From Candidatus Saccharimonadota bacterium (GTDB lineage Bacteria; Patescibacteriota; Saccharimonadia; Saccharimonadales; Saccharimonadaceae), in the NCBI GenBank assembly GCA_028288995.1, contig JAQGHF010000005.1, forward strand, positions 46,578-110,577: a stretch of DNA of 64,000 bases. The letters run 5' to 3'. Position 1 is the first letter of the stretch, and each line of letters opens with the position of its first letter. Shown in pieces: positions 1 through 64,000 of the stretch. Below the pieces are notes generated by a model, which made no database searches, was not told the origin of the DNA, and worked only from the letters and a program-made list of their open reading frames with translations. The translations under genes and the position numbers were made by a program.

Positions 1-21
1 AATAAAGCATTAGCTCTATTG

Positions 22-156
22 TACCAAACTAGGCTAGTGTTGGGGTGGGTTGTGCACTTTTCGTCCTTTAGGACTCATCAGTATATTCCAATAAATATAG
101 AAGTGACCGGGAGGGACACCCAAACCTAAACGCCATGAAGTGCGCTAGCCTTGGTA
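22..156 (-). other. Long imperfect hairpin extending stem III of the hammerhead
   Basis: Minus-strand pairings outside the core: TACCA+AGGCTAG (156-145) with CTAGCCT+agtt+TGGTA (37-22); GTTTGGGTG (125-117) with CACCCCAAC (47-39), 8/9. Confidence 0.6.
55..105 (-). ncRNA. Type III hammerhead ribozyme
   Basis: Minus strand 105->55: CACTTC TATATT tattgg AATATA CTGATGA GTCC TAAA GGAC GAAA AGTG. Complete invariant core (CUGAUGA, GAAA, UUC cleavage triplet), stem I 6 bp, stem II 4 bp with UAAA loop, stem III CACUU/AAGUG. Predicted cleavage is between plus positions 100 and 99. Confidence 0.88.
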
Positions 157-196
157 TGCCCCTCCCATGTACACACGGATGGCGGATCTGGAAGGA

Positions 197-430
197 TCAG
201 CCGTTGCGGAGGTTTTTCGCCCTGGTGACGGTAGCGTCGGGCCGGAGGGTGTCCTTCGGGTCGAGGCGCTTGCCGTCGGACACGAGCGAGTGGCCCGGGA
301 CTTCGACCTGCAGACCGGCTGCGGCGAAGTACTCCTCGATAGTCTGACCATCGATGTGAAGCTCTTCCTTGGTGCTCGTGCCGTCCTTGAGTGTGACCGT
401 CGCGGGACGGCCTTTCGTCGTGTTCGTCAT
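197..430 (-). CDS. Ubiquitin-like (beta-grasp) protein, 77 aa, C-terminal ...KNLRNG
   Basis: SD GAAAGGAAAAGG before ATG at 430; Ubl-like pattern TVTLKDG..EELHIDGQTIEEYFAAAGL..SLVSDGKRLDPKDTLRPDATVTRAKNLRNG; follows an E1-like gene. Confidence 0.7.
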   Translation of the reverse strand: MTNTTKGRPATVTLKDGTSTKEELHIDGQTIEEYFAAAGLQVEVPGHSLVSDGKRLDPKDTLRPDATVTRAKNLRNG

Positions 431-449
431 GGTGCCTTTTCCTTTCGGA

Positions 450-1097
450 CTAGACCAGCTGCGGATGCGCCTGGTCTTCTGATTCCGACAGAAGGTCTCG
501 TTCCAAGAGACCAACGATCGGCTCATCCCTCACGAAGAGGGCGAGATGGGAACTCAGGATCTGCGCGACTGCCAGAGCTGAGTGAGGGTTCTCCCGAGTA
601 GCGCAGCCCAATTCAAGGGCTTCGTCGTCGAGAAAGATCCAGGACTTGTAGCGGTCGACATCCTTCGGTAGGTTCGGATCCATGGTGTGAATCTGAACAC
701 TGTCCGCACCGATGCGAGCATCGATGTAGAGGAAGACTTCGAAGTTGAACTCGACCGCTTGCCAGATATTGCCGCGCGCTTCGAGCGTGTCAACTCCAGA
801 GATAACGATGCCCGAAAGCTTCGATTCCCCCGTCGCCCACTCGTTGTGTGCGACGATCTGAGTCTTGAAGCCACGCTCTTCCACGAACCTCGCCGCCGCC
901 TCGACTTTCGGATACCCGATGTCGAGGGGGCAGTACAGGAACTGTGTGGGAAGATTGTGCGCTTCGACAATATCTTCGTCCCAGATGTGAACCTCACGAG
1001 TGCCGTGTTCGAGCAGCATCTGCAGAACATGTGTTCCGATGCCACCCATGCCGATCACGTGTATCTCGTGTGGCCAGGTTGCCAGTGATTGTGCCAT
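450..1097 (-). CDS. ThiF/E1-like adenylyltransferase, 215 aa
   Basis: GMGGIGTHVLQMLLEHG nucleotide-binding loop, DEDIVEAHNLPTQ, SGVDTLEARGNIW; SD CGGAG before ATG at 1097. Confidence 0.85.
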   Translation of the reverse strand: MAQSLATWPHEIHVIGMGGIGTHVLQMLLEHGTREVHIWDEDIVEAHNLPTQFLYCPLDIGYPKVEAAARFVEERGFKTQIVAHNEWATGESKLSGIVISGVDTLEARGNIWQAVEFNFEVFLYIDARIGADSVQIHTMDPNLPKDVDRYKSWIFLDDEALELGCATRENPHSALAVAQILSSHLALFVRDEPIVGLLERDLLSESEDQAHPQLV

Positions 1098-1110
1098 GAT
1101 GCTCCGTTTC

Positions 1111-1815
1111 CTAGGCGACTTGTTTGAATGCGTTCGGGACGTCGAGGATGTCCTCATCGTTGATATTGCACAACGAGAAGGTGATCACCTCGATCGCAGC
1201 CAGATAGTCTCGCTCTTGCAGGTATCCCTCGACAATGTCGAAATTGTCCCCAAGGCAGAACTTGTGGTCGCCGAGCCGATAGACCGGTGCGTGGCTGTTC
1301 CAGTTAGGGACGACGCCCGAGCGACGCTCGTAGACATTGTATCCGACGTGCATGTCTTGCTTGAGACTCTGGTGACCGATCTCGATACTCCAATCACCCA
1401 GATCATAGATGATGCCCGCAAATTCATAGCGAGCACCAATAATGAGTTGGAGTGTCTGGTCTTTCGTGACCGACAGACGAAGCAGGTACGGATTTGCACA
1501 CAATCGTGCAAATTCTTTCTGCACCATCTCCACGCTGATCGAGGTGTAATTCTCGAGCGAGCTTTCGAGTGCCTGAGTCTCCTGAAGTGCCTCGTTCAAT
1601 CGACTGCGCATCTTCATCATCGAACGAACAAGTTGATCAGAATCCAGCTTACGTGGACGCCGATTAGCTTGCTGTTCGCTGATGTCGTGCAGGTTTGCAC
1701 GGTAGCTGACACACTGTGCATGCAGTTTCTTGAGACGCTCCTTCGCCGAGGTCCGGCGACGAATCTTCATGTACGCCTCAAACGCTTGGTGATGCTTGGA
1801 AGGCTCGATAGCCAT
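1111..1815 (-). CDS. E2-like ubiquitin-conjugating domain protein with N-terminal helical region, 234 aa
   Basis: C-terminal WNSHAPVYRLGDHKFCLGDNFDIVEGYLQERDYLAAIEVITFSLCNIND matches the prokaryotic E2 pattern H-P/A-x-V...CLG...; SD GAAGGAGA before ATG at 1815. Confidence 0.68.
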   Translation of the reverse strand: MAIEPSKHHQAFEAYMKIRRRTSAKERLKKLHAQCVSYRANLHDISEQQANRRPRKLDSDQLVRSMMKMRSRLNEALQETQALESSLENYTSISVEMVQKEFARLCANPYLLRLSVTKDQTLQLIIGARYEFAGIIYDLGDWSIEIGHQSLKQDMHVGYNVYERRSGVVPNWNSHAPVYRLGDHKFCLGDNFDIVEGYLQERDYLAAIEVITFSLCNINDEDILDVPNAFKQVA

Positions 1816-1847
1816 GACGATTCTCCTTCGGTGTTGGAATAAATGAG

Positions 1848-1907
1848 TAGTGTCACCGCAATTATCCATGTGCATATGTGCATACATGTATAAAAGTGGT
1901 GACACTA
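1848..1907. promoter_or_regulatory. 10-bp perfect inverted repeat (TAGTGTCACC / GGTGACACTA) in the leader/promoter region of the E2-E1-Ubl operon
   Basis: Arms 1848-1857 and 1898-1907; central tgcatatgtgca-type palindrome. Confidence 0.6.
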
Positions 1908-2064
1908 TTCTTTACTCAACAATACCGATATCGTGTGTACTGTTAAAATACATAAAAAACCGAAGCTTTTTATGAAGTAGGATTATGTCTGATCTTAGAG
2001 ACAAAGTCAAACATAAGAAAAAAGCCTCTCCTTTTGGGAAAGACCTTTTTCTGAGTGGGAAGTG

Positions 2065-2568
2065 TTACGAAATTCGTACAAGACGGAATGTCGTATTGTT
2101 GATACCAGAGCTCCACTCAACGATGTCTTTAACGGTTTTACCGACAAGATTACGTCCTAATGGGCTAAGGACTGAGATGCGTCCATCGCTTGGGTTCGCT
2201 TCGATTGTATCAACCAGCGTATAGCGGAAGAGTCTTCCCTGCTGGTCGATCAGGTCAACGACTGATCCCATAGCGACTTTCATTCGAGCTCGCTTTGATG
2301 GGAGTAACTTTGCTTCGAGAATCGTTTGGTGCTTTTCTGAAAGTTCCGATTCGATCGATTCAAGTCGTGCTAATCGCTCCACTCGCTCGAGGCGGTCATC
2401 ATGACCTGTTGTTTTATCTATATCGTGTAAGCCTTTAATGACCATTGCACGATCGTGTTCTAATTGTGAGATTGCCTTCTTCAATTCTTTCATACCCTTT
2501 TTACTGAGTAAGATTGTTTTTTCTGTTGGCTTCATTGTATTGGTGATGGTGGTGTTCATATTGTTCAC
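2065..2568 (-). CDS. GreA/GreB-family transcription elongation factor
   Basis: N-terminal coiled coil plus C-terminal VGSVVDL...SPLGRNLVGKTVKDIVEW Gre domain. Confidence 0.8.
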   Translation of the reverse strand: MNNMNTTITNTMKPTEKTILLSKKGMKELKKAISQLEHDRAMVIKGLHDIDKTTGHDDRLERVERLARLESIESELSEKHQTILEAKLLPSKRARMKVAMGSVVDLIDQQGRLFRYTLVDTIEANPSDGRISVLSPLGRNLVGKTVKDIVEWSSGINNTTFRLVRIS

Positions 2569-2671
2569 TCCCTCCTTTTTCTGGCTGTTTTCAGCTTTTT
2601 TGTTGTAGCAATGTATGCGCTACTGACTTTAGTATCTCGCGTCTTCCTGAAGAGACTCTTAAAACGACACG

Positions 2672-3343
2672 CTATTTTGTTGTAATTTTGCCATCTTGTA
2701 ATGTGAAGGTGCGATCGGTCTTTCCAGCGATCTCAAGATCGTGAGTCACAACAATGATAGTTGTCTTTTGACTGCGTGACAAATCATGGAGCAAGTCGAA
2801 AATCTTCTTACCTGTTGCACTGTCTAGGTTACCTGTGGGCTCATCTGCAAGGATGTAGGCAGGTTGGTTCGCAAGTGCCCGCGCGATGCTGACACGCTGC
2901 TGCTGACCGCCACTGAGACGCGTAGGACGGCGTTGTTGCTGGTCTTCTTCGATCCCTACTGACTCTAGAAGCTGGATTGCTCGGTCGAGGCGGCTGTTAG
3001 CTGGGTAACCACCGAACTCGAGTGCAAGCATGACATTTTCAAGCGCAGTCAGGTTTGGAATCAAGTTGTACTGTTGGAAGACAAAGCCGATCTTATTGGC
3101 ACGGTACTTTGTTTGACTTCCGCCGCTTAACTTATTGATCTGAGTGTCGTCGACGACAATAGAGCCAGTGGTTGGGTTGTCGAGCGCGCCGAGGATTGAC
3201 AGGAGGGTACTTTTACCACTTCCTGACTTTCCGATGATGCTGACGAATTCGCCGGTTTTGACTGACAAGCTAATGTCCTTTAACGCTTGTACTTGTCCAC
3301 CTGGGGTACTGAAAGTTTTTGATACATTTTCTACGGTTAGCAT
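2672..3343 (-). CDS. ABC transporter ATP-binding protein (MacB/LolD type)
   Basis: GKSGSGKST, LSGGQQQRVSIARALANQPAYILADEPTGNLD. Confidence 0.95.
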   Translation of the reverse strand: MLTVENVSKTFSTPGGQVQALKDISLSVKTGEFVSIIGKSGSGKSTLLSILGALDNPTTGSIVVDDTQINKLSGGSQTKYRANKIGFVFQQYNLIPNLTALENVMLALEFGGYPANSRLDRAIQLLESVGIEEDQQQRRPTRLSGGQQQRVSIARALANQPAYILADEPTGNLDSATGKKIFDLLHDLSRSQKTTIIVVTHDLEIAGKTDRTFTLQDGKITTK

Positions 3344-3353
3344 ATGGGATCTC

Positions 3354-4688
3354 CTATTCTGTCCTTAGTACTTCTGCTGGTCGAACACGTGAGGTAAGCC
3401 ATGCTGGGATAGCGCTTCCGAGGAGAGCAATAAGTAATGTGATACCGATTGCTGACAGGAAGATCTGTGGAGTTAGGCTTGCCGTAACTTGTGTGACGTT
3501 AGTGCCCAGTTGGCTGAATCCGCCACGAACTGCACCACCGAAGCCTGCCCCACCACGTCCGGTTGTGCTTGCTGTTGTGCTGGTGCTTTGGCTGCTTGAA
3601 ACGAGTGAGGTTGTCATTGGACCGCTGACGAAGACACCGAGTATTAGTCCGGTGACTGCACCGATAACGGTAAGTGTGAGACCTTCAATGGTGAACTGTG
3701 CGATGACTTTTCCGCTTGAACCACCAATTGCCTTGATAACACCGATTTCGCGACGTCGTTCACGAACGACGAGGAACATTGCGAGGATGATGATCAGGGC
3801 ACCAGCTGCTGCTGATCCGATAACACCTGCGAATGTGAGGTTCGCAATACCTTGGAGTGAGCTCACGCTCGCTGCTGCGGTCTCTGCTTGGCTGGTGATG
3901 TCTGCTTTGCCGCTCAGTGCTGTCTTCAGCGCTGCGACGGTTGAACTGACGTTGTCGCTGGTGTTCACTGTTGCTTTCACGCTACTGATGGCACCTGCTT
4001 GACCAGTCAATGTTTGGACGGTTGAGAGTGGCATAATGACGCCGCTATCCTGAAATGTGTTGCCAGTGCTATAGATACCGCTCACAGTGACGGTCTGACC
4101 GTATGCTGTAAAGGTGCTTCCAGTACTGAGGTTATTCTTCGAGGCAAGACTCGAACCAACCAGTGCCACGAGACCTGTACCATTTGCATCAATAGTTGAA
4201 CCGCTCGTTAACTTCAATGCACTTCCATCTGTTGAGATAGAATTGACATCTGTCGTACCGGTCACGTTAATGCGTGGTGTCGGTGCTGGTCGAGTTGTAC
4301 CTGTTGATGACGTCGACGTATCGGTTCGTGCCTGTCGTTGACCAAATCCACCCAGTTGGAGTGATGACGTCAAGTTTGTATCACTGGTTATCATCTGGTC
4401 GGTCAATGTTGACGTTATCGAACTAACGTTTGCGGTATTTTTAATCGTTGCTACTTGATCGGTCGTGAGTAGATCTCCTCCACCCTGTCCACCCTGGACA
4501 CCTGCCGGTGCGATGGCGATCGCTGTTCCTGTAGTTGCCTTCAAATCATTGATCTTTGTGAGAACGCTCCCACGTGCAACGAGCATACTCAGAATGAGTG
4601 CAATGCTGACTGCGAACATGAGGACGATCGCACCCGATTTGAGCGGACTTCGTGTGGCATTTTTAATACCACGGGTCACAACGTTCAT
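3354..4688 (-). CDS. ABC transporter permease (FtsX/MacB-like)
   Basis: N-terminal TM, large periplasmic domain, RERRREIGVIKAIGGSSGKVIAQF, C-terminal TMs. Confidence 0.9.
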   Translation of the reverse strand: MNVVTRGIKNATRSPLKSGAIVLMFAVSIALILSMLVARGSVLTKINDLKATTGTAIAIAPAGVQGGQGGGDLLTTDQVATIKNTANVSSITSTLTDQMITSDTNLTSSLQLGGFGQRQARTDTSTSSTGTTRPAPTPRINVTGTTDVNSISTDGSALKLTSGSTIDANGTGLVALVGSSLASKNNLSTGSTFTAYGQTVTVSGIYSTGNTFQDSGVIMPLSTVQTLTGQAGAISSVKATVNTSDNVSSTVAALKTALSGKADITSQAETAAASVSSLQGIANLTFAGVIGSAAAGALIIILAMFLVVRERRREIGVIKAIGGSSGKVIAQFTIEGLTLTVIGAVTGLILGVFVSGPMTTSLVSSSQSTSTTASTTGRGGAGFGGAVRGGFSQLGTNVTQVTASLTPQIFLSAIGITLLIALLGSAIPAWLTSRVRPAEVLRTE

Positions 4689-4736
4689 TATGTTTATATC
4701 TCCTTGTTATAGTTTTAGTTGTAGTAACAAGCGTAA

Positions 4737-5777
4737 CTATAACTGGGGATCTTGAATTTTAGCTGTAAGATTTCTTAAATTTGGTAAATAGAACGTAAAT
4801 GACGTTTCTTTCTCTGTTGAGCTGGCTTGAATATAGCCGTGATGGATCTCCGTAATCTTCTTTGCAATGGCCAAACCAAGCCCATAGCCATTCTTGCCAC
4901 TTTCTGTACGTGAGTTATCGGCGCGGTAGAAACGATCAAAAATGTGCGGAAGCTTTTCTTCGCTAATGGGCGTGCCACTATTCTTAATCTCAAAACCCGT
5001 CATTGTTCGACGCTCGAAAATGCGAATACTAATGCGCGATCGTTCAGGGCTATATTTAATCGCGTTTTCGATAAGGATGCTCATAAGTTCCATGATGGCT
5101 GCTTCATTTCCAGAAATGAGCGCTTGTTTACGAGTAGTGATATCAAAACGTTTCTTTGATTTCGCAAACGGCTTCATAACGGATGGTAAGATCTCAACAA
5201 GATCAATCTGCTTTTTTTCGAGCTTATCGTAATCAAGATGGGCCATTTTGAGTAGCATCTCGGAAAGCATAATAAGTTTATCGACTTCCTCAAGATTACT
5301 CTCTAGGAGTCCTTTTGCTTCATCAAGTGCCAAGTTGTCGTCACGAAGATAGACTTGTAGCTCAGCCTTCATGGCAGCAAGTGGAGTACGAAGTTCATGG
5401 CTGGCGTCACTGGTAAACCTGCTTTGTGCTTCGTGGGCTTTTTCAATTGGACCAAGTGTGCGACGTGCTAAGAAATAACTCCCGAAACCACCCACAACCA
5501 GGATGAAGGCATTAATATATACCAACGCAAGGATCATTTGGACAGCAGCTTGGCGTGACTGATCCATTCGGAGCTGATCTTGCTCATTCTGAAAATTGAC
5601 CAGAGCAATTGTTCGCGGACGGACCGTTGAGTCCGTTAATCCGTGTTGGAGGTTTTCGAGACGGACATTTACCTCATGATAGTTCAGGTTGTAAATGGCA
5701 AAACTAAAAACAAGGCTGATCACCATAAGGATGACCAGATACCAAGCGGTCAATTTGACGGTCGCTGACTTGAACAC
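4737..5777 (-). CDS. Sensor histidine kinase
   Basis: FTSDASHELRTPLAAMKAEL H-box; HATPase motifs (NAIKYSPE, GYGLGLAI). Confidence 0.95.
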   Translation of the reverse strand: MFKSATVKLTAWYLVILMVISLVFSFAIYNLNYHEVNVRLENLQHGLTDSTVRPRTIALVNFQNEQDQLRMDQSRQAAVQMILALVYINAFILVVGGFGSYFLARRTLGPIEKAHEAQSRFTSDASHELRTPLAAMKAELQVYLRDDNLALDEAKGLLESNLEEVDKLIMLSEMLLKMAHLDYDKLEKKQIDLVEILPSVMKPFAKSKKRFDITTRKQALISGNEAAIMELMSILIENAIKYSPERSRISIRIFERRTMTGFEIKNSGTPISEEKLPHIFDRFYRADNSRTESGKNGYGLGLAIAKKITEIHHGYIQASSTEKETSFTFYLPNLRNLTAKIQDPQL

Positions 5778-5780
5778 CTG

Positions 5781-6452
5781 TTATCCCTCGAGCTTGTAGC
5801 CAAAGCCTCGAACAGTGTGAATGAGTGGCTTTTTGAAAGGCGCATCGATCTTGTTTCGAAGATATTTAATGTATACCTCAACAGTATTCGGTAAAATATC
5901 GGCATCGTAATCCCAGACATGGCTGATAATTACTTCTTTACTGAGCGGACGACCAGGGTTACGAAGCATATATTCGAGGAGTGCGAATTCTTTGCTGGTG
6001 AGTTGGATTGCTTTACTCGCACGTTCGACGCTATAGGTCACTGTATCAAGGGTTAAGTCCCCTGCTTCAAGAATGGCTGATTGTTGTTCTGTTGGTCGTC
6101 GGAGTAATGCTCGGACACGGGCAAGTAGCTCCTCAAGGGCGAATGGTTTCACGAGATAGTCGTCAGCACCGGCATCGAGACCGGCAGTTCGCTCAGAGAT
6201 GCTCCCTAGTGCACTAAGGAACAAAACAGGAGTGTGAACTTTCGCATCACGCATTGCTTTCACTATACCAAGACCGTCGTAGCTTCCAGGAAGCATACGG
6301 TCAATAATCGCAATATCGTACGGTTCGGTAGTGGCCATTGCGTAGCCTTCATCACCATCAAACGCCACATCAACAGCGTATGTCTCTTGCTCTAAGGCCT
6401 TTTTTAGCGCCCTAGCAATCTTGTGCTCATCTTCTACAATTAATACTCTCAT
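5781..6452 (-). CDS. OmpR/PhoB-family response regulator
   Basis: MRVLIVEDEHKIARALK receiver plus winged-helix TVRGFGYKLEG. Confidence 0.95.
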   Translation of the reverse strand: MRVLIVEDEHKIARALKKALEQETYAVDVAFDGDEGYAMATTEPYDIAIIDRMLPGSYDGLGIVKAMRDAKVHTPVLFLSALGSISERTAGLDAGADDYLVKPFALEELLARVRALLRRPTEQQSAILEAGDLTLDTVTYSVERASKAIQLTSKEFALLEYMLRNPGRPLSKEVIISHVWDYDADILPNTVEVYIKYLRNKIDAPFKKPLIHTVRGFGYKLEG

Positions 6453-6504
6453 ACACCCAGTATAGCGCTATTTGGCTGAGAGAGGGCTTAATCTAAAGTT
6501 TTGT

Positions 6505-6852
6505 TTATGCTGTAACGGTGGTCGCAGGTGATGTTGTAGGGCTATAGTGATCGCTCCATACTTGCATGTCTTTAAGGATGGGCATAAGGTCGTGGCCCTT
6601 GGTAGTAAGACGGTATTCACAGCGACTATCTGAAGTTGTGGCGTTTTTGGTAATGATACCTTCCGCTTCCAAGTGATCGAGACGTGCAGAAAGTGTACGG
6701 GGATTAATACCCTCAACAAGGTCCTGAATCTGGCAAAAACGAACTGATTCTTCGTTAATAAAGAAACGAAGTAACTGAGGTGTCCATTTGTCACCGAGGA
6801 TCTTTGTTGCTGCCTTGACGCATCCGATTGTTTCTATAGTTTCTGTACTCAT
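6505..6852 (-). CDS. HxlR-family transcriptional regulator
   Basis: CVKAATKILGDKWTPQLLRFF...INPRTLSARLDHLEAEGII. Confidence 0.9.
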   Translation of the reverse strand: MSTETIETIGCVKAATKILGDKWTPQLLRFFINEESVRFCQIQDLVEGINPRTLSARLDHLEAEGIITKNATTSDSRCEYRLTTKGHDLMPILKDMQVWSDHYSPTTSPATTVTA

Positions 6853-6896
6853 AACTAAGTATTACTATACATTATCTAGTTAAATTGGTCAAAGGC

Positions 6897-8561
6897 TTAC
6901 TTAATCAACTCACCACTGTTTTTCGTGCGAATATGATCCATGCTGTATTCCCAAGATGCATCAGTTTTCTTATGAGGGTTAAATATGTAATGAGGATCAA
7001 AGATTTCTTTTGTACGCTTAAAGAGTGCGAACATATCGTCGCCGAAAACAGCCGGTAGCCATGGACCACGAACCATGCCGTCGTTGTGCTCCCCTGCCAT
7101 CGTGCCGCCATATTGCAGGACAAGTGGGATAATTTCGCGCATGACTGGTTCAAGCTTTGCTTGATCACGTTTGCTTTCAATATTCATCAAAGGAACAATA
7201 TGGAAGTTGCCGTCCCCAAAGTGACCGGAAAGTGTGGCTGGTAGTTTGTATTTACGAATAATACGACGAAGTTGGGGCAAAAACTCTGGAAGGTACTTTG
7301 GTTGTACGGTCATATCGTCAATAAACGGTGAGGCATATGTGTGTTTGACGCGCGTTCGCAGTAACGAGAGTGACGCACGGCGAATTTGCCAGAATGGGGC
7401 GCTCGATGCTTCGTCGCCTTCGACGTCCATTTTCAGGTGGAACGGCTTCAACGCATCATGAAGTGTTGCGATTTTGCGGTAGACTTCTGCTTTTGTCTTG
7501 CCTTCAAACTCAATCATCAGAAGGATATTCGGAAGATGACCCTTAAATCGTGCGACTGAACCAAGGAGCCATGCTTGTTGTTTGAGCATTTCTTTGATCC
7601 CAAGCTGCTTCGAGAAACTACGGAAGTGCTGGATACCAAGTTTAAAGGTAATATCGTCGAAGCCCTCGAACGTTGCAGGCTTATATTTCATAACGAGCGG
7701 AATGATCTCACCTAACTGGTGAAATGACGTGAGGTATGCAAGGAGTAATCCTGTATGAGGTGCTTTCGGTACTGCCTCAAGTTTGATGTCGGTAATAATA
7801 CCAAGCGTGCCTTGGCTTCCTGTTATGAGTCGTGTCATATCAAAAATGCCAATCTCACGGTCCCAAACACTCCACAGGTTGTAGCCCATTGAGTTTTTGT
7901 TCACGTGTGGACGAGCATTATGAATCAGGTCGTAGTGCTTCTCGATAAGTTCATAGACCTCTTTATACAAACTCCCTTCGAAGTTTTTCTGCCTCATCTT
8001 TTTCTCAAGCTCTTTTTTATGAAGTGGCTTGACTGTATATTCATTACCATCTGCGAAGACAACTTTTAGTTCACGAACTGACCGCTCGGTATTGCCAAAA
8101 CGTAGCGATTGTTCGCCACCTGCATTGTTACCAACCATACCGCCGATTGTTGAAATCGCACGACTTGCCGGTGCAGATCCAAGCATAAGATTATGACTCG
8201 CAAGAAGTGGGTCAATATCACGAAGAAACACACCTGGTTGTGTATGCAAGATAGTGCCGGACACGCCTCCAATATGCGAAAAGTATTTTGTCATATTCAG
8301 AACAAGTGAATTGCCTATCGCCGCACCTGACATATCGGTACCTGCACTTCGCGTGGTGATTGAAAGAGATGGGTGGTCTATTTTATGTTCATTCACGAAC
8401 GAAACAAGCTGTTGGATGTCTTCAGTATCTTTTGGTTCAAGGACAGCCTCGGGGATAATTTCATAGATACTTGCATCGTGACTATGTTCAATCCTATCTT
8501 CACGGTGCGTTAAAATGCCACCCTTAAAGACACGCCGTAAATTGTTGAATAAGGGCTCCAT
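6897..8561 (-). CDS. FAD-binding oxidase (GlcD/D-lactate dehydrogenase-like)
   Basis: PSLSITTRSAGTDMSGAAIG...GGMVGNNAGGEQSLRFG, SGHFGDGNFHIVPL, AGEHNDGMVRGPW. Confidence 0.9.
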   Translation of the reverse strand: MEPLFNNLRRVFKGGILTHREDRIEHSHDASIYEIIPEAVLEPKDTEDIQQLVSFVNEHKIDHPSLSITTRSAGTDMSGAAIGNSLVLNMTKYFSHIGGVSGTILHTQPGVFLRDIDPLLASHNLMLGSAPASRAISTIGGMVGNNAGGEQSLRFGNTERSVRELKVVFADGNEYTVKPLHKKELEKKMRQKNFEGSLYKEVYELIEKHYDLIHNARPHVNKNSMGYNLWSVWDREIGIFDMTRLITGSQGTLGIITDIKLEAVPKAPHTGLLLAYLTSFHQLGEIIPLVMKYKPATFEGFDDITFKLGIQHFRSFSKQLGIKEMLKQQAWLLGSVARFKGHLPNILLMIEFEGKTKAEVYRKIATLHDALKPFHLKMDVEGDEASSAPFWQIRRASLSLLRTRVKHTYASPFIDDMTVQPKYLPEFLPQLRRIIRKYKLPATLSGHFGDGNFHIVPLMNIESKRDQAKLEPVMREIIPLVLQYGGTMAGEHNDGMVRGPWLPAVFGDDMFALFKRTKEIFDPHYIFNPHKKTDASWEYSMDHIRTKNSGELIK

Positions 8562-8667
8562 AGTAGTGTTTACTATACGTTGCCATAAGCGGTTTGTCGA
8601 GGTGGGAGGAAGCGCTGAATCTTCCCTTTGCTATCTCTGAAACTCTAAAATGTGTATAATACGTCTC

Positions 8668-9798
8668 ATGAAGACCCGTATAGATATAGACACAAGAACA
8701 TTTGTTCGATTTTGGCTCGTTGTTATTGGATTTGGTTTTGCAATTTTTGCTATTTACCACGCGCTTATTGCCCTTATTATTCTTGGAGTGGCGCTCTTCT
8801 TGGCGCTTGCTTTGAATGGTCCTGTGTCGCGAATTGCACGTATTCTTCCTGGTAAGAGTCGCGTTGCTGCGACTGCACTTGCGTACATACTCGTTGTCGT
8901 TATCCTCGGCTCGATTATCTTCCTTGTTATCCCACCAGTTGTGCAACAAACCGCAAAGTTTGTTCAAAACATTCCCTCACTTGTTGATACGGCAACAAAT
9001 CAGTGGAAAGGGCTGAATGGGCTTATCGACCAATACAACTTGAAACCTCAAGTTGATCAAGCGGTGAACTCAATCAAAGACAGTACCGCAAGCTGGGCGA
9101 GTAATGTTGGGAAGAGTGTCATCACTGGTGTCGGTTCATTCTTCTCGTTCCTTACCGCTACCTTGCTTGTTCTTGTACTGACATTCTTAATGCTTATCGA
9201 AGGTCCTATGTGGATGAAACGACTCTGGGCGCTCTACAACGATCGAAAGAAGATGGTACTTCATCAACGAATTGTCAGTCGTATGTACGGTGTCGTTAGT
9301 GGCTACATCACTGGTCAGCTGACTGTTTCAGCAATTGGCGGTGTCCTTGCCGGTGCAGCTGTCTTTGTGCTGAGCTTCATCTTCCCTCAGATCCCATCAG
9401 GTCTCGCCTTCCCTACGGCTGCTATCACCTTTGTTCTGTCATTGATTCCGATGTTCGGTGCAACGATTGCTGGGCTTTTGATTACTGCACTGCTTGCATT
9501 TAACGCATTGCCTGCAGCGATCATTTACATTATCTACTTCTTCGTTTACCAGCAAGTTGAGAACAATTTTGTCGCACCACATATCCAAGCAAAGAAAATC
9601 GAACTGTCTGCACTTGCAGTGCTTGGTTCAGTCACCATCGGATTGTATCTATTCGGTATCGTCGGTGGTATTATCGCCATTCCAATTGCTGGATCAATTC
9701 GTGTGCTGCTTGATGAGTATCTTCAGCATGTAAAAGCTGAGCGATTAGAAGCTAAGGGTTCAAAGAAAAAAGAAGTCGATATTGAGATTAGCGCGTAA
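8668..9798 (+). CDS. AI-2E family transporter / permease
   Basis: Multi-TM protein with IPMFGATIAG...EPhI-like ENNFVAPHIQAKKIELSALAVL. Confidence 0.9.
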   Translation: MKTRIDIDTRTFVRFWLVVIGFGFAIFAIYHALIALIILGVALFLALALNGPVSRIARILPGKSRVAATALAYILVVVILGSIIFLVIPPVVQQTAKFVQNIPSLVDTATNQWKGLNGLIDQYNLKPQVDQAVNSIKDSTASWASNVGKSVITGVGSFFSFLTATLLVLVLTFLMLIEGPMWMKRLWALYNDRKKMVLHQRIVSRMYGVVSGYITGQLTVSAIGGVLAGAAVFVLSFIFPQIPSGLAFPTAAITFVLSLIPMFGATIAGLLITALLAFNALPAAIIYIIYFFVYQQVENNFVAPHIQAKKIELSALAVLGSVTIGLYLFGIVGGIIAIPIAGSIRVLLDEYLQHVKAERLEAKGSKKKEVDIEISA

Positions 9799-11259
9799 TT
9801 ACGCGTTATATTCCCAGATTGAACCATGGGCGGTGTCACGAACAGTGATGCCGCTCTTTTCGATGTGGTTGCGAAGCTCGTCAGCTGCTTTCCAGTCTTT
9901 ATTCTCACGAGCACGTTCACGTTCGATAATAAGGCGTTTGATATCGTCAGAAATATCTTTGGTTGTATCGAGCAACTGTAGCCCTAGGAGGCTGTCAATC
10001 GTTTCAAGTAGAGATGTCAGCGCGTGTTGGTGGATGTCTTCGATATCGATACCTTCAATTTTACTAAATGCTTCGTCGATAATTGCGAACGCTGTAGGCG
10101 TATCAAGATCGTTTGAGAGGGCTTCTACGAGTGCCTGAGAGCTCGCGTACAGTGAAACTGACTCGTCATCGGTTGATTTCTCATCATCGTCACGAAGACA
10201 GTCATGTGTCTGATGACGAAGTGCTGCGATGTTACGCCAGTTACGAAGACGGTTTTTTGCCCCGTCGAGGTTTTCGAACGTAAAGTTCCCTTCACTGCGG
10301 TAGTGGCTTTGCAACGCGAACATACGAAAATCAAGTGGTGAATACCCTTTCTCTTCAAGGTCATCAAGCGTGTAGCCATTGCCGAGCGACTTACTAATCT
10401 TGGTACCATTCACTTTGAGGTGGTTATTATGCATCCAATAGTTTGCAAAAATCTGACCAGTTGCGGCTTCAGACTGGGCAATCTCATTCGTGTGGTGTAC
10501 GGGGATGTGGTCGATGCCACCGGTATGAAGGTCGAGTGTTTCGCCTAGGAGAGTCATCGCCATAGCTGAGCATTCGAGGTGCCACCCTGGGAAGCCGGGG
10601 CGTTTTTCATCTACTTCAATCAGGTCTGCGGGAGTATCCCATTCCATGTCACGAGTTTCGCCTTCAGGTGTAAACTTCCAGAGTGCAAAGTCACTATGAT
10701 TACGTTTTTCAGGATTGAATTCGACACGTGCGCCTGCGCGTTGAGCTTCAAGGTCAAGTTCAGCAAAATCAGCGTAGGTTGGGAACTTTGCGGTATCGAA
10801 ATAAATGCCATCGTCGATTTCGTAGGTAAAGCCTTTTTCCTTTAATGTACGAACAAGTTGAAGTTGCTCTTCAATATAATTGGTTGCCTTTGTAATGTGA
10901 GTCGGCGCAATAAGATTAAGCCGCTCCATTCCTTTAAGGAAATCTTCGGTATAAAAAGCAGCCACTTCCCAGGCAGTTTTACCTTCACGGCGTGCACCTT
11001 TTTCAAGTTTGTCTTCACCCTCATCGGCATCGCTAACGAGGTGTCCAACATCAGTGATGTTCATAACACGGTCAACCTTTAAGTCGTTTGCTTGCAAGAC
11101 GCGAACCAGCGTATCCCAGTAAAGATAGGAAGTCCAGTTACCAACATGCAAATAGTCATAGACAGTCGGACCACAGGTGTAGAGACTGACTTTCCCGTCG
11201 ACTTGAGGAGTAAATAGATCTACTTTTTTCGAGAGTTGGTTATGAAACTGAAGACTCAT
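9799..11259 (-). CDS. cysS: Cysteinyl-tRNA synthetase
   Basis: LYTCGPTVYDYLHVGNW, GWHLECSAMA, HHTNEIAQSEA, KISKSLGN. Confidence 0.97.
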   Translation of the reverse strand: MSLQFHNQLSKKVDLFTPQVDGKVSLYTCGPTVYDYLHVGNWTSYLYWDTLVRVLQANDLKVDRVMNITDVGHLVSDADEGEDKLEKGARREGKTAWEVAAFYTEDFLKGMERLNLIAPTHITKATNYIEEQLQLVRTLKEKGFTYEIDDGIYFDTAKFPTYADFAELDLEAQRAGARVEFNPEKRNHSDFALWKFTPEGETRDMEWDTPADLIEVDEKRPGFPGWHLECSAMAMTLLGETLDLHTGGIDHIPVHHTNEIAQSEAATGQIFANYWMHNNHLKVNGTKISKSLGNGYTLDDLEEKGYSPLDFRMFALQSHYRSEGNFTFENLDGAKNRLRNWRNIAALRHQTHDCLRDDDEKSTDDESVSLYASSQALVEALSNDLDTPTAFAIIDEAFSKIEGIDIEDIHQHALTSLLETIDSLLGLQLLDTTKDISDDIKRLIIERERARENKDWKAADELRNHIEKSGITVRDTAHGSIWEYNA

Positions 11260-12235
11260 ATTCGGTAATTGCCTTATCTGTTGCAGAGATTAATTCTGTC
11301 ATTATTTTGTCATAGCTTTCAAAAACGCGAAAGCCTGATGCGTATTTGTGACCACCACCACCAAAGAAGCCGGCGACTTGCTCGGCGATTGGATAGTTGC
11401 TACGGATCTTGCCGGTCAGTTTTCCGTCTGGGTAGGTTTTAAATGCAATCGCAATTTTGACACCAATGACGAGGCGCATTTCATCAAGCACGAGCACGCT
11501 TGGATTGTATTGATCGCTGAACTCGGCGATCTCATCCCACGGAATGTGCACGGTAGCGAGCTGGCCGTCGAGGCTGTATTCGATACGTTCTAACAGACGA
11601 CCTTTGTAGGCGAGGATCTCTGCAGACTTCTTCATGAATTCGCGACGACGTTCTTCAATAACGCTGTTGTGCGCACCAAGCGCAACTAATTCACCAACAG
11701 TGTGAAATGTCGATGCGGTGACATTCTGCGTGGTGAGACCAAGGCTGTCGCTCATAATGGCAATCATCATGTCTTCGGCAGCTTGCGGGGTAATTTTCCA
11801 GTCAAACTGTGCGGCGAGCTTGTAAATAATCTCACTAGTCGCAACGGCTTCTTCAGCGAGGATATCATGTTCAAACTGGAGCGTTGTTTCTGTTTCTGTG
11901 TGATGATCAATGACAAGTACCGGATGCGATTCAAGGAAATGACGAGCACCATTAATTTCAAGCGCTTTGCTGATAAGTGTCTCACTGGTGGTATCGACGA
12001 TAATAGCCAGGTCGGCTGAGGTATCAAAATCTTGAGTGACGCGGTCCCAGCCATTGATGTAACGCAGGTATTTTGGCATTTCAACGTCGCAGTAGAGGTG
12101 CACGTCTTTACCCAGATCAGATAAAATTTCTTCCAACGCTAAAGCACTGCCGAGGCTATCGCCGTCGGGATTTTCGGCCTGGATGACCATGATTTTTTGA
12201 GCTGAGCCTATCAGCTGTTTTGCAGATTCGTACAT
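11240..12235 (-). CDS. DHH/DHHA1 phosphoesterase (NrnA-like)
   Basis: NPDGDSLGSALAL, VIDHHTETE, GGGGHKYASGFRV. Confidence 0.93.
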   Translation of the reverse strand: MYESAKQLIGSAQKIMVIQAENPDGDSLGSALALEEILSDLGKDVHLYCDVEMPKYLRYINGWDRVTQDFDTSADLAIIVDTTSETLISKALEINGARHFLESHPVLVIDHHTETETTLQFEHDILAEEAVATSEIIYKLAAQFDWKITPQAAEDMMIAIMSDSLGLTTQNVTASTFHTVGELVALGAHNSVIEERRREFMKKSAEILAYKGRLLERIEYSLDGQLATVHIPWDEIAEFSDQYNPSVLVLDEMRLVIGVKIAIAFKTYPDGKLTGKIRSNYPIAEQVAGFFGGGGHKYASGFRVFESYDKIMTELISATDKAITEYESSVS

Positions 12236-12254
12236 TAGGTCTTATTGTACCAGA

Positions 12255-12869
12255 TTAGAACGAGCGACGACCTTCAAGAGCGTGTGTCAGGGTAATTTGA
12301 TCAGCGTATTCCAGATCAACCCCAACGGGGATACCACGAGCCAAGCGACTCATCTCGACGTCAATGCCGGCATCTTTAATATGACGTTGCAAAAACAGTG
12401 CGGTTGACTCGCCTTCGACGCTGGCATTAGTGGCGATAATCACCTCTTTCACATCGTCGTCAACAAGGCGCTTCAAGAGTTCTGGAATATGGAGTTGCTC
12501 TGGTCCCACTCCGTCGATAGGGCTAATTGCGCCACCAAGGACGTGGTACGTTCCCTTGAATTGCCCTGTTCGTTCAAGGGCGACAATATCAAGAGGCTCT
12601 TCAACGACTGCAACAAGTGTCTTGTCGCGATTAGGATCACTATAGAGCGGCGATACTTCCTCATCCGCGTCAATGAGTGCAAATGTGATTGGACAGGTCT
12701 TCACGAGGCTGTGAATGTCGTGAATTGCCGTTGAGAGTGACGTATTAATGTGCTGGTCAGCCTTCAATAGGAAATAGGCGTACCGTTCGGCAGTACGCGA
12801 CCCAACGCCGGGCAAGCGTCCGAGTTCGTCGATTAATTTTTCCAGTGCGACTGGCAGCAAGTGAGCCAT
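12255..12869 (-). CDS. recR: Recombination protein RecR, zinc-finger cysteines mostly missing
   Basis: LPGVGSRTAERYA, VVEEPLDIVALERTGQFKGTYHVLGGAISPIDGVGP. Confidence 0.96.
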   Translation of the reverse strand: MAHLLPVALEKLIDELGRLPGVGSRTAERYAYFLLKADQHINTSLSTAIHDIHSLVKTCPITFALIDADEEVSPLYSDPNRDKTLVAVVEEPLDIVALERTGQFKGTYHVLGGAISPIDGVGPEQLHIPELLKRLVDDDVKEVIIATNASVEGESTALFLQRHIKDAGIDVEMSRLARGIPVGVDLEYADQITLTHALEGRRSF

Positions 12870-12875
12870 GAAACT

Positions 12876-13166
12876 CTAAAGACCTAGGTTGCCAAGACCA
12901 CCCATAAGGGGCTTCATTTTTTCAGCAGCAACTTCTTGTGCTTTTGCAAGTCCGTCACGAACTGCAATTTCAATCCAGTGTTCAAGTTCAGCGATGTCAT
13001 CAACATCGACCGATGCTGGATTGATCGTGATCTTTTTCATCTTCAATTCACCAGTGATCTGTACGACAACTGCGCCGTCACCTGCTTCAACTTCAATAAT
13101 TTCTTTCTTTAAATCGCTCTGCGCTTTACGTAGCTTGTTCAGCATCTTCATTTGGTCAAAAGCCAT
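12876..13166 (-). CDS. YbaB/EbfC nucleoid-associated protein
   Basis: Short basic protein directly upstream of recR; GDGAVVVQITGELKMKKITINP. Confidence 0.92.
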   Translation of the reverse strand: MAFDQMKMLNKLRKAQSDLKKEIIEVEAGDGAVVVQITGELKMKKITINPASVDVDDIAELEHWIEIAVRDGLAKAQEVAAEKMKPLMGGLGNLGL

Positions 13167-13209
13167 TATATTCTCCGTCTCTTAATTACTTCTTAATTAT
13201 ACGTTACTG

Positions 13210-14637
13210 TTAACTCTTTTTGTAGATGTAGAGTCGATCACTGTCGCTTGTGTATGTCGTCGTGATGATTTGAGTGATGTGATAGCTTGGTGAGATGCTC
13301 GTATGCGCCAGACGGGTTGCGACAAATTCATTACTCATCGGAATCGTCTCCACGCTGAGTCCAGGTCTGTGATGTGCAACGGCCTGGTAGAATGCCAGTT
13401 CGTCACTTGTTACAACAAGATTCTTTGTGTTCTTCGGAATGAGCTTTAAATCATTTGAGAAATTAACCGCAGTACTTGGCGCGTAGTGATAGCCGTAGAT
13501 ATAACGATCTAACCCCGATCCAATCAACGTAATGACAAGAATAACGATGGGAATAAGTCCCGCGATACGTGCGTAAGGGTTCAGTGGGAATAGTCGGTAC
13601 CAATAGGTAATGAGACTTGTGAGTCCAGCTGCCAGCAATAAGACCGATGGAATAAATGTCACGCTCGTAAAGAGTGGGTTAATAAGCAGCACTGGAATAA
13701 GACAGAGGAGCCAAATGATTATCAAGTAACTTCGTGTTGTGTCGCGTGTCAGGATAAGTCTATAGATACCGAGTCCAATAATGAGGACTGAACCGAACCC
13801 AAAGACGGGGGTCATGAGCGTTGTCGTACTTGGTTCCCAGAATAGGAAAAATTGCTTTAATAACGTGATAACATTTGCACCAATGTCAGGTGGCCAGGTT
13901 GCTGGTACGCCAAGCAAGCTCAGACCAAGTTGTGGTTTTATGGCAATAAGATAAGCAAGTGGTGCAATAAGAACGGCTGCAGTAAAGAGACTAATACTAA
14001 CCTTTACTTTAGAAAGTCGTCGGACGATATTACGAAGATGCGGGTGGAGCGTCACGGCGAGTGTAATCGCAATAAGCGGATAGATGCTGAGCGGTGTGTA
14101 GAGGCTCAGTGCTGCAGCCGCAGCGAATGAGATTTTCCAGAAGAGCCTCCCCTTCTTCGCACGTGTTACCTGCGTACCAAGTGACAAAAGGAGGATCGGC
14201 CAGAACACATAGAGGATTCCTGGAGTACCATTTTGGGCGATAAACAGGAACTGTCCAGTGGTGATCGTAATGAGTGATGTGAGGACTGCAATGTTCGGTT
14301 TGAACCATCGTCGCAGCAGAAGGATTAAGCCAATAGCAGAGAATAGTGCAAGGATAAGCGCTGGGGCTTTGATGCTAATATCATACACACCGAAAAAGTG
14401 AAAAATGAGTTTTTGTAAAAGATAGAAAGGTAAGCTTGTGAGCGCAAACGTTGACGGATCAGAGAAAGAAAGACCATCGCTACGAATCGTTGCACGCATT
14501 TCTTCTGGAGATACACCGCCCGGAACATAGAGCCCAGCGAATATAAGTAGACCCGCAAGAAGCAATGCGATAATGCTATAACCGACGATGTAACGCCAGC
14601 GGTAAATAAAGAAATTGGTAATATCTCTCGCAGCCAT
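13210..14637 (-). CDS. Glycosyltransferase family 39-like membrane protein
   Basis: Many TMs; SLPFYLLQKLIFHFFGVYDISIKAPALILALFSAIGL. Confidence 0.75.
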   Translation of the reverse strand: MAARDITNFFIYRWRYIVGYSIIALLLAGLLIFAGLYVPGGVSPEEMRATIRSDGLSFSDPSTFALTSLPFYLLQKLIFHFFGVYDISIKAPALILALFSAIGLILLLRRWFKPNIAVLTSLITITTGQFLFIAQNGTPGILYVFWPILLLSLGTQVTRAKKGRLFWKISFAAAAALSLYTPLSIYPLIAITLAVTLHPHLRNIVRRLSKVKVSISLFTAAVLIAPLAYLIAIKPQLGLSLLGVPATWPPDIGANVITLLKQFFLFWEPSTTTLMTPVFGFGSVLIIGLGIYRLILTRDTTRSYLIIIWLLCLIPVLLINPLFTSVTFIPSVLLLAAGLTSLITYWYRLFPLNPYARIAGLIPIVILVITLIGSGLDRYIYGYHYAPSTAVNFSNDLKLIPKNTKNLVVTSDELAFYQAVAHHRPGLSVETIPMSNEFVATRLAHTSISPSYHITQIITTTYTSDSDRLYIYKKS

Positions 14638-14657
14638 AAGTTACCTTGATTATATCA

Positions 14658-16007
14658 TTAACTATCGTGCTTGCGGTCTAAGGACATAAAGCGCAGGCGC
14701 TCAGGGTGGAAGAAGAGTTCAATCTTGCCGGTTGGTCCGTTACGGTGTTTCGCAATGATAAGATCAGTAATCTGTTTACGATCTGTATCTGGGTTGTAGT
14801 ACTCTTCACGATAGATAAACATGACGATATCAGCATCTTGCTCAATTGATCCTGATTCACGTAGGTCAGCGAGTTGTGGAATTTGTGGATTTCGTGATTC
14901 AACCGAACGAGAAAGTTGACTAAGAGCAATAACTGGCACGTTCAATTCTCGGGCAAGAAGCTTCAGTCCACGTGAGATTTCGCTCACCTCTTGGACACGG
15001 TTTCCGTTATCACGACCACTTCCCTGCATCAGCTGGAGGTAATCAATGATGATAAGTCCTAGCGGCTGTTCGTGTGCAGCACGGCGTGCTTTTGTACGCA
15101 TTTCAAGTACACTCACACCAGGTGTGTCGTCAATAAAGATCGGTGCTTCGGCCATTTCGCCCATCGCATCAGAAAGTTTACTAAAGTCATCGTCGGAAAG
15201 ATTTCCGGTACGAATATTCCAGCTATCGACACCTGATGCGTCGGATAGCATACGGTCAACTAGTTGTTCTTTGCTCATCTCGAGGCTAAAGAATAAGACG
15301 GGTTGTTTTGCAATTGTTGCGACGTTATACGCAAGGTTTGTTACCAAAGTCGTCTTACCCATTGCAGGACGCGCCGCAAGAATAATGAGGTCACTACGCT
15401 GCAGACCTGCAGTCATAGTATCGAGGTCGCGATAGCCAGTTCTCACGCCGCGCAGCTGTCCTTTGTTTCTGTGGAGCTCTTCCATACGGTCGAAGCTTTC
15501 GGTCAAGATACTTTCGATACTGACAAGATCTTGCTTCAGCGACTGATCACTGACTGAAAAGAGTTCAGCTTCTGCTTGCTCGAGGAGCTCTGCGGTTGAG
15601 GTTTCTTCATCGTACCCAAGTTCTGAAATATCACCACTTGCCTTGATAAGACGACGACGAATTGCCTTTTGCGCAACAAGTTCTGCGTAGGCTTCGGCAT
15701 GCGCGGCAGTCGGGACGTAGTTTGTAAGTTCAGTGAGATACGCAGAACCACCAATTGTTTCAATGTCGTTCTTCTTCTTTAATTCTTCGGTGAGTGTCAA
15801 AAGGTCGACGGGTTTGTGTTTTTCGTAGAGACGCATCATCGCGTCATAAATAAGTCCATGACGTTTGTCGTAAAAATCGTGGGGTTTGACGTGTTCTGAA
15901 ATATCGGCGAGTGTTTCTTCGTCAATCAAAACAGCACCAAGCAAACTCATCTCGGCATCAAGATTTTGTGGTGGTATTTTCCCTGCAGGGACGTTTTTCG
16001 TCGCCAT
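14658..16007 (-). CDS. dnaB: Replicative DNA helicase
   Basis: PPQNLDAEMSLLGAVL, AARPAMGKTTLVTNLA, IIDYLQLMQGSG. Confidence 0.97.
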   Translation of the reverse strand: MATKNVPAGKIPPQNLDAEMSLLGAVLIDEETLADISEHVKPHDFYDKRHGLIYDAMMRLYEKHKPVDLLTLTEELKKKNDIETIGGSAYLTELTNYVPTAAHAEAYAELVAQKAIRRRLIKASGDISELGYDEETSTAELLEQAEAELFSVSDQSLKQDLVSIESILTESFDRMEELHRNKGQLRGVRTGYRDLDTMTAGLQRSDLIILAARPAMGKTTLVTNLAYNVATIAKQPVLFFSLEMSKEQLVDRMLSDASGVDSWNIRTGNLSDDDFSKLSDAMGEMAEAPIFIDDTPGVSVLEMRTKARRAAHEQPLGLIIIDYLQLMQGSGRDNGNRVQEVSEISRGLKLLARELNVPVIALSQLSRSVESRNPQIPQLADLRESGSIEQDADIVMFIYREEYYNPDTDRKQITDLIIAKHRNGPTGKIELFFHPERLRFMSLDRKHDS

Positions 16008-16031
16008 GAACCCCTTCTTCGAGGTCGCGTC

Positions 16032-17453
16032 TTACAGTGCGACCTCTTCTCCTCCGCCCATAATAGCAGCTACGGCAGCAGCCTGGCTACTCTTTGGTGG
16101 CAGAGGTGTGGGAACTGTGTGGACGGTAAGTTCATAACTCCCAATACTTTTCAGTGCTTCGTAGAGGTAGGTACTGTATTTTTGGTCGTCGAGCTTTTTC
16201 TTGTAGAATGCATTTTTTGTATAGAGCGTGAGATCGCTAGCGATGAGTTCGTGGTCGCATTTCGAGAGAACGCTGAATAAGGCTACGTAATTTTTGCGGG
16301 TGTGTTCAATCAATGCTTTCCAGTCAAAATCCCTAGGTTCGCCAGAGTCAAGATCACCACTGGCAGAAACTTCTTCCGCAGATACTACTTTAGCTGGAGC
16401 TGGCATTTCTGGCTTCACTTTTGTCGCTAGTTTGCTTAACTCTTCAATGGTTGCTGTTACTTCGAGGACCGGGGTTGCGAGGGCTGCTGTTTTTGTTGGT
16501 TTGTGTTCCAGTGCTGCTGCGCCGAGGGTTGCAAGGAGCTTTAGCTGTGGTTGGCTACTTCTTGAGACGTCAAGGAGGCTATCAAGCAACGGCAATAAGT
16601 ATGGTTTGCTTGCAACCTGGTCACGAATCGTGTGTGTCAGTTGCTCGGTCAATGTTACGGGACTAATGCCATCAGCGGTTGTCTGCTCGAGGAGCTCGGC
16701 AACTTTGGTAACATCGTGCGCTTCGACGCTCGCAATGATTGCTTCAACGGCGATGGTTGGCGCAAGACCAAGTGTCGCTTCAATAAGATCTGGAGTAATA
16801 CCTTTTTTATCGTCAGTCAGGCTGGCAAGCTGATCAAGTAAGCTGATGCTGTCGCGGAAACTGCCGTCGCCGCGTTGGGCGATCAGTTTTAACGAAGCGT
16901 CATCGATAATGATCTTTTCCTCGTCGGCAATATAACGAAGGTGTTTGACGGCATCGGCTTCGCTAATGGCACGAAAGCCATAGCGCTGCGTACGACTCAC
17001 AATTGTTGCTGGTAATTTGTCGACGTCAGTTGTGGCGAGGATGAAAACGATATGCTCTGGCGGTTCTTCGAGGGTTTTCAGGAGCGCGTTAAAGGCTGCT
17101 TTTGAAAGCATGTGTACCTCGTCGATGATGTAGACTTTCTTGGCAGCAGAAACTGGCGCAATCTGCACTTTTTCACGAAGGTCACGAACGTCTTCGACGC
17201 CATTATTACTGGCGGCATCGATCTCGATAATATCTAAATGGGTTGAGTCGTCGCTATAAGGGAGATGGTTAATCTCGTGTGCTAAGATTCTTGCAACTGA
17301 GGTCTTACCAACCCCTCGAGGACCAGTTAATAGATAGGCATGAGAGATACGACCGGCTTTAATAGCCCGCGTTAAAATATCAGTGATATGATTCTGCCCC
17401 ACAACTTCGTCGAGTGATTTGCTCCGATATTTCCGATATAGCGCCGTAGACAC
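16032..17453 (-). CDS. dnaX: DNA polymerase III subunit gamma/tau, zinc module absent
   Basis: YRKYRSKSLDEVVGQNHI, GPRGVGKTSVARILA, IEIDAASNNGVEDVRDLRE, DEVHMLSKAAFNALLKTLEEPP. Confidence 0.96.
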   Translation of the reverse strand: MSTALYRKYRSKSLDEVVGQNHITDILTRAIKAGRISHAYLLTGPRGVGKTSVARILAHEINHLPYSDDSTHLDIIEIDAASNNGVEDVRDLREKVQIAPVSAAKKVYIIDEVHMLSKAAFNALLKTLEEPPEHIVFILATTDVDKLPATIVSRTQRYGFRAISEADAVKHLRYIADEEKIIIDDASLKLIAQRGDGSFRDSISLLDQLASLTDDKKGITPDLIEATLGLAPTIAVEAIIASVEAHDVTKVAELLEQTTADGISPVTLTEQLTHTIRDQVASKPYLLPLLDSLLDVSRSSQPQLKLLATLGAAALEHKPTKTAALATPVLEVTATIEELSKLATKVKPEMPAPAKVVSAEEVSASGDLDSGEPRDFDWKALIEHTRKNYVALFSVLSKCDHELIASDLTLYTKNAFYKKKLDDQKYSTYLYEALKSIGSYELTVHTVPTPLPPKSSQAAAVAAIMGGGEEVAL

Positions 17454-17604
17454 CTTTTTCTCCCCTATTTCTTTTTCTAGTATACGTGCTAAAAAACGTA
17501 AATTTGTTGTGTTTTAAGCACAGTTGTTTTTTAGTCGTTTACCTTTTGTTTGTTTTCACCTCAGTGATAAGGCTACTATACTGCTTATGGAATGTTGTTG
17601 CAAT

Positions 17605-17648
17605 AAAAAAGTCCCTAGAATCACTTAATTGAAAATGATTCTAGGGAC
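17605..17648 (-). terminator. Rho-independent terminator (13-bp perfect stem)
   Basis: gtccctagaatca / tgattctagggac with T6 run on the minus-strand side. Confidence 0.85.
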
Positions 17649-17684
17649 TTTGCCGATTCGCGGTGAGGCGAATCGGCCGTCCTG

Positions 17685-18155
17685 TTACACGCCGAGCGCG
17701 GTGAGTCGTTTGTCGAACTTCAACCACTCTTCGTACATGGACCACTCATCCATGGCGAACTCGTTCTCGTACCTGATCTGCACGATGGAGACAATGTGCG
17801 GGTAGCTGTCGTAGATCCACTCCAGCAGGCTGGTGAGTGGAGCAAACAGCACTTGTTCGTCTTCGACGGTGAAGTTGAGCACCTCGAGAGGTGCCGCCTC
17901 AACCGAGCCGTGCAGGCGAACGATGGCGTCCTTGAGAGACTCATCGTCATCTCGTGGTCGGATGTTGTGGTGTTCGAACGCCTTCTCGATGTACAGAGTG
18001 GTGCTCTTCGTGAGTCCAGCAGTCTCTGTTAGTATCTTCGGCGAGAAAAGAGCAAGCTCTGTTCCCGTGGTGAGACCGAGTTGTTGCAGTTCGGCGATGC
18101 GATCATTGTCAGCTGAAAACAATACTTCCAGTGATGGAAGAACAGTGAGTTTCAT
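17685..18155 (-). CDS. Uncharacterised protein, 156 aa, with weak helix-hairpin-helix-like N-terminus
   Basis: Complete ORF with SD GAAGGG; promoter TTGACT-17-TATAAT upstream; own terminator. Confidence 0.75.
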   Translation of the reverse strand: MKLTVLPSLEVLFSADNDRIAELQQLGLTTGTELALFSPKILTETAGLTKSTTLYIEKAFEHHNIRPRDDDESLKDAIVRLHGSVEAAPLEVLNFTVEDEQVLFAPLTSLLEWIYDSYPHIVSIVQIRYENEFAMDEWSMYEEWLKFDKRLTALGV

Positions 18156-18269
18156 CTTTACCCTTCGGATTGAATGGATGTAACAGGAACAAGCTAAGAC
18201 TTACGAAAATCTAAAGCTAGCTATAATTATAGCACTTTTATACAATAAAGTCAATTAAGAGGGAAAGAG

Positions 18270-18788
18270 CTAAAGCGCAGCTTCAACTGCTGCCCAGGTC
18301 GCTTCTGGGTTATCTGCAGGAACGATAATAGTGACTTGGTCGCCCATATTAATACGGAAGTATGTCACGCTGGCAAGGAGGATGCGGTATTCGCGGCCGT
18401 TTGCTTCAACGTAATATGCGCCGTCGTGTTGGACGAGTGTTCCAATGATCTGGATACGCTCGATTGGACCGATTTGCTTGTAGATGAAACTTCCGTCATC
18501 GGCAATGGTAAGTTTGAGGATGTCACCTTCGACAAGTTTTGACTTGCTGGCATAGTTTGCGGGAACTGGGTATTCTTTACCATCAGGTCCAGCCATTTTT
18601 TGACCATCAAAGATTCCTTCGACGACTTTGCCGCCGACTTCCTCGTTAGTACCTGATTTTGGAGTGATAACGTTGCCGTCGTCACCGATAATGCTAATCA
18701 ACAGCTCCTTGGCTGCCGCTAGGTTGGTTTCTGCTTCTTGGATCAAGCTGTGTAGTCGCTTGACTTGTTTCTCTGGTAGTTCAGACAT
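18270..18788 (-). CDS. Uncharacterised conserved-looking protein, 172 aa
   Basis: ORF from MSELPEKQVKRLHS; beta-rich C-terminal part. Confidence 0.7.
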   Translation of the reverse strand: MSELPEKQVKRLHSLIQEAETNLAAAKELLISIIGDDGNVITPKSGTNEEVGGKVVEGIFDGQKMAGPDGKEYPVPANYASKSKLVEGDILKLTIADDGSFIYKQIGPIERIQIIGTLVQHDGAYYVEANGREYRILLASVTYFRINMGDQVTIIVPADNPEATWAAVEAAL

Positions 18789-18949
18789 GGGTACTCGCAA
18801 TTCCTTTATCTGTGTATTTTTGAATTTGTATACCTCACTTATAGCAATGGATTGTGAAAATGTCAATCCTTATGTCTTAAAAAAGCTAAAGCCCGCCCCC
18901 AAGGGAGCGTACAAGACAAATCTTGTGTGGCTTCAACCTTGAGGACAGG

Positions 18950-19882
18950 CTAGGCGGTTTGTGCCGCCGAGTCCTTCTCGGAGATGTGTTTACCTCTTTC
19001 TCGCCCGACGACTATGGCGAGATCAGTCGCGAAGATCATCCCTACCTCAGCGTAATTCTGAGGGTTGTTGGTGTCGTTGCAGTAGGCCAATATGATCTTG
19101 GCCTCAGTGAACTGGCGGCGCGTGATAGCACTCTCAGCACGAAGTCGCAACGTTCCCGTTTTAGGGCTTTTACTACTGAGCCCAAAGTCCTTCAGAGAAG
19201 GGTTCTTGATGAATCGAGCCACCAACTCTTTCCAGTCCTCGGGCAGTTCCTTGCGCTTCAGCAGCTTTTCTCGGGTGAGTCTTATGAGTTCTTTCAAACT
19301 CTCTTTATCACCCAACCTTGCTCTATGAAGCTGTTCCTCGCTGTAGAGGCTCATGAGCTCGGCGAGCTTTACCTCAGTCCACTCTAGGTCTTCCTCGGTA
19401 GTATCATCACTGTACTTTTCGAGCATCTCGTCGATCTTGTTGTACAGAATCAATTCGTTGTCATCCGGCTCGCTGCGAAGGGAGGCGAATGCGTCCAGTC
19501 GCGCTTTGATCGCGTCGACTCGTTCCTGTGCAGCGAGTTGTATCTTGAGCGCTTCAGCGATATCTGCTTGGTGCTTTGATCGCTCCCAACCTTCCGGAGG
19601 AGGTCCCACCTCGACGATGTCTATGTCGGCTCCGGGTGTTTTAAATGCCCTGAAAATGGAACTAGTCCATGTCGTCACTGCGTTATCGATTCGACTCAGA
19701 GCGCGTTGCGCTTCTTGCTTTTTTGCAGTTATCTCTTCTTGCACTTCGCGCTTCTTGCGCCTGTTCTTAACCGACCGTATGGTCAGACCGATTGCGAATC
19801 CGATTATGACGAGGATGATGGCTGCAATGATGATCACGTCTGGCAGGTGTTCCATCGTGATAGTGAACCATAGTATCTTCAT
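18950..19882 (-). CDS. Membrane-anchored coiled-coil protein
   Basis: N-terminal TM (VIIIAAIILVIIGFAIGLTI) then long charged helical region; SD AAGG; TTGCGA-17-TATAAT upstream. Confidence 0.75.
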   Translation of the reverse strand: MKILWFTITMEHLPDVIIIAAIILVIIGFAIGLTIRSVKNRRKKREVQEEITAKKQEAQRALSRIDNAVTTWTSSIFRAFKTPGADIDIVEVGPPPEGWERSKHQADIAEALKIQLAAQERVDAIKARLDAFASLRSEPDDNELILYNKIDEMLEKYSDDTTEEDLEWTEVKLAELMSLYSEEQLHRARLGDKESLKELIRLTREKLLKRKELPEDWKELVARFIKNPSLKDFGLSSKSPKTGTLRLRAESAITRRQFTEAKIILAYCNDTNNPQNYAEVGMIFATDLAIVVGRERGKHISEKDSAAQTA

Positions 19883-20092
19883 GTTCGTGCCTTGCTTTCT
19901 CTCGGGTGGATAGGTCAAAACAATGATTATATTATAGTATAATTATATATTATTCGCAAGTTTCTCGTATTCTTTTCCACATTAATTTCAGAGGTGAGTG
20001 CAGAATTGTTGTATATTTTGCCTAACTAAAATACCGCCCAGTGAGGGGCGGTATAAAAGAATTTTCAGATTTTCAAAATGGCCGAATGTTGA

Positions 20093-20467
20093 TTAGCTAA
20101 GCTCGACGGTTGCGCCAGCTTCTTCAAGAGTTTTCTTAGCAGCTTCTGCTTCCTCTTTTGGAGCTTTTTCTTTGATTGTTGATGGAACACCGTCAACCAA
20201 AGCTTTTGCTTCACCAAGACCAAGACCAGTAATGTCTTTTACAGCCTTAATAACAGCAACTTTTTGTGCACCAGCATCCTTAAGGATGATGTTGAAGTCG
20301 CTCTTTGCGTCTTCAGCTGGAGCTGCTTCAGCAGCAGGTCCAGCAACAGCAACTGCAGCAGCTGCTGGTTCGATGTTGTATTCGTCTTTCAAGATAGTCT
20401 TGAGTTCGTTTACTTCAAGTACAGTTAACCCAACAAGGGTTTCTGCAAATTTCTTTAGATCAGCCAT
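20093..20467 (-). CDS. rplL: 50S ribosomal protein L7/L12
   Basis: [55 protein letters not shown]. Confidence 0.98.
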
Positions 20468-20521
20468 TTTTATGACTCCTTTATTGTTCAAAATTAAAAT
20501 TGTGTACGTTTGTTAAAAAAA

Positions 20522-21046
20522 TTAACTGGTTGCTTTGGCTTCGACGCCATCAAGTAATGCATGTAGGTTACCCGACAATGCGTTCGTGATGTCATTAACC
20601 GGTGAAAGAAGCATTGCAATAACTTCGCCAATAAGTTGTGACTTACTAGGGAGGCTTGCGAGTGCGATTACTTCATCAGCACTTAAAAGAACGCCTTCAC
20701 CAGAAAAACCACCGGCAATAGCAAGGGCTGGATTCGTTTTTGCAAACGTATTCAAAACCTTCGCTGGTGCAATTTCGTCCTCTGCGCTAACAGCGTAAAG
20801 AAGTTGTCCGGTAAGTGGTGAGGTGTCGGTATCTTTATAAGTAGCAACGTCGGCGAGAGCTACACGGACAAGGCGGTTTTTAATCACCTTGATCACAACG
20901 CCAGCTTCGCGAGCTTCTGCTCGGAGCTTCTGGACGTCCGCAACGCTAAGACCGTCGTATTTTGCAAATACGGTTGTCTTAGCAGCTGTGAGTAGTTCAC
21001 TAAAATCAGCAACCAATGTGTTCTTTTTATCGCGTGAAATCGCCAT
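20522..21046 (-). CDS. rplJ: 50S ribosomal protein L10
   Basis: L10 sequence pattern, followed by rplL. Confidence 0.95.
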   Translation of the reverse strand: MAISRDKKNTLVADFSELLTAAKTTVFAKYDGLSVADVQKLRAEAREAGVVIKVIKNRLVRVALADVATYKDTDTSPLTGQLLYAVSAEDEIAPAKVLNTFAKTNPALAIAGGFSGEGVLLSADEVIALASLPSKSQLIGEVIAMLLSPVNDITNALSGNLHALLDGVEAKATS

Positions 21047-21109
21047 AAATCAAATTCTCCTAGGAATTACATTAGTTTTATTCGGCCAAATTGTTAATCA
21101 ATCTAGACA

Positions 21110-21200
21110 GGCAGTTCCGAGGAAAACAAAAAGTCTTTGGACCTCGCAGGGCTGCCAAAGACTCATGAAATGTATGTTTATTTACAATTCCTCGGTAGCA
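21110..21200 (-). ncRNA. Structured leader upstream of rplJ (L10-leader-like, with attenuator hairpin)
   Basis: Outer stem CCGAGGAA/TTCCTCGG (21188-21195 with 21117-21124); inner GTCTTTGG/CCAAAGAC followed by T5. Confidence 0.6.
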
Positions 21201-21361
21201 AATTAAGTGTTTGTATCGATTGCTCTTTACTCTCACAGCCACTGTCTTTGGTTGTCTTACCCTGCATTGTACAGGCTGTAGGTAAATAAGTCAACGTTCT
21301 TAAAGAGGTGGGCTAGCTGTGGCGTATCCATGGACCCTTCATACGCTATCATTGGCGTAGG

Positions 21362-21390
21362 TTGAATAATATGTCGTAATAATCTATAAT
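21362..21390 (+). promoter_or_regulatory. Sigma70-type promoter TTGAAT-17 bp-TATAAT
   Basis: -35 at 21362-21367, -10 at 21385-21390. Confidence 0.7.
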
Positions 21391-21435
21391 AAGGTACTGT
21401 CATTTCACTTGGGATGATGAACGAAGGGAAGAAAT

Positions 21436-21576
21436 ATGGCATTCGGAGACACGCTCGCACTGATCAATGGGGATCGTCCTCAGCCCAGTTTCACTGGCAT
21501 CACTGGTCGCAAAGCCGGCTATACCAACGAAGATTCGTCCGCTGACGAGCGCGAGCAACCCTCCAAGTCCGAATAA
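21436..21576 (+). CDS. Small protein, 46 aa (MAFGDTLALINGDRPQPSFTGITGRKAGYTNEDSSADEREQPSKSE)
   Basis: SD GAAGGGAAG, upstream consensus promoter, downstream hairpins and terminator; not in the supplied ORF track because of length. Confidence 0.65.
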   Translation: MAFGDTLALINGDRPQPSFTGITGRKAGYTNEDSSADEREQPSKSE

Positions 21577-21635
21577 GGTCGAGTGGCGACCGTACGTAAG
21601 ACCGTATGGTCGCCACTCCCACGTCCCCTTCATAC

Positions 21636-21669
21636 GAGCCTCAACCATTTTATCGGTTGAGGCTCTTTT
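21636..21669 (+). terminator. Rho-independent terminator
   Basis: gagcctcaacc-attttatc-ggttgaggctc-tttt. Confidence 0.85.
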
Positions 21670-21723
21670 CACCTCTGTGAATAACTAGTATTACCTCTGG
21701 AAGAATGGTATAATAAAATTCAA

Positions 21724-22710
21724 ATGAATGAGCGTGAACCCGAGGTCTCTCTCCCTCGTGACCTATCCGAACAGAAGATTTTAGCTGATCTTGCTCGTAT
21801 AAGCACCAATAGTATTGGTGAGCCACTTACTTGGGGCGCAACCCCGCTCGTTTCGACGTGGGAAATAAAAATCCAGCAAGACGATGTAAAAGCAGAGATC
21901 AATAAGCTTTTTAGTCGAAAAAATACTCCTGAGTATGTGTCACCGGAGCTTGCGCAGTATATTGAAATCTTAAATATGTCACGCACGGCAAACCGTGAAA
22001 CTCATAACCTTGAAAGTTTTGCGTATCGTGAGAAAGCAGACCTTAATGATCTTCCTGGAGAGGTACTCGAGGTTATTGACCGTGCAGCAAGAGGATTTGC
22101 ATCACCGGCAGAACTGCTCTTTATTCAAGACTTGCTGGGTGTTCCGACTATAGAACTTGCTAGTTTAACGCATCCTTATGGAAGAGAACGTATTAAACTT
22201 CTTAAAGAAATGCGACCGGCTGTTAATAATGCGATTACATTGATGGGCGGCGCGCTCGTTCGAGGAATAAAACCGACATTTAAGATCAAAGGCGCGCAAG
22301 ATCTTCGTAATCCGAAAAAGAATGGAGCTATTCATATGACCCGCGAGACACCTTTTGGTGAACTCCCTAGCGGAGTAAAAGTCATGGAACGGTCTTCGTT
22401 TGTTGTCATACTCGATCAGCTTCCTTCGGAACAAGCAGAGGTCATTCGATCTATCCCATACGAGAATAATAAGAATTGGGCTGATTCATTAGGCTATCGT
22501 GGTGGACTATACAAACTTGCACCGGAGCTTCTGAATAATGATGATTACGAAAAGGCCGCACCGGTCTCGACGACAATCGTTGCTTCAAATGAAGCACTAC
22601 AAGCAAAGCTGCTTTCAAAAGAAGCAGTAAAAGAAGCACATAAAAACGCGAGAGAAAAGCAACAGCAGGTACTTCTTGGTTCGGTCGCTACAAAAAATGT
22701 TAATCTATAA
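21724..22710 (+). CDS. Uncharacterised protein, 328 aa
   Basis: Long complete ORF. Confidence 0.75.
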   Translation: MNEREPEVSLPRDLSEQKILADLARISTNSIGEPLTWGATPLVSTWEIKIQQDDVKAEINKLFSRKNTPEYVSPELAQYIEILNMSRTANRETHNLESFAYREKADLNDLPGEVLEVIDRAARGFASPAELLFIQDLLGVPTIELASLTHPYGRERIKLLKEMRPAVNNAITLMGGALVRGIKPTFKIKGAQDLRNPKKNGAIHMTRETPFGELPSGVKVMERSSFVVILDQLPSEQAEVIRSIPYENNKNWADSLGYRGGLYKLAPELLNNDDYEKAAPVSTTIVASNEALQAKLLSKEAVKEAHKNAREKQQQVLLGSVATKNVNL

Positions 22711-23371
22711 GATTGTGAACAATTGATCGAAATTCTTCTTGAATATCTTCCATAGAACGCATTTTTTTGCTATTTTCCATTGCATCAAGGAGTTCGTATT
22801 CGTCTGGATATTGAGCAGCTAAAGCTTTGTAACTTTCAAGCGTTCGCTCAAGATGCGTAAGATCTGCTTCGTGAATATCACGCTTCTTGTCGGTGTAATC
22901 GCGTTTTTGTTTCTTATCTATATTCTCTTGTGAGATCCATGCAGGGACCATAAAGATAACATTCTTGTCGGGTTTTGGGATGCCGAGGATATTATGTTCA
23001 AAATGCCGTTCGAATTCGAAGTACTCCGAACGTTCTTCGTGGGTATCAAAGTTAGAGCCATTGTGTCCCAGATTGGATGAGACATACCTATCGCCGAGGT
23101 AGACGCTATTAGGAAGTTGAAGGAATGCTTTAATTGCTTGCGCACCCATGAGTCGATCAATTGCGTAAGGAAGACTTGCGAGTTCTGGGTGTGGGTTGCC
23201 ATATTTACCGTTAAGAAAACGAATAACATGCTCTGCCGAAGGATCTTTATAACGAGGATAACTATCGAGTTCGGTGGTGTACCCCTCTTCGATTAAATGC
23301 TCGTGGAGCATCTTCATCTGTGTACCCTTTCCTGATCCGTCACCACCTTCGGCTGTAATGAAAATTCCCAT
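22700..23371 (-). CDS. tmk: Thymidylate kinase-like protein
   Basis: MGIFITAEGGDGSGKGTQMKML; YLGDRYVSSNLGHNGS. Confidence 0.85.
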   Translation of the reverse strand: MGIFITAEGGDGSGKGTQMKMLHEHLIEEGYTTELDSYPRYKDPSAEHVIRFLNGKYGNPHPELASLPYAIDRLMGAQAIKAFLQLPNSVYLGDRYVSSNLGHNGSNFDTHEERSEYFEFERHFEHNILGIPKPDKNVIFMVPAWISQENIDKKQKRDYTDKKRDIHEADLTHLERTLESYKALAAQYPDEYELLDAMENSKKMRSMEDIQEEFRSIVHNLID

Positions 23372-24039
23372 TACTCAGCTCGCTTGTCTTTGTAGGCGCG
23401 TGGCAACATTTGTTCTGGTCTCCAAGCTTTTTCAAGTTCAGCAACGTCTGTCCCTGAAGCATATTTACCACTGAGATTTTCGTAGCTGCCACGAACTTCG
23501 CCGGTATGCATAAAGACGATTTGGGCAATACGTTCACCAACAGGAATAACGATACTGTGTCGTTGGTTCAAGTTGTAAACTTCAAGCGTCCAACGATTCA
23601 CGTAGCCTGGGTCGCCCCAACCTGCGTCAAAACAGACTGCAACACCGTTGCGCCCCCAAGTGCTGCGAGATTGCATACTCGTTGTTCCTGGGGGAAGAAT
23701 ACCGATAAATTCATTTGTATGTGCAAGAATGCGTTCACCTGGTTCAAGGACGATTACTGGGTGGTCTGAGGGAATATTAGCAAGCGGTTCGTTGCCGGTC
23801 TGTTTACACCAATCAGCGTGAGTGATTGCCTTTTGTGGTTCGCCGAAATAACGATCAACTTCGATTTTATCGAAAGGATTGTAGACGGTTTGTGGACTTT
23901 TGCGGTCAGTTCTATAGAACCATTCACCGAGTGTCACATCAACGCTACTTCCGTTAATATGTTCTGGTTGGTAAGGATGGAAAATAATATGACCATCCTT
24001 GATTGCATCCTCTATCTCTATATTGCTATAGACACTCAT
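23371..24039 (-). CDS. dcd: dCTP deaminase
   Basis: GSSVDVTLGEWFYR, PGTTSMQSRSTWGRNGVAVCFDAGWGDPGYVNRWTLE. Confidence 0.92.
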   Translation of the reverse strand: MSVYSNIEIEDAIKDGHIIFHPYQPEHINGSSVDVTLGEWFYRTDRKSPQTVYNPFDKIEVDRYFGEPQKAITHADWCKQTGNEPLANIPSDHPVIVLEPGERILAHTNEFIGILPPGTTSMQSRSTWGRNGVAVCFDAGWGDPGYVNRWTLEVYNLNQRHSIVIPVGERIAQIVFMHTGEVRGSYENLSGKYASGTDVAELEKAWRPEQMLPRAYKDKRAE

Positions 24040-24169
24040 AACTTACACTCCCCTTATTTCCTTGATTGTAGCATGTGCTCGGATATGAGCGGAATAATTT
24101 CAATTTTATGACCCCGAGCGGGCCAATCACTCGAACTCAAACATTCGTGTGATCGACCCACCTGGGTTG

Positions 24170-25261
24170 TCAGCCGGTGGTGACGGCTTTTTGTTTGGCT
24201 TCCGCCGCTTTGATGGCGACCAGGACTTCTGCGAAGTTGTCCTCGTGCGGCAGTGTCTTGCGATACTGGGTCCATCCGTAGAAGTTACCAGACCACCCTG
24301 TCGCCTTCGGGTCGTACTTGGTTGCCTTTGGTATGAAGAATCCGCCTTCAACGAATTCCAGCTCCATCGGGGTTGCGACGTGCTCGAACGGCGACATGTG
24401 ACCGCTGCTGCTCAGACGTTCGGCGAGTGCGAGATCCTTCTTCAGATCTGCTTCGCCGGTGTCGTGAGTCAAGTAACTGACTCGTGCGCAACGTGCCGCA
24501 ACTGCACGCGCCGCTTCCTCTGGGTGTTCTTTTGCCCACTCCTTCTCGTTCTCTTGCAAGAACGGCAGGTGGTACTCTCCCTCGTGAAGCAGGGTCGGCG
24601 TGGAGGCATCGGACAACTCCTTCATCATCGTGGCGATGATACGGATCTCTTGCTGTGCCTGCTCGCTCACGCGCAGTGCAAAGAAGTTCTCCCATTCAGT
24701 CGCCGTGACGATCACCGTGTGCCACATGAATGGCTCCAGCAAACGGTTCGCGAGACCCTTGTGAATACCAAGGAAGTCATCTCGCTCGACGATCGAAGGA
24801 TCCTTGGCTTCCAGCCGATCGGCGATGTCCAGGACGAAAGACTGGAAGTCTCCGCCCTTTGCAAGCCACGCCCCGACTTCGGCTTCAATGAACTCTGGTG
24901 AGGTGATCATCTGGAGTGCCGAAAGAACCGCGTTGTCACGCGCCTTCAGCCAGAGCGCGATTGCTCTCAAGTGAAGCGTCCCCGTCAACGGAGCGCCTGC
25001 TTGCATGCCCGGTTTGTTCACGCCGAACTCTCTCGGTATGAACGGGTCGAGCATGATCTCACGCAGTTGCTTGAACACCGGGATTGCCCGCGAACTTGCG
25101 GAGTTCCGACTGAACATACGGTGCGTGTTGAATTCTGACAGCATTGCGCGCCAGAATGTGACGACGAATGTCGTGATACGGATGCCAGACTCGGAGATCG
25201 AATCGGCAACAATAGCTGCTTTATAGGCCACTGTGGCCGCCTCTCTACTCACGGGTTGCAA
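24170..25261 (-). CDS. ThyX-like FAD-dependent thymidylate synthase family protein
   Basis: HRMFSRNSASSRAIP signature (RHRxxSxNxxSxR-like), SPFEHVATPMELEF, WSGNFYGWTQYRKTLPHE. Confidence 0.82.
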   Translation of the reverse strand: MQPVSREAATVAYKAAIVADSISESGIRITTFVVTFWRAMLSEFNTHRMFSRNSASSRAIPVFKQLREIMLDPFIPREFGVNKPGMQAGAPLTGTLHLRAIALWLKARDNAVLSALQMITSPEFIEAEVGAWLAKGGDFQSFVLDIADRLEAKDPSIVERDDFLGIHKGLANRLLEPFMWHTVIVTATEWENFFALRVSEQAQQEIRIIATMMKELSDASTPTLLHEGEYHLPFLQENEKEWAKEHPEEAARAVAARCARVSYLTHDTGEADLKKDLALAERLSSSGHMSPFEHVATPMELEFVEGGFFIPKATKYDPKATGWSGNFYGWTQYRKTLPHEDNFAEVLVAIKAAEAKQKAVTTG

Positions 25262-25417
25262 CGAAATGTTCTACCCACCTTCAACAACTATATCAGATTT
25301 GTAAGCTATATTAGGGTTCACATGCATACCTTTTATGCTATACTTTATGCAAGCGACGTTATTCACCAAACAAAAACGCACTTATCGGATCAACCAAAAA
25401 TAGCTCAGGAGCATCGT

Positions 25418-26125
25418 ATGACACAGGCATCACCCGAAAGAAATTTTAATTCTCGGGAGGATACCCTACTCAAAAATACAAGCGATATCCCTGTAGTCCC
25501 GATAACCTCTGATACTATTATTCCCGGCTATGATAGTGTTGAACCTATCGAAGTTAGCCCTTTTCATGGTCCTACCGAACGTGAAGAACAGAACATCTTT
25601 CTGGGTCGACAGGCAGCTAATCTTGCACTCGCGATTGGCGTCAGTAATGATCCTGACGTGAAGGTTCGCGAAGTAGAACGTTTCCTTGGAAATGCAGGCT
25701 ACCCTGAATCACATACGCCTACTGTTGCGTTATCGCAACAGGATTTCGTTACCTCTATCATCGATAACATTGAAATGAAGACGAAGACTGAGACTGCTGC
25801 AGCACTGAAGGCGCAGAATGAAGCACTTCGACAGCAAATCGAAGACATTAAAGAAACACTAGAGGCGAAATTATCAAAAGAAGCATTACTGGCTATTGCG
25901 CCATTTTTGAAACTCCCTGAAGGTGTCGATATTGATGTTGAAGAATTTGCCAGTGAAGTACAAGATGCACTTATTTCAACCCATGACCTTGAAGTACCCT
26001 CAACTGCTGAACTAGAAGCACAGCTTGCGCTTGAGTCAGATAATACGCATAGTCCAGTGAGTGGTATTACGATTGCAAAGATTGGACACTGGACGGTGGA
26101 TATTCTCAAGAAAAGCCTTAAATAA
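25418..26125 (+). CDS. Uncharacterised protein with central coiled coil
   Basis: ATG at 25418 preceded by AGGAG; terminator follows. Confidence 0.7.
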   Translation: MTQASPERNFNSREDTLLKNTSDIPVVPITSDTIIPGYDSVEPIEVSPFHGPTEREEQNIFLGRQAANLALAIGVSNDPDVKVREVERFLGNAGYPESHTPTVALSQQDFVTSIIDNIEMKTKTETAAALKAQNEALRQQIEDIKETLEAKLSKEALLAIAPFLKLPEGVDIDVEEFASEVQDALISTHDLEVPSTAELEAQLALESDNTHSPVSGITIAKIGHWTVDILKKSLK

Positions 26126-26143
26126 CGACAACGACATATAAAT

Positions 26144-26175
26144 AAAAAACTCCGCGAATCAACGCGGAGTTTTTT
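26144..26175. terminator. Bidirectional terminator hairpin
   Basis: aaaaaactccgcg-aatcaa-cgcggagtttttt between convergent genes. Confidence 0.9.
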
Positions 26176-26191
26176 ATATAAGATGAACCTT

Positions 26192-27217
26192 CTAGTTAAT
26201 AAAGTTCTCTACCTTGATGCTAGGACCTTGTGTGGTACTAACACTGATTGATTTTACGAACGCACCCTTGATGCTCGTTGGCTTTTGGCTCAACAGGCTG
26301 TCAAAGAAACCTTTTGCGTTTTGGTTTAGCTTTTCAGCACCAAAGCTTACTTTACCAATGGCAAGGTGAACGATAGCTTGCTTGTCGACACGATATTCAA
26401 CTTTACCAGTCTTCGCTTCGTTGACAGCTTTTGCAACGTCAGTCGCAACCGAACCACTCTTTGGGTTAGGCATGAGACCACGTGGACCAAGAAGTCGGGC
26501 ATACTTACCAAGTCGTGGCATGTACTGTGGTGTTGCGATTAGGATATCGAAGTTAATGACTTCTTTATCAAGTTGTGCAAGGAAAGTTTCGTCACCAACA
26601 ACGTCAGCACCAGCCTTCGAGGCAGCAGCATGGTCACCTTCAGGTGCAAACACGGCAACACGAACAGTCTTACCAGTTCCATTTGGAAGGCTGACGGTTG
26701 TACGGATGTTTTGGTCAGCTTGGCGAGGGTCAACGTTCAAACGAACGTGAATTTCAACGCTGGCGTCAAACTTGCTTGGGCTTGTCTTTGCAGCGATGTT
26801 GACTGCATCAGTTAGTGAGTAGAGCTTACCCTTTTCAACGAGCTTTGCAGCTTCTTGGTACTTTTTGCCACGTCGTTCAAGAAGTGGACGAGTGACAGGT
26901 TTTGGACCCTTTGGCAATGAAGCCTCTTCACCGTCAGCAGATGTTGTATCACCGGCAGCTTTTCGAGCTTCTTTTTCTTCTTTAGCTTCAGTTTCTGCGA
27001 TTGCTTTTGCGCTTCGCTTGCCGCTCTTCGCTACTTTTTCTTCAACAACTTCAGCGACATCTTCAGTAATAACTGCCTCAGTTACGGTGACTGCTGGAGT
27101 GTTGATCTCGTCTTGAGCATCAACGATAGCTGCTTCGATTTGTGCAACGGTGTTCTTTTCAGAAACATCGAGGCCTAGTTTTTTTGCTTCTTCAAGCAGA
27201 TTGGCTTTCTTTGCCAT
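26192..27217 (-). CDS. rplA: 50S ribosomal protein L1 with ~110-aa N-terminal extension
   Basis: L1 core [55 protein letters not shown]; extra N-terminal [25 protein letters not shown] plus acidic linker. Confidence 0.96.
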
Positions 27218-27356
27218 AGGTGTTAACCCTTTCTGTGGTGATAACGACTGTTTTACGGTCTCCCAACATTGATTGTTATAAAGATATTATAGCATGGCTC
27301 TTGCCGTTTTACCAGTGTTATTGACAGGGATAACGCTCTCGCTTATGCTTGAGCAT

Positions 27357-29015
27357 ATGGATGAAATTAAAAAAGAGCTACTAGAGCGTGGGTTTAGTGG
27401 TGACTTGGACGATACGGCAGAAGCGCTCGCATTTTACTCACACGATGCATCAATGTTTGAACTTATACCAAAACTAGTTATCAAACCAAAAAATACCAAA
27501 GATGTTGAAGCGGCAGTAAAGCTCGTCGGCGAACAAAAGAAACATAATCCTGACCTATCGTTGACTGCACGGAGCGCTGGTACTGACATGTCAGGTGCGG
27601 CAATCAACGACTCTATTATTGTCGACTTTAATAAATACTTTCGAGAAGTTATCTCTGTTAAAGAAGACATCTCAGTGACGCAGCCAGGTGTGTTCTTCCG
27701 TGATTTCGATGTCGCAACTGGCGACTATCTTTTACCAAGCTACCCTGCAAGTCGCGATCTTGCGTCTGTCGGTGGCATGATCAACAACAACTCAGGTGGT
27801 GAAAAATCACTCGAGTTTGGTAAGACTGAAAAATACGTTCCAGAACTAAAGCTTGTTTTCGCTGATGGTATTGAGCGAGTTGTAAAGCCTCTTACTAAAG
27901 CTGAGCTTGACGTAAAGATGGCGCAGGATGATTTTGAAGGTAAGGTCTATAAAGACCTCTTTGCACTGATTGATGGTAACTACGAAAAAATTAAAGCCGC
28001 AAAACCAAACGTGAGTAAAAACTCAACCGGCTATAACTTGTGGAACGTCTGGGACCGTGAAACTGGCGTATTTGATATGACGCAGATGATTATCGGTGCG
28101 CAGGGTACGCTAGGGTTTGTGACAGAAGGAACGTTTAAGTTGGTCCCCCGCCCAAAGCACTCAGGTCTCCTCGTTCTGTTTATGCATGACATTGATAAGC
28201 TTGGTGATGTCATTAAAACTGTCATGAAACATAAACCTGCAACCTTTGAAAGTTTTGACGATGCAACGCTACTCCTCGTTATGAAGTTTATGCCAAGCTT
28301 CCTAAAGATGCTTGGTCCAGTGCGCTTCATTCACTTCTTGTTCACGCTCATCCCAGATGGTATGCAATTACTACGTGGCTTCCCGAAGCTCGTCCTCATG
28401 GTAGAGTTTAACGGTGAAACTGAAGATGAAGTTCGCCAAAAGATCGTTACGCTGCACAAGGAACTATCGCCGTTCCGTGCTCGTTACGAAATTAACGGCT
28501 TTGAAGAAGATCCAACTGAAGCAGACAGTGAAAAATTCTGGATTATGCGTCGTAATAGCTTCCAACTACTGCGAAGCAAGGTGAAAGACAAGCACACTGC
28601 CCCATTTATTGACGACCTCATCGTGAACCCAGAACATCTACCCGAGTTCTTGCCGAAGATCCGTGTCATCATCAAGAAGTACAAACTGCTTGCGACAATT
28701 GCTGGGCACATGGGCGATGGAAACTTCCACATCATTCCACTGATGAAGCTTGAAGATCCTAATGACCGCGCAAAACTACTTCCTGCGATGAAAGAAGTGG
28801 ATGAGCTGGTCTTGAAATACAAGGGATCACTTTCTGGTGAGCACAACGACGGACTTGTCCGTGGTCCATGGCTCGAACAGATGTATGGTAAAGAAGTTGT
28901 TGATTTATTCCGTGCAGCAAAAGACATCTTTGACCCACAGCACATCTTTAATCCTCACAAGAAGGCTAATGCTGAGTGGGATTATAGCTTTTCGCATATT
29001 CGGGAGAAGTTCTAA
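27357..29015 (+). CDS. FAD-binding oxidase (GlcD-like), paralog of 6897-8561
   Basis: Same motifs as paralog; TTGACA-17-TATGCT places TSS at the MDEIKK start. Confidence 0.9.
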   Translation: MDEIKKELLERGFSGDLDDTAEALAFYSHDASMFELIPKLVIKPKNTKDVEAAVKLVGEQKKHNPDLSLTARSAGTDMSGAAINDSIIVDFNKYFREVISVKEDISVTQPGVFFRDFDVATGDYLLPSYPASRDLASVGGMINNNSGGEKSLEFGKTEKYVPELKLVFADGIERVVKPLTKAELDVKMAQDDFEGKVYKDLFALIDGNYEKIKAAKPNVSKNSTGYNLWNVWDRETGVFDMTQMIIGAQGTLGFVTEGTFKLVPRPKHSGLLVLFMHDIDKLGDVIKTVMKHKPATFESFDDATLLLVMKFMPSFLKMLGPVRFIHFLFTLIPDGMQLLRGFPKLVLMVEFNGETEDEVRQKIVTLHKELSPFRARYEINGFEEDPTEADSEKFWIMRRNSFQLLRSKVKDKHTAPFIDDLIVNPEHLPEFLPKIRVIIKKYKLLATIAGHMGDGNFHIIPLMKLEDPNDRAKLLPAMKEVDELVLKYKGSLSGEHNDGLVRGPWLEQMYGKEVVDLFRAAKDIFDPQHIFNPHKKANAEWDYSFSHIREKF

Positions 29016-29146
29016 CAATCAGATTAATCTCGTAGATCGGTAAAATCCATAGTTAAGGCAAAATGAGACTCTTGGGTCTCATTTTGCTTATGCTTGATAT
29101 CAAATTATCATGGGCTTATTATAAGGTTAAACATTAAGGAGGTTCT

Positions 29147-29767
29147 GTGCTAACTAAAAGGTATTTATTGTCGACTAAGAATCTTAAAAGTATTTTGGAT
29201 AAAATCGTAGACGGAGTTGCACCTCCTAAATTCAACATCGATCACCTAAAGTCTATGGGTTTTGCAAGTAGCACTGATCGAGGCATAATCCCTCTTTTGA
29301 AAGATCTCGGTTTTATATCAGCAGACGGCGCACCTTTGGCTCCATACCATGCATATAGGGATCGTTCTCGCAGTAAGGCTGTTATGGCAAGCGCATTAAG
29401 AAGTGCATACGAAGACGTCTTTCATATAAGAGAGATCCCTACTGCATCTGACAGATCAGCCGTCGAGGGTTTATTTAAATCAAAGCATAATTCTACCGAT
29501 AAAGTTGCTCAAATGCAGGCAATGACATTTTATGCTCTCCTCGGACTTGCTGACATGAAATCGAGTGTTCCTGCTGCAATAATTCCAGAATCGGTTAAAC
29601 AAGAACAAGAGGATAAACCACTTGCGGATAATGAAGACTTAGTAAGTCCAATTTCACGGTTAAATACAGAGTTGCACTATACGATTCAGGTCCATCTACC
29701 TGCCACTAAAGATATAGAAGTTTTTAATGCAATATTCCGTTCATTAAGAGAAAACCTTCTTTCATGA
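29147..29767 (+). CDS. DUF5343-like protein
   Basis: NIDHLKSMGFASSTDRGIIPLLKDLGFISADGAPLAPYHAYRDRSRSKAVMASALRSAYEDVF. Confidence 0.65.
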   Translation: MLTKRYLLSTKNLKSILDKIVDGVAPPKFNIDHLKSMGFASSTDRGIIPLLKDLGFISADGAPLAPYHAYRDRSRSKAVMASALRSAYEDVFHIREIPTASDRSAVEGLFKSKHNSTDKVAQMQAMTFYALLGLADMKSSVPAAIIPESVKQEQEDKPLADNEDLVSPISRLNTELHYTIQVHLPATKDIEVFNAIFRSLRENLLS

Positions 29768-30354
29768 ATGAAGATGATGCACTGAGAAGTTGGCTGTTTA
29801 GAAGCTTAATGTTTGAAGCTGAAGCTGAGCCATTTAGACAAGCAGGTGTCCGTGTTGGCGTTGATGAGCGAAGCGCCGAGGAAAGCTTGCTTACTGAAAC
29901 ACTTGCACCTTTTTCCATTGATTTGCGTAACGAAGCTCTTCGTATGGCTAGATTGTATTCAATGATGTATTGTTTTGAAAATTCTGTTCGTGATTTAATT
30001 AAGTCACGACTTTTGGAAAAGAAGACTGATTGGTGGGATGACAGCTCGATTGTCTCGAGTAGAATCCACGATAGCGCAGAAACTAGAATGACCGAATCTG
30101 AGAAAAACTCTTGGCTAGAAGGTGTGAATAAAGAGAATTTGGGTTTTGTTGATTTTAGCGGCTTAAGTGATCTAATGACGAATAACTGGAGTGAATTTGA
30201 AGATCTTATTCCTTCGCAACACTGGTTAAAACAAAGATTTGATGAATTGGAAAAAGCTAGAAACTTCATCGCTCATAACAGGATGTTATCCGTTGCCGAG
30301 TTTGGTCGAATAGAAATGTATATCGGAGATTGGAATCGACAAGTTGGACTTTAA
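29764..30354 (+). CDS. Swt1-type HEPN domain protein
   Basis: YSMMYCFENSVRDLIKSRL ... LEKARNFIAHNRMLSVAEFGRIEMYIGDW; RNFIAH = Rx4H; overlaps the previous gene. Confidence 0.72.
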   Translation: MNEDDALRSWLFRSLMFEAEAEPFRQAGVRVGVDERSAEESLLTETLAPFSIDLRNEALRMARLYSMMYCFENSVRDLIKSRLLEKKTDWWDDSSIVSSRIHDSAETRMTESEKNSWLEGVNKENLGFVDFSGLSDLMTNNWSEFEDLIPSQHWLKQRFDELEKARNFIAHNRMLSVAEFGRIEMYIGDWNRQVGL

Positions 30355-30419
30355 CACACGTACGTCAGAATGTTTAAAACCGCCCATTACCGAGCGGTTT
30401 TAAATTTGCGAAGAACTAA

Positions 30420-30845
30420 TTATTCAGTAACTTCAACGCCCATAGAACGAGCAGTTCCAGCGATAACCTTTACTCGGCCATCAACGTCAATTGCGTTAAG
30501 TTGGTCTTTCTTGGTTTCAGCGATAACTTCAAGTTGAGCACGTGTAATCGTACCGACTTTGTCAGTATGAGGCTTTGCACTTCCCTTTTTGATACCAGCT
30601 GCTTCGCGGATCAGGTCGTCAACTGGTTGACCAAGTGAGTTCCATGTGAATGAACGGTCTTCGTACACTTGAATGTGAACGATAACGTCTTTACCCATAA
30701 GGTCCTTAGTTGCGTCGTTGAACGGGTTGATGAAATCCATCATATTAAGACCCCATTGACCGAGTGTTGAACCAACAGGAGGACCTGCAGTCGCACGACC
30801 AGCTGGGATACGAAGTTTAAGATTTCCGATAATTTTCTTTGCCAT
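30420..30845 (-). CDS. rplK: 50S ribosomal protein L11
   Basis: IPAGRATAGPPVGSTLGQWGLNMMDF...IAGTARSMGVEV. Confidence 0.98.
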   Translation of the reverse strand: MAKKIIGNLKLRIPAGRATAGPPVGSTLGQWGLNMMDFINPFNDATKDLMGKDVIVHIQVYEDRSFTWNSLGQPVDDLIREAAGIKKGSAKPHTDKVGTITRAQLEVIAETKKDQLNAIDVDGRVKVIAGTARSMGVEVTE

Positions 30846-30940
30846 AATTTTCTTTCTTGTACTAAATAATTTTGAAGCTTATCTAGTGCGTAACTGATGT
30901 ATTATATCACTGTTCTGGTGGTTTGACCAGGGGAGCTAGG

Positions 30941-31486
30941 TTAAACTTTTTTAACTTGAAGTGCGTCGAGTTCGACTGAAGTATCACGACCAAACATGCT
31001 GACCATAACTTTGACTTTGCCTTTTTGGTTGTCAATTTCGCTGATTGCACCGTCAAATCCCTTGAAAGGACCATCGGTGATGCTCACTACTTCGCCTTCA
31101 GAGAAGTCGATGAAGTGCTTTGGATCTTCAACGCCCATTCGCTTTTTGATCTTTGAGATTTCAGGATCAGATACAGGGGTTGGTTGTGTGCTTGTTCCAA
31201 CAAATCCAGTTACACCAGGTGTGTTACGGACGATGTACCATGTTTCGTCGGTCAGTTTCATCTCAACCAGGGCATAGCCTTGGAAGATTTTCTTCTCAAC
31301 AACTTTTCGCTTACCGTTCTTGATTTCAATTTGCTTTTCTTTTGGTACCATAACGTCGAAAATTTTGTCAGCCATGTCGACAGCGTTAATACGCTGACGA
31401 ATGCTGTCTGCAACCTTTTCTTCATAGCCACTGTAGGTGTGGATTGCGTACCATTGTCGTGATGAGTCGTAGCGATTGTTTGCCAT
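30941..31486 (-). CDS. nusG: Transcription termination/antitermination factor NusG
   Basis: WYAIHTYSGYEEKVADSI...VSITDGPFKGFDGAISEIDNQKGKVKVMVSMFGR. Confidence 0.97.
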   Translation of the reverse strand: MANNRYDSSRQWYAIHTYSGYEEKVADSIRQRINAVDMADKIFDVMVPKEKQIEIKNGKRKVVEKKIFQGYALVEMKLTDETWYIVRNTPGVTGFVGTSTQPTPVSDPEISKIKKRMGVEDPKHFIDFSEGEVVSITDGPFKGFDGAISEIDNQKGKVKVMVSMFGRDTSVELDALQVKKV

Positions 31487-31499
31487 TATATGTAGATCC

Positions 31500-31760
31500 T
31501 TACTTTAGAATTAATTCGAATAGAAATTTAAATAATATGTCGAGCAGCAGAATGATAACGACGAAAAACGCGCTAAAGAGGAGAACTGCGAAGGTTAATC
31601 CCCATGTTGCACTCCTTGTAGGCCAACGCACAAGGCGAAGCTCAATCCAGGCTCCTTTAAAGTACCCGCCAATAGCAAATAATGTCTTTACGAAAGGATT
31701 AGTTGGTTCAGTTCGAACCTTTTTCGCTTTTTCTCCAGATTTGCTAGCCATCGCCCGCAT
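31500..31760 (-). CDS. secE: Preprotein translocase SecE
   Basis: Small single-TM protein upstream of nusG; ELRLVRWPTRSATWGLTFAVLLFSAFFVVIILLLD. Confidence 0.92.
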   Translation of the reverse strand: MRAMASKSGEKAKKVRTEPTNPFVKTLFAIGGYFKGAWIELRLVRWPTRSATWGLTFAVLLFSAFFVVIILLLDILFKFLFELILK

Positions 31761-31846
31761 TCCTACTTTCTTAATCCAATTAAAATAGCCTGCTGCTGCA
31801 GACTGTCAAGATCAGTGTAGCTTTTTTCGCCTCTATCGTCAAGGGG

Positions 31847-32992
31847 ATGTTATTATGGAAGAAGATGCTTCAGGTTATACTGTTTGTACTGTATGCGGTA
31901 CTTTTGGGAATGTTCACTTTGGCCGTATGGCGGCTTCGTTACGCCTATACTCACTTCAAAATGAAAGCACTGCTCACTGGTGTTCGCACAAAGGATTCTC
32001 TTCCCAGTGTCACGGTGTGCATTCCGGCTCGTAATGAAACCCACGCCATGACTGATTCGCTACAGCGCGTCATTGCTAGCACTTATCCAAAGCTTGAGAT
32101 TATTGTGCTTGACGACCTATCGGGTGATGACACGTCGGCACTCATAAAGGCGTTTGCCCATGAAGGGATTCGTTTTGTTGAAGGGTCAAAGCTTCCAGAG
32201 GGCTGGCTGGGTAAGAATCATGCGCTACAAGGTTTGTTAGAACAAGCGAGTGGTACGTATGTCTTATTTATGGATGTTGATACGAGGCTTAGTCCTGAAT
32301 CTATTGAGCAACTGATTGCCTATACTTTGCAAGAGGACGCTTTGATGGTGTCTATCTTGCCTCGTCGTGAGGATACTCCACGGGCGAGTGCGTTTTTTTC
32401 GCCTCTTCGTTATTTCTGGGAAATTATGTTTCACCGTAAAAGCTTTCCTGCAACTGCAAGCGGTGCCTGGCTGATACATCGCCAGACGCTCCTAGATAGG
32501 TGGCAAGGCTTTACGCAGTTCAAAGATGCTATTCAGCCTGAATCGCGTATGTCAGCCGATCTGATGGCTTCTGGGCGGTATCGATTCTTGATTGGGACAG
32601 AAATGTTAGGCATTTCTTATGAAAAGAAATGGCGCTCACAAATTGGCACGAGTATTCGACTTCTCTTTCCTTTGCTGGGCGGCAAGGTGGTGAACATTAT
32701 TATTGCAGCACTTGATCTACTGATTGTCTCAGCACCGCTGTTTGTTATCTTGTCGGGGCTGTTCGTTGGCTGGGGTATAAATCAAGCAATTGGGGGTGTT
32801 TTCTACCTGATGTTTACGGGGCTATACGCATTCTATCTTCGTAAAGTGTGGCGCAAAGCTTGGCTTATCGGTGGGTTTCTGTGGTCATATGCCGTCGTTC
32901 AAGAATGCGTTTTGGCAATTCTGAGTGCAATTCGCTATTCGCAAAAAGCAGTGACCTGGAAAGGTCGCCTGGTCAAAGCACCAAAGTCTTAA
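31847..32992 (+). CDS. Glycosyltransferase family 2
   Basis: SVTVCIPARNETHAMTDSL...IIVLDDLSGDDT...VLFMDVDTRLSPE. Confidence 0.88.
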   Translation: MLLWKKMLQVILFVLYAVLLGMFTLAVWRLRYAYTHFKMKALLTGVRTKDSLPSVTVCIPARNETHAMTDSLQRVIASTYPKLEIIVLDDLSGDDTSALIKAFAHEGIRFVEGSKLPEGWLGKNHALQGLLEQASGTYVLFMDVDTRLSPESIEQLIAYTLQEDALMVSILPRREDTPRASAFFSPLRYFWEIMFHRKSFPATASGAWLIHRQTLLDRWQGFTQFKDAIQPESRMSADLMASGRYRFLIGTEMLGISYEKKWRSQIGTSIRLLFPLLGGKVVNIIIAALDLLIVSAPLFVILSGLFVGWGINQAIGGVFYLMFTGLYAFYLRKVWRKAWLIGGFLWSYAVVQECVLAILSAIRYSQKAVTWKGRLVKAPKS

Positions 32993-34627
32993 TTACTTAT
33001 CGTTTTGAGGGAGATTGAAGCTAAAGGTTGACCCATGGTTCAAACGACTCGTCACGTTGATTTGTGTGCCAATCTTGTGAGCAAGTTTCGCCGAGACATA
33101 GAGACCAAGTCCGGTTCCGTTGGTCTCGCGGACGCGATAGTCTTCACTACGATAAAATTTTGCAAAAATCTTTTGTTGATCACCACGACTAATGCCAACG
33201 CCACTATCTTTCACGGCGAAATGTACTTTGCCGCTCTTTGCCTTAGCACTGACAGTAATACTACCTTCGTTCGTATATTTAATTGCGTTCGTAATAAAGT
33301 TTTGCAGTAGTTCCTCAACATACAAGCGGCTGACATGAATGGTGCCGAGTTTTGTGCCTAGGTCGAGATTCAAATGTAGTTTACGCGCACTTGCATTCTT
33401 CTCATATTCTTTGTGAAGTTTGTGCATCAACTCTTCAACATTAATATCCTCACCTGCGTCAGCAACACCACGTTCGGCACGCGATAATGTACTGAGGTCA
33501 TTGACCATTTTTGCTAGGTATAAGACCTGGTCATGGGCAGTGGAAAGAGAACCCTTTAAGACTGTTTCTTCCAGCTTCTTTGGCATATTCACCATGACCT
33601 GTAAGTTTGAAAGAGTCCCTTCAACAATAGTGATTGGTGTTCGTAGCTCATGGCTGACGACGCTAATAAATTCATCACGTTCTTCTTCAAGACTCTTTTG
33701 CTTCGTAACGTCACGCACGATGAGGATAAAGCCGGCTTGTATTTGACCCTTTTTGCGTCGACTGTAGGTACTTTTAATTGGTGCGTAGGTCATTTCAAGT
33801 CGAATCTCTTCACCATCGCTGTAGGTGTGTCGTATATCGTCACGACGCACCGTCTTAGAGGCTTTGCTCAAGATGTCGAATAGCTTGACTGTGGATTTAT
33901 CTGCATTCGTGAGATTAAATAAACCATCAATATTAACGCCTTTGAGATCCTCATTTGTATCGAGTAAGTTGAGACAGGCTGCGTTATACATGAGGATATT
34001 CCCCTTGTCATCAGTACTAAAGGTTGCGTCAGATAAGTTATTAATAATAGTGAGGATGCGATCATATTGTAGTCGTTCGCCCGCCTGGCTTTGCACTAAT
34101 GCCTGGCGACGTGTTTCCTGAGCGATGATAATACCAACCATGGCGAGTCCAAGGACGAGGATAGCTCCTGTACCAAGGGCATTATTGATGATAATCATAT
34201 GATCGCTTGGATACCGAACAATAGAATCAATAATAGCGGCAAGTAGGACGGACCCAACACTTATAGCAAGCGCTTTTCGTCCGAAATAAACATTTGAAGC
34301 GAGGAACAGCAGTGTTATTGATGAGGCAAAGGGCTCGAGAAACCCAGTGATAAATACAATGGTTGCGAGTGCCAGCGCATGGTACAACACAAGGCGTCCA
34401 AGCATGTCGAACTGTGAGCGAATTGGTGCAAAGAAATGATAGGCACCCACAACGAGCCACAGTGCAGAGATCAAAAGACATGCAAAGTTACCTGCGTAAT
34501 TGGAACTATGTGCAATACCAAAAAAAATTAAGAAATTGTAGCCAACAAAAATTGGCGTTCCAAGTAAAGCAATATACCGAACTGCTTTGTCGGAATTACT
34601 GTTGAAACTAATACCACCCTCGAACAT
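32993..34627 (-). CDS. PAS-domain sensor histidine kinase
   Basis: FISVVSHELRTPITIVEGTL; HATPase GTGLGLYV; N-terminal TMs. Confidence 0.94.
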   Translation of the reverse strand: MFEGGISFNSNSDKAVRYIALLGTPIFVGYNFLIFFGIAHSSNYAGNFACLLISALWLVVGAYHFFAPIRSQFDMLGRLVLYHALALATIVFITGFLEPFASSITLLFLASNVYFGRKALAISVGSVLLAAIIDSIVRYPSDHMIIINNALGTGAILVLGLAMVGIIIAQETRRQALVQSQAGERLQYDRILTIINNLSDATFSTDDKGNILMYNAACLNLLDTNEDLKGVNIDGLFNLTNADKSTVKLFDILSKASKTVRRDDIRHTYSDGEEIRLEMTYAPIKSTYSRRKKGQIQAGFILIVRDVTKQKSLEEERDEFISVVSHELRTPITIVEGTLSNLQVMVNMPKKLEETVLKGSLSTAHDQVLYLAKMVNDLSTLSRAERGVADAGEDINVEELMHKLHKEYEKNASARKLHLNLDLGTKLGTIHVSRLYVEELLQNFITNAIKYTNEGSITVSAKAKSGKVHFAVKDSGVGISRGDQQKIFAKFYRSEDYRVRETNGTGLGLYVSAKLAHKIGTQINVTSRLNHGSTFSFNLPQNDK

Positions 34628-34683
34628 GTGCTGTCATTATACCTCAGGCATAAGCGTTTTGTATACCTGTTACTGCCGGGGTT

Positions 34684-35376
34684 TTAAATGGTAGGTGCTT
34701 CTCGTTTAAGGGCTTGGCGATGTTCTTTGTATAGTGGGTCACCCTCCGATACAAGTGACCAGAATTCAGGGCTATGGTTCAGATGTCTCGTGTGCGCAAG
34801 TTCGTGGATAATCACGTAATCAATCTGCTCGAATGGCAACTTCATCAGTGCAATGTTCAAGCTAATCGTGCCCTCTGACGTACAGCTCCCCCATCGTCCG
34901 CTGGCATGTGAAAAGCGAACCTTTTTGTAATGAAAGCCGAATTTATTTGCGAGGAACGAAAGTCGCTTTGGCAAATAGCTCTTTGCTTCAATACGAAGCG
35001 CGGCAATAATGGCGTCCCGAACAGCCCGAACGATGGTTGTATCCTCTAAAGTTTTGCCTTCGGGCAAGCTGATAATGATTTGTTGACCACGACGATTAAT
35101 CTGAAACGCACCTAAGCTAGGACGAACGATAAGTGTGTGGCTTTTCCCAACTCGCATACCATCTGTATACTCGAGCGTTGGCTGCGCCTTGGAAAGCAAA
35201 TCACGAAGTTCACTACGTGATGACTTGATTAAACGCTTTACGAGGAATGTCGGCGCGTAGAGTGGCAAGGAGGCGCGGAGTGTCCCATCTGGAGCGACGC
35301 GGAGGCGAACTTGTGAGGCACGAGCACTTCGTCTGATCGTGATTTTGCCAAACTCTTCATCATGAATGATCGGCAT
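34684..35376 (-). CDS. YgjP/DUF45-family metallopeptidase
   Basis: YVIIHELAHTRHLNHSPEFWSLV. Confidence 0.93.
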   Translation of the reverse strand: MPIIHDEEFGKITIRRSARASQVRLRVAPDGTLRASLPLYAPTFLVKRLIKSSRSELRDLLSKAQPTLEYTDGMRVGKSHTLIVRPSLGAFQINRRGQQIIISLPEGKTLEDTTIVRAVRDAIIAALRIEAKSYLPKRLSFLANKFGFHYKKVRFSHASGRWGSCTSEGTISLNIALMKLPFEQIDYVIIHELAHTRHLNHSPEFWSLVSEGDPLYKEHRQALKREAPTI

Positions 35377-35382
35377 AGTGTG

Positions 35383-35955
35383 TTACCTTACGATAATGTT
35401 TCGGCCGGGAATAACTCTTGGCTGTCCAGGAGTTGGTAGGGTCTCTGGGCGAACAGTTGCAAGACGTGTGAGCACGGCTTTAAGTTGTGTTGCGTACGTA
35501 TGTTTTCCACTAATAACGACGGGTTTCTCAGTTTCGGATGGATTCTGGAATTGTTTGTAAGCTGCATCAAACGCTGCACTCGATAGCGTCACAATACTTT
35601 TTTGTTTTTTTGTTGCACGATGCTTTGATTCAGCCGGGTCTGTCTGTACCCATACAAGTAGTGGTGTATAACCAGCTTTAGTGACCATATTCTCGAGTGC
35701 CATACGTTGCGTTCGAGCATAGGTAGAACCTTCGTAGATAAGTGTGCGATTTGTTTTGAGTAACTCATCAAAAAGAAGTTTCGTTACCCTCTCGGTGGCT
35801 TCGGCGTCAATGCCAGTTAACTCCGAAATAACACGCGGATTGATGTACGGCGCTTGGAATGTTTTTGCGAAATGCTCAGCAAATGTTGTCTTTCCAGAGC
35901 CAGGAATGCCCACCATGATAATAACGTGAGGCGTGTTCGGAGTCAGCGGTTTCAT
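35383..35955 (-). CDS. AAA/zeta-toxin-like P-loop kinase
   Basis: IIMVGIPGSGKTTFAEHFAKTF; LIYEGSTYARTQRM. Confidence 0.8.
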   Translation of the reverse strand: MKPLTPNTPHVIIMVGIPGSGKTTFAEHFAKTFQAPYINPRVISELTGIDAEATERVTKLLFDELLKTNRTLIYEGSTYARTQRMALENMVTKAGYTPLLVWVQTDPAESKHRATKKQKSIVTLSSAAFDAAYKQFQNPSETEKPVVISGKHTYATQLKAVLTRLATVRPETLPTPGQPRVIPGRNIIVR

Positions 35956-36013
35956 ATATGACAGTATAGCAAAGATATGCCCTGGATATAATGCATATAC
36001 GATTCTGAGCAGT

Positions 36014-36463
36014 CTAACGGGTGGCAAAGTAGGCAGCAACACCGATGCCAGCGATAACCACAACGATACCAATAATAATAAATGGTTTTCGCGGGGGCTT
36101 TTGGTTTGCAAAGAATTGAAAGCTTGACGTGGCAGGAGCAGCTTCGAGCTCCTCTGCCATCTCCTCTGAAGGTGTGGATGGCTGCTTTGGCTTCGGTGCG
36201 ACAACAACAGGCTTAGGAGTAACATCTGGTTTCAGTGTTGGGGTGATTGGTTGAGTAATAACCGGTTCTATTACCTTAGGGCTTGCAGTGGGCATAGGAG
36301 TCGGACGTGGCGGCACAGAGGTCTCTCTAGGGGCATTGAGCGGTCTTGGATCAGGATCAATCGTGCGTGCTTCAAGGGCTTCAATTGCTAGCAAAGCGGA
36401 GTCCTCTTCAGGACTCGTCGTCTGGGTGGGAACTTCGCTGTTAGGAGTTGATTTTTGATCCAT
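36014..36463 (-). CDS. Pro-rich protein with C-terminal TM anchor
   Basis: PRPTPMPTASPKVIEPVITQPITPTLKPDVTPKP...PFIIIGIVVVIAGIGVAAYFATR. Confidence 0.65.
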   Translation of the reverse strand: MDQKSTPNSEVPTQTTSPEEDSALLAIEALEARTIDPDPRPLNAPRETSVPPRPTPMPTASPKVIEPVITQPITPTLKPDVTPKPVVVAPKPKQPSTPSEEMAEELEAAPATSSFQFFANQKPPRKPFIIIGIVVVIAGIGVAAYFATR

Positions 36464-36557
36464 GAATTGGCTGCCTTGGTTGTTACTACTTACGTTTACT
36501 CGTTAGTATAGCAAATTTACGGGGAAGCCTTCTAGCCCTTTATGGAAAACGAGGGGT

Positions 36558-36881
36558 TTAACCTCTTAGCTGTTTCTCTTCTTGGTCGAGTTTACCGATT
36601 TGCGACTGGCTTGAATTTTGAATTTCATTTTTTTGTCTATTAAGCTCAACGGCTCTGGTCTCTAGGTTGGTTGCCTCTGCTTCAAACTTCATTGCTACGC
36701 GATCGTGCTCTGCAGCCTTTTCTTCATATTTTTGCCCATTATTTGCATAGCGCTGAGAAATTTGAGGATTTTTCATATTGTCTTCTGCTTTTTGACGGTC
36801 TTTTTGGGCTTCCTGACGCAAACTATCAGCCTTTTCACGTTCTTTGGCTGCAGCATCGTGTAGTTGTTGAATAGAATGCAT
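36558..36881 (-). CDS. Coiled-coil protein
   Basis: Heptad-rich charged ORF, 107 aa. Confidence 0.65.
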   Translation of the reverse strand: MHSIQQLHDAAAKEREKADSLRQEAQKDRQKAEDNMKNPQISQRYANNGQKYEEKAAEHDRVAMKFEAEATNLETRAVELNRQKNEIQNSSQSQIGKLDQEEKQLRG

Positions 36882-36953
36882 AGTAGTGCCTCCAACCTCT
36901 TTAATTACCTCCTTTGATTATACGCTTATAAACGCGAGGGGTATACTAAGGCA

Positions 36954-37340
36954 ATGTATAAAAGTATCGTTTCTTATTACAACGAAACAAAACATGCCAT
37001 TGAAGCCCTAGAGGATATGAAAGATAAAGCATCTCGCTCGAAAGCTGAAGAATTGTATTATTACCACATTGATAGGGTGCATGATTTTCAACATGAACGG
37101 CATATTCATTTACTTGTGACGTTCTTTTTCTCAAGCCTTCTGGTTATGGCAATCGTAGGATTACTATGGGTTGAAAGTATTGATATAACTTCTGGCTTAC
37201 TGCTCATCTATTTGTTTGCAGGCGCCGGTCTCATTTTGTTTATCACCGTCTTATTTTATGTTCGCCATTATTACCAACTGGAAAACGGTGTACAAAAACT
37301 ATACCCGCTCACAGAGCGATTACGTGAGCTGCTTCGTTAA
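36954..37340 (+). CDS. Small two-TM membrane protein
   Basis: Two hydrophobic helices; -10 TATACT 7 nt before ATG. Confidence 0.7.
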   Translation: MYKSIVSYYNETKHAIEALEDMKDKASRSKAEELYYYHIDRVHDFQHERHIHLLVTFFFSSLLVMAIVGLLWVESIDITSGLLLIYLFAGAGLILFITVLFYVRHYYQLENGVQKLYPLTERLRELLR

Positions 37341-37356
37341 TAAGTGTGGAGAATAA

Positions 37357-37596
37357 TTACTCACGAACACGAGTCATAAGTCGAAGGTTCGACAAATAAT
37401 GCGTGACATTCAGTGTCGTGTGTTGACTAAGATATTCCATGTGTTTGTCGACAAACAAAACGTCACCGCCAGCCGCAGGTGAATACATAGACTTTGTGTT
37501 GAACTCTGGATCAGTCATCATTTCTTTTAAAATTTCACGGATCTCTTTTGCTTCTGCGGAATCAAGAAAACGTTGTGCGCTTAAAGATTTGGCCAT
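37357..37596 (-). CDS. Uncharacterised protein, 79 aa
   Basis: Complete ORF. Confidence 0.55.
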   Translation of the reverse strand: MAKSLSAQRFLDSAEAKEIREILKEMMTDPEFNTKSMYSPAAGGDVLFVDKHMEYLSQHTTLNVTHYLSNLRLMTRVRE

Positions 37597-37751
37597 TAGA
37601 CAGCAACCTTTTTAGGTTTTTTGACTTCTTTTCTTCTTCGGTCTTTCCCTTTTGCCATATGCGCCTTTCGTTTGCGTCCAAAATTAAATAGACACGTATT
37701 TGTACCTATTATGCTCCTTTTTTGCCTGTTTGCCTAATCTCACTCAGGGTG

Positions 37752-38120
37752 TTAGCCCTCAAGTGGCTCAATAGAAAAAGCAACCACTCCGAATTCTCGT
37801 TCCTCTTCAACGCTGTAAAATTCTCGGTACCTTTTGATGGCATCATCAACTGATTTTGCTGTCGGCAGTGCTGACTCGTAATTGATAGCGTCAAATGCTT
37901 CTTTGAAGCTTTCAAAATACAGTACCTGAGTCACTCTCACTTGAAGCGCATGTGAAAGTGACTCTAAAATGTCACCTTCGTAGTAAAAATCTTCACGAAT
38001 ACTCAGCACATCATCTTCTTGAATAAGTAAAAAGCGAGGCTTCGCGAGGCGAATCTCTATTGTTTTATCTCCATTTTTGATTGCTTCAACAAGCGTTGAT
38101 TCGATTCCAATTTCACTCAT
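37752..38120 (-). CDS. ASCH-domain-like protein
   Basis: IKNGDKTIEIRLAKPRFLLIQEDDVLSI; TATAAT 6 nt before ATG. Confidence 0.7.
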   Translation of the reverse strand: MSEIGIESTLVEAIKNGDKTIEIRLAKPRFLLIQEDDVLSIREDFYYEGDILESLSHALQVRVTQVLYFESFKEAFDAINYESALPTAKSVDDAIKRYREFYSVEEEREFGVVAFSIEPLEG

Positions 38121-38193
38121 GCACCAATTATAACAAACACGACCCTCTTCACATTTCATTAGTTTTTAAGATTACCCTATATAATAGATAGTA

Positions 38194-38745
38194 ATGGAAA
38201 AAACAGTTAAAAAAGCTGAGGAAACAACCAAGGGAAGTTGGTTCAAACCGAAAAACCTTTTCGATAAGGTATTCGAATACGGTATCTTGATTAAAGGTAT
38301 CGATGGGCTGATCGAACTCTTCACGGCTATTGCACTCATCTTTCTCAGTCCAAGTCGACTTCAAGGGCTGGTGGTGCTTGCAACTCACCGTGAACTTGCG
38401 CACGATCCAGATGACTTTATATCGAACTTTCTCATTCATACTTCGCAGCAATTTACCAATAGCGCTCGACTCTTCTTTATCGTCTATCTCGCAGTTCACG
38501 CTGCCATAAAAATTGTGTCGGTGATTGGACTTTTGCGTAACCAGATGTGGGCTTATCCATTTTCCCTAATTAGCCTCGGCGCACTGACACTCTATCAGAT
38601 CTATGACATTATTTTTGGTGCGGGATCAATTTTCGTGATTCTACTTACCGTCTTCGACCTCGGTATCCTTGCGCTTATTTGGCGTGAGTATCAAAAAGTC
38701 AAATTAACACGTGCAGCAACTGATACGCAACTTGCTAAAGATTGA
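38194..38745 (+). CDS. DUF2127-like membrane protein
   Basis: Four hydrophobic helices, HAAIKIVSVIGLLRNQMWAYP...LYQIYDI; paralog at 53121-53696. Confidence 0.75.
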   Translation: MEKTVKKAEETTKGSWFKPKNLFDKVFEYGILIKGIDGLIELFTAIALIFLSPSRLQGLVVLATHRELAHDPDDFISNFLIHTSQQFTNSARLFFIVYLAVHAAIKIVSVIGLLRNQMWAYPFSLISLGALTLYQIYDIIFGAGSIFVILLTVFDLGILALIWREYQKVKLTRAATDTQLAKD

Positions 38746-38776
38746 TATATAATCAGTTTTATGCTATAATATAGAT

Positions 38777-38974
38777 ATGAATGCACAGTATGAAAATGTG
38801 AGCGAATATACTGAAGGCTACGTTCGCGTGAGTCCTGATCTATTAACCACGCCTACAATCATCTACGAAAAGAGTGGCGATGCACCTACACCACCAAAGC
38901 ATGTAGGTAAAGCAAGCGCATATATTACCACTTCAACTGTCGCTATTGGCGAGCGTCTCGACATATTTGTTTAA
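38777..38974 (+). CDS. Small uncharacterised protein, 65 aa
   Basis: TATAAT 7 nt before ATG; complete ORF. Confidence 0.5.
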   Translation: MNAQYENVSEYTEGYVRVSPDLLTTPTIIYEKSGDAPTPPKHVGKASAYITTSTVAIGERLDIFV

Positions 38975-39080
38975 TCTCGTTTCATAAAAGGTTTGCGAGT
39001 CGTATAGTGAGGTGCGCTTTTTAACCGTAACTGGTAGAATAGCTATAAGGACGAGCACAAACAAAAACATACACGCAAAC

Positions 39081-40064
39081 ATGTCTAAGAAAAAAAAGCA
39101 AAAATCGAAGCCTACCTCTGGATTTATTTCCCGTACTCGTAGTATCGTCACAGCGATAAGCATTGTTATACTCGGTGGTGGTTTTACGGTCTATGCTCTA
39201 TCGACGTATCACACGAAGCTTGTCACACACACTGATATTCCAACAGTTCAAACGAGCGATAGTGATAAAACATCGGGAACTTCAACGACAACGACCCCAC
39301 CCACAACTCCGACAAAAACAACACCTTCGACGACCCCACCCACCTCTTCAACTCCCAGTAACGTTGTTACGCCTGGTTCGTCTACCGATGTTCCAACCCT
39401 GACACCCCCCAAAACGGGATCAAATAGCACCACAAGTTATCAATCAACAAACTGGTCGGGGTATCTCTCGACTGGAGGTAGCTTCACTGCAGTCTCTGGG
39501 ACCTGGATTGCACCAAGTCCAACAGCAACCAGTACAACTGTAGAATCAGGCGATGGAACATGGATTGGTATTGGTGGTCTTAGCACATCTGACCTTATTC
39601 AAGTTGGAACGCAAAATACTATTTCGCCGTCAGGTATTGTCTCGACAACAGGATTCTACGAATTACTACCTGCTAGTGCTGTAGGTATTGGTTCACTTAC
39701 TATTACACCAGGCGATACGATATCTGCCTCAATTACACAGACTGCAACCAGTCAATGGACAATTTCTTTGACAGATGTCACAACTGGACAAACATTCTCA
39801 ACGTCTGTGAGTTACGTGTCATCATTATCATCAGCTGAGTGGATCCAAGAAGACCCAAGTAATCCAGATGGTAGTCTCGTCTTACTCGACAATTTTGGAA
39901 CGGTGCAGTTTAGTAATGCAACAACAATAATGAATGGTACGACTATGTCCGCTGCAGCGAGTAACGCATCGCAAATTACGCTGGTTGGTCAAGGAGGCGC
40001 AGCTGGTCATGGCGGGACGCCTTCGTCGCTTAGTGGCAGCTCATTTACGGTACAATATCAGTAA
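39081..40064 (+). CDS. Exported G1 (eqolisin/A4)-family peptidase-like protein
   Basis: N-terminal TM, Thr/Pro linker, NWSGYLSTGGSFTAVSGTWIAPSP...GDGTWIGIGGLSTSDLIQVGT...GFYELLPASAVGI. Confidence 0.78.
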   Translation: MSKKKKQKSKPTSGFISRTRSIVTAISIVILGGGFTVYALSTYHTKLVTHTDIPTVQTSDSDKTSGTSTTTTPPTTPTKTTPSTTPPTSSTPSNVVTPGSSTDVPTLTPPKTGSNSTTSYQSTNWSGYLSTGGSFTAVSGTWIAPSPTATSTTVESGDGTWIGIGGLSTSDLIQVGTQNTISPSGIVSTTGFYELLPASAVGIGSLTITPGDTISASITQTATSQWTISLTDVTTGQTFSTSVSYVSSLSSAEWIQEDPSNPDGSLVLLDNFGTVQFSNATTIMNGTTMSAAASNASQITLVGQGGAAGHGGTPSSLSGSSFTVQYQ

Positions 40065-40086
40065 TGGGCAAGGTATAATTACGGGA

Positions 40087-40500
40087 ATGAAGCGACGCAC
40101 TAAGATAATCGTCATTACTGTCCTTGCGTCAATCTTTACTGTAGGGGTATCCTTCGGCGCTATATGGGCAATCTCGTCGTATCTCGACCATCAATATGCA
40201 AGTTTGCATGACGGATGTTATCCAAATCAAACACATCACACGATTGTCGTGAAGGATAATAAAGCCATTCCAAGCAGTACGGAAGGCAAAAGATGCGATA
40301 CATTAACTATCACGAATCTTGATGACAAAAGCCGTGAGATGGCATTTGGTCTCCATGAACAGCACACGCCCTATGATGGTGTGACTGAAAAGGTTTTAGC
40401 GAAGGGTGAAAGCTTTACTGTTACGTTGGTGCAAACTGGAAACTTTAAGGTTCACGATCACGAGCACGACGAAGTTCAAGCCACTTTCGCAGTAAAGTAA
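40087..40500 (+). CDS. Membrane-anchored cupredoxin-like protein
   Basis: N-terminal TM; CDTLTITNLDDKSREMAFGLHEQH...FTVTLVQTGNFKVHDHEHDE. Confidence 0.55.
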   Translation: MKRRTKIIVITVLASIFTVGVSFGAIWAISSYLDHQYASLHDGCYPNQTHHTIVVKDNKAIPSSTEGKRCDTLTITNLDDKSREMAFGLHEQHTPYDGVTEKVLAKGESFTVTLVQTGNFKVHDHEHDEVQATFAVK

Positions 40501-40512
40501 TCTGGGAAATAA

Positions 40513-40887
40513 TTAGTTCTTACCGTTCTTTCGACGATGAGCTACCCATAATTCAAACACCAAGGCGCCATATGGAACGACGCTGATCAGTTCTGCAAAG
40601 ATGAATCGCCAAACACTCCATTTGAGTGCTCGATGCGCAAAGATCACGATAAACAAATAAAACAGATAGAGAATGCCGTGGATACTTCCAGCGATGGCTA
40701 TGTAGGCACTATTATGTGGCCACTGCATTGTCACAGCGATGATACCGATGATTAAACATGTCCACCCGAATGTTTCGACAAATGCAGCGAGTTTGAATAG
40801 CCCCCACGCCTCTTTATCGGTAAAGATATTGTCGAGTGCATCGTAGGCGCGTGTAGCGATTTGTTTTATGTTTATTTTCATTTTCAT
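40513..40887 (-). CDS. DUF3817-like membrane protein
   Basis: FKLAAFVETFGWTCLIIGI...SIHGILYLFYL...AELISVVPYGALVFE. Confidence 0.7.
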   Translation of the reverse strand: MKMKINIKQIATRAYDALDNIFTDKEAWGLFKLAAFVETFGWTCLIIGIIAVTMQWPHNSAYIAIAGSIHGILYLFYLFIVIFAHRALKWSVWRFIFAELISVVPYGALVFELWVAHRRKNGKN

Positions 40888-40913
40888 CTGTTTATAATAG
40901 CGTATATATGGGA

Positions 40914-41585
40914 TTATTTACGGGCACTCAAGACCTTTTTGCCCAATTCAGTCTGTGGGAAATGGTCAACCATTGATTGCAGTGCTGCTGCCTCTACATG
41001 TGCACCAAATACGTCACTTCCAGGTTCAAGTCGAATACCAAATGCGAGTGGACCAATAATGACTGGGTCAAAGCCAACGTCGTTGACGAGACCTGCAATG
41101 GTATCAAGATCCGCTTCATTATTACCAGCTATTGCAATCGCTTTCCTGCCGGGCGCACCCGCGGGGCGCGTCTCATCGTGAAGCTCGTGGTAGCCAATGT
41201 GGCTAAATGCTTTAACAACGTGTGACTCAGGTAAGAATTTCTGAATCGTTTCACTGGTTGAAGTCGTGAGGTCTTTTAAGTCTGGCTGGTCGCCGTCTAC
41301 CTCCCACCAGTAGTTCATCGCATCAATGACCAGCTTTCCTGCAAGTTCATCCTTTGGAATCGTTTGATACTTTCCCAGTGGTAACGCTAGGATAACAATA
41401 TCTGCCTGTTTCACAGCTTCTTGTTTCGTAACGGCGACCGCGCCCGGTGTCAGGACTTTGACGGTCAACGCTATCTTATCAGGACTGCCTGAGCCTGCTA
41501 GGAGTACTTTATAGCCAGCTTTTAATAGTAATTGCGCAATCACGACTCCTACTTTGCCTACGCCAAGAATTCCGATTGTTTTCAT
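40914..41585 (-). CDS. NADPH-dependent F420-reductase-like / NAD-binding oxidoreductase
   Basis: MKTIGILGVGKVGVVIAQLLLKAGY; HVVKAFSHIGYHEL. Confidence 0.85.
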   Translation of the reverse strand: MKTIGILGVGKVGVVIAQLLLKAGYKVLLAGSGSPDKIALTVKVLTPGAVAVTKQEAVKQADIVILALPLGKYQTIPKDELAGKLVIDAMNYWWEVDGDQPDLKDLTTSTSETIQKFLPESHVVKAFSHIGYHELHDETRPAGAPGRKAIAIAGNNEADLDTIAGLVNDVGFDPVIIGPLAFGIRLEPGSDVFGAHVEAAALQSMVDHFPQTELGKKVLSARK

Positions 41586-42655
41586 TATCTTTCGTCTTCT
41601 GCAAGCAGTTCACGAACGCGTGGAATGACTTTTGTTCCATACAATTCAATAAACTTCAGTCGTGCACTGGCAGCAAGTGGACCTTGTCCATATACCAAAT
41701 CGAAACGACCGACACCAAGTAGCTTGATTGAGCGAGCCATTTTCTTGGCAACCGTTTCAGGTGAGCCAATGTACAGTGATCCGTTTACAATTTCATACAT
41801 GAATTGATCACGAGTAATCGGTGCCCATCCACGTGTTTTACCGATACGATCGTGACTCTTTTTGTATGGTGGCCACGCAAGTCTAATAGCCTCTTCGTCA
41901 GTGTCAGCAATAAAGCCCGGTGAGTGCATGCCGATCGGGTGTGTTTTTGTACCGAATTCTTTTGTAGCTTGCCGGTACAGGTCAATATAGGGCACAAAGC
42001 GATCGGGTGATCCACCAATAATCGCAAGCATCAAAGGAAAGTTGTAATGTGCTGCTCGTATAACCGACTGAGGTGATCCACCAACGCCGATCATCGTTTC
42101 TATGTGTCCTGACTCCGTTTTAGGAAATACATCCGCCTTATCAAGCGCTGCGCGTGTCGTACCTTCCCATGTCACCGGCTTTTCTTTAAGAAGTTCCGCA
42201 AAGAGTTGGACTTTCTCTTCAAAAAGCACTTCATAATCCTGAAGATCGTACCCGAATAATGGGAATGATTCCGTAAATGAACCACGGCCAAGAATGACCT
42301 GCGCCCGTCCATTCGAGAGTGCATCAATCGTTGAGAATCGTTCAAACACACGAACAGGGTCATCCGAGCTGAGAACAGTTACGCCAGTCGCGAGGGTAAT
42401 TTTTGATGTCTTTGTTGCAATGCCTGCAAGAACGGTATCAGGTGCCGAGATGGCATACTCTGGACGGTGGTGCTCACCAAGTGCGATTGCATCAATCCCT
42501 ACTTTTTCTGCAAGCACAGCTTCATCGACGACTTGTCGAATTGCCTGCGCGTATGTCAGTAAATTCTTGTTGTCATCAACAGGAAGATCACCAAATGTAT
42601 CGATGCCAAATAATACTTCGTGTTTCTTCCCTGTCATGAGCTCAACTTTCTTCAA
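41585..42655 (-). CDS. LLM-class flavin-dependent oxidoreductase
   Basis: EKVGIDAIALGEHHRPEYAISAPDTVLAGIA. Confidence 0.93.
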   Translation of the reverse strand: MKKVELMTGKKHEVLFGIDTFGDLPVDDNKNLLTYAQAIRQVVDEAVLAEKVGIDAIALGEHHRPEYAISAPDTVLAGIATKTSKITLATGVTVLSSDDPVRVFERFSTIDALSNGRAQVILGRGSFTESFPLFGYDLQDYEVLFEEKVQLFAELLKEKPVTWEGTTRAALDKADVFPKTESGHIETMIGVGGSPQSVIRAAHYNFPLMLAIIGGSPDRFVPYIDLYRQATKEFGTKTHPIGMHSPGFIADTDEEAIRLAWPPYKKSHDRIGKTRGWAPITRDQFMYEIVNGSLYIGSPETVAKKMARSIKLLGVGRFDLVYGQGPLAASARLKFIELYGTKVIPRVRELLAEDER

Positions 42656-42729
42656 TGCTATATTTTATATAGTAATCTATTACTTCTATAGTACGTAAAG
42701 ACATGGACTTTGTAAAGCTACTCGTCGCA

Positions 42730-45090
42730 CTAGTCATCCCACCTTGCGCTATGCTTCTTTCGCACTTTATGCGCTGGCTTGAAGCCACGGTGTGCATGGT
42801 GCCTGCCTGGTGCACGGCGACTCGTAAATGATGCGGCAACTTGATTCATAAAATCAGTACCAAAGTGTGATTCAAGTTTGGTCAGAGCAAATAAGTCTTT
42901 CCGTCTATTAGCATTGAGGTTTTCGATGTTGATCACGCCACCTGCGAGTGAACTTACTGCAACTTTAATTCTGGGGTAAGGGATATTTGGAATGCGCTTG
43001 GCATGTGATCCTTCGAGTTTTCGCTTTTCCGTTTCAAGTTGATTGTATATCCATTTTGATAGTGCTTCCTGGAAGAATTTTTGGTTTTGCTTGGTGTTTT
43101 GGGTGACAGGTACACCAATGCCTTCTAATGTTCGTTTGCCGGCACGTATAAGCTGTGTAATGACGAGTGTTCCCAGTCGTGGATCATAGACCATCTTGCC
43201 TCTTTTTGCACTAAACTGCTCGGGTGAGAGCGCAATCAGCCACTCTGATTTTACGGCAGTTGCACTTTGGACGAGGTGAAGGGTTTGCAGTGTCCCGTCA
43301 CGTGTTGGAACCTCCAGATCAAACGGTGTTCCGGCAATCAGCGTTGGGTTTCGAACCACCGTGGTACTCGATAGCTCGCGGACATCCCCTGTGTAGATGT
43401 GGGTTGCTTCGCCTTTTATATCGACACTCCACAGTTGATTAACCTGACCTGCAACAATACAGTACATGAGGCTATCTTGTTCAGATTCGGTAATTGATGT
43501 CAGCAATGTTTCATCAAGCGAAATACCACTCAGGTCATGATTGAGACGCTCCATGACGTCTTTTGCTTTGGAGACATTCTTACTAATAATGCCGATCTCT
43601 TCATAGTCATCTGGATTAATGCCCGTAGTAACATCAATTAAAGCTCGGTAGACATCGTACTGTGCCAACAGGTCGGACTTTCGCTGTTTAGTGTACCTTT
43701 GCCACCCAATATGTCGTGGACCACCTTTTACGATGCCACCAATTTCTTGAATCGCGATAATTGCTGCCAGTTTTGTCTGTACTTCAGCACCATGTTCTTG
43801 AGATTCAACAAGCATACGCGCGTAACTCGATTCAACAGGATAGCGTTCCATCTCTCGGCCCACACTAGTGACATTTCCTGTCGGTGTCATTGCACCTAAA
43901 GAGATAAGAGTTTGCTTCGCCTGTTTAATCGCTCGTTTGCTTGGGTCGTGGAAGAAATCGAGCTGTTCAATATCAATACCAACATTTGCAAGTCGCAGCG
44001 TCAGGCGGTCAATGTGTTTACGGAGTATTTCGGGCGTGCCATATTCAGATCGTTCTTCAAAAGGAAGACATGGCAGGACGTCATATGGTGCCAAGATATA
44101 CTCACCTTCTTTGGTGCGTCCAGCGCGCCCTGCTCGTTGCAGGCAATCAGCCTGTGATGTCTGGGCAATAAACAGTCCCTCTACACCACTTCGTACTTCG
44201 CTCCGCCTTTCAAGACCGCTATCAATGACGACGTCGATATCATCAATCGTAATACTAGTTTGAGCGATATTTGTCGCTAAGATTACCTTACCATTCGGAT
44301 AACTCGCGAATGCCTGTTGCTGGGCAGTCGCCTCAAGCTGCGAGTGCAACGGAATGATAGGAATACCAGCAGCAGTTGCCTTTGTAGCAATAGCGTCGGT
44401 AATGTTTTGTATTTCAGCTTTACCTGGTAAGAAGACGAGGACGTTGCTACCTCCAGATTCTATCTTTTTTAAGATTTCAACGATAACATCGGTTCCGCGA
44501 CGTTTTTTGACCTCGTAACTTCGACCCGGAACAGATATAACAGCAGTCGTATTAAAGTAGGCTGCAAGCGGTGCGATGTCGATAGTGGCGCTCATGATGA
44601 CGACTTTAAAACGCGGGTCTTCAAGGCAACGTTTCTTTGCCCACGCGATGAGGACTTCCATATTTTCGTTCCATTCATGAACCTCATCCAGGACAAGCAC
44701 TTGGCGCTCTTTGATCCCTGCACCGGTAATTTCACGAACTAGCTGCAATCCGTCGGTACAGTATAAGATCTCATCGTTGGGGTCATCATCGCGTTCCTGT
44801 GCAGTTCTGTAGCCAATGACTCCGGTACTATCGCTTGAAGTGCGCAGTGCCCACTCTTCACGAACACGTTTTGACAAGTTTCGAGCCGCAAGGATGCGCG
44901 GCTGGGTGACAATAACCTTGGTGTAGCCGTGATCAGCCAAGTACTGTGGAACTTGGGTACTCTTACCAGCACCGGTTTCGGCAGTAATAATAGTAACTTG
45001 ATTAGCATCAACCGCTTCAATAATCGCTGTTTTATACGAAAATATAGGAAGATCTTCGATAAAATGAGATACCGTAATGTCAGGATTCAT
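42730..45090 (-). CDS. DEAH-box helicase (HrpA/DHX-like)
   Basis: ITAETGAGKSTQVPQYLAD, DEVHEWN, QRAGRAGRTKEGEY. Confidence 0.93.
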   Translation of the reverse strand: MNPDITVSHFIEDLPIFSYKTAIIEAVDANQVTIITAETGAGKSTQVPQYLADHGYTKVIVTQPRILAARNLSKRVREEWALRTSSDSTGVIGYRTAQERDDDPNDEILYCTDGLQLVREITGAGIKERQVLVLDEVHEWNENMEVLIAWAKKRCLEDPRFKVVIMSATIDIAPLAAYFNTTAVISVPGRSYEVKKRRGTDVIVEILKKIESGGSNVLVFLPGKAEIQNITDAIATKATAAGIPIIPLHSQLEATAQQQAFASYPNGKVILATNIAQTSITIDDIDVVIDSGLERRSEVRSGVEGLFIAQTSQADCLQRAGRAGRTKEGEYILAPYDVLPCLPFEERSEYGTPEILRKHIDRLTLRLANVGIDIEQLDFFHDPSKRAIKQAKQTLISLGAMTPTGNVTSVGREMERYPVESSYARMLVESQEHGAEVQTKLAAIIAIQEIGGIVKGGPRHIGWQRYTKQRKSDLLAQYDVYRALIDVTTGINPDDYEEIGIISKNVSKAKDVMERLNHDLSGISLDETLLTSITESEQDSLMYCIVAGQVNQLWSVDIKGEATHIYTGDVRELSSTTVVRNPTLIAGTPFDLEVPTRDGTLQTLHLVQSATAVKSEWLIALSPEQFSAKRGKMVYDPRLGTLVITQLIRAGKRTLEGIGVPVTQNTKQNQKFFQEALSKWIYNQLETEKRKLEGSHAKRIPNIPYPRIKVAVSSLAGGVINIENLNANRRKDLFALTKLESHFGTDFMNQVAASFTSRRAPGRHHAHRGFKPAHKVRKKHSARWDD

Positions 45091-45125
45091 TACGCTTATT
45101 GTAACAAAAAGCTATAATTAAAGGT

Positions 45126-45338
45126 ATGAAGCACAAAAAACGTAGCCCGACCTATCCCCTTTTGCCTAATGAGACTGAATATTGCCTTGTTGGCGACAAA
45201 AAGAAACGAAAATACGAGACGGAACTTGATGCGGAGCTTTCGGCACCTTCTAAAGACCTGCAGCAATACGTCTGTGAGTTTTGCGGTCATTGGCACAATG
45301 GGACTAGTAAGTTTGAACAACAAATGAAACGAGATTAG
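45126..45338 (+). CDS. Small uncharacterised protein, 70 aa (CxxC-type C-terminal motif)
   Basis: TATAAT upstream of ATG; CEFCGHWHNG. Confidence 0.55.
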   Translation: MKHKKRSPTYPLLPNETEYCLVGDKKKRKYETELDAELSAPSKDLQQYVCEFCGHWHNGTSKFEQQMKRD

Positions 45339-45718
45339 AACTTCATCAGTTCGAGCGTTTCGAGTTGTTGTGTACTGATTCCCTTAGGAAACAGTATCTG
45401 AGAAAAGCTTCGCGTATCTTTTGTATCATGAATTGCTCCTATGATTGCAATGGTGATGAGGATCACTGTCGCAGTAATGGTATAGGCAACTGCTTCTTCG
45501 GATGCAACATTGTAGCCTTCAGGTACCACTGAGATTATCTGTACAATCGTACCTGGTGTCGTAAAGAAACCAATGCTTGTGATGTGCCCCCAGTGCATCA
45601 CAGCATGGAATAGTTCATGGAGTACGACACTCAAGATGAGGCCGATCATAGCGACGACTATTCGTGCGTCAAGTTGGATAACTGGACGCTTTTGCCTCTT
45701 TTGCACAAGCACTTGCAT
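45335..45718 (-). CDS. Putative membrane metallopeptidase-like protein (HExxH)
   Basis: VLHELFHAVMHWGHITSIGFFTTPG. Confidence 0.6.
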   Translation of the reverse strand: MQVLVQKRQKRPVIQLDARIVVAMIGLILSVVLHELFHAVMHWGHITSIGFFTTPGTIVQIISVVPEGYNVASEEAVAYTITATVILITIAIIGAIHDTKDTRSFSQILFPKGISTQQLETLELMKF

Positions 45719-45785
45719 AAGATGTACATTATATCATTATATGCGTTGAATGTCAATGTACTGAAAGGGTTACCTTAGCAATATG

Positions 45786-47147
45786 CTACGCTTTTTGTAC
45801 CTTTTGTTTGTTTATATTCTGAATCCCGATTGCGGAGATAATGCCTCCAAGAATAAGCAGGGCTGAACAAAGCACGATGCCAATATGGAAGCCACTCAAG
45901 GTAATAATTTTCCCAACAAAGAGTCCAATCACGGCAATAGATAGCAGACCGGCGATTCGAGCAACTGCATTATTGATAGCCGAACCTATCCCCGCTTGCG
46001 ATGACTGTATCGAACCAAGGATTGCTGACGTTAACGGTGCAACCGTAATGGATAGCCCAAGTCCAAAGAGGATAATGCCTGGAAGTAGCTGCGTCCAGTA
46101 AATAGTCGGGACGTTCACAAAGAGCATATATAACGTACCGATTCCCGCGACGATAGGACCAACAGCCATAAATAGTCGTGGACCGTATTTACCAGACAAT
46201 GCACCGAATCGAGATGATAGGAAGAACATGATGATTGTAATTGGCAGCGAGACGAGCCCTGCGAGCGTTGCAGGATAGCCAGCGACTTGTTGAAGGAAGA
46301 TAACAATCAGGAAGCCTTGTAAAGCAAGCGCCGCATAAATAAATAGTGTCGCAAGGTTGCCAACGCTGAAGTTTTGGACATGGAACAGTTCTAGTGGTAA
46401 CATAGGTTCTTTCGTACGTCGTTCATGGAAGATAAACCAAATCATAGCAGCAACGCCAGCGGCAAACGTCCCCCAAATTAATGGACTATTCCAACCGTAA
46501 TTCCCCTGCTCGATCAGTGCGTATACAATGCCACCTAGTCCAACAGCACCAAGGATAATGCCAAGGGTATCGATAGGCTTTCGGGTCCTCGTATCTTCTA
46601 TTTCTAAACGCTTCAAAAGAACCAGTGAGATAACGATAGGAATGACATTAATCGCAAATACAAGTCGCCATGACAAAAGGTCTACCATCAGTCCTCCCAC
46701 GAGCGGACCGATGATAAATGCGATACCTGTCCAGCTCGTCCAGCGACCAATGGCTTTTGATTGTTCTACACCCTTGAAAGTACTAATAATGAGCGCTAAT
46801 GAGCTTGGAACAAGTAATGCGCCGGCAATGCCCTGTAATCCTCTGGAAATAATCAAAAATTCACTCGTTGGAGCAACAGCACAGAGAATTGATGTGACCA
46901 AAAACCCAATAAGTCCGACGCTTACTATCCTTTTACGACCGAAGATGTCTGAAAGTGATCCGGCTGCGAGGATCAACGTTCCGAGCGAAATCAGATAGGC
47001 ATCATTAACCCATTGTTGAATGAGAAGTCCTCCACCTAGCTCTTTACTAATGGCAGGCAATGCAACACCGACGACTGAACCATCGAGGAATGCAACAAAT
47101 GAGGCAAGGATAGCGATTATTAGTACAAGACGTTGCGAGGTTTTCAT
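45786..47147 (-). CDS. MFS transporter, DHA2/EmrB-QacA family
   Basis: FLDGSVVGVALPAISKELGG; 14-TM pattern. Confidence 0.93.
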   Translation of the reverse strand: MKTSQRLVLIIAILASFVAFLDGSVVGVALPAISKELGGGLLIQQWVNDAYLISLGTLILAAGSLSDIFGRKRIVSVGLIGFLVTSILCAVAPTSEFLIISRGLQGIAGALLVPSSLALIISTFKGVEQSKAIGRWTSWTGIAFIIGPLVGGLMVDLLSWRLVFAINVIPIVISLVLLKRLEIEDTRTRKPIDTLGIILGAVGLGGIVYALIEQGNYGWNSPLIWGTFAAGVAAMIWFIFHERRTKEPMLPLELFHVQNFSVGNLATLFIYAALALQGFLIVIFLQQVAGYPATLAGLVSLPITIIMFFLSSRFGALSGKYGPRLFMAVGPIVAGIGTLYMLFVNVPTIYWTQLLPGIILFGLGLSITVAPLTSAILGSIQSSQAGIGSAINNAVARIAGLLSIAVIGLFVGKIITLSGFHIGIVLCSALLILGGIISAIGIQNINKQKVQKA

Positions 47148-47163
47148 GTACTTAGCATACGCC

Positions 47164-48186
47164 CTATGACCACTTCTTGTATTTGAAGTACAGAAGCATC
47201 GAGACAGCCGCAAGCACAGATACGGTGATGATGAGCTTAAACATCGTGTAGTCACCAAGGAACGTCCACGAACCAGTTTCAATACCTCCAGGTAACAGCA
47301 CATTCATTCCGTAAAGAGACCCAATTAATGTCGCAGGAATTGTCAGCGTGAAAACCAATGTGAGTGCTTCAAGAATTTTATTCGTTTGTTCGGTACTGGT
47401 TGTGAAGTCGGCGTCTTTATAGATCTCGATACTTTCACGAGCCTCTTCGACTGTTTCCCAGAGCTTTCGTGTCACGTTTGTATTACTTCGGTAGTAACGT
47501 GCCAAATGTTCACCGGTGAACTTATCGATGGCGCCATCAAGCTCTTCAAGTACACTTTTTTGCATCGCAAGCGTTCTTCGAAGTCGCATAATTTTCTGCC
47601 TCAGAATGCCAATCTCAAATGCGTCTGATCTTGCGTCGTTAAAGACACGTTCTTCAATCTCATCAAGATCGGTCGATACACCGGCAAGTAGGAGGTCGAC
47701 ATCCTTCAAAAGGTGCTCAATGAGATGGAAAACGATCTTTCCTTGGGATTTATCTTCACCATGGTCATCTTTATGTTCATTAAAGCATTGTCGTATTGTT
47801 GGTGTACTGTGATCGTGAATTGTAACGAGATAGTTCTTGCCAAGGAAGATGCTGACTTGACTCGAGGCAATTCGCTGCTCACCTACGGTAGTATAGGGGA
47901 AATGGAGTATCAAGAAGATATAGTCGTCCTCAATGACGACTTGAGAGATCTGACCCTTGTTGTGTGCTTGACGGATTTGTACATCATGAAGATTGTATTT
48001 CGAGGCAATCGCCAGAAGATCTTCTTCCTTTGGGTTTTCCAGATCTATCCACTCAAATCCTTTATAATTTTGTCTGATAATACTTGAGGTTGGTGCGTTT
48101 ACAACAGTTCCTAATTGTTTACCTGCAAATATACCGAATAGACCATGTAATTTTTGTGGTTTGGGCATTTCGGAATTTTTAGACAT
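47164..48186 (-). CDS. CorA-family divalent cation transporter
   Basis: C-terminal TIPATLIGSLYGMNV and terminal TMs. Confidence 0.92.
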   Translation of the reverse strand: MSKNSEMPKPQKLHGLFGIFAGKQLGTVVNAPTSSIIRQNYKGFEWIDLENPKEEDLLAIASKYNLHDVQIRQAHNKGQISQVVIEDDYIFLILHFPYTTVGEQRIASSQVSIFLGKNYLVTIHDHSTPTIRQCFNEHKDDHGEDKSQGKIVFHLIEHLLKDVDLLLAGVSTDLDEIEERVFNDARSDAFEIGILRQKIMRLRRTLAMQKSVLEELDGAIDKFTGEHLARYYRSNTNVTRKLWETVEEARESIEIYKDADFTTSTEQTNKILEALTLVFTLTIPATLIGSLYGMNVLLPGGIETGSWTFLGDYTMFKLIITVSVLAAVSMLLYFKYKKWS

Positions 48187-48271
48187 ATACTGCTTTCGGT
48201 TTATTTCTATACCTATAATACCTTATGCTTTGATGTGTTCAATAAACAAAATAGCTTGCTACAATAGATGG

Positions 48272-48664
48272 ATGAGCTTATTTGAAAAACGTAAGGGTAC
48301 ACCCCTTGAAAACTACACCCCGATTGGCAAGAAAAATACCGTACCTGAACTAGAGATCATTGACATTGTTGTTGGTGATGGACAGGAAGTCATTGATGGC
48401 GACACAATTACCGCACACTATACAGGTGCACTGGCAACCGATGGGACTATTTTTGAAAGTAGTCACGATTCTGGTAATCCAGCGACTTTTGGTCTCAATC
48501 AAGTGATTGACGGCTGGACACAAGGTGTTCCAGGCATGAAAGTTGGTGGTACGCGCCGCTTAGTGATCCCTGCCGTACTGGCTTACGGACAACGACGAGC
48601 TTCGGCAATGATTGGTCCAAACAGTGATTTGGTATTTGATATCGAACTGATTGCCATTAAATAA
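48272..48664 (+). CDS. FKBP-type peptidyl-prolyl isomerase
   Basis: ITAHYTGALATDGTIFESSHDSG...VIDGWTQGVPGMKVGGTRRLVIP. Confidence 0.94.
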   Translation: MSLFEKRKGTPLENYTPIGKKNTVPELEIIDIVVGDGQEVIDGDTITAHYTGALATDGTIFESSHDSGNPATFGLNQVIDGWTQGVPGMKVGGTRRLVIPAVLAYGQRRASAMIGPNSDLVFDIELIAIK

Positions 48665-48665
48665 C

Positions 48666-48694
48666 AAAAAGCCTCCGTTTTGGAGGCCTTTTGT
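48666..48694. terminator. Terminator hairpin
   Basis: aaaaagcctccgttttggaggccttttgt. Confidence 0.85.
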
Positions 48695-48709
48695 ATATTC
48701 TTGGTATAT

Positions 48710-49531
48710 CTACACTTCAGTATCTTGAAGCCCGTTAAGATATTCCATATCTTCAGCGTCAATTTCGAAATCAACTGCTGCATTTTGTAAGATGTATTCT
48801 TCGTGCGTCGATTTCGGCAAGCTTACTGTGCCTCGTTGTAATGTATAACGAATACACACTTGTGCAACGGTTTTGCCGTACTTATCAGCAATCTTCTTCA
48901 CTTCTGGGTTATTCAAAATTCGACCAGTTGCAAGTGGTGAGTATGCCTCAATGAGAATGTCGTGATCCTGGCTGAACTGAGTAATGTCTTCTTCGGTAGA
49001 GCCAATAAAGAATCGAATTTGATTTACAGCTGGGACAATCGTTCCATTATCAAGAATTGCTTGCAGATCTTTGACGGCAAAGTTAGAGACACCAACCGCT
49101 TTTGCGCGACCACTTTTATTGATTTCTTCCAGAGCTTTCCAAGCTGCGATATTACCTTCCGTATAATCACCACCACGATCTGACCATGGCCAAGGTGCGT
49201 GAATAAGGTAGAGGTCGACGTAATCTACGCCCAAAGTTTTAATAGATGTTTCAAATTTTTCGAAAGCTTCCTCGTAATTTTTTACATCTGCCGGTAGCTT
49301 TGTCGTAAGAAAGATCTCTTCACGAGCGATACCACTATCTCTAATTGCCTTCCCCACGCTTTCCTCGTTTCCATAGACACGAGCTGTGTCTATATGCCTG
49401 TATCCAGACTTCAAGGCAAATAAGGTAGCGTTGTACGCTTCATCCCCGTTTGGAATTTGCCATGTGCCAAATCCAATTTTTGGTATTGTTGCGCCGGTGT
49501 TCAATGTATACGTATCAGTTAAAATTCCCAT
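48710..49531 (-). CDS. Aldo/keto reductase
   Basis: IPKIGFGTWQIPNGDEAY...GYRHIDTARVYGNEESVGKAIR...VGVSNFAVKDL. Confidence 0.96.
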   Translation of the reverse strand: MGILTDTYTLNTGATIPKIGFGTWQIPNGDEAYNATLFALKSGYRHIDTARVYGNEESVGKAIRDSGIAREEIFLTTKLPADVKNYEEAFEKFETSIKTLGVDYVDLYLIHAPWPWSDRGGDYTEGNIAAWKALEEINKSGRAKAVGVSNFAVKDLQAILDNGTIVPAVNQIRFFIGSTEEDITQFSQDHDILIEAYSPLATGRILNNPEVKKIADKYGKTVAQVCIRYTLQRGTVSLPKSTHEEYILQNAAVDFEIDAEDMEYLNGLQDTEV

Positions 49532-49628
49532 GTATTTATACTAGCAAATAAATCTGAACGTTCACTGAAGCTTAGGTCTTTTTTACTGCAGACTTATGAT
49601 TGATCTGTACCTGATATACTTAACTGTA

Positions 49629-50321
49629 ATGACAGAACTACGACAAACAGTACTGAGCCTATTAAAAACATACAAAACGAGACACTTGTTTTTAGCATTC
49701 ATATTATTTTGGACACCAGTAATTATATTTGCAAAGGTTGCGGGCGAAATAGTTGAGAAAGAACCTATTGGCTGGGACGTATCCATTCTTCATTGGATTC
49801 ACTTGTTCAGCGCTCCTCTGCTCGATAGTATCTTCTTTTTCATTACAACAATCGGAAGTATCCAAGTCATCTTGCCAGTAACGATTGCGATCTTAGCTTA
49901 CCTTCTTTACAAAAAACAACGGCTCAATAGCTTAATTATTTTATTTGGAGTTGGTGGCGCTGCTGTTGCAAATGTTATCCTTAAACTTATTTTCCATCGT
50001 GATCGTCCGGCTTTCTGGCATTCGCTTGTTACGGAAACTGGATACTCATTTCCAAGTGGTCATGCCATGGCAAGTAGCGCATTCGCCCTTTGTCTCATTG
50101 TTATACTTTGGAATACGCGTTGGAGGGTACTCGCTATTATTGCTGGGGCTATTATCGTTTTCATGGTTGGTCTGTCACGGTTGTACTTGGGGGTTCACTA
50201 TCCTACTGATGTTCTTGCCGGCTGGAGCGTGAGCCTTGTCTGGATTATTATTGTTGCCAGTATCGCTAAGGGTATGTCGGTACGTAGAATGTCTAAAGAG
50301 TATAATAGACATGAAATGTAA
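49629..50321 (+). CDS. PAP2-family phosphatase
   Basis: KLIFHRDRPAF...SFPSGHAMASS...SRLYLGVHYPTDVLAG. Confidence 0.96.
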   Translation: MTELRQTVLSLLKTYKTRHLFLAFILFWTPVIIFAKVAGEIVEKEPIGWDVSILHWIHLFSAPLLDSIFFFITTIGSIQVILPVTIAILAYLLYKKQRLNSLIILFGVGGAAVANVILKLIFHRDRPAFWHSLVTETGYSFPSGHAMASSAFALCLIVILWNTRWRVLAIIAGAIIVFMVGLSRLYLGVHYPTDVLAGWSVSLVWIIIVASIAKGMSVRRMSKEYNRHEM

Positions 50322-50338
50322 CATAACAGGAGAAGTCT

Positions 50339-50761
50339 ATGCAATCTAAACTCAATCCATATATTAGCTTCAAAGGTAATACTCGCGAAGCAATGGAATT
50401 TTATAAAAGTGTCTTTGGTGGACAGTTAGAACTATCTACTTTTGGGGAGGCTGGCATGAGTGATCACGGCGTAAAACCTGATGAAATTATGCACGCCATG
50501 CTCGTTGCCGATAACGGTATTACTCTTATGGCAGCTGATGCAGCTACGGGGATGCGAGAATATGTAGCTGGAACAAATATGAGCATATCGCTGAGTGGCG
50601 ATAATGAGGAAGAACTGACCGGCTACTACAATAAGCTTGTCGAAGGTGGTCAAGTAGAACAGCCACTTACTAAAGCTCCGTGGGGAGATACTTTCGGTAT
50701 GGGTATCGATAAGTTTGGCGTTTTCTGGATGGTCAATATCGCTGGCAACAAAGCAGAGTAA
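50339..50761 (+). CDS. VOC/PhnB-like protein
   Basis: NPYISFKGNTREAMEFYKSVFGG...GDTFGMGIDKFGVFWMVNI. Confidence 0.93.
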   Translation: MQSKLNPYISFKGNTREAMEFYKSVFGGQLELSTFGEAGMSDHGVKPDEIMHAMLVADNGITLMAADAATGMREYVAGTNMSISLSGDNEEELTGYYNKLVEGGQVEQPLTKAPWGDTFGMGIDKFGVFWMVNIAGNKAE

Positions 50762-50774
50762 GCGTCACCCCTCA

Positions 50775-51329
50775 CTACTTAGCGGATGCCTGTTGAACCA
50801 AATAACTGGCTACGGACTCGAATGGTTCAATGCTTTTCTCTGCACGTGACATAACAACCGCCCCCTCACTCGCAGCGATGAGAGTAGTCGCAAACTGAGT
50901 TGCGGATTGGTGCGACAATCCTGCAGACTTAAATAGTTCAGTTAATGTATTCTGCCACGAGCGAAAAATAGAGGTAGCACTATCAAGGAGATCCTTGGAA
51001 TCGGTCGCTACCGTGACTGCTACCGCAGAACAGCCAGCAGTGAATTGTGAGCGTATGAGGAGCTGTCGCCAAAGCTCTAAAAAGCCCTCTGTTATTTCAG
51101 TAGCATTCTTGCCTGCCAACTTACCAATAGCTTCATTCGTACGGGTTTCAGAGAGTTTTAGAGCTGCACTTATTAACTGTTCTTTACCTTTTGGAAAGTG
51201 ATGGTAGATTGAACCACGAGGTGCTCCAGTAAGCTCCAAAACATCAGAAAACGACGTTGCCTGCAGCCCATTCATTGCTAATAGCTTTAGCGCACCCTCT
51301 ATCATTTCATCTTTAGCTGTACTACTCAC
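50775..51329 (-). CDS. TetR-family regulator (GTG start)
   Basis: IEGALKLLAMNGLQATSFSDVLELTGAPRGSIYHHFPKGKEQL; AAGGA before GTG at 51329. Confidence 0.92.
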   Translation of the reverse strand: MSSTAKDEMIEGALKLLAMNGLQATSFSDVLELTGAPRGSIYHHFPKGKEQLISAALKLSETRTNEAIGKLAGKNATEITEGFLELWRQLLIRSQFTAGCSAVAVTVATDSKDLLDSATSIFRSWQNTLTELFKSAGLSHQSATQFATTLIAASEGAVVMSRAEKSIEPFESVASYLVQQASAK

Positions 51330-51341
51330 ATGTAAATCCTT

Positions 51342-51384
51342 GACTATGATGATTGTCATAGTCTATTATGATAACTATCATAAT
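51342..51384. promoter_or_regulatory. Two adjacent palindromes, candidate TetR operators
   Basis: GACTATGA-tgattg-TCATAGTC (51342-51363) and ATTATGAT-aact-ATCATAAT (51365-51384) between divergent genes. Confidence 0.75.
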
Positions 51385-51408
51385 GATTCTAACAGAGAGG
51401 GTAAACTT

Positions 51409-51840
51409 ATGCCAATGATTGATATTTACGCAGTAAGTGGCACATTTAAAGACACAAAAAAGCTAGCGACTGATGCGGCAGTGATTATCAAAACCATTGA
51501 AGGCGTACCCGACATTCCTATGTTCCGTAAAAATACCGCTGGATTCGTTCACGAATTGCCTGTTGGATCACTATCAAACATAGATGATGATGAAAACTAT
51601 GTACGCGTGCAAGTGTTAACTAATAAAGGTGCTTTAGATCGCGATAAGCAAATAGAGGTTGTGAAACAGCTTACTGATTTAATAGCTACTGCGGCTGGTG
51701 ACGATACATTAAAAGAGCGAACATGGGTTCTTCTGACAGAAGCAGTTGATGGTGGCTGGGGTCTCTTAGGGCATGCGCACACGAACGAAGAGTTGGTTAC
51801 GGCTGCTCGTGCAGAAATTGCTAAGCTCGGATCAGCATAG
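51409..51840 (+). CDS. Tautomerase-family protein
   Basis: MPMIDIYAVSGTF...KQIEVVKQLTDLIATAAGDDTLKERTWVLLTEAVDGGWGLLGHAHTNEE; SD GAGAGGG. Confidence 0.75.
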   Translation: MPMIDIYAVSGTFKDTKKLATDAAVIIKTIEGVPDIPMFRKNTAGFVHELPVGSLSNIDDDENYVRVQVLTNKGALDRDKQIEVVKQLTDLIATAAGDDTLKERTWVLLTEAVDGGWGLLGHAHTNEELVTAARAEIAKLGSA

Positions 51841-51928
51841 CTATCAATTTCAATTTTTATCTCGTCTGATCCCGGGTGTTTTCATATAATTTGTAGTAAG
51901 GATACAACTCGCTTATACTAATAAGTAA

Positions 51929-52588
51929 ATGAATCAGTGGGTTAAAACGATACATCTTCAAAGGGTTGGTAAAAGAGGTTTTACCATTGTTGAGCTATTG
52001 ATCGTTATCGTCGTGATTGGAATACTCGCTTCTATGATTGTCGTGGCATATAACGGTGTTCAACAACAAGCACAAATCGTTCGCCGCCTTGATGATATTG
52101 ATAAAGTCGCTGGTGTATTAGCGTTATATGCCAAAGATCATAACGGGTCGTACCCTGCAACGACGAACAATAGTACAGCTAACTGGAAAACAATTGATGT
52201 CAGAACAGACAGTAATTGCTTTAATGGATCAGCTCAAACTGATTGGATACCAGGTGTTGATTCGCTACCCCAAAGTGTCCCCAATACAGGATCATCAGCA
52301 GGCGTGAACGGCAACTCGGGCTGTTACCTATACGCAAGCAACGGTACGGACTATATCTTATCGGCCTGGAATATGCTTACCGCCCCTAAAACAACAACAC
52401 CGTATTACAGACGCCTTGGGTTCAGATCATTTCAAACAGCAACCTCAACCCAATTTTATACGTGCAACGACAATGTGATAGGTGGTGCAAATGGCAATAC
52501 ATACGATATCACACAAGATTACTACAAACATTCATACACTATCTCAAACATAACTAGCTGTGATGAGACACCACCACCAGGTGCATAG
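51929..52588 (+). CDS. Type IV pilin-like protein
   Basis: KRGFTIVELLIVIVVIGILASMIVVAYNGVQQQA. Confidence 0.9.
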   Translation: MNQWVKTIHLQRVGKRGFTIVELLIVIVVIGILASMIVVAYNGVQQQAQIVRRLDDIDKVAGVLALYAKDHNGSYPATTNNSTANWKTIDVRTDSNCFNGSAQTDWIPGVDSLPQSVPNTGSSAGVNGNSGCYLYASNGTDYILSAWNMLTAPKTTTPYYRRLGFRSFQTATSTQFYTCNDNVIGGANGNTYDITQDYYKHSYTISNITSCDETPPPGA

Positions 52589-52676
52589 AGTGGACGAGCA
52601 TCAAACTATTTCATCACACCAATCTAAGCAAATTGTTTCACTTTCAACCTAACTATCGATAAGCTATACTACCCTC

Positions 52677-53108
52677 ATGACAAAAACTACGAGTAAATAT
52701 ATCCCAAGCACAGTGCGTAATATTACTTACCTATGGGTTGTTTCGTTACTGCCTATTCCTGTCCTTATTCTTTCCAGCGCTAGCAATCCCGCATTCGTTA
52801 CAATAATCGCCTCTTTCGGTTTAACCTTATTACTGTCCGTACTTTTACCGACGGATAAGGGTAATATTCTCAAATTTTTATTACCTGGTTCAGTTCTTCA
52901 AGTAATAAACACGGCACTTGCATTAGATTATTGGAACGAAATATCTTCTTACGCTTACCCTACTGCATGTGGCAGTGGGTTTAGTGGCGGCAATTGCTTT
53001 TTAGCAGACGGTCTAAGTATTATTTCTTATATATTTATTATCCCTGTTTTTGTTATCGTGGCTAATATACTTTTCACGTTAAATATTTTACGTAAATCAA
53101 AAAAATAA
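52677..53108 (+). CDS. Small membrane protein
   Basis: Hydrophobic helices; TATACT 7 nt before ATG. Confidence 0.6.
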   Translation: MTKTTSKYIPSTVRNITYLWVVSLLPIPVLILSSASNPAFVTIIASFGLTLLLSVLLPTDKGNILKFLLPGSVLQVINTALALDYWNEISSYAYPTACGSGFSGGNCFLADGLSIISYIFIIPVFVIVANILFTLNILRKSKK

Positions 53109-53120
53109 ATAGAATCGGCT

Positions 53121-53696
53121 CTACTCTGAAACGATCGTGTGTTTAAATGGCCATTTCGTTACCATCTTTGGTGCATAGATTTCAAGTACGTCACGTAGTG
53201 TTCGATTGTGGCGCCATTCACGGAACGTCAGCCAAATAATAACAAGGTCAAGGGCGCTCAGCACTGCAATTGGTAATGAGAATTTAATGATAATATCTAC
53301 TATTTGATATACAAGCAGTGCACACAGCGCACCGATTGCCCATGGGTATACATGGCTTGATCCTCTGACGAGCGCCGCTACGATACCGATCTTTACTGCC
53401 CCGTGGATCAGAAAATATATGCCCAAATAAACAAGCGTTCCTGTATCAAGTCCGGTCGTTGCTTTGACAATAAAATTCGAGATTGTATCGTTTTGGTTTT
53501 CGATTAATTCACCCGTCGTCAGCAGCTGTGTGACACTATTAACTTGTGCGGGGCTAATGAACAGCAAGGGAATACCAACCAAAACGTCGCCAATAATATT
53601 TAATATTTTTAGGCCGATTCCTACGAGAAATGAATAATCAAGAATGCGATCTTGGCGAGAACGCTCAGTTTTTTTGGGCTGAGTTGATATGGTCAT
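53121..53696 (-). CDS. DUF2127-like membrane protein
   Basis: Similar layout to 38194-38745: LIHGAVKIGIVAALVRGSSHVYPWAIGALCALLVYQIVDI. Confidence 0.72.
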   Translation of the reverse strand: MTISTQPKKTERSRQDRILDYSFLVGIGLKILNIIGDVLVGIPLLFISPAQVNSVTQLLTTGELIENQNDTISNFIVKATTGLDTGTLVYLGIYFLIHGAVKIGIVAALVRGSSHVYPWAIGALCALLVYQIVDIIIKFSLPIAVLSALDLVIIWLTFREWRHNRTLRDVLEIYAPKMVTKWPFKHTIVSE

Positions 53697-53777
53697 TATT
53701 CTATTTATGATTGATCACGGTATACGTGTCAAGTATGAATGGTATTATGAGAAAAATGAGAGAAATCTAGGTAGTCC

Positions 53778-54188
53778 CTAGTGGACGAGCATAGAAGTTT
53801 TCTTGCGATTTACAAATATAAATACTATAAAGAATGCAGATGTAATCAAATTTAAATACCCGATTCCAAAAACAACAAATAATATCAAGTCATCAGGATG
53901 AATAACGTGAAGCAATATACCCTTCCCACTTACAGCTTGAGTAATTTGTGTCGATAGGTAGAATAAAAATTCAATTATAAGAAATGCCATCATCAAGATA
54001 TAGCCTCTTGTTTTACCTTGCCATAGCCATATAAAACTCATCACGAACCATATTAGAACAAACGTTAATAATAAACTTCCAATAATGCTTGGGGGAGATT
54101 GATATTGATGGAGATAATACGGAATTTGTGCAATAAAGTTAGCAATTACTATAACCAACAGAATCAGCAAATATTTTCTATTTCTCAT
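53778..54188 (-). CDS. Small membrane protein
   Basis: Four hydrophobic helices; flanked by repeat copies. Confidence 0.6.
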   Translation of the reverse strand: MRNRKYLLILLVIVIANFIAQIPYYLHQYQSPPSIIGSLLLTFVLIWFVMSFIWLWQGKTRGYILMMAFLIIEFLFYLSTQITQAVSGKGILLHVIHPDDLILFVVFGIGYLNLITSAFFIVFIFVNRKKTSMLVH

Positions 54189-54272
54189 TCCTCAATCATA
54201 ACAAAAAGCCTCCATTTCGGAGACTCTCTTATTGTGCCTATACTTGGCAGTCCATAGTGGACGAGCTTAGAA

Positions 54273-54515
54273 CTATAAACCTACAATAAAGTCTGAAAGC
54301 AATTCTAATAGGTGACGTTTTGGGGTAAATATTTTTACGAAAAGTAATATTGTCGTAAGACCCAATATGATAGTCAAGATACCGAATACTGTACTTAAAG
54401 CGCTGCCATAGCTTGGTAGTCGCCACAATAATGTTGATAAGTAACTTATGACCCCAGAAACTAGGAATAACAAAAAGTATTTTAATCTTTGATTCATAAA
54501 AACAAAATACCACAT
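54273..54515 (-). CDS. Small membrane protein
   Basis: Two hydrophobic helices; flanked by repeat copies. Confidence 0.55.
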   Translation of the reverse strand: MWYFVFMNQRLKYFLLFLVSGVISYLSTLLWRLPSYGSALSTVFGILTIILGLTTILLFVKIFTPKRHLLELLSDFIVGL

Positions 54516-54582
54516 TTCGTAGTATTTGTAAATTACTTATGCTTGGCAGAGCGTCGTGTACGAAATGAGAACCAAGCTTAGC

Positions 54583-54963
54583 TCACAATAAATCAATCCT
54601 GAACGAGCTATTTGGGTCAACGCCTTCAGACGGGCGTGTCGCAAATGTTTCTCTATAGGCAGGAAGCTCACCTAGTTGTTCGTAGCCTATGTCGATTATG
54701 CCTACTTCGATAAGACCGCGAAGAGCTAATCTAAAGGCATTTCTGTCTAAATATTTCCTTTCATTCGGTAGATCTGCAAGCTGTATACCAACCCTACGCA
54801 GTAGATTACGTGCGATGATGTGGCGACGCATGAGACCCTCATCTCGTAGAAGCGTCTGTTGTGCGAGCTCTTCTTCGTAGATAGAAGTACGGTTAACATT
54901 ATTTGCTTCAATTTCTGCAAGCGCTCTCGGTATAGCAGATGTCAACTGGATTTTATTTAACAT
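54583..54963 (-). CDS. Uncharacterised protein, 126 aa
   Basis: ORF from MLNKIQLTSAIPRAL; soluble helical. Confidence 0.6.
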   Translation of the reverse strand: MLNKIQLTSAIPRALAEIEANNVNRTSIYEEELAQQTLLRDEGLMRRHIIARNLLRRVGIQLADLPNERKYLDRNAFRLALRGLIEVGIIDIGYEQLGELPAYRETFATRPSEGVDPNSSFRIDLL

Positions 54964-55050
54964 ATTACCTCTTATTGTATATGCGCTGGAGGTATCAGCA
55001 AGCATAAACAAGAACTCACATACATCAGTCGCGGCTGTTATAGGTATTGA

Positions 55051-55080
55051 CTTTTCAATAAAGCTAGTGTATAATAATAG
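55051..55080 (+). promoter_or_regulatory. Promoter TTGACT-17-TATAAT for the GT2 gene (coordinates approximate)
   Basis: ttgact tttcaataaagctagtg tataat. Confidence 0.7.
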
Positions 55081-55157
55081 ACTGCTCGGTTTGTATTAAC
55101 CTTGAGCAAGCAGCTTGAAAATATCTCATCCACCTATTTCGACAAGTAAGGAAAAAC

Positions 55158-56289
55158 ATGAGTCACGTAATGGGAGTTGCCGTTGATGACAGAAGTGTCA
55201 TACGCCGCAAGCTCCAAGGCGGTGTCAAGAGCGAACGACGAGTTGTCGTCATCATCCCCGCCTACAACGAGGCTGCGTCAATCCAAGCTACTGTCGAAAG
55301 CGTTCTCGCTCAGACAGTTCAGCCATCGGTTATCATCGTCGCAGCTAATAACTGCACAGATGCAACCGAAGACGTTGCCCGCGCAAGTGGAGTTGAAGTG
55401 TTCGTCGCCGAGCCCAACAAGCAAAAGAAGGCTGGGGCTCTAAACCTCACTCTGAACTTTGTAATGCGTTACCTTCGCAACCATGATGCAATTTTGATCA
55501 TGGATGCAGATACCACACTCTCCGAGACATTCATAGAGACGGCCCTCGGCCGCTTAGTTGAAAGTGTTGGAGGTGTTGGAGGCGCTTTTATCGGAAGGGA
55601 CAGCGACAGCACTATCGGTACTCTCCAGCGAATGGAGTACTACCGATACCGAAAGGATATCGTTCGTAACGGAGAGAGCTTTCGTCCTTAGCGGGACGGG
55701 AACTCTCTTTAGCGTCAAAGCCCTTCGGACTGTGAAAGCTTCTCGTGATGGACGAACACTTCCCCTGGGGAGTGATTTCTACGACACGTTTAGTCTCACA
55801 GAGGATAACGAGATCACACTCGCACTCCTCGCATGTGGCTACGAATGTATTTCCCCGACGCAGATGACGACCACCACGGACGTCATGGAGTCCGTGGGTG
55901 CACTCTGGAATCAGCGTGACCGCTGGTATCTAGGGGCACTCTGGAATCTTCGAGCCTACGGGCTTCGGATGCCGTGGTACATGAAGATGGTGTACTGGAA
56001 GCAGCAAATCGGACTCTTTGTCTCGGTCATGGCATTCTTCCTTTACATTGCTCTCATGGGTGTTTTGGTCCTAAGTGGCGGCAGCATTTCATGGTCGCCT
56101 TTCTGGATCTCTCTAACGGTAATTGTAATTGCCGAAAGGGTCTACACCGTGTGGGGCATGGGCTGGAAGGCTCGGCTCTACGCCGCATTATTTGTTGAGC
56201 AGATGTATAGTATTCTGCTCTGCATGATTTTCTTCGTTGCACTCCTAAAGTGCCTCGCAGGAAAAAAGGGGCATTGGGTCCCTACATAG
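55158..56289 (+). pseudogene. Glycosyltransferase family 2, frameshifted at a GA tract (55672-55678)
   Basis: ORF 55158-55691 (VVVIIPAYNEAASIQATVESVLAQ...ILIMDADTTL...YRYRKDIVRNGE) continues in another frame (RAFVLSGTGTLFSVKALRTVKASRDG...); adding one GA restores the frame. Confidence 0.82.
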
Positions 56290-56318
56290 CAAGTCCGCAA
56301 CACCAACGAAAGGAAACT

Positions 56319-56546
56319 ATGTATACGCCGATAGCAGGCAGCGGTACGCTGGCCTTCACTGGAGTGGCTTTGGCTACCCAGGATCTCTGGTTTGCGCTGG
56401 GTGCGATCGTCGTTGGGGGCGCTGCACTTGCAGCCAACCGCTTCGGTCCTCGCATCGCATTCGAACCGATCCGTCAGGAGAAGGGTGGATATCGTATTCA
56501 ACTGACCAAGAATGGTCAGCCGTGGAGTCGTAAGAGACGCCACTGA
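56319..56546 (+). CDS. Small membrane protein, 75 aa
   Basis: SD GAAAGGAAAC; MYTPIAGSGTLAFTGVALATQDLWFALGAIVVGGAALAANRF. Confidence 0.65.
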   Translation: MYTPIAGSGTLAFTGVALATQDLWFALGAIVVGGAALAANRFGPRIAFEPIRQEKGGYRIQLTKNGQPWSRKRRH

Positions 56547-56645
56547 GCTGAGGCTCCTCTCTGTACTGCGCAAGTGGTATAGAGAGGAGCCTTCTTCATT
56601 TCTCATCTTTTCTTGGCGGCCCCTAGTGGACGGACTGAGGACTTA

Positions 56646-56975
56646 TTACCTATCTTTTGAAGGATCAGTAAAACGTATATAGGGATCAAAGTTGTCGTCC
56701 ATCGATGGATATTCGACATCAACTTTCCATCCTTCAGCTATAAATTTAGAGGCAAGTGTAAAAACCCACTGTTTGTCTTTTATGGAACTAACGTCAAAAT
56801 CAATTGATTTCAATAAATCGGTAAGTTCCTTGATTGAAACCTGACCATAAGCTCCGCTCAGATTATTTACCAATATTGTGTTCGTAGCCTCAATAACTTC
56901 ATATGGAAGATTTTTAATTTTCAGCTCCGTTGTTTGTTCGGGTCGAATTGGACTGACGTGTTCTTGTTCGCTCAT
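56646..56975 (-). CDS. Uncharacterised protein, 109 aa
   Basis: Complete ORF flanked by repeat copies. Confidence 0.55.
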   Translation of the reverse strand: MSEQEHVSPIRPEQTTELKIKNLPYEVIEATNTILVNNLSGAYGQVSIKELTDLLKSIDFDVSSIKDKQWVFTLASKFIAEGWKVDVEYPSMDDNFDPYIRFTDPSKDR

Positions 56976-57116
56976 ATTTCCCCTTTGTATAATTCTATTA
57001 TCAAACAAGGTGCTGCTATAACGCAAGCATAAACAAAAAAAGTCTCCAAATCGGAGACTTTCATTATCGTGCTCATGCTTGGCAGCCCCTAGTGGACAAG
57101 CTTAGAACTTATTTAC

Positions 57117-57314
57117 CTATAAACCAGACGTAAGTGACCATAATAAAGACAGTACAAAAACTATAAATATAGTAACTGGAATTATGTAGAAATACTTATC
57201 TCTTTTAGCGGCTTTGAAATATGTAAAAGTTACTATAGAGAGTCCCAGCAATACAATCGGCAATACAAAGATAAGTGCGGGATAAATAAAAACGTGGAAG
57301 TAATAATTATTCAT
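57117..57314 (-). CDS. Small membrane protein, 65 aa
   Basis: Two hydrophobic helices; TATCAT 7 nt before ATG. Confidence 0.55.
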   Translation of the reverse strand: MNNYYFHVFIYPALIFVLPIVLLGLSIVTFTYFKAAKRDKYFYIIPVTIFIVFVLSLLWSLTSGL

Positions 57315-57514
57315 TGATCTTATGATAACAAAAAGTCCCCAAATCGGAGACTTTCTTCATGACGCTTATGCTTGGTAGGGGCACGTGGAATATCTAAAGA
57401 TAGCAACATCGTCACACGAAAATATGTAAACACATTTTCGCTGCTCCTCGTGCTCGAACCGCGATCTTACTCACTGCGCTCGCAAATCCTGTTTCAACCC
57501 CAAGTTCCTCAATC

Positions 57515-57543
57515 AAGAAAAAAGACCGATATAAATATCAGTC
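57515..57543 (-). terminator. Terminator downstream of tRNA-Trp
   Basis: minus strand GACTGATATTTATATCGGTC-TTTTTT. Confidence 0.75.
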
Positions 57544-57551
57544 ATTTTTCT

Positions 57552-57626
57552 TGGCAGGGGCACGTGGAATCGAACCACGATCTCAGGTTTTGGAGACCTA
57601 TGTACTAACCGTTGTACTATGCCCCT
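57552..57626 (-). tRNA. tRNA-Trp (anticodon CCA), CCA encoded
   Basis: AGGGGCATAGTACAACGGTTAGTACATAGGTCTCCAAAACCTGAGATCGTGGTTCGATTCCACGTGCCCCTGCCA. Confidence 0.95.
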
Positions 57627-57903
57627 ACGATTGTCCTATAGTAACTATAGCTTCCACATTGTAACAGATGGTAGAGTTTGCTTAAAGTGCTTTGCGCGCA
57701 GTCAAATCCTTGCTACCATAAGCAAGAATACATATGAAGTAGGATGAAAGATAAATTCTTCCACAGGCTACTGACCATTTTCACGCATTTTAAGAGAGAA
57801 TGTTGTTGTAAAAGCATAAGCTTACATCTATACTTAGGGCAGAAAAAATGACCAAAAATAAAAGGGAGCAGCGTGGCGAGAAAAATCTCGTTATGACAGG
57901 GGT

Positions 57904-59124
57904 ATGAAGATATTAATGCTGGGCTGGGAGCTACCACCACACAATAGTGGCGGACTAGGTGTTGCCTGCTACCACTTGTCAAAAGCACTTGCCCAAGAGG
58001 GTGCTTCTATCGACTTCGTTGTTCCCTACTCTGCAAAGCACGATAATATCGACTTTATGAAGATCCACAGTGCGACCAAGCTATCCCCTCTGGATCGCTA
58101 TGGTATGGGTGCATATGATAGTAAGTTTGCTCTCGAAAGTGAAGCTGGATCTGAATTTACAGATTCTAAAGATATCCGCGGTGTCCAACGACAGTATACA
58201 AAGTACATTGAACGCCTGGTGAAAAACAAGGAATTTGATGCCATTCATGCCCACGACTGGCTCACTATGGAAGCTGGTATTCGTGCCAAAGAGTTAACTG
58301 ACGCGCCTCTTATCGTGCACGTTCACGCGACTGAATTCGACCGTGCCGGTGGCAACCGGGGTAATCCTATTGTTCACGAGATTGAATACCAAGGTCTTAT
58401 GATCGCTGACCGTATCCTTGCCGTCAGCGAGATCACTCGTCGGATTATTATTGAAAAGTACGGTATTCCTGCCGAAAAGGTTGAAGTTGTGCATAATGCG
58501 ATCGATGTGACGAGCTTTGATGATGGCTATGAATACGACCGTCGTACGTACAAATACCTCGAAGGTTTGAAGAGTGAGGGCTACACTATCATTAGTGCTG
58601 TCACTCGTTTCACAATTCAAAAAGGGCTTGAATACCTCGTCCGTGCATTTGCAAAAGCGAACGAAAAGAATGATCGTATCGCCCTGCTTCTTGCTGGCGA
58701 TGGTGAACAACGTGATGAATTAATCACCTTGGCATCTGAACTTGGGATATCAGATAAAATATTCTTCACCGGGTTTGTCCGTGGTAAACAGTGGCGGGAC
58801 GCATACAGTGTCTCTGATATTTTTGTCCTCAGCTCCGTCAGTGAACCGTTTGGTTTGACTGCACTTGAAGCTGCGCACCACGATACTGCACTTATCCTGA
58901 CCAAACAATCAGGTGTTGCCGAAGTTCTCTCTAGCATCTTCCGCTACGACTTCTGGGATATTGACCGTCTTGCTGACCAAATTGTTGGTATTGCTACCTC
59001 TGATTCGCTTCGAAACTCACTTAAAGAGAACGTTACCTATGAATATGCAAAGCTTTCATGGCATGACGTTGCAAAGGTATGTATGAATATCTACCAAAAT
59101 CCACGTGTTGGAGTGTTTGCATGA
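57904..59124 (+). CDS. Glycosyltransferase family 4 / glycogen synthase-like
   Basis: MKILMLGWELPPHNSGGLGVACYHLSKAL...VSSVSEPFGLTALEA. Confidence 0.92.
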   Translation: MKILMLGWELPPHNSGGLGVACYHLSKALAQEGASIDFVVPYSAKHDNIDFMKIHSATKLSPLDRYGMGAYDSKFALESEAGSEFTDSKDIRGVQRQYTKYIERLVKNKEFDAIHAHDWLTMEAGIRAKELTDAPLIVHVHATEFDRAGGNRGNPIVHEIEYQGLMIADRILAVSEITRRIIIEKYGIPAEKVEVVHNAIDVTSFDDGYEYDRRTYKYLEGLKSEGYTIISAVTRFTIQKGLEYLVRAFAKANEKNDRIALLLAGDGEQRDELITLASELGISDKIFFTGFVRGKQWRDAYSVSDIFVLSSVSEPFGLTALEAAHHDTALILTKQSGVAEVLSSIFRYDFWDIDRLADQIVGIATSDSLRNSLKENVTYEYAKLSWHDVAKVCMNIYQNPRVGVFA

Positions 59125-60356
59125 GTGGAGATCGACGCGGTATAACGCTATACCTTCACGTTCACCAACCACTTCGTGTGCGTGATTACAGCGTGTTTGA
59201 GACCGCTGTTGATCACAACTACTTTGACGAACCAGATACGTTGAGTGAACGCAACAATAAAAAAGTTTTTGATAAAGTTGCCCAGAAGTCATACCGACCA
59301 ATGAATGCACTCCTTGAGAAGCTTTTGAATGATCACGAAGAGTTCAAACTGTCACTCAGTATCACCGGTACCTTTCTGGAACAAGCCGAAAAGTGGGCAC
59401 CAGATGTTGTTGAGAGCTTCCAGCGCCTCGTTAACACTGGTCGTGTAGAGATCCTTTCGGAAACATATTACCACTCACTCGCCTTCTTCTACAGCCGAAC
59501 TGAATTTGAAGCACAGGTTGAAGCGCACAAGACAAAAATTCGTGAACTGTTTGGGGTTGAGACGAGTGTCTTTCGTAATACTGAACTTTCGTACAATGAC
59601 TCACTGGCGCAGTGGGCTGATGAATACGGCTTTAAAGGTATCCTTGCAGAGGGGTGGGATCCAATTCTTGACTGGCGGAGTCCTAACTTTGTTTACAAAC
59701 CAGAGGGCACAAACAATATTGCACTCCTCTTGAAGAACTACAAGCTAAGTGACGACCTGGCGTTCCGTTTTAGTAATAAAGAGTGGCAAGAATGGCCACT
59801 GACTGTCGATAAGTACACTGAATGGACGAATGCAGCAGTGAATGATGCGAAGGTTATTAACTTATTTATGGACTACGAGACATTTGGTGAACATCAATGG
59901 GAAGAAACCGGTATCTTTAATTTCTTCGAAGACTTTGTTGGTCGTTGGTTAAGTAATCCAGATAACACGTTCTACACTGTTTCTGGTGCCATTGATGCTA
60001 ATGAACCGGTTGGAACCATTAGTATGCCAAGTACCGTCACCTGGGCTGATGCTGAACGAGACTTAACTGCGTGGCTTGGTAACAGTATGCAACAAGAAGC
60101 AATGGGACACCTCTATGCACTCGAAGACGATATCTTACGAACGAAAGATCTTGATCTGATTTCTGACTGGCGTAAACTACAGACCTCTGACCACGCGTAT
60201 TACATGTGTACGAAATGGTTTACTGATGGTGATGTTCATGCCTACTTTAGCCCTTATGAATCACCATACGACGCCTTTCTTTATTACATGAACGTTATCC
60301 GCGACCTCCGTTGGCGACTGCATGAAACCCACCGTACGGGTGGTCTCCGTGGCTAG
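59121..60356 (+). CDS. GH57-family alpha-amylase-like protein
   Basis: GITLYLHVHQPLRVRDY...VFRNTELSYND...LFMDYETFGEHQW; ATGA overlap with previous gene. Confidence 0.9.
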   Translation: MSGDRRGITLYLHVHQPLRVRDYSVFETAVDHNYFDEPDTLSERNNKKVFDKVAQKSYRPMNALLEKLLNDHEEFKLSLSITGTFLEQAEKWAPDVVESFQRLVNTGRVEILSETYYHSLAFFYSRTEFEAQVEAHKTKIRELFGVETSVFRNTELSYNDSLAQWADEYGFKGILAEGWDPILDWRSPNFVYKPEGTNNIALLLKNYKLSDDLAFRFSNKEWQEWPLTVDKYTEWTNAAVNDAKVINLFMDYETFGEHQWEETGIFNFFEDFVGRWLSNPDNTFYTVSGAIDANEPVGTISMPSTVTWADAERDLTAWLGNSMQQEAMGHLYALEDDILRTKDLDLISDWRKLQTSDHAYYMCTKWFTDGDVHAYFSPYESPYDAFLYYMNVIRDLRWRLHETHRTGGLRG

Positions 60357-62295
60357 ACCAATTGTTCTTAGTAACGGTGAGCTACATGTTGGCTTAAATA
60401 TTTATGGACTTGTTCATGATTTCTACTACCCATACGTTGGATTTGAAAATCATGCGGCTGGTGCAAATCTTCGCCACAAAGTAGGCGTGCTCGTTGATGG
60501 CAAGATGAGCTGGCTTGATGATGACAAGGGCTGGGAGTTCACCTTTAAGTATCCCCACACCGCTCTGATTGGACACACTCTCGCAAAAAACACGAAGCTC
60601 GGCATTATTCTTGAATTCGACGATGCAGTTGACTCGGAAGTCAGTATCTTTATGCGTAACATCCATATCGTGAACTTGTATGATCATGCGCGCGAAGTAA
60701 AGCTATATATGCACCAAGCATTTGCGATTGGTGATTCACGCAGCAACACAGATACTGCACAGTATCTGCCTAATAGCGATGCGATCCTTCATTACCGCGG
60801 TCGTCGGGCTTTTGTCATCTCTGGACAGCATAAGGGTCAGCCATTTGATCAATTTACCATTGGTCTTTTTGGGATTGAAGGTCATGAAGGCAGTTACCGT
60901 GATGCCGAAGATGGTATTCTCAGCGGCAATACGATTGAGCACGGTCGTGTCGACTCTATCCTTGGTTTTACGATGCAAATAGGTGCCCACAGCTCTGAAC
61001 GAGCGAGTTATTGGGTTGCTGCCGGTATGTCTAATCGTGAAGCATTGTATGTTCACAAGCAAATTCAAGACGACGGTATCATGAAACGAATGCATCACAC
61101 TGCTGATTGGTGGCACAAATGGCTCAAACCTGCGCTTGAGGTTGTTCCCGCTATTCCAGATAATCATCGACAACTATTCGTAAACAGCATTATGATCATG
61201 AAATCCCAGATGGACAAACGCGGTGCAGTCATTGCGAGCACCGACAGCACGATGCTTAATTACTCACGCGACGCCTATGGGTACAGTTGGCCACGCGACG
61301 GTGCGTATACAATGTGGCCATTTATTCGACTTGGATATATCGATGAACCCTATCGATTCTTCGAGTTTACGAAACGCGGTCTCCATCCAACCGGCTATCT
61401 GATGCACAAATATCGTGCAGATGGCGCATTAGGAAGTAGCTGGCACCCATACGTCCACGAAGGTGGTATTGTTGCACCTCCGATTCAAACGGATGAAACA
61501 GCGACTGTCGTCTTTATGTTCGTCCAATTCTATAATGCCCACAAAGACAGTACGCTTATTAAAGAATTTTATAACTCAATGGTGAAGCCAATGACCGACT
61601 TCTTGGCTGATTATATTGATGAAGTTACTGGTCTTCCAAAACCAAGCTATGACCTTTGGGAAGAGATCTTTGCAACCTTCACGTACACAACTGCTGTGAC
61701 CTATGGAGCACTCCTGGCTGCATCAGAACTTGCAGTCATAGCGGGCGACAACGATAGTGCTGTAAAGTGGCGCACCGCAGCCGATGATATGAAGGCTGCC
61801 GCAGCAAAACACCTCTACAACGAAGAACGCGGCGTCTTCTATAAAAGCCTGATTACGATTGATGGAAAAGTCACGAAAGACCCTGTCATCGATGCCTCAA
61901 GTATTTTTGGTGCGTATATCTATGGTCTGTTTGATATAGATAGTGTCCCAATGACAAAATCTGTTGAAACCATGATCTCAACATTTAAATTGCTCGACGA
62001 TGAACCAGGTATTCCTCGCTACGAAAATGACTTCTACCGCCGATCTGACCCATCAATTAATGGTAACTGGTGGTTCATCACGACACTGTGGCATGCACAG
62101 TATTTGCTTGAAAAAGATAATTCAAAAGAAGCGAAGTTCATTCTCGACTGGGCAAAAAAACACGCGTTGAATACCGGTATGCTCGGTGAACAGATTAATC
62201 CTGTGAATGATGAGGTTATCTCCCCTGCTCCATTAACATGGTCGCATGCAGAATACGTTTCGACATTACTTGATTACATAGAGAAAACGAAGTAA
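60349..62295 (+). CDS. GH15-family glucoamylase-like protein
   Basis: NYSRDAYGYSWPRDGAYTMWPFIRLGY...AEYVSTLLDY; GTG start proposed at 60349. Confidence 0.9.
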   Translation: MARPIVLSNGELHVGLNIYGLVHDFYYPYVGFENHAAGANLRHKVGVLVDGKMSWLDDDKGWEFTFKYPHTALIGHTLAKNTKLGIILEFDDAVDSEVSIFMRNIHIVNLYDHAREVKLYMHQAFAIGDSRSNTDTAQYLPNSDAILHYRGRRAFVISGQHKGQPFDQFTIGLFGIEGHEGSYRDAEDGILSGNTIEHGRVDSILGFTMQIGAHSSERASYWVAAGMSNREALYVHKQIQDDGIMKRMHHTADWWHKWLKPALEVVPAIPDNHRQLFVNSIMIMKSQMDKRGAVIASTDSTMLNYSRDAYGYSWPRDGAYTMWPFIRLGYIDEPYRFFEFTKRGLHPTGYLMHKYRADGALGSSWHPYVHEGGIVAPPIQTDETATVVFMFVQFYNAHKDSTLIKEFYNSMVKPMTDFLADYIDEVTGLPKPSYDLWEEIFATFTYTTAVTYGALLAASELAVIAGDNDSAVKWRTAADDMKAAAAKHLYNEERGVFYKSLITIDGKVTKDPVIDASSIFGAYIYGLFDIDSVPMTKSVETMISTFKLLDDEPGIPRYENDFYRRSDPSINGNWWFITTLWHAQYLLEKDNSKEAKFILDWAKKHALNTGMLGEQINPVNDEVISPAPLTWSHAEYVSTLLDYIEKTK

Positions 62296-62297
62296 TA

Positions 62298-62978
62298 ATG
62301 CGACCTGGTGGGGTTTTACAACGCATGTTACGTCACTACTCGTCCCTGATCCGCGCGCGGGGTAAGGTGATTCGTCGTTTTGCATCAAAGATCGGTTTAG
62401 TTTACTTTGGTACCGTTGATCAGCATGAAGATGAACACGAAATTATAAGGGGTCTGACTGTTTCAACAACTCACCGTGATGCTCACTATACTGTTGGATC
62501 GTTTGATGATTATGACATTAGTATGGTCGACCGGTTCGATGTTTCGTATGACGCCCATCACCAGCCAATCGAACACTCTTGGTTGATTCTACAGGTCTCA
62601 CTGCAGGACGTCGCTCTCCCGCACATTTTCTTTAAGCCATTAGGTCATAGTCCGGCTGCATATAACAAGTTCTTTACTGCATTTAATACCCTGCATGTCA
62701 TTAATGACGTCTTTAACAACACCCATTCACCTGAATTTCACACCAGGTACGAGTTGTACGGTCTTGCAACACACGTTGTCACTCTAGAAGACACATTGAC
62801 GCCACTAGTGACACAAACGATTGCAGCACGCTTCTGGCCACATGCTATCGAGATTTATGAAGGTAAGCTATACGTCTATATAACAGAACACCGCCGTCGA
62901 GAATTCGAGGCGGTGTTAGGTCCGACACTTCAGGCAACCACATGGTTGGCTGGTGTCTTAGACAAAAAAGAAGACTAA
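62298..62978 (+). CDS. Uncharacterised protein, 226 aa
   Basis: Complete ORF 3 nt after the GH15 gene. Confidence 0.7.
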   Translation: MRPGGVLQRMLRHYSSLIRARGKVIRRFASKIGLVYFGTVDQHEDEHEIIRGLTVSTTHRDAHYTVGSFDDYDISMVDRFDVSYDAHHQPIEHSWLILQVSLQDVALPHIFFKPLGHSPAAYNKFFTAFNTLHVINDVFNNTHSPEFHTRYELYGLATHVVTLEDTLTPLVTQTIAARFWPHAIEIYEGKLYVYITEHRRREFEAVLGPTLQATTWLAGVLDKKED

Positions 62979-63181
62979 CCTTTACGCTTTTTGACTTCGT
63001 TACGACCGAGGTTTTTCTTGGTCTCAGTGTAAAGAGCATGCTTGCGAGCAATCGGGTCGTACTTCTTAAGACTGATTTTCTCAGTCGTATTCTGTGTGTT
63101 CTTGGTCGTGTAGTACGTACGGTGTCCAGTAAGTTCGCTTACTAGTCCGACGAGTTTTCGCTTTGTATTCTTTTTTGCCAT
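62975..63181 (-). CDS. rpmG: 50S ribosomal protein L33 (Cys-less form, C-terminal extension)
   Basis: KRKLVGLVSELTGHRTYYTTKNTQNTTEKISLKKYDPIARKHALYTETK. Confidence 0.9.
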   Translation of the reverse strand: MAKKNTKRKLVGLVSELTGHRTYYTTKNTQNTTEKISLKKYDPIARKHALYTETKKNLGRNEVKKRKG

Positions 63182-63275
63182 GATCTACTATAGTTTTCCT
63201 TAAAAATGATATCGACTTTCAGAGGTCAATTATAACAAACAGGTCGCTTTTAAGCAAGGCGCTGTCAGTGAACGG

Positions 63276-63770
63276 TTATCTATAATTTTCAAAGTTGACC
63301 GGAAAGTCAAAATCCTGGGACTGAACGAGGCGCATGACGTTCTGTAACTCATCCTTGCTTGCACTGGTGACACGGACAACATCGCCCTGAATGAGCCCTT
63401 TTGCTTTGGGCGCGTGCTCTCGGATTACAGCGGTAATCTGTTTTGCTTTATCTTGAGTAAGGCCAGAGATAAACGGAATTTCTTTTGTCGACTTTAGGTT
63501 TGCAGTCACGATTTCTTTTGTCAGATCGAGTGATTTACTTGACTGATTACGCGCAGCGAGCTTTTTACGTAAAATATCGATGATATTTTCTATTTGCCAA
63601 TCACCCGCACCGGTTACTTTCATACCCGTTTTGTCACCAATCCATTCAATGGCGGCCGGGGTGCCTTTAAAATCAAACCGATTATCTATTTCTTTTTCGG
63701 TCTGCAAGAAGACGTTATTCATTTCTGCTTTGTCGTAGGTGGATACAATGTCGAAACTAAATGTAGGCAT
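63276..63770 (-). CDS. YajQ-family nucleotide-binding protein
   Basis: FSFDIVSTYDKAEMNNVFLQTEKEIDNRFDFKG. Confidence 0.95.
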   Translation of the reverse strand: MPTFSFDIVSTYDKAEMNNVFLQTEKEIDNRFDFKGTPAAIEWIGDKTGMKVTGAGDWQIENIIDILRKKLAARNQSSKSLDLTKEIVTANLKSTKEIPFISGLTQDKAKQITAVIREHAPKAKGLIQGDVVRVTSASKDELQNVMRLVQSQDFDFPVNFENYR

Positions 63771-63842
63771 ACTCCTAGTATAACAGATTGAAGAGTCACC
63801 TCGATTATGCTAAAATCAACCGAGTGTTAAGAGAAATAGCGT

Positions 63843-63918
63843 GCCGCGATAGCTCAGTTGGTAGAGCGCATCCATGGTAAGGATGAGGTCTCGGGTTCAA
63901 ATCCCGATCGCGGCTCCA
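63843..63918 (+). tRNA. tRNA-Thr (anticodon GGT)
   Basis: GCCGCGATAGCTCAGTTGGTAGAGCGCATCCATGGTAAGGATGAGGTCTCGGGTTCAAATCCCGATCGCGGCTCCA; full cloverleaf. Confidence 0.95.
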
Positions 63919-63973
63919 TAACACCTTGAAAACTTGGCCTAAATCAGATAGAATAACTTGGTATCTAAAGCTT

Positions 63974-64000
63974 GCCGCCTTAGCTCAGTTGGTTAGAGCG
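63974..64000 (+). tRNA. 5' part of a tRNA truncated by the window end
   Basis: GCCGCCTTAGCTCAGTTGGTTAGAGCG acceptor and D-arm. Confidence 0.85.

Follow-up and report, generated by a model that had tools for sequence, protein, structure and literature searches.

On the minus strand at the start of the window (the whole 64-kb stretch of DNA analysed, from a Candidatus Saccharimonadota genome of 836 kb), a block of foreign-looking sequence lies between greA and a P-type ATPase gene. In transcriptional order it consists of a promoter, an E2-like gene, an E1/ThiF gene, a ubiquitin-like (Ubl) gene, a strong hairpin and a hammerhead ribozyme (Table 1). The genes around the hammerhead include greA, an ABC transporter and the P-type ATPase, with no phage genes among the neighbours. 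In two sister species (G012, locus L056, and G006, locus L057) the P-type ATPase gene follows directly on greA and its terminator, and the alignment with the window runs as far as position 28 and picks up again at 2018. Since this alignment is gapless across the junction, the window must hold an insert, whose position coincides with the T-run of the greA intrinsic terminator. The GC content of the insert is 53–58%, compared to 41–48% in most of the right-flanking DNA. An earlier suggestion, made from the sequence alone, that the hammerhead might mark a mobile element is thus upheld in the sense that it belongs to an inserted element with an exact empty site in both sister species.

Table 1. 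Features of the inserted cassette and of its flanking genes (window coordinates).
Feature	Position	Strand	Evidence or remark
P-type ATPase start, downstream host gene	1..10	-	L002 7479-10010; extends left of the window
Inserted cassette, ~1,990 bp	29..2017	-	Empty-site comparison; ends accurate to a few bases
Segment from hammerhead to insert end, ~26 nt	29..54	-	Empty-site comparison
Type III hammerhead ribozyme	55..105	-	RF00008, 39.3 bits; lineage model R1 (built without this copy), 58.4 bits
Strong imperfect hairpin between Ubl stop codon and hammerhead	109..166	-	Folds; no U-tract after it
Ubiquitin-like protein, ~77 aa, C-terminal ...KNLRNG	197..430	-	ORF
E1/ThiF-like protein	450..1097	-	Pfam ThiF, E 5.5e-20; PADLOC BilD, E 5e-14
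E2-like protein, ~234 aa, with coiled-coil part and H...FCLG motif	1111..1815	-	Start at AAGGAGAATCGTCATG
Promoter-like TTGACT-N17-CATAAT, inside left end of insert	1982..2010	-	Read from sequence
greA, upstream host gene	2065..2568	-	ORF; insert at its terminator T-run

The original prediction placed a type III hammerhead on the minus strand, and every element was found in its expected place. Stem III is formed by CACUU (105–101) and AAGUG (59–55), including the U16.1-A15.1 pair, and stem II by GUCC (74–71) and GGAC (66–63) with a UAAA loop, while the core motifs CUGAUGA and GAA occupy positions 81–75 and 62–60 of the minus strand. The window copy therefore carries the core CUGANGA ... GAAA together with the UH before the cleavage site, which is predicted to lie between positions 100 and 99, with C17 at 100. 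Stem I was located correctly but drawn too short, because UAUAUUU (99–93) and GAAUAUA (88–82) make seven pairs, the seventh being U-G, around a 4-nt AUUG loop rather than six pairs around a 6-nt loop. A search of 450 bp with the Rfam model RF00008 (Hammerhead_3) matched positions 107–53 (minus strand; E 3.7e-7), and across the whole genome this hammerhead was the sole match (E 1.6e-7). At 39.3 bits the match does not reach the gathering score of 48.5, so that a default Rfam run is silent here; that score is a cut-off chosen in curation, not a property of the molecule. With a lineage covariance model (R1) built from 49 related hammerheads, the window copy scored 58.4 bits (E 9e-18 over the 64 kb), compared to 10.8 bits and E 0.78 for the runner-up. 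As a claim about sequence, the presence of a type III hammerhead at this position is settled. Elsewhere in the window, a ribosomal protein L10 leader (21269–21118, minus strand, 46.3 bits) is an ordinary feature.

Directly upstream of the ribozyme, an 85-nt stretch folds with a z-score of -3.3. The prediction had set the hammerhead at the tip of a larger outer hairpin (AGGCTAG/CTAGCCT, GTTTGGGTG/CACCCCAAC); this pairing can be written, but under constrained folding it reaches only -39.7 kcal/mol, ~13 kcal/mol worse than the -52.8 kcal/mol of the local hairpin (166–109) combined with the hammerhead, and we abandoned it.

The genes of the insert resemble prokaryotic Ubl conjugation operons (E1-E2-JAB-Ubl; PMC1779556, Bil/CBASS type II) in bringing a ThiF-like E1 gene together with putative E2-like and Ubl genes, and the hammerhead lies, as proposed, on the coding strand in the 3' UTR of this operon. 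The E1 is clear by Pfam, and the other two proteins were assigned by motif and context. A Pfam search returned no match for the Ubl protein; its counterpart at locus L053 matches SAMP2 weakly (E 0.008). Since the Pfam search gave no significant match for the E2-like protein either, its assignment rests on its motif, found as H...FCFG in the L035 and L053 counterparts, and on its neighbourhood. The window operon differs from the known systems in being diverged and in having a Ubl that ends in NG. Additionally, a scan of GTDB proteins yielded just two further proteins closely related to the E1, both in Saccharibacteria, and both encoded in operons with Ubl at other genomic sites, one before dnaK in G007, of the same genus as the window genome, and the other at L053 in G070, which also has a JAB gene. 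A hammerhead follows all three of these E1 operons. The proposed pairing of hammerhead and Ubl operon is therefore recurrent, but it is not special to Ubl, since such operons make up three of the ~70 cargoes examined and the remainder are unrelated small genes. The 5' UTR of the window cassette has a 14-mer, GTTGAGTAAAGAAT (1920–1907, minus strand), in common with that of a cassette from a different genus, which ends at 9350 (minus strand) of L040.

Hammerheads of this kind are widespread among the relatives of the window genome. At E <= 1e-4, RF00008 detected them in 48 of 295 family genomes, only three of which carry a copy above the gathering cut-off, and the lineage model gave ~150 matches in 74 of 394 family genomes and 29 of 61 genera. 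Across the Patescibacteria, 22 of 380 genomes have hammerheads, and the layout of a GC-shifted gene followed by hairpin and hammerhead recurs in many families of the phylum. Covariation in 50 relatives of one length class supports three stems with an open-ended stem III: 94.8% of cells are paired, and the covariation value is 0.771, compared to 0.24 after shuffling and at most 0.13 after sliding, in a set chosen partly for pairing. A less biased check comes from viral contigs, where 63 of 71 matches selected on the core and stem II alone also close stems I and III.

Most of the hammerheads stand behind small, mutually unrelated, GC-shifted genes and a hairpin, either singly or in tandem. A stable hairpin (z < -2) was found directly 5' of the ribozyme in 52 of 70 copies, but in only 11 of 70 when a control segment farther upstream was taken; the hammerheads of L042 and L101 have neither a hairpin nor a clear upstream cargo. 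The gene downstream is co-directional in 45 of 67 cases, at a median distance of 60 nt, and the ~70 cargo proteins scarcely cluster. Tandem arrays occur in G149 and in G041, where four hammerheads are spaced ~600 bp apart and each unit has its own promoter, ORF, hairpin and hammerhead. Arrays of three or four cassettes were seen at L038:5951-7889 (-), L039:15422-19778 (+) and L102:4001-5974 (+), every unit ending in a hammerhead and the cargo proteins being mostly unrelated. Among individual cargoes, the protein encoded upstream of the hammerhead at L040:4001-4055 (-) has at its end a domain like the C-terminal one of RNA polymerase alpha (Pfam E 1e-12). Separately, a 20-mer, GATCNGATTTGCCTCTCGAG, is conserved ~50–75 nt past the hammerhead core at L010, L018, L027, L034, L041 and L050, in a second subfamily (stem III CTGTC/ACAG) present in several genera.

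Precise presence and absence at orthologous sites was seen for relatives as well as for the window. The empty site between grpE and dnaK puts the end of the insert ~5–15 nt past stem III, an empty site was found between HIT and rlmH, and comparison of L142 with L051 gave the same kind of presence/absence difference. In G050, the rlmH start codon follows immediately 3' of the hammerhead; in G113 and G093 a hammerhead also precedes rlmH, behind different cargo or none, and G125 lacks the hammerhead. Related species thus have different cassettes or none at a single intergenic site, both at rlmH (L092–L095) and at rmlC (L048/L136/L138/L140), as if these were favoured insertion sites. The cassette before rlmH in G093 (L047/L094) is only ~200 bp long and has a promoter without a long ORF, a minimal or decayed form. 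The ends of the inserts vary between sites, and no target-site duplication was seen at those compared. We also considered whether insertion always occurs at a terminator, which is true of the window and perhaps of L035, where a hairpin follows the grpE stop codon, but fails for L051/L142 and for the rlmH site.

The rmlC locus provides a natural exchange of the hammerhead module for a terminator. In G032 and G177, a Nudix gene is followed by hairpin and hammerhead, while in G109 the same gene, 82% identical in DNA over 574 bp, in the same place and with a similar promoter, is followed by an intrinsic terminator and no hammerhead. Of all the evidence, this swap argues most strongly that the module stands in for a terminator.

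We also compared the two ends of each cassette for complementarity. Because GC content differs, duplex energies served poorly as a statistic, and we therefore counted exact matches against swapped partners, comparing a 40-nt segment that spans the stem III start with up to 3 kb upstream. Exact complements of at least 12 nt were found in 14 of 68 cassettes, compared to 0.8 expected, a count that includes about eight copies of one related subfamily. The 3' partner tends to lie directly against stem III and the upstream partner in the 5' UTR, in many cases no more than 25 nt from the start codon and in some across the ribosome binding site. In the subfamily of about eight (TGACAAGCAGACA/TGTCTGCTTGTCA), different genera have conserved 5' and 3' frames around unrelated cargo proteins. 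For the window cassette, pairing did not exceed its background: tiles from its own operon equal its 9-nt exact match and its duplex of -26.9 kcal/mol. Among phage hammerheads, a preceding hairpin is also common, but the 5'-3' pattern of the cassettes is absent and the long matches are mostly palindromes. One palindrome, GTGTCTTTAAAGACAC, recurs in viral contigs L149, L191, L194, L195 and L209, both just before the hammerheads and upstream of genes.

The insert in the window is best explained as belonging to a large cassette family, found in Saccharibacteria and in other Patescibacteria, in which the ribozyme probably serves as the 3'-end-forming module of accessory genes, a reading to which we give a probability of roughly 60%. 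Each cassette would carry a promoter of its own with one gene or a few, and would close with a stable hairpin and a type III hammerhead right behind it. As a terminator is missing ahead of the hammerhead in most cassettes, we infer that RNA polymerase does not stop at the cassette end and goes on to transcribe the neighbouring gene. The predicted cut by the ribozyme would then set a fixed 3' end of the cassette mRNA just past the hairpin, which may block 3' exonucleases, and the same cut would release the transcript of the neighbour with a short leader remaining. In many cassettes, though not clearly in the window, the bases just 5' of stem III could base-pair with 5' UTR sequence, frequently in or around the ribosome binding site, and such pairing would loop the mRNA closed. 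With a ribozyme in the terminator's stead, a cassette could land near almost any neighbour. Against this reading stand the terminator-like sites that do precede the hammerhead in 11 of 68 cases, the hammerheads of L042 and L101 with neither hairpin nor clear cargo, and the background-level 5'-3' pairing of the window cassette.

Arrays, ORFan cargo and a long 3' hairpin give the units a cassette-like look, which could also mean that hairpin and hammerhead are mainly a site of DNA attachment or exchange, like the attC of integrons, with ribozyme activity secondary. The frames conserved across genera around unrelated cargo, and the different cargoes at one site before rlmH and rmlC, would fit such a role. 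Like integron gene cassettes, the units carry small, mostly unrelated genes and a 3' hairpin, and occur both as tandem arrays and as scattered single copies; unlike them, they have their own promoter and a ribozyme as boundary element. In 10 genomes, no integron integrase was found above the 265-bit cut-off, only XerC/D-like proteins, and the insert ends differ from site to site. Moreover, the conserved letters are those of the ribozyme core, and the stems covary without conserved sequence, as RNA function demands, which makes a primarily DNA-level role unlikely.

Somewhat less probable still is spread through an RNA intermediate, in which transcripts would be cleaved at either end, closed into circles and reverse-transcribed into DNA as in plant retrozymes, non-autonomous retroelements that are likewise mobile units with a type III hammerhead (PMC6155905). 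Hammerheads at every unit boundary of the G041 and G149 arrays would suit this scheme, and 5'-3' complementarity would bring the cassette ends together. In contrast to retrozymes, the units described here code for proteins, each has its own promoter, and most inserts have a single hammerhead, which makes a unit-length RNA with two cut ends impossible; the window genome (G000) itself has just one, with none flanking the other end of the unit. Reverse transcriptase (PF00078) gave no match in that genome nor in nine of 11 other hammerhead-bearing genomes, and the sites compared have no target-site duplication. The circularising RNA considered in the original prediction accordingly finds no support at this locus.

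That the hammerhead is a phage relic doing nothing for the cassette is the least probable reading, because, although complete hammerheads occur in viral contigs and prophage clusters have been published (PMC3088659), divergent copies keep an invariant core and fully covarying stems, most keep a constant position after the hairpin, and the window copy has housekeeping rather than phage neighbours. 

In those prophage clusters, hammerheads were found around individual genes, and processing of long transcripts into gene-length mRNAs was proposed (Perreault et al. 2011, PMC3088659). The cassettes are similar in that hammerheads lie between individual small, non-constant genes, but they are chromosomal, sit between housekeeping genes of Patescibacteria, usually with one hammerhead per insert, and display a preceding hairpin, empty sites in sister species and complementarity between 5' and 3' UTRs. 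The ribozyme itself is a member of a known family, sharing with RF00008 type III the complete core, strand order and open stem III, although nearly all copies of this lineage score under its gathering cut-off. The chromosomal cassette frame, with its empty sites, hairpin and 5'-3' pairing, is new and possibly represents a new class. We put at about even odds the fuller proposal of an undescribed class of Patescibacteria cassettes, in which a catalytic RNA forms the 3' boundary and, in place of a terminator, separates cassette from host messages, exchangeable cargo is carried between intergenic sites by an RNA frame that is itself conserved (promoter with 5' UTR element, hairpin, pairing element and hammerhead), and the mRNA is in many cases closed by pairing of its 5' UTR and 3' end. 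A search of the open literature found no paper joining hammerheads and Saccharibacteria.

The default Rfam threshold conceals almost all hammerheads of this lineage. The role of hammerheads in bacteria has been described as an open question (PMC6155905, PMC10085705), and the constant layout, the empty sites and the one swap of hammerhead for terminator make it testable as mRNA 3'-end formation. For bacteria with a reduced, parasitic way of life, such cassettes may offer a route by which accessory genes, for example a Ubl conjugation operon, are gained beside housekeeping genes that remain intact.
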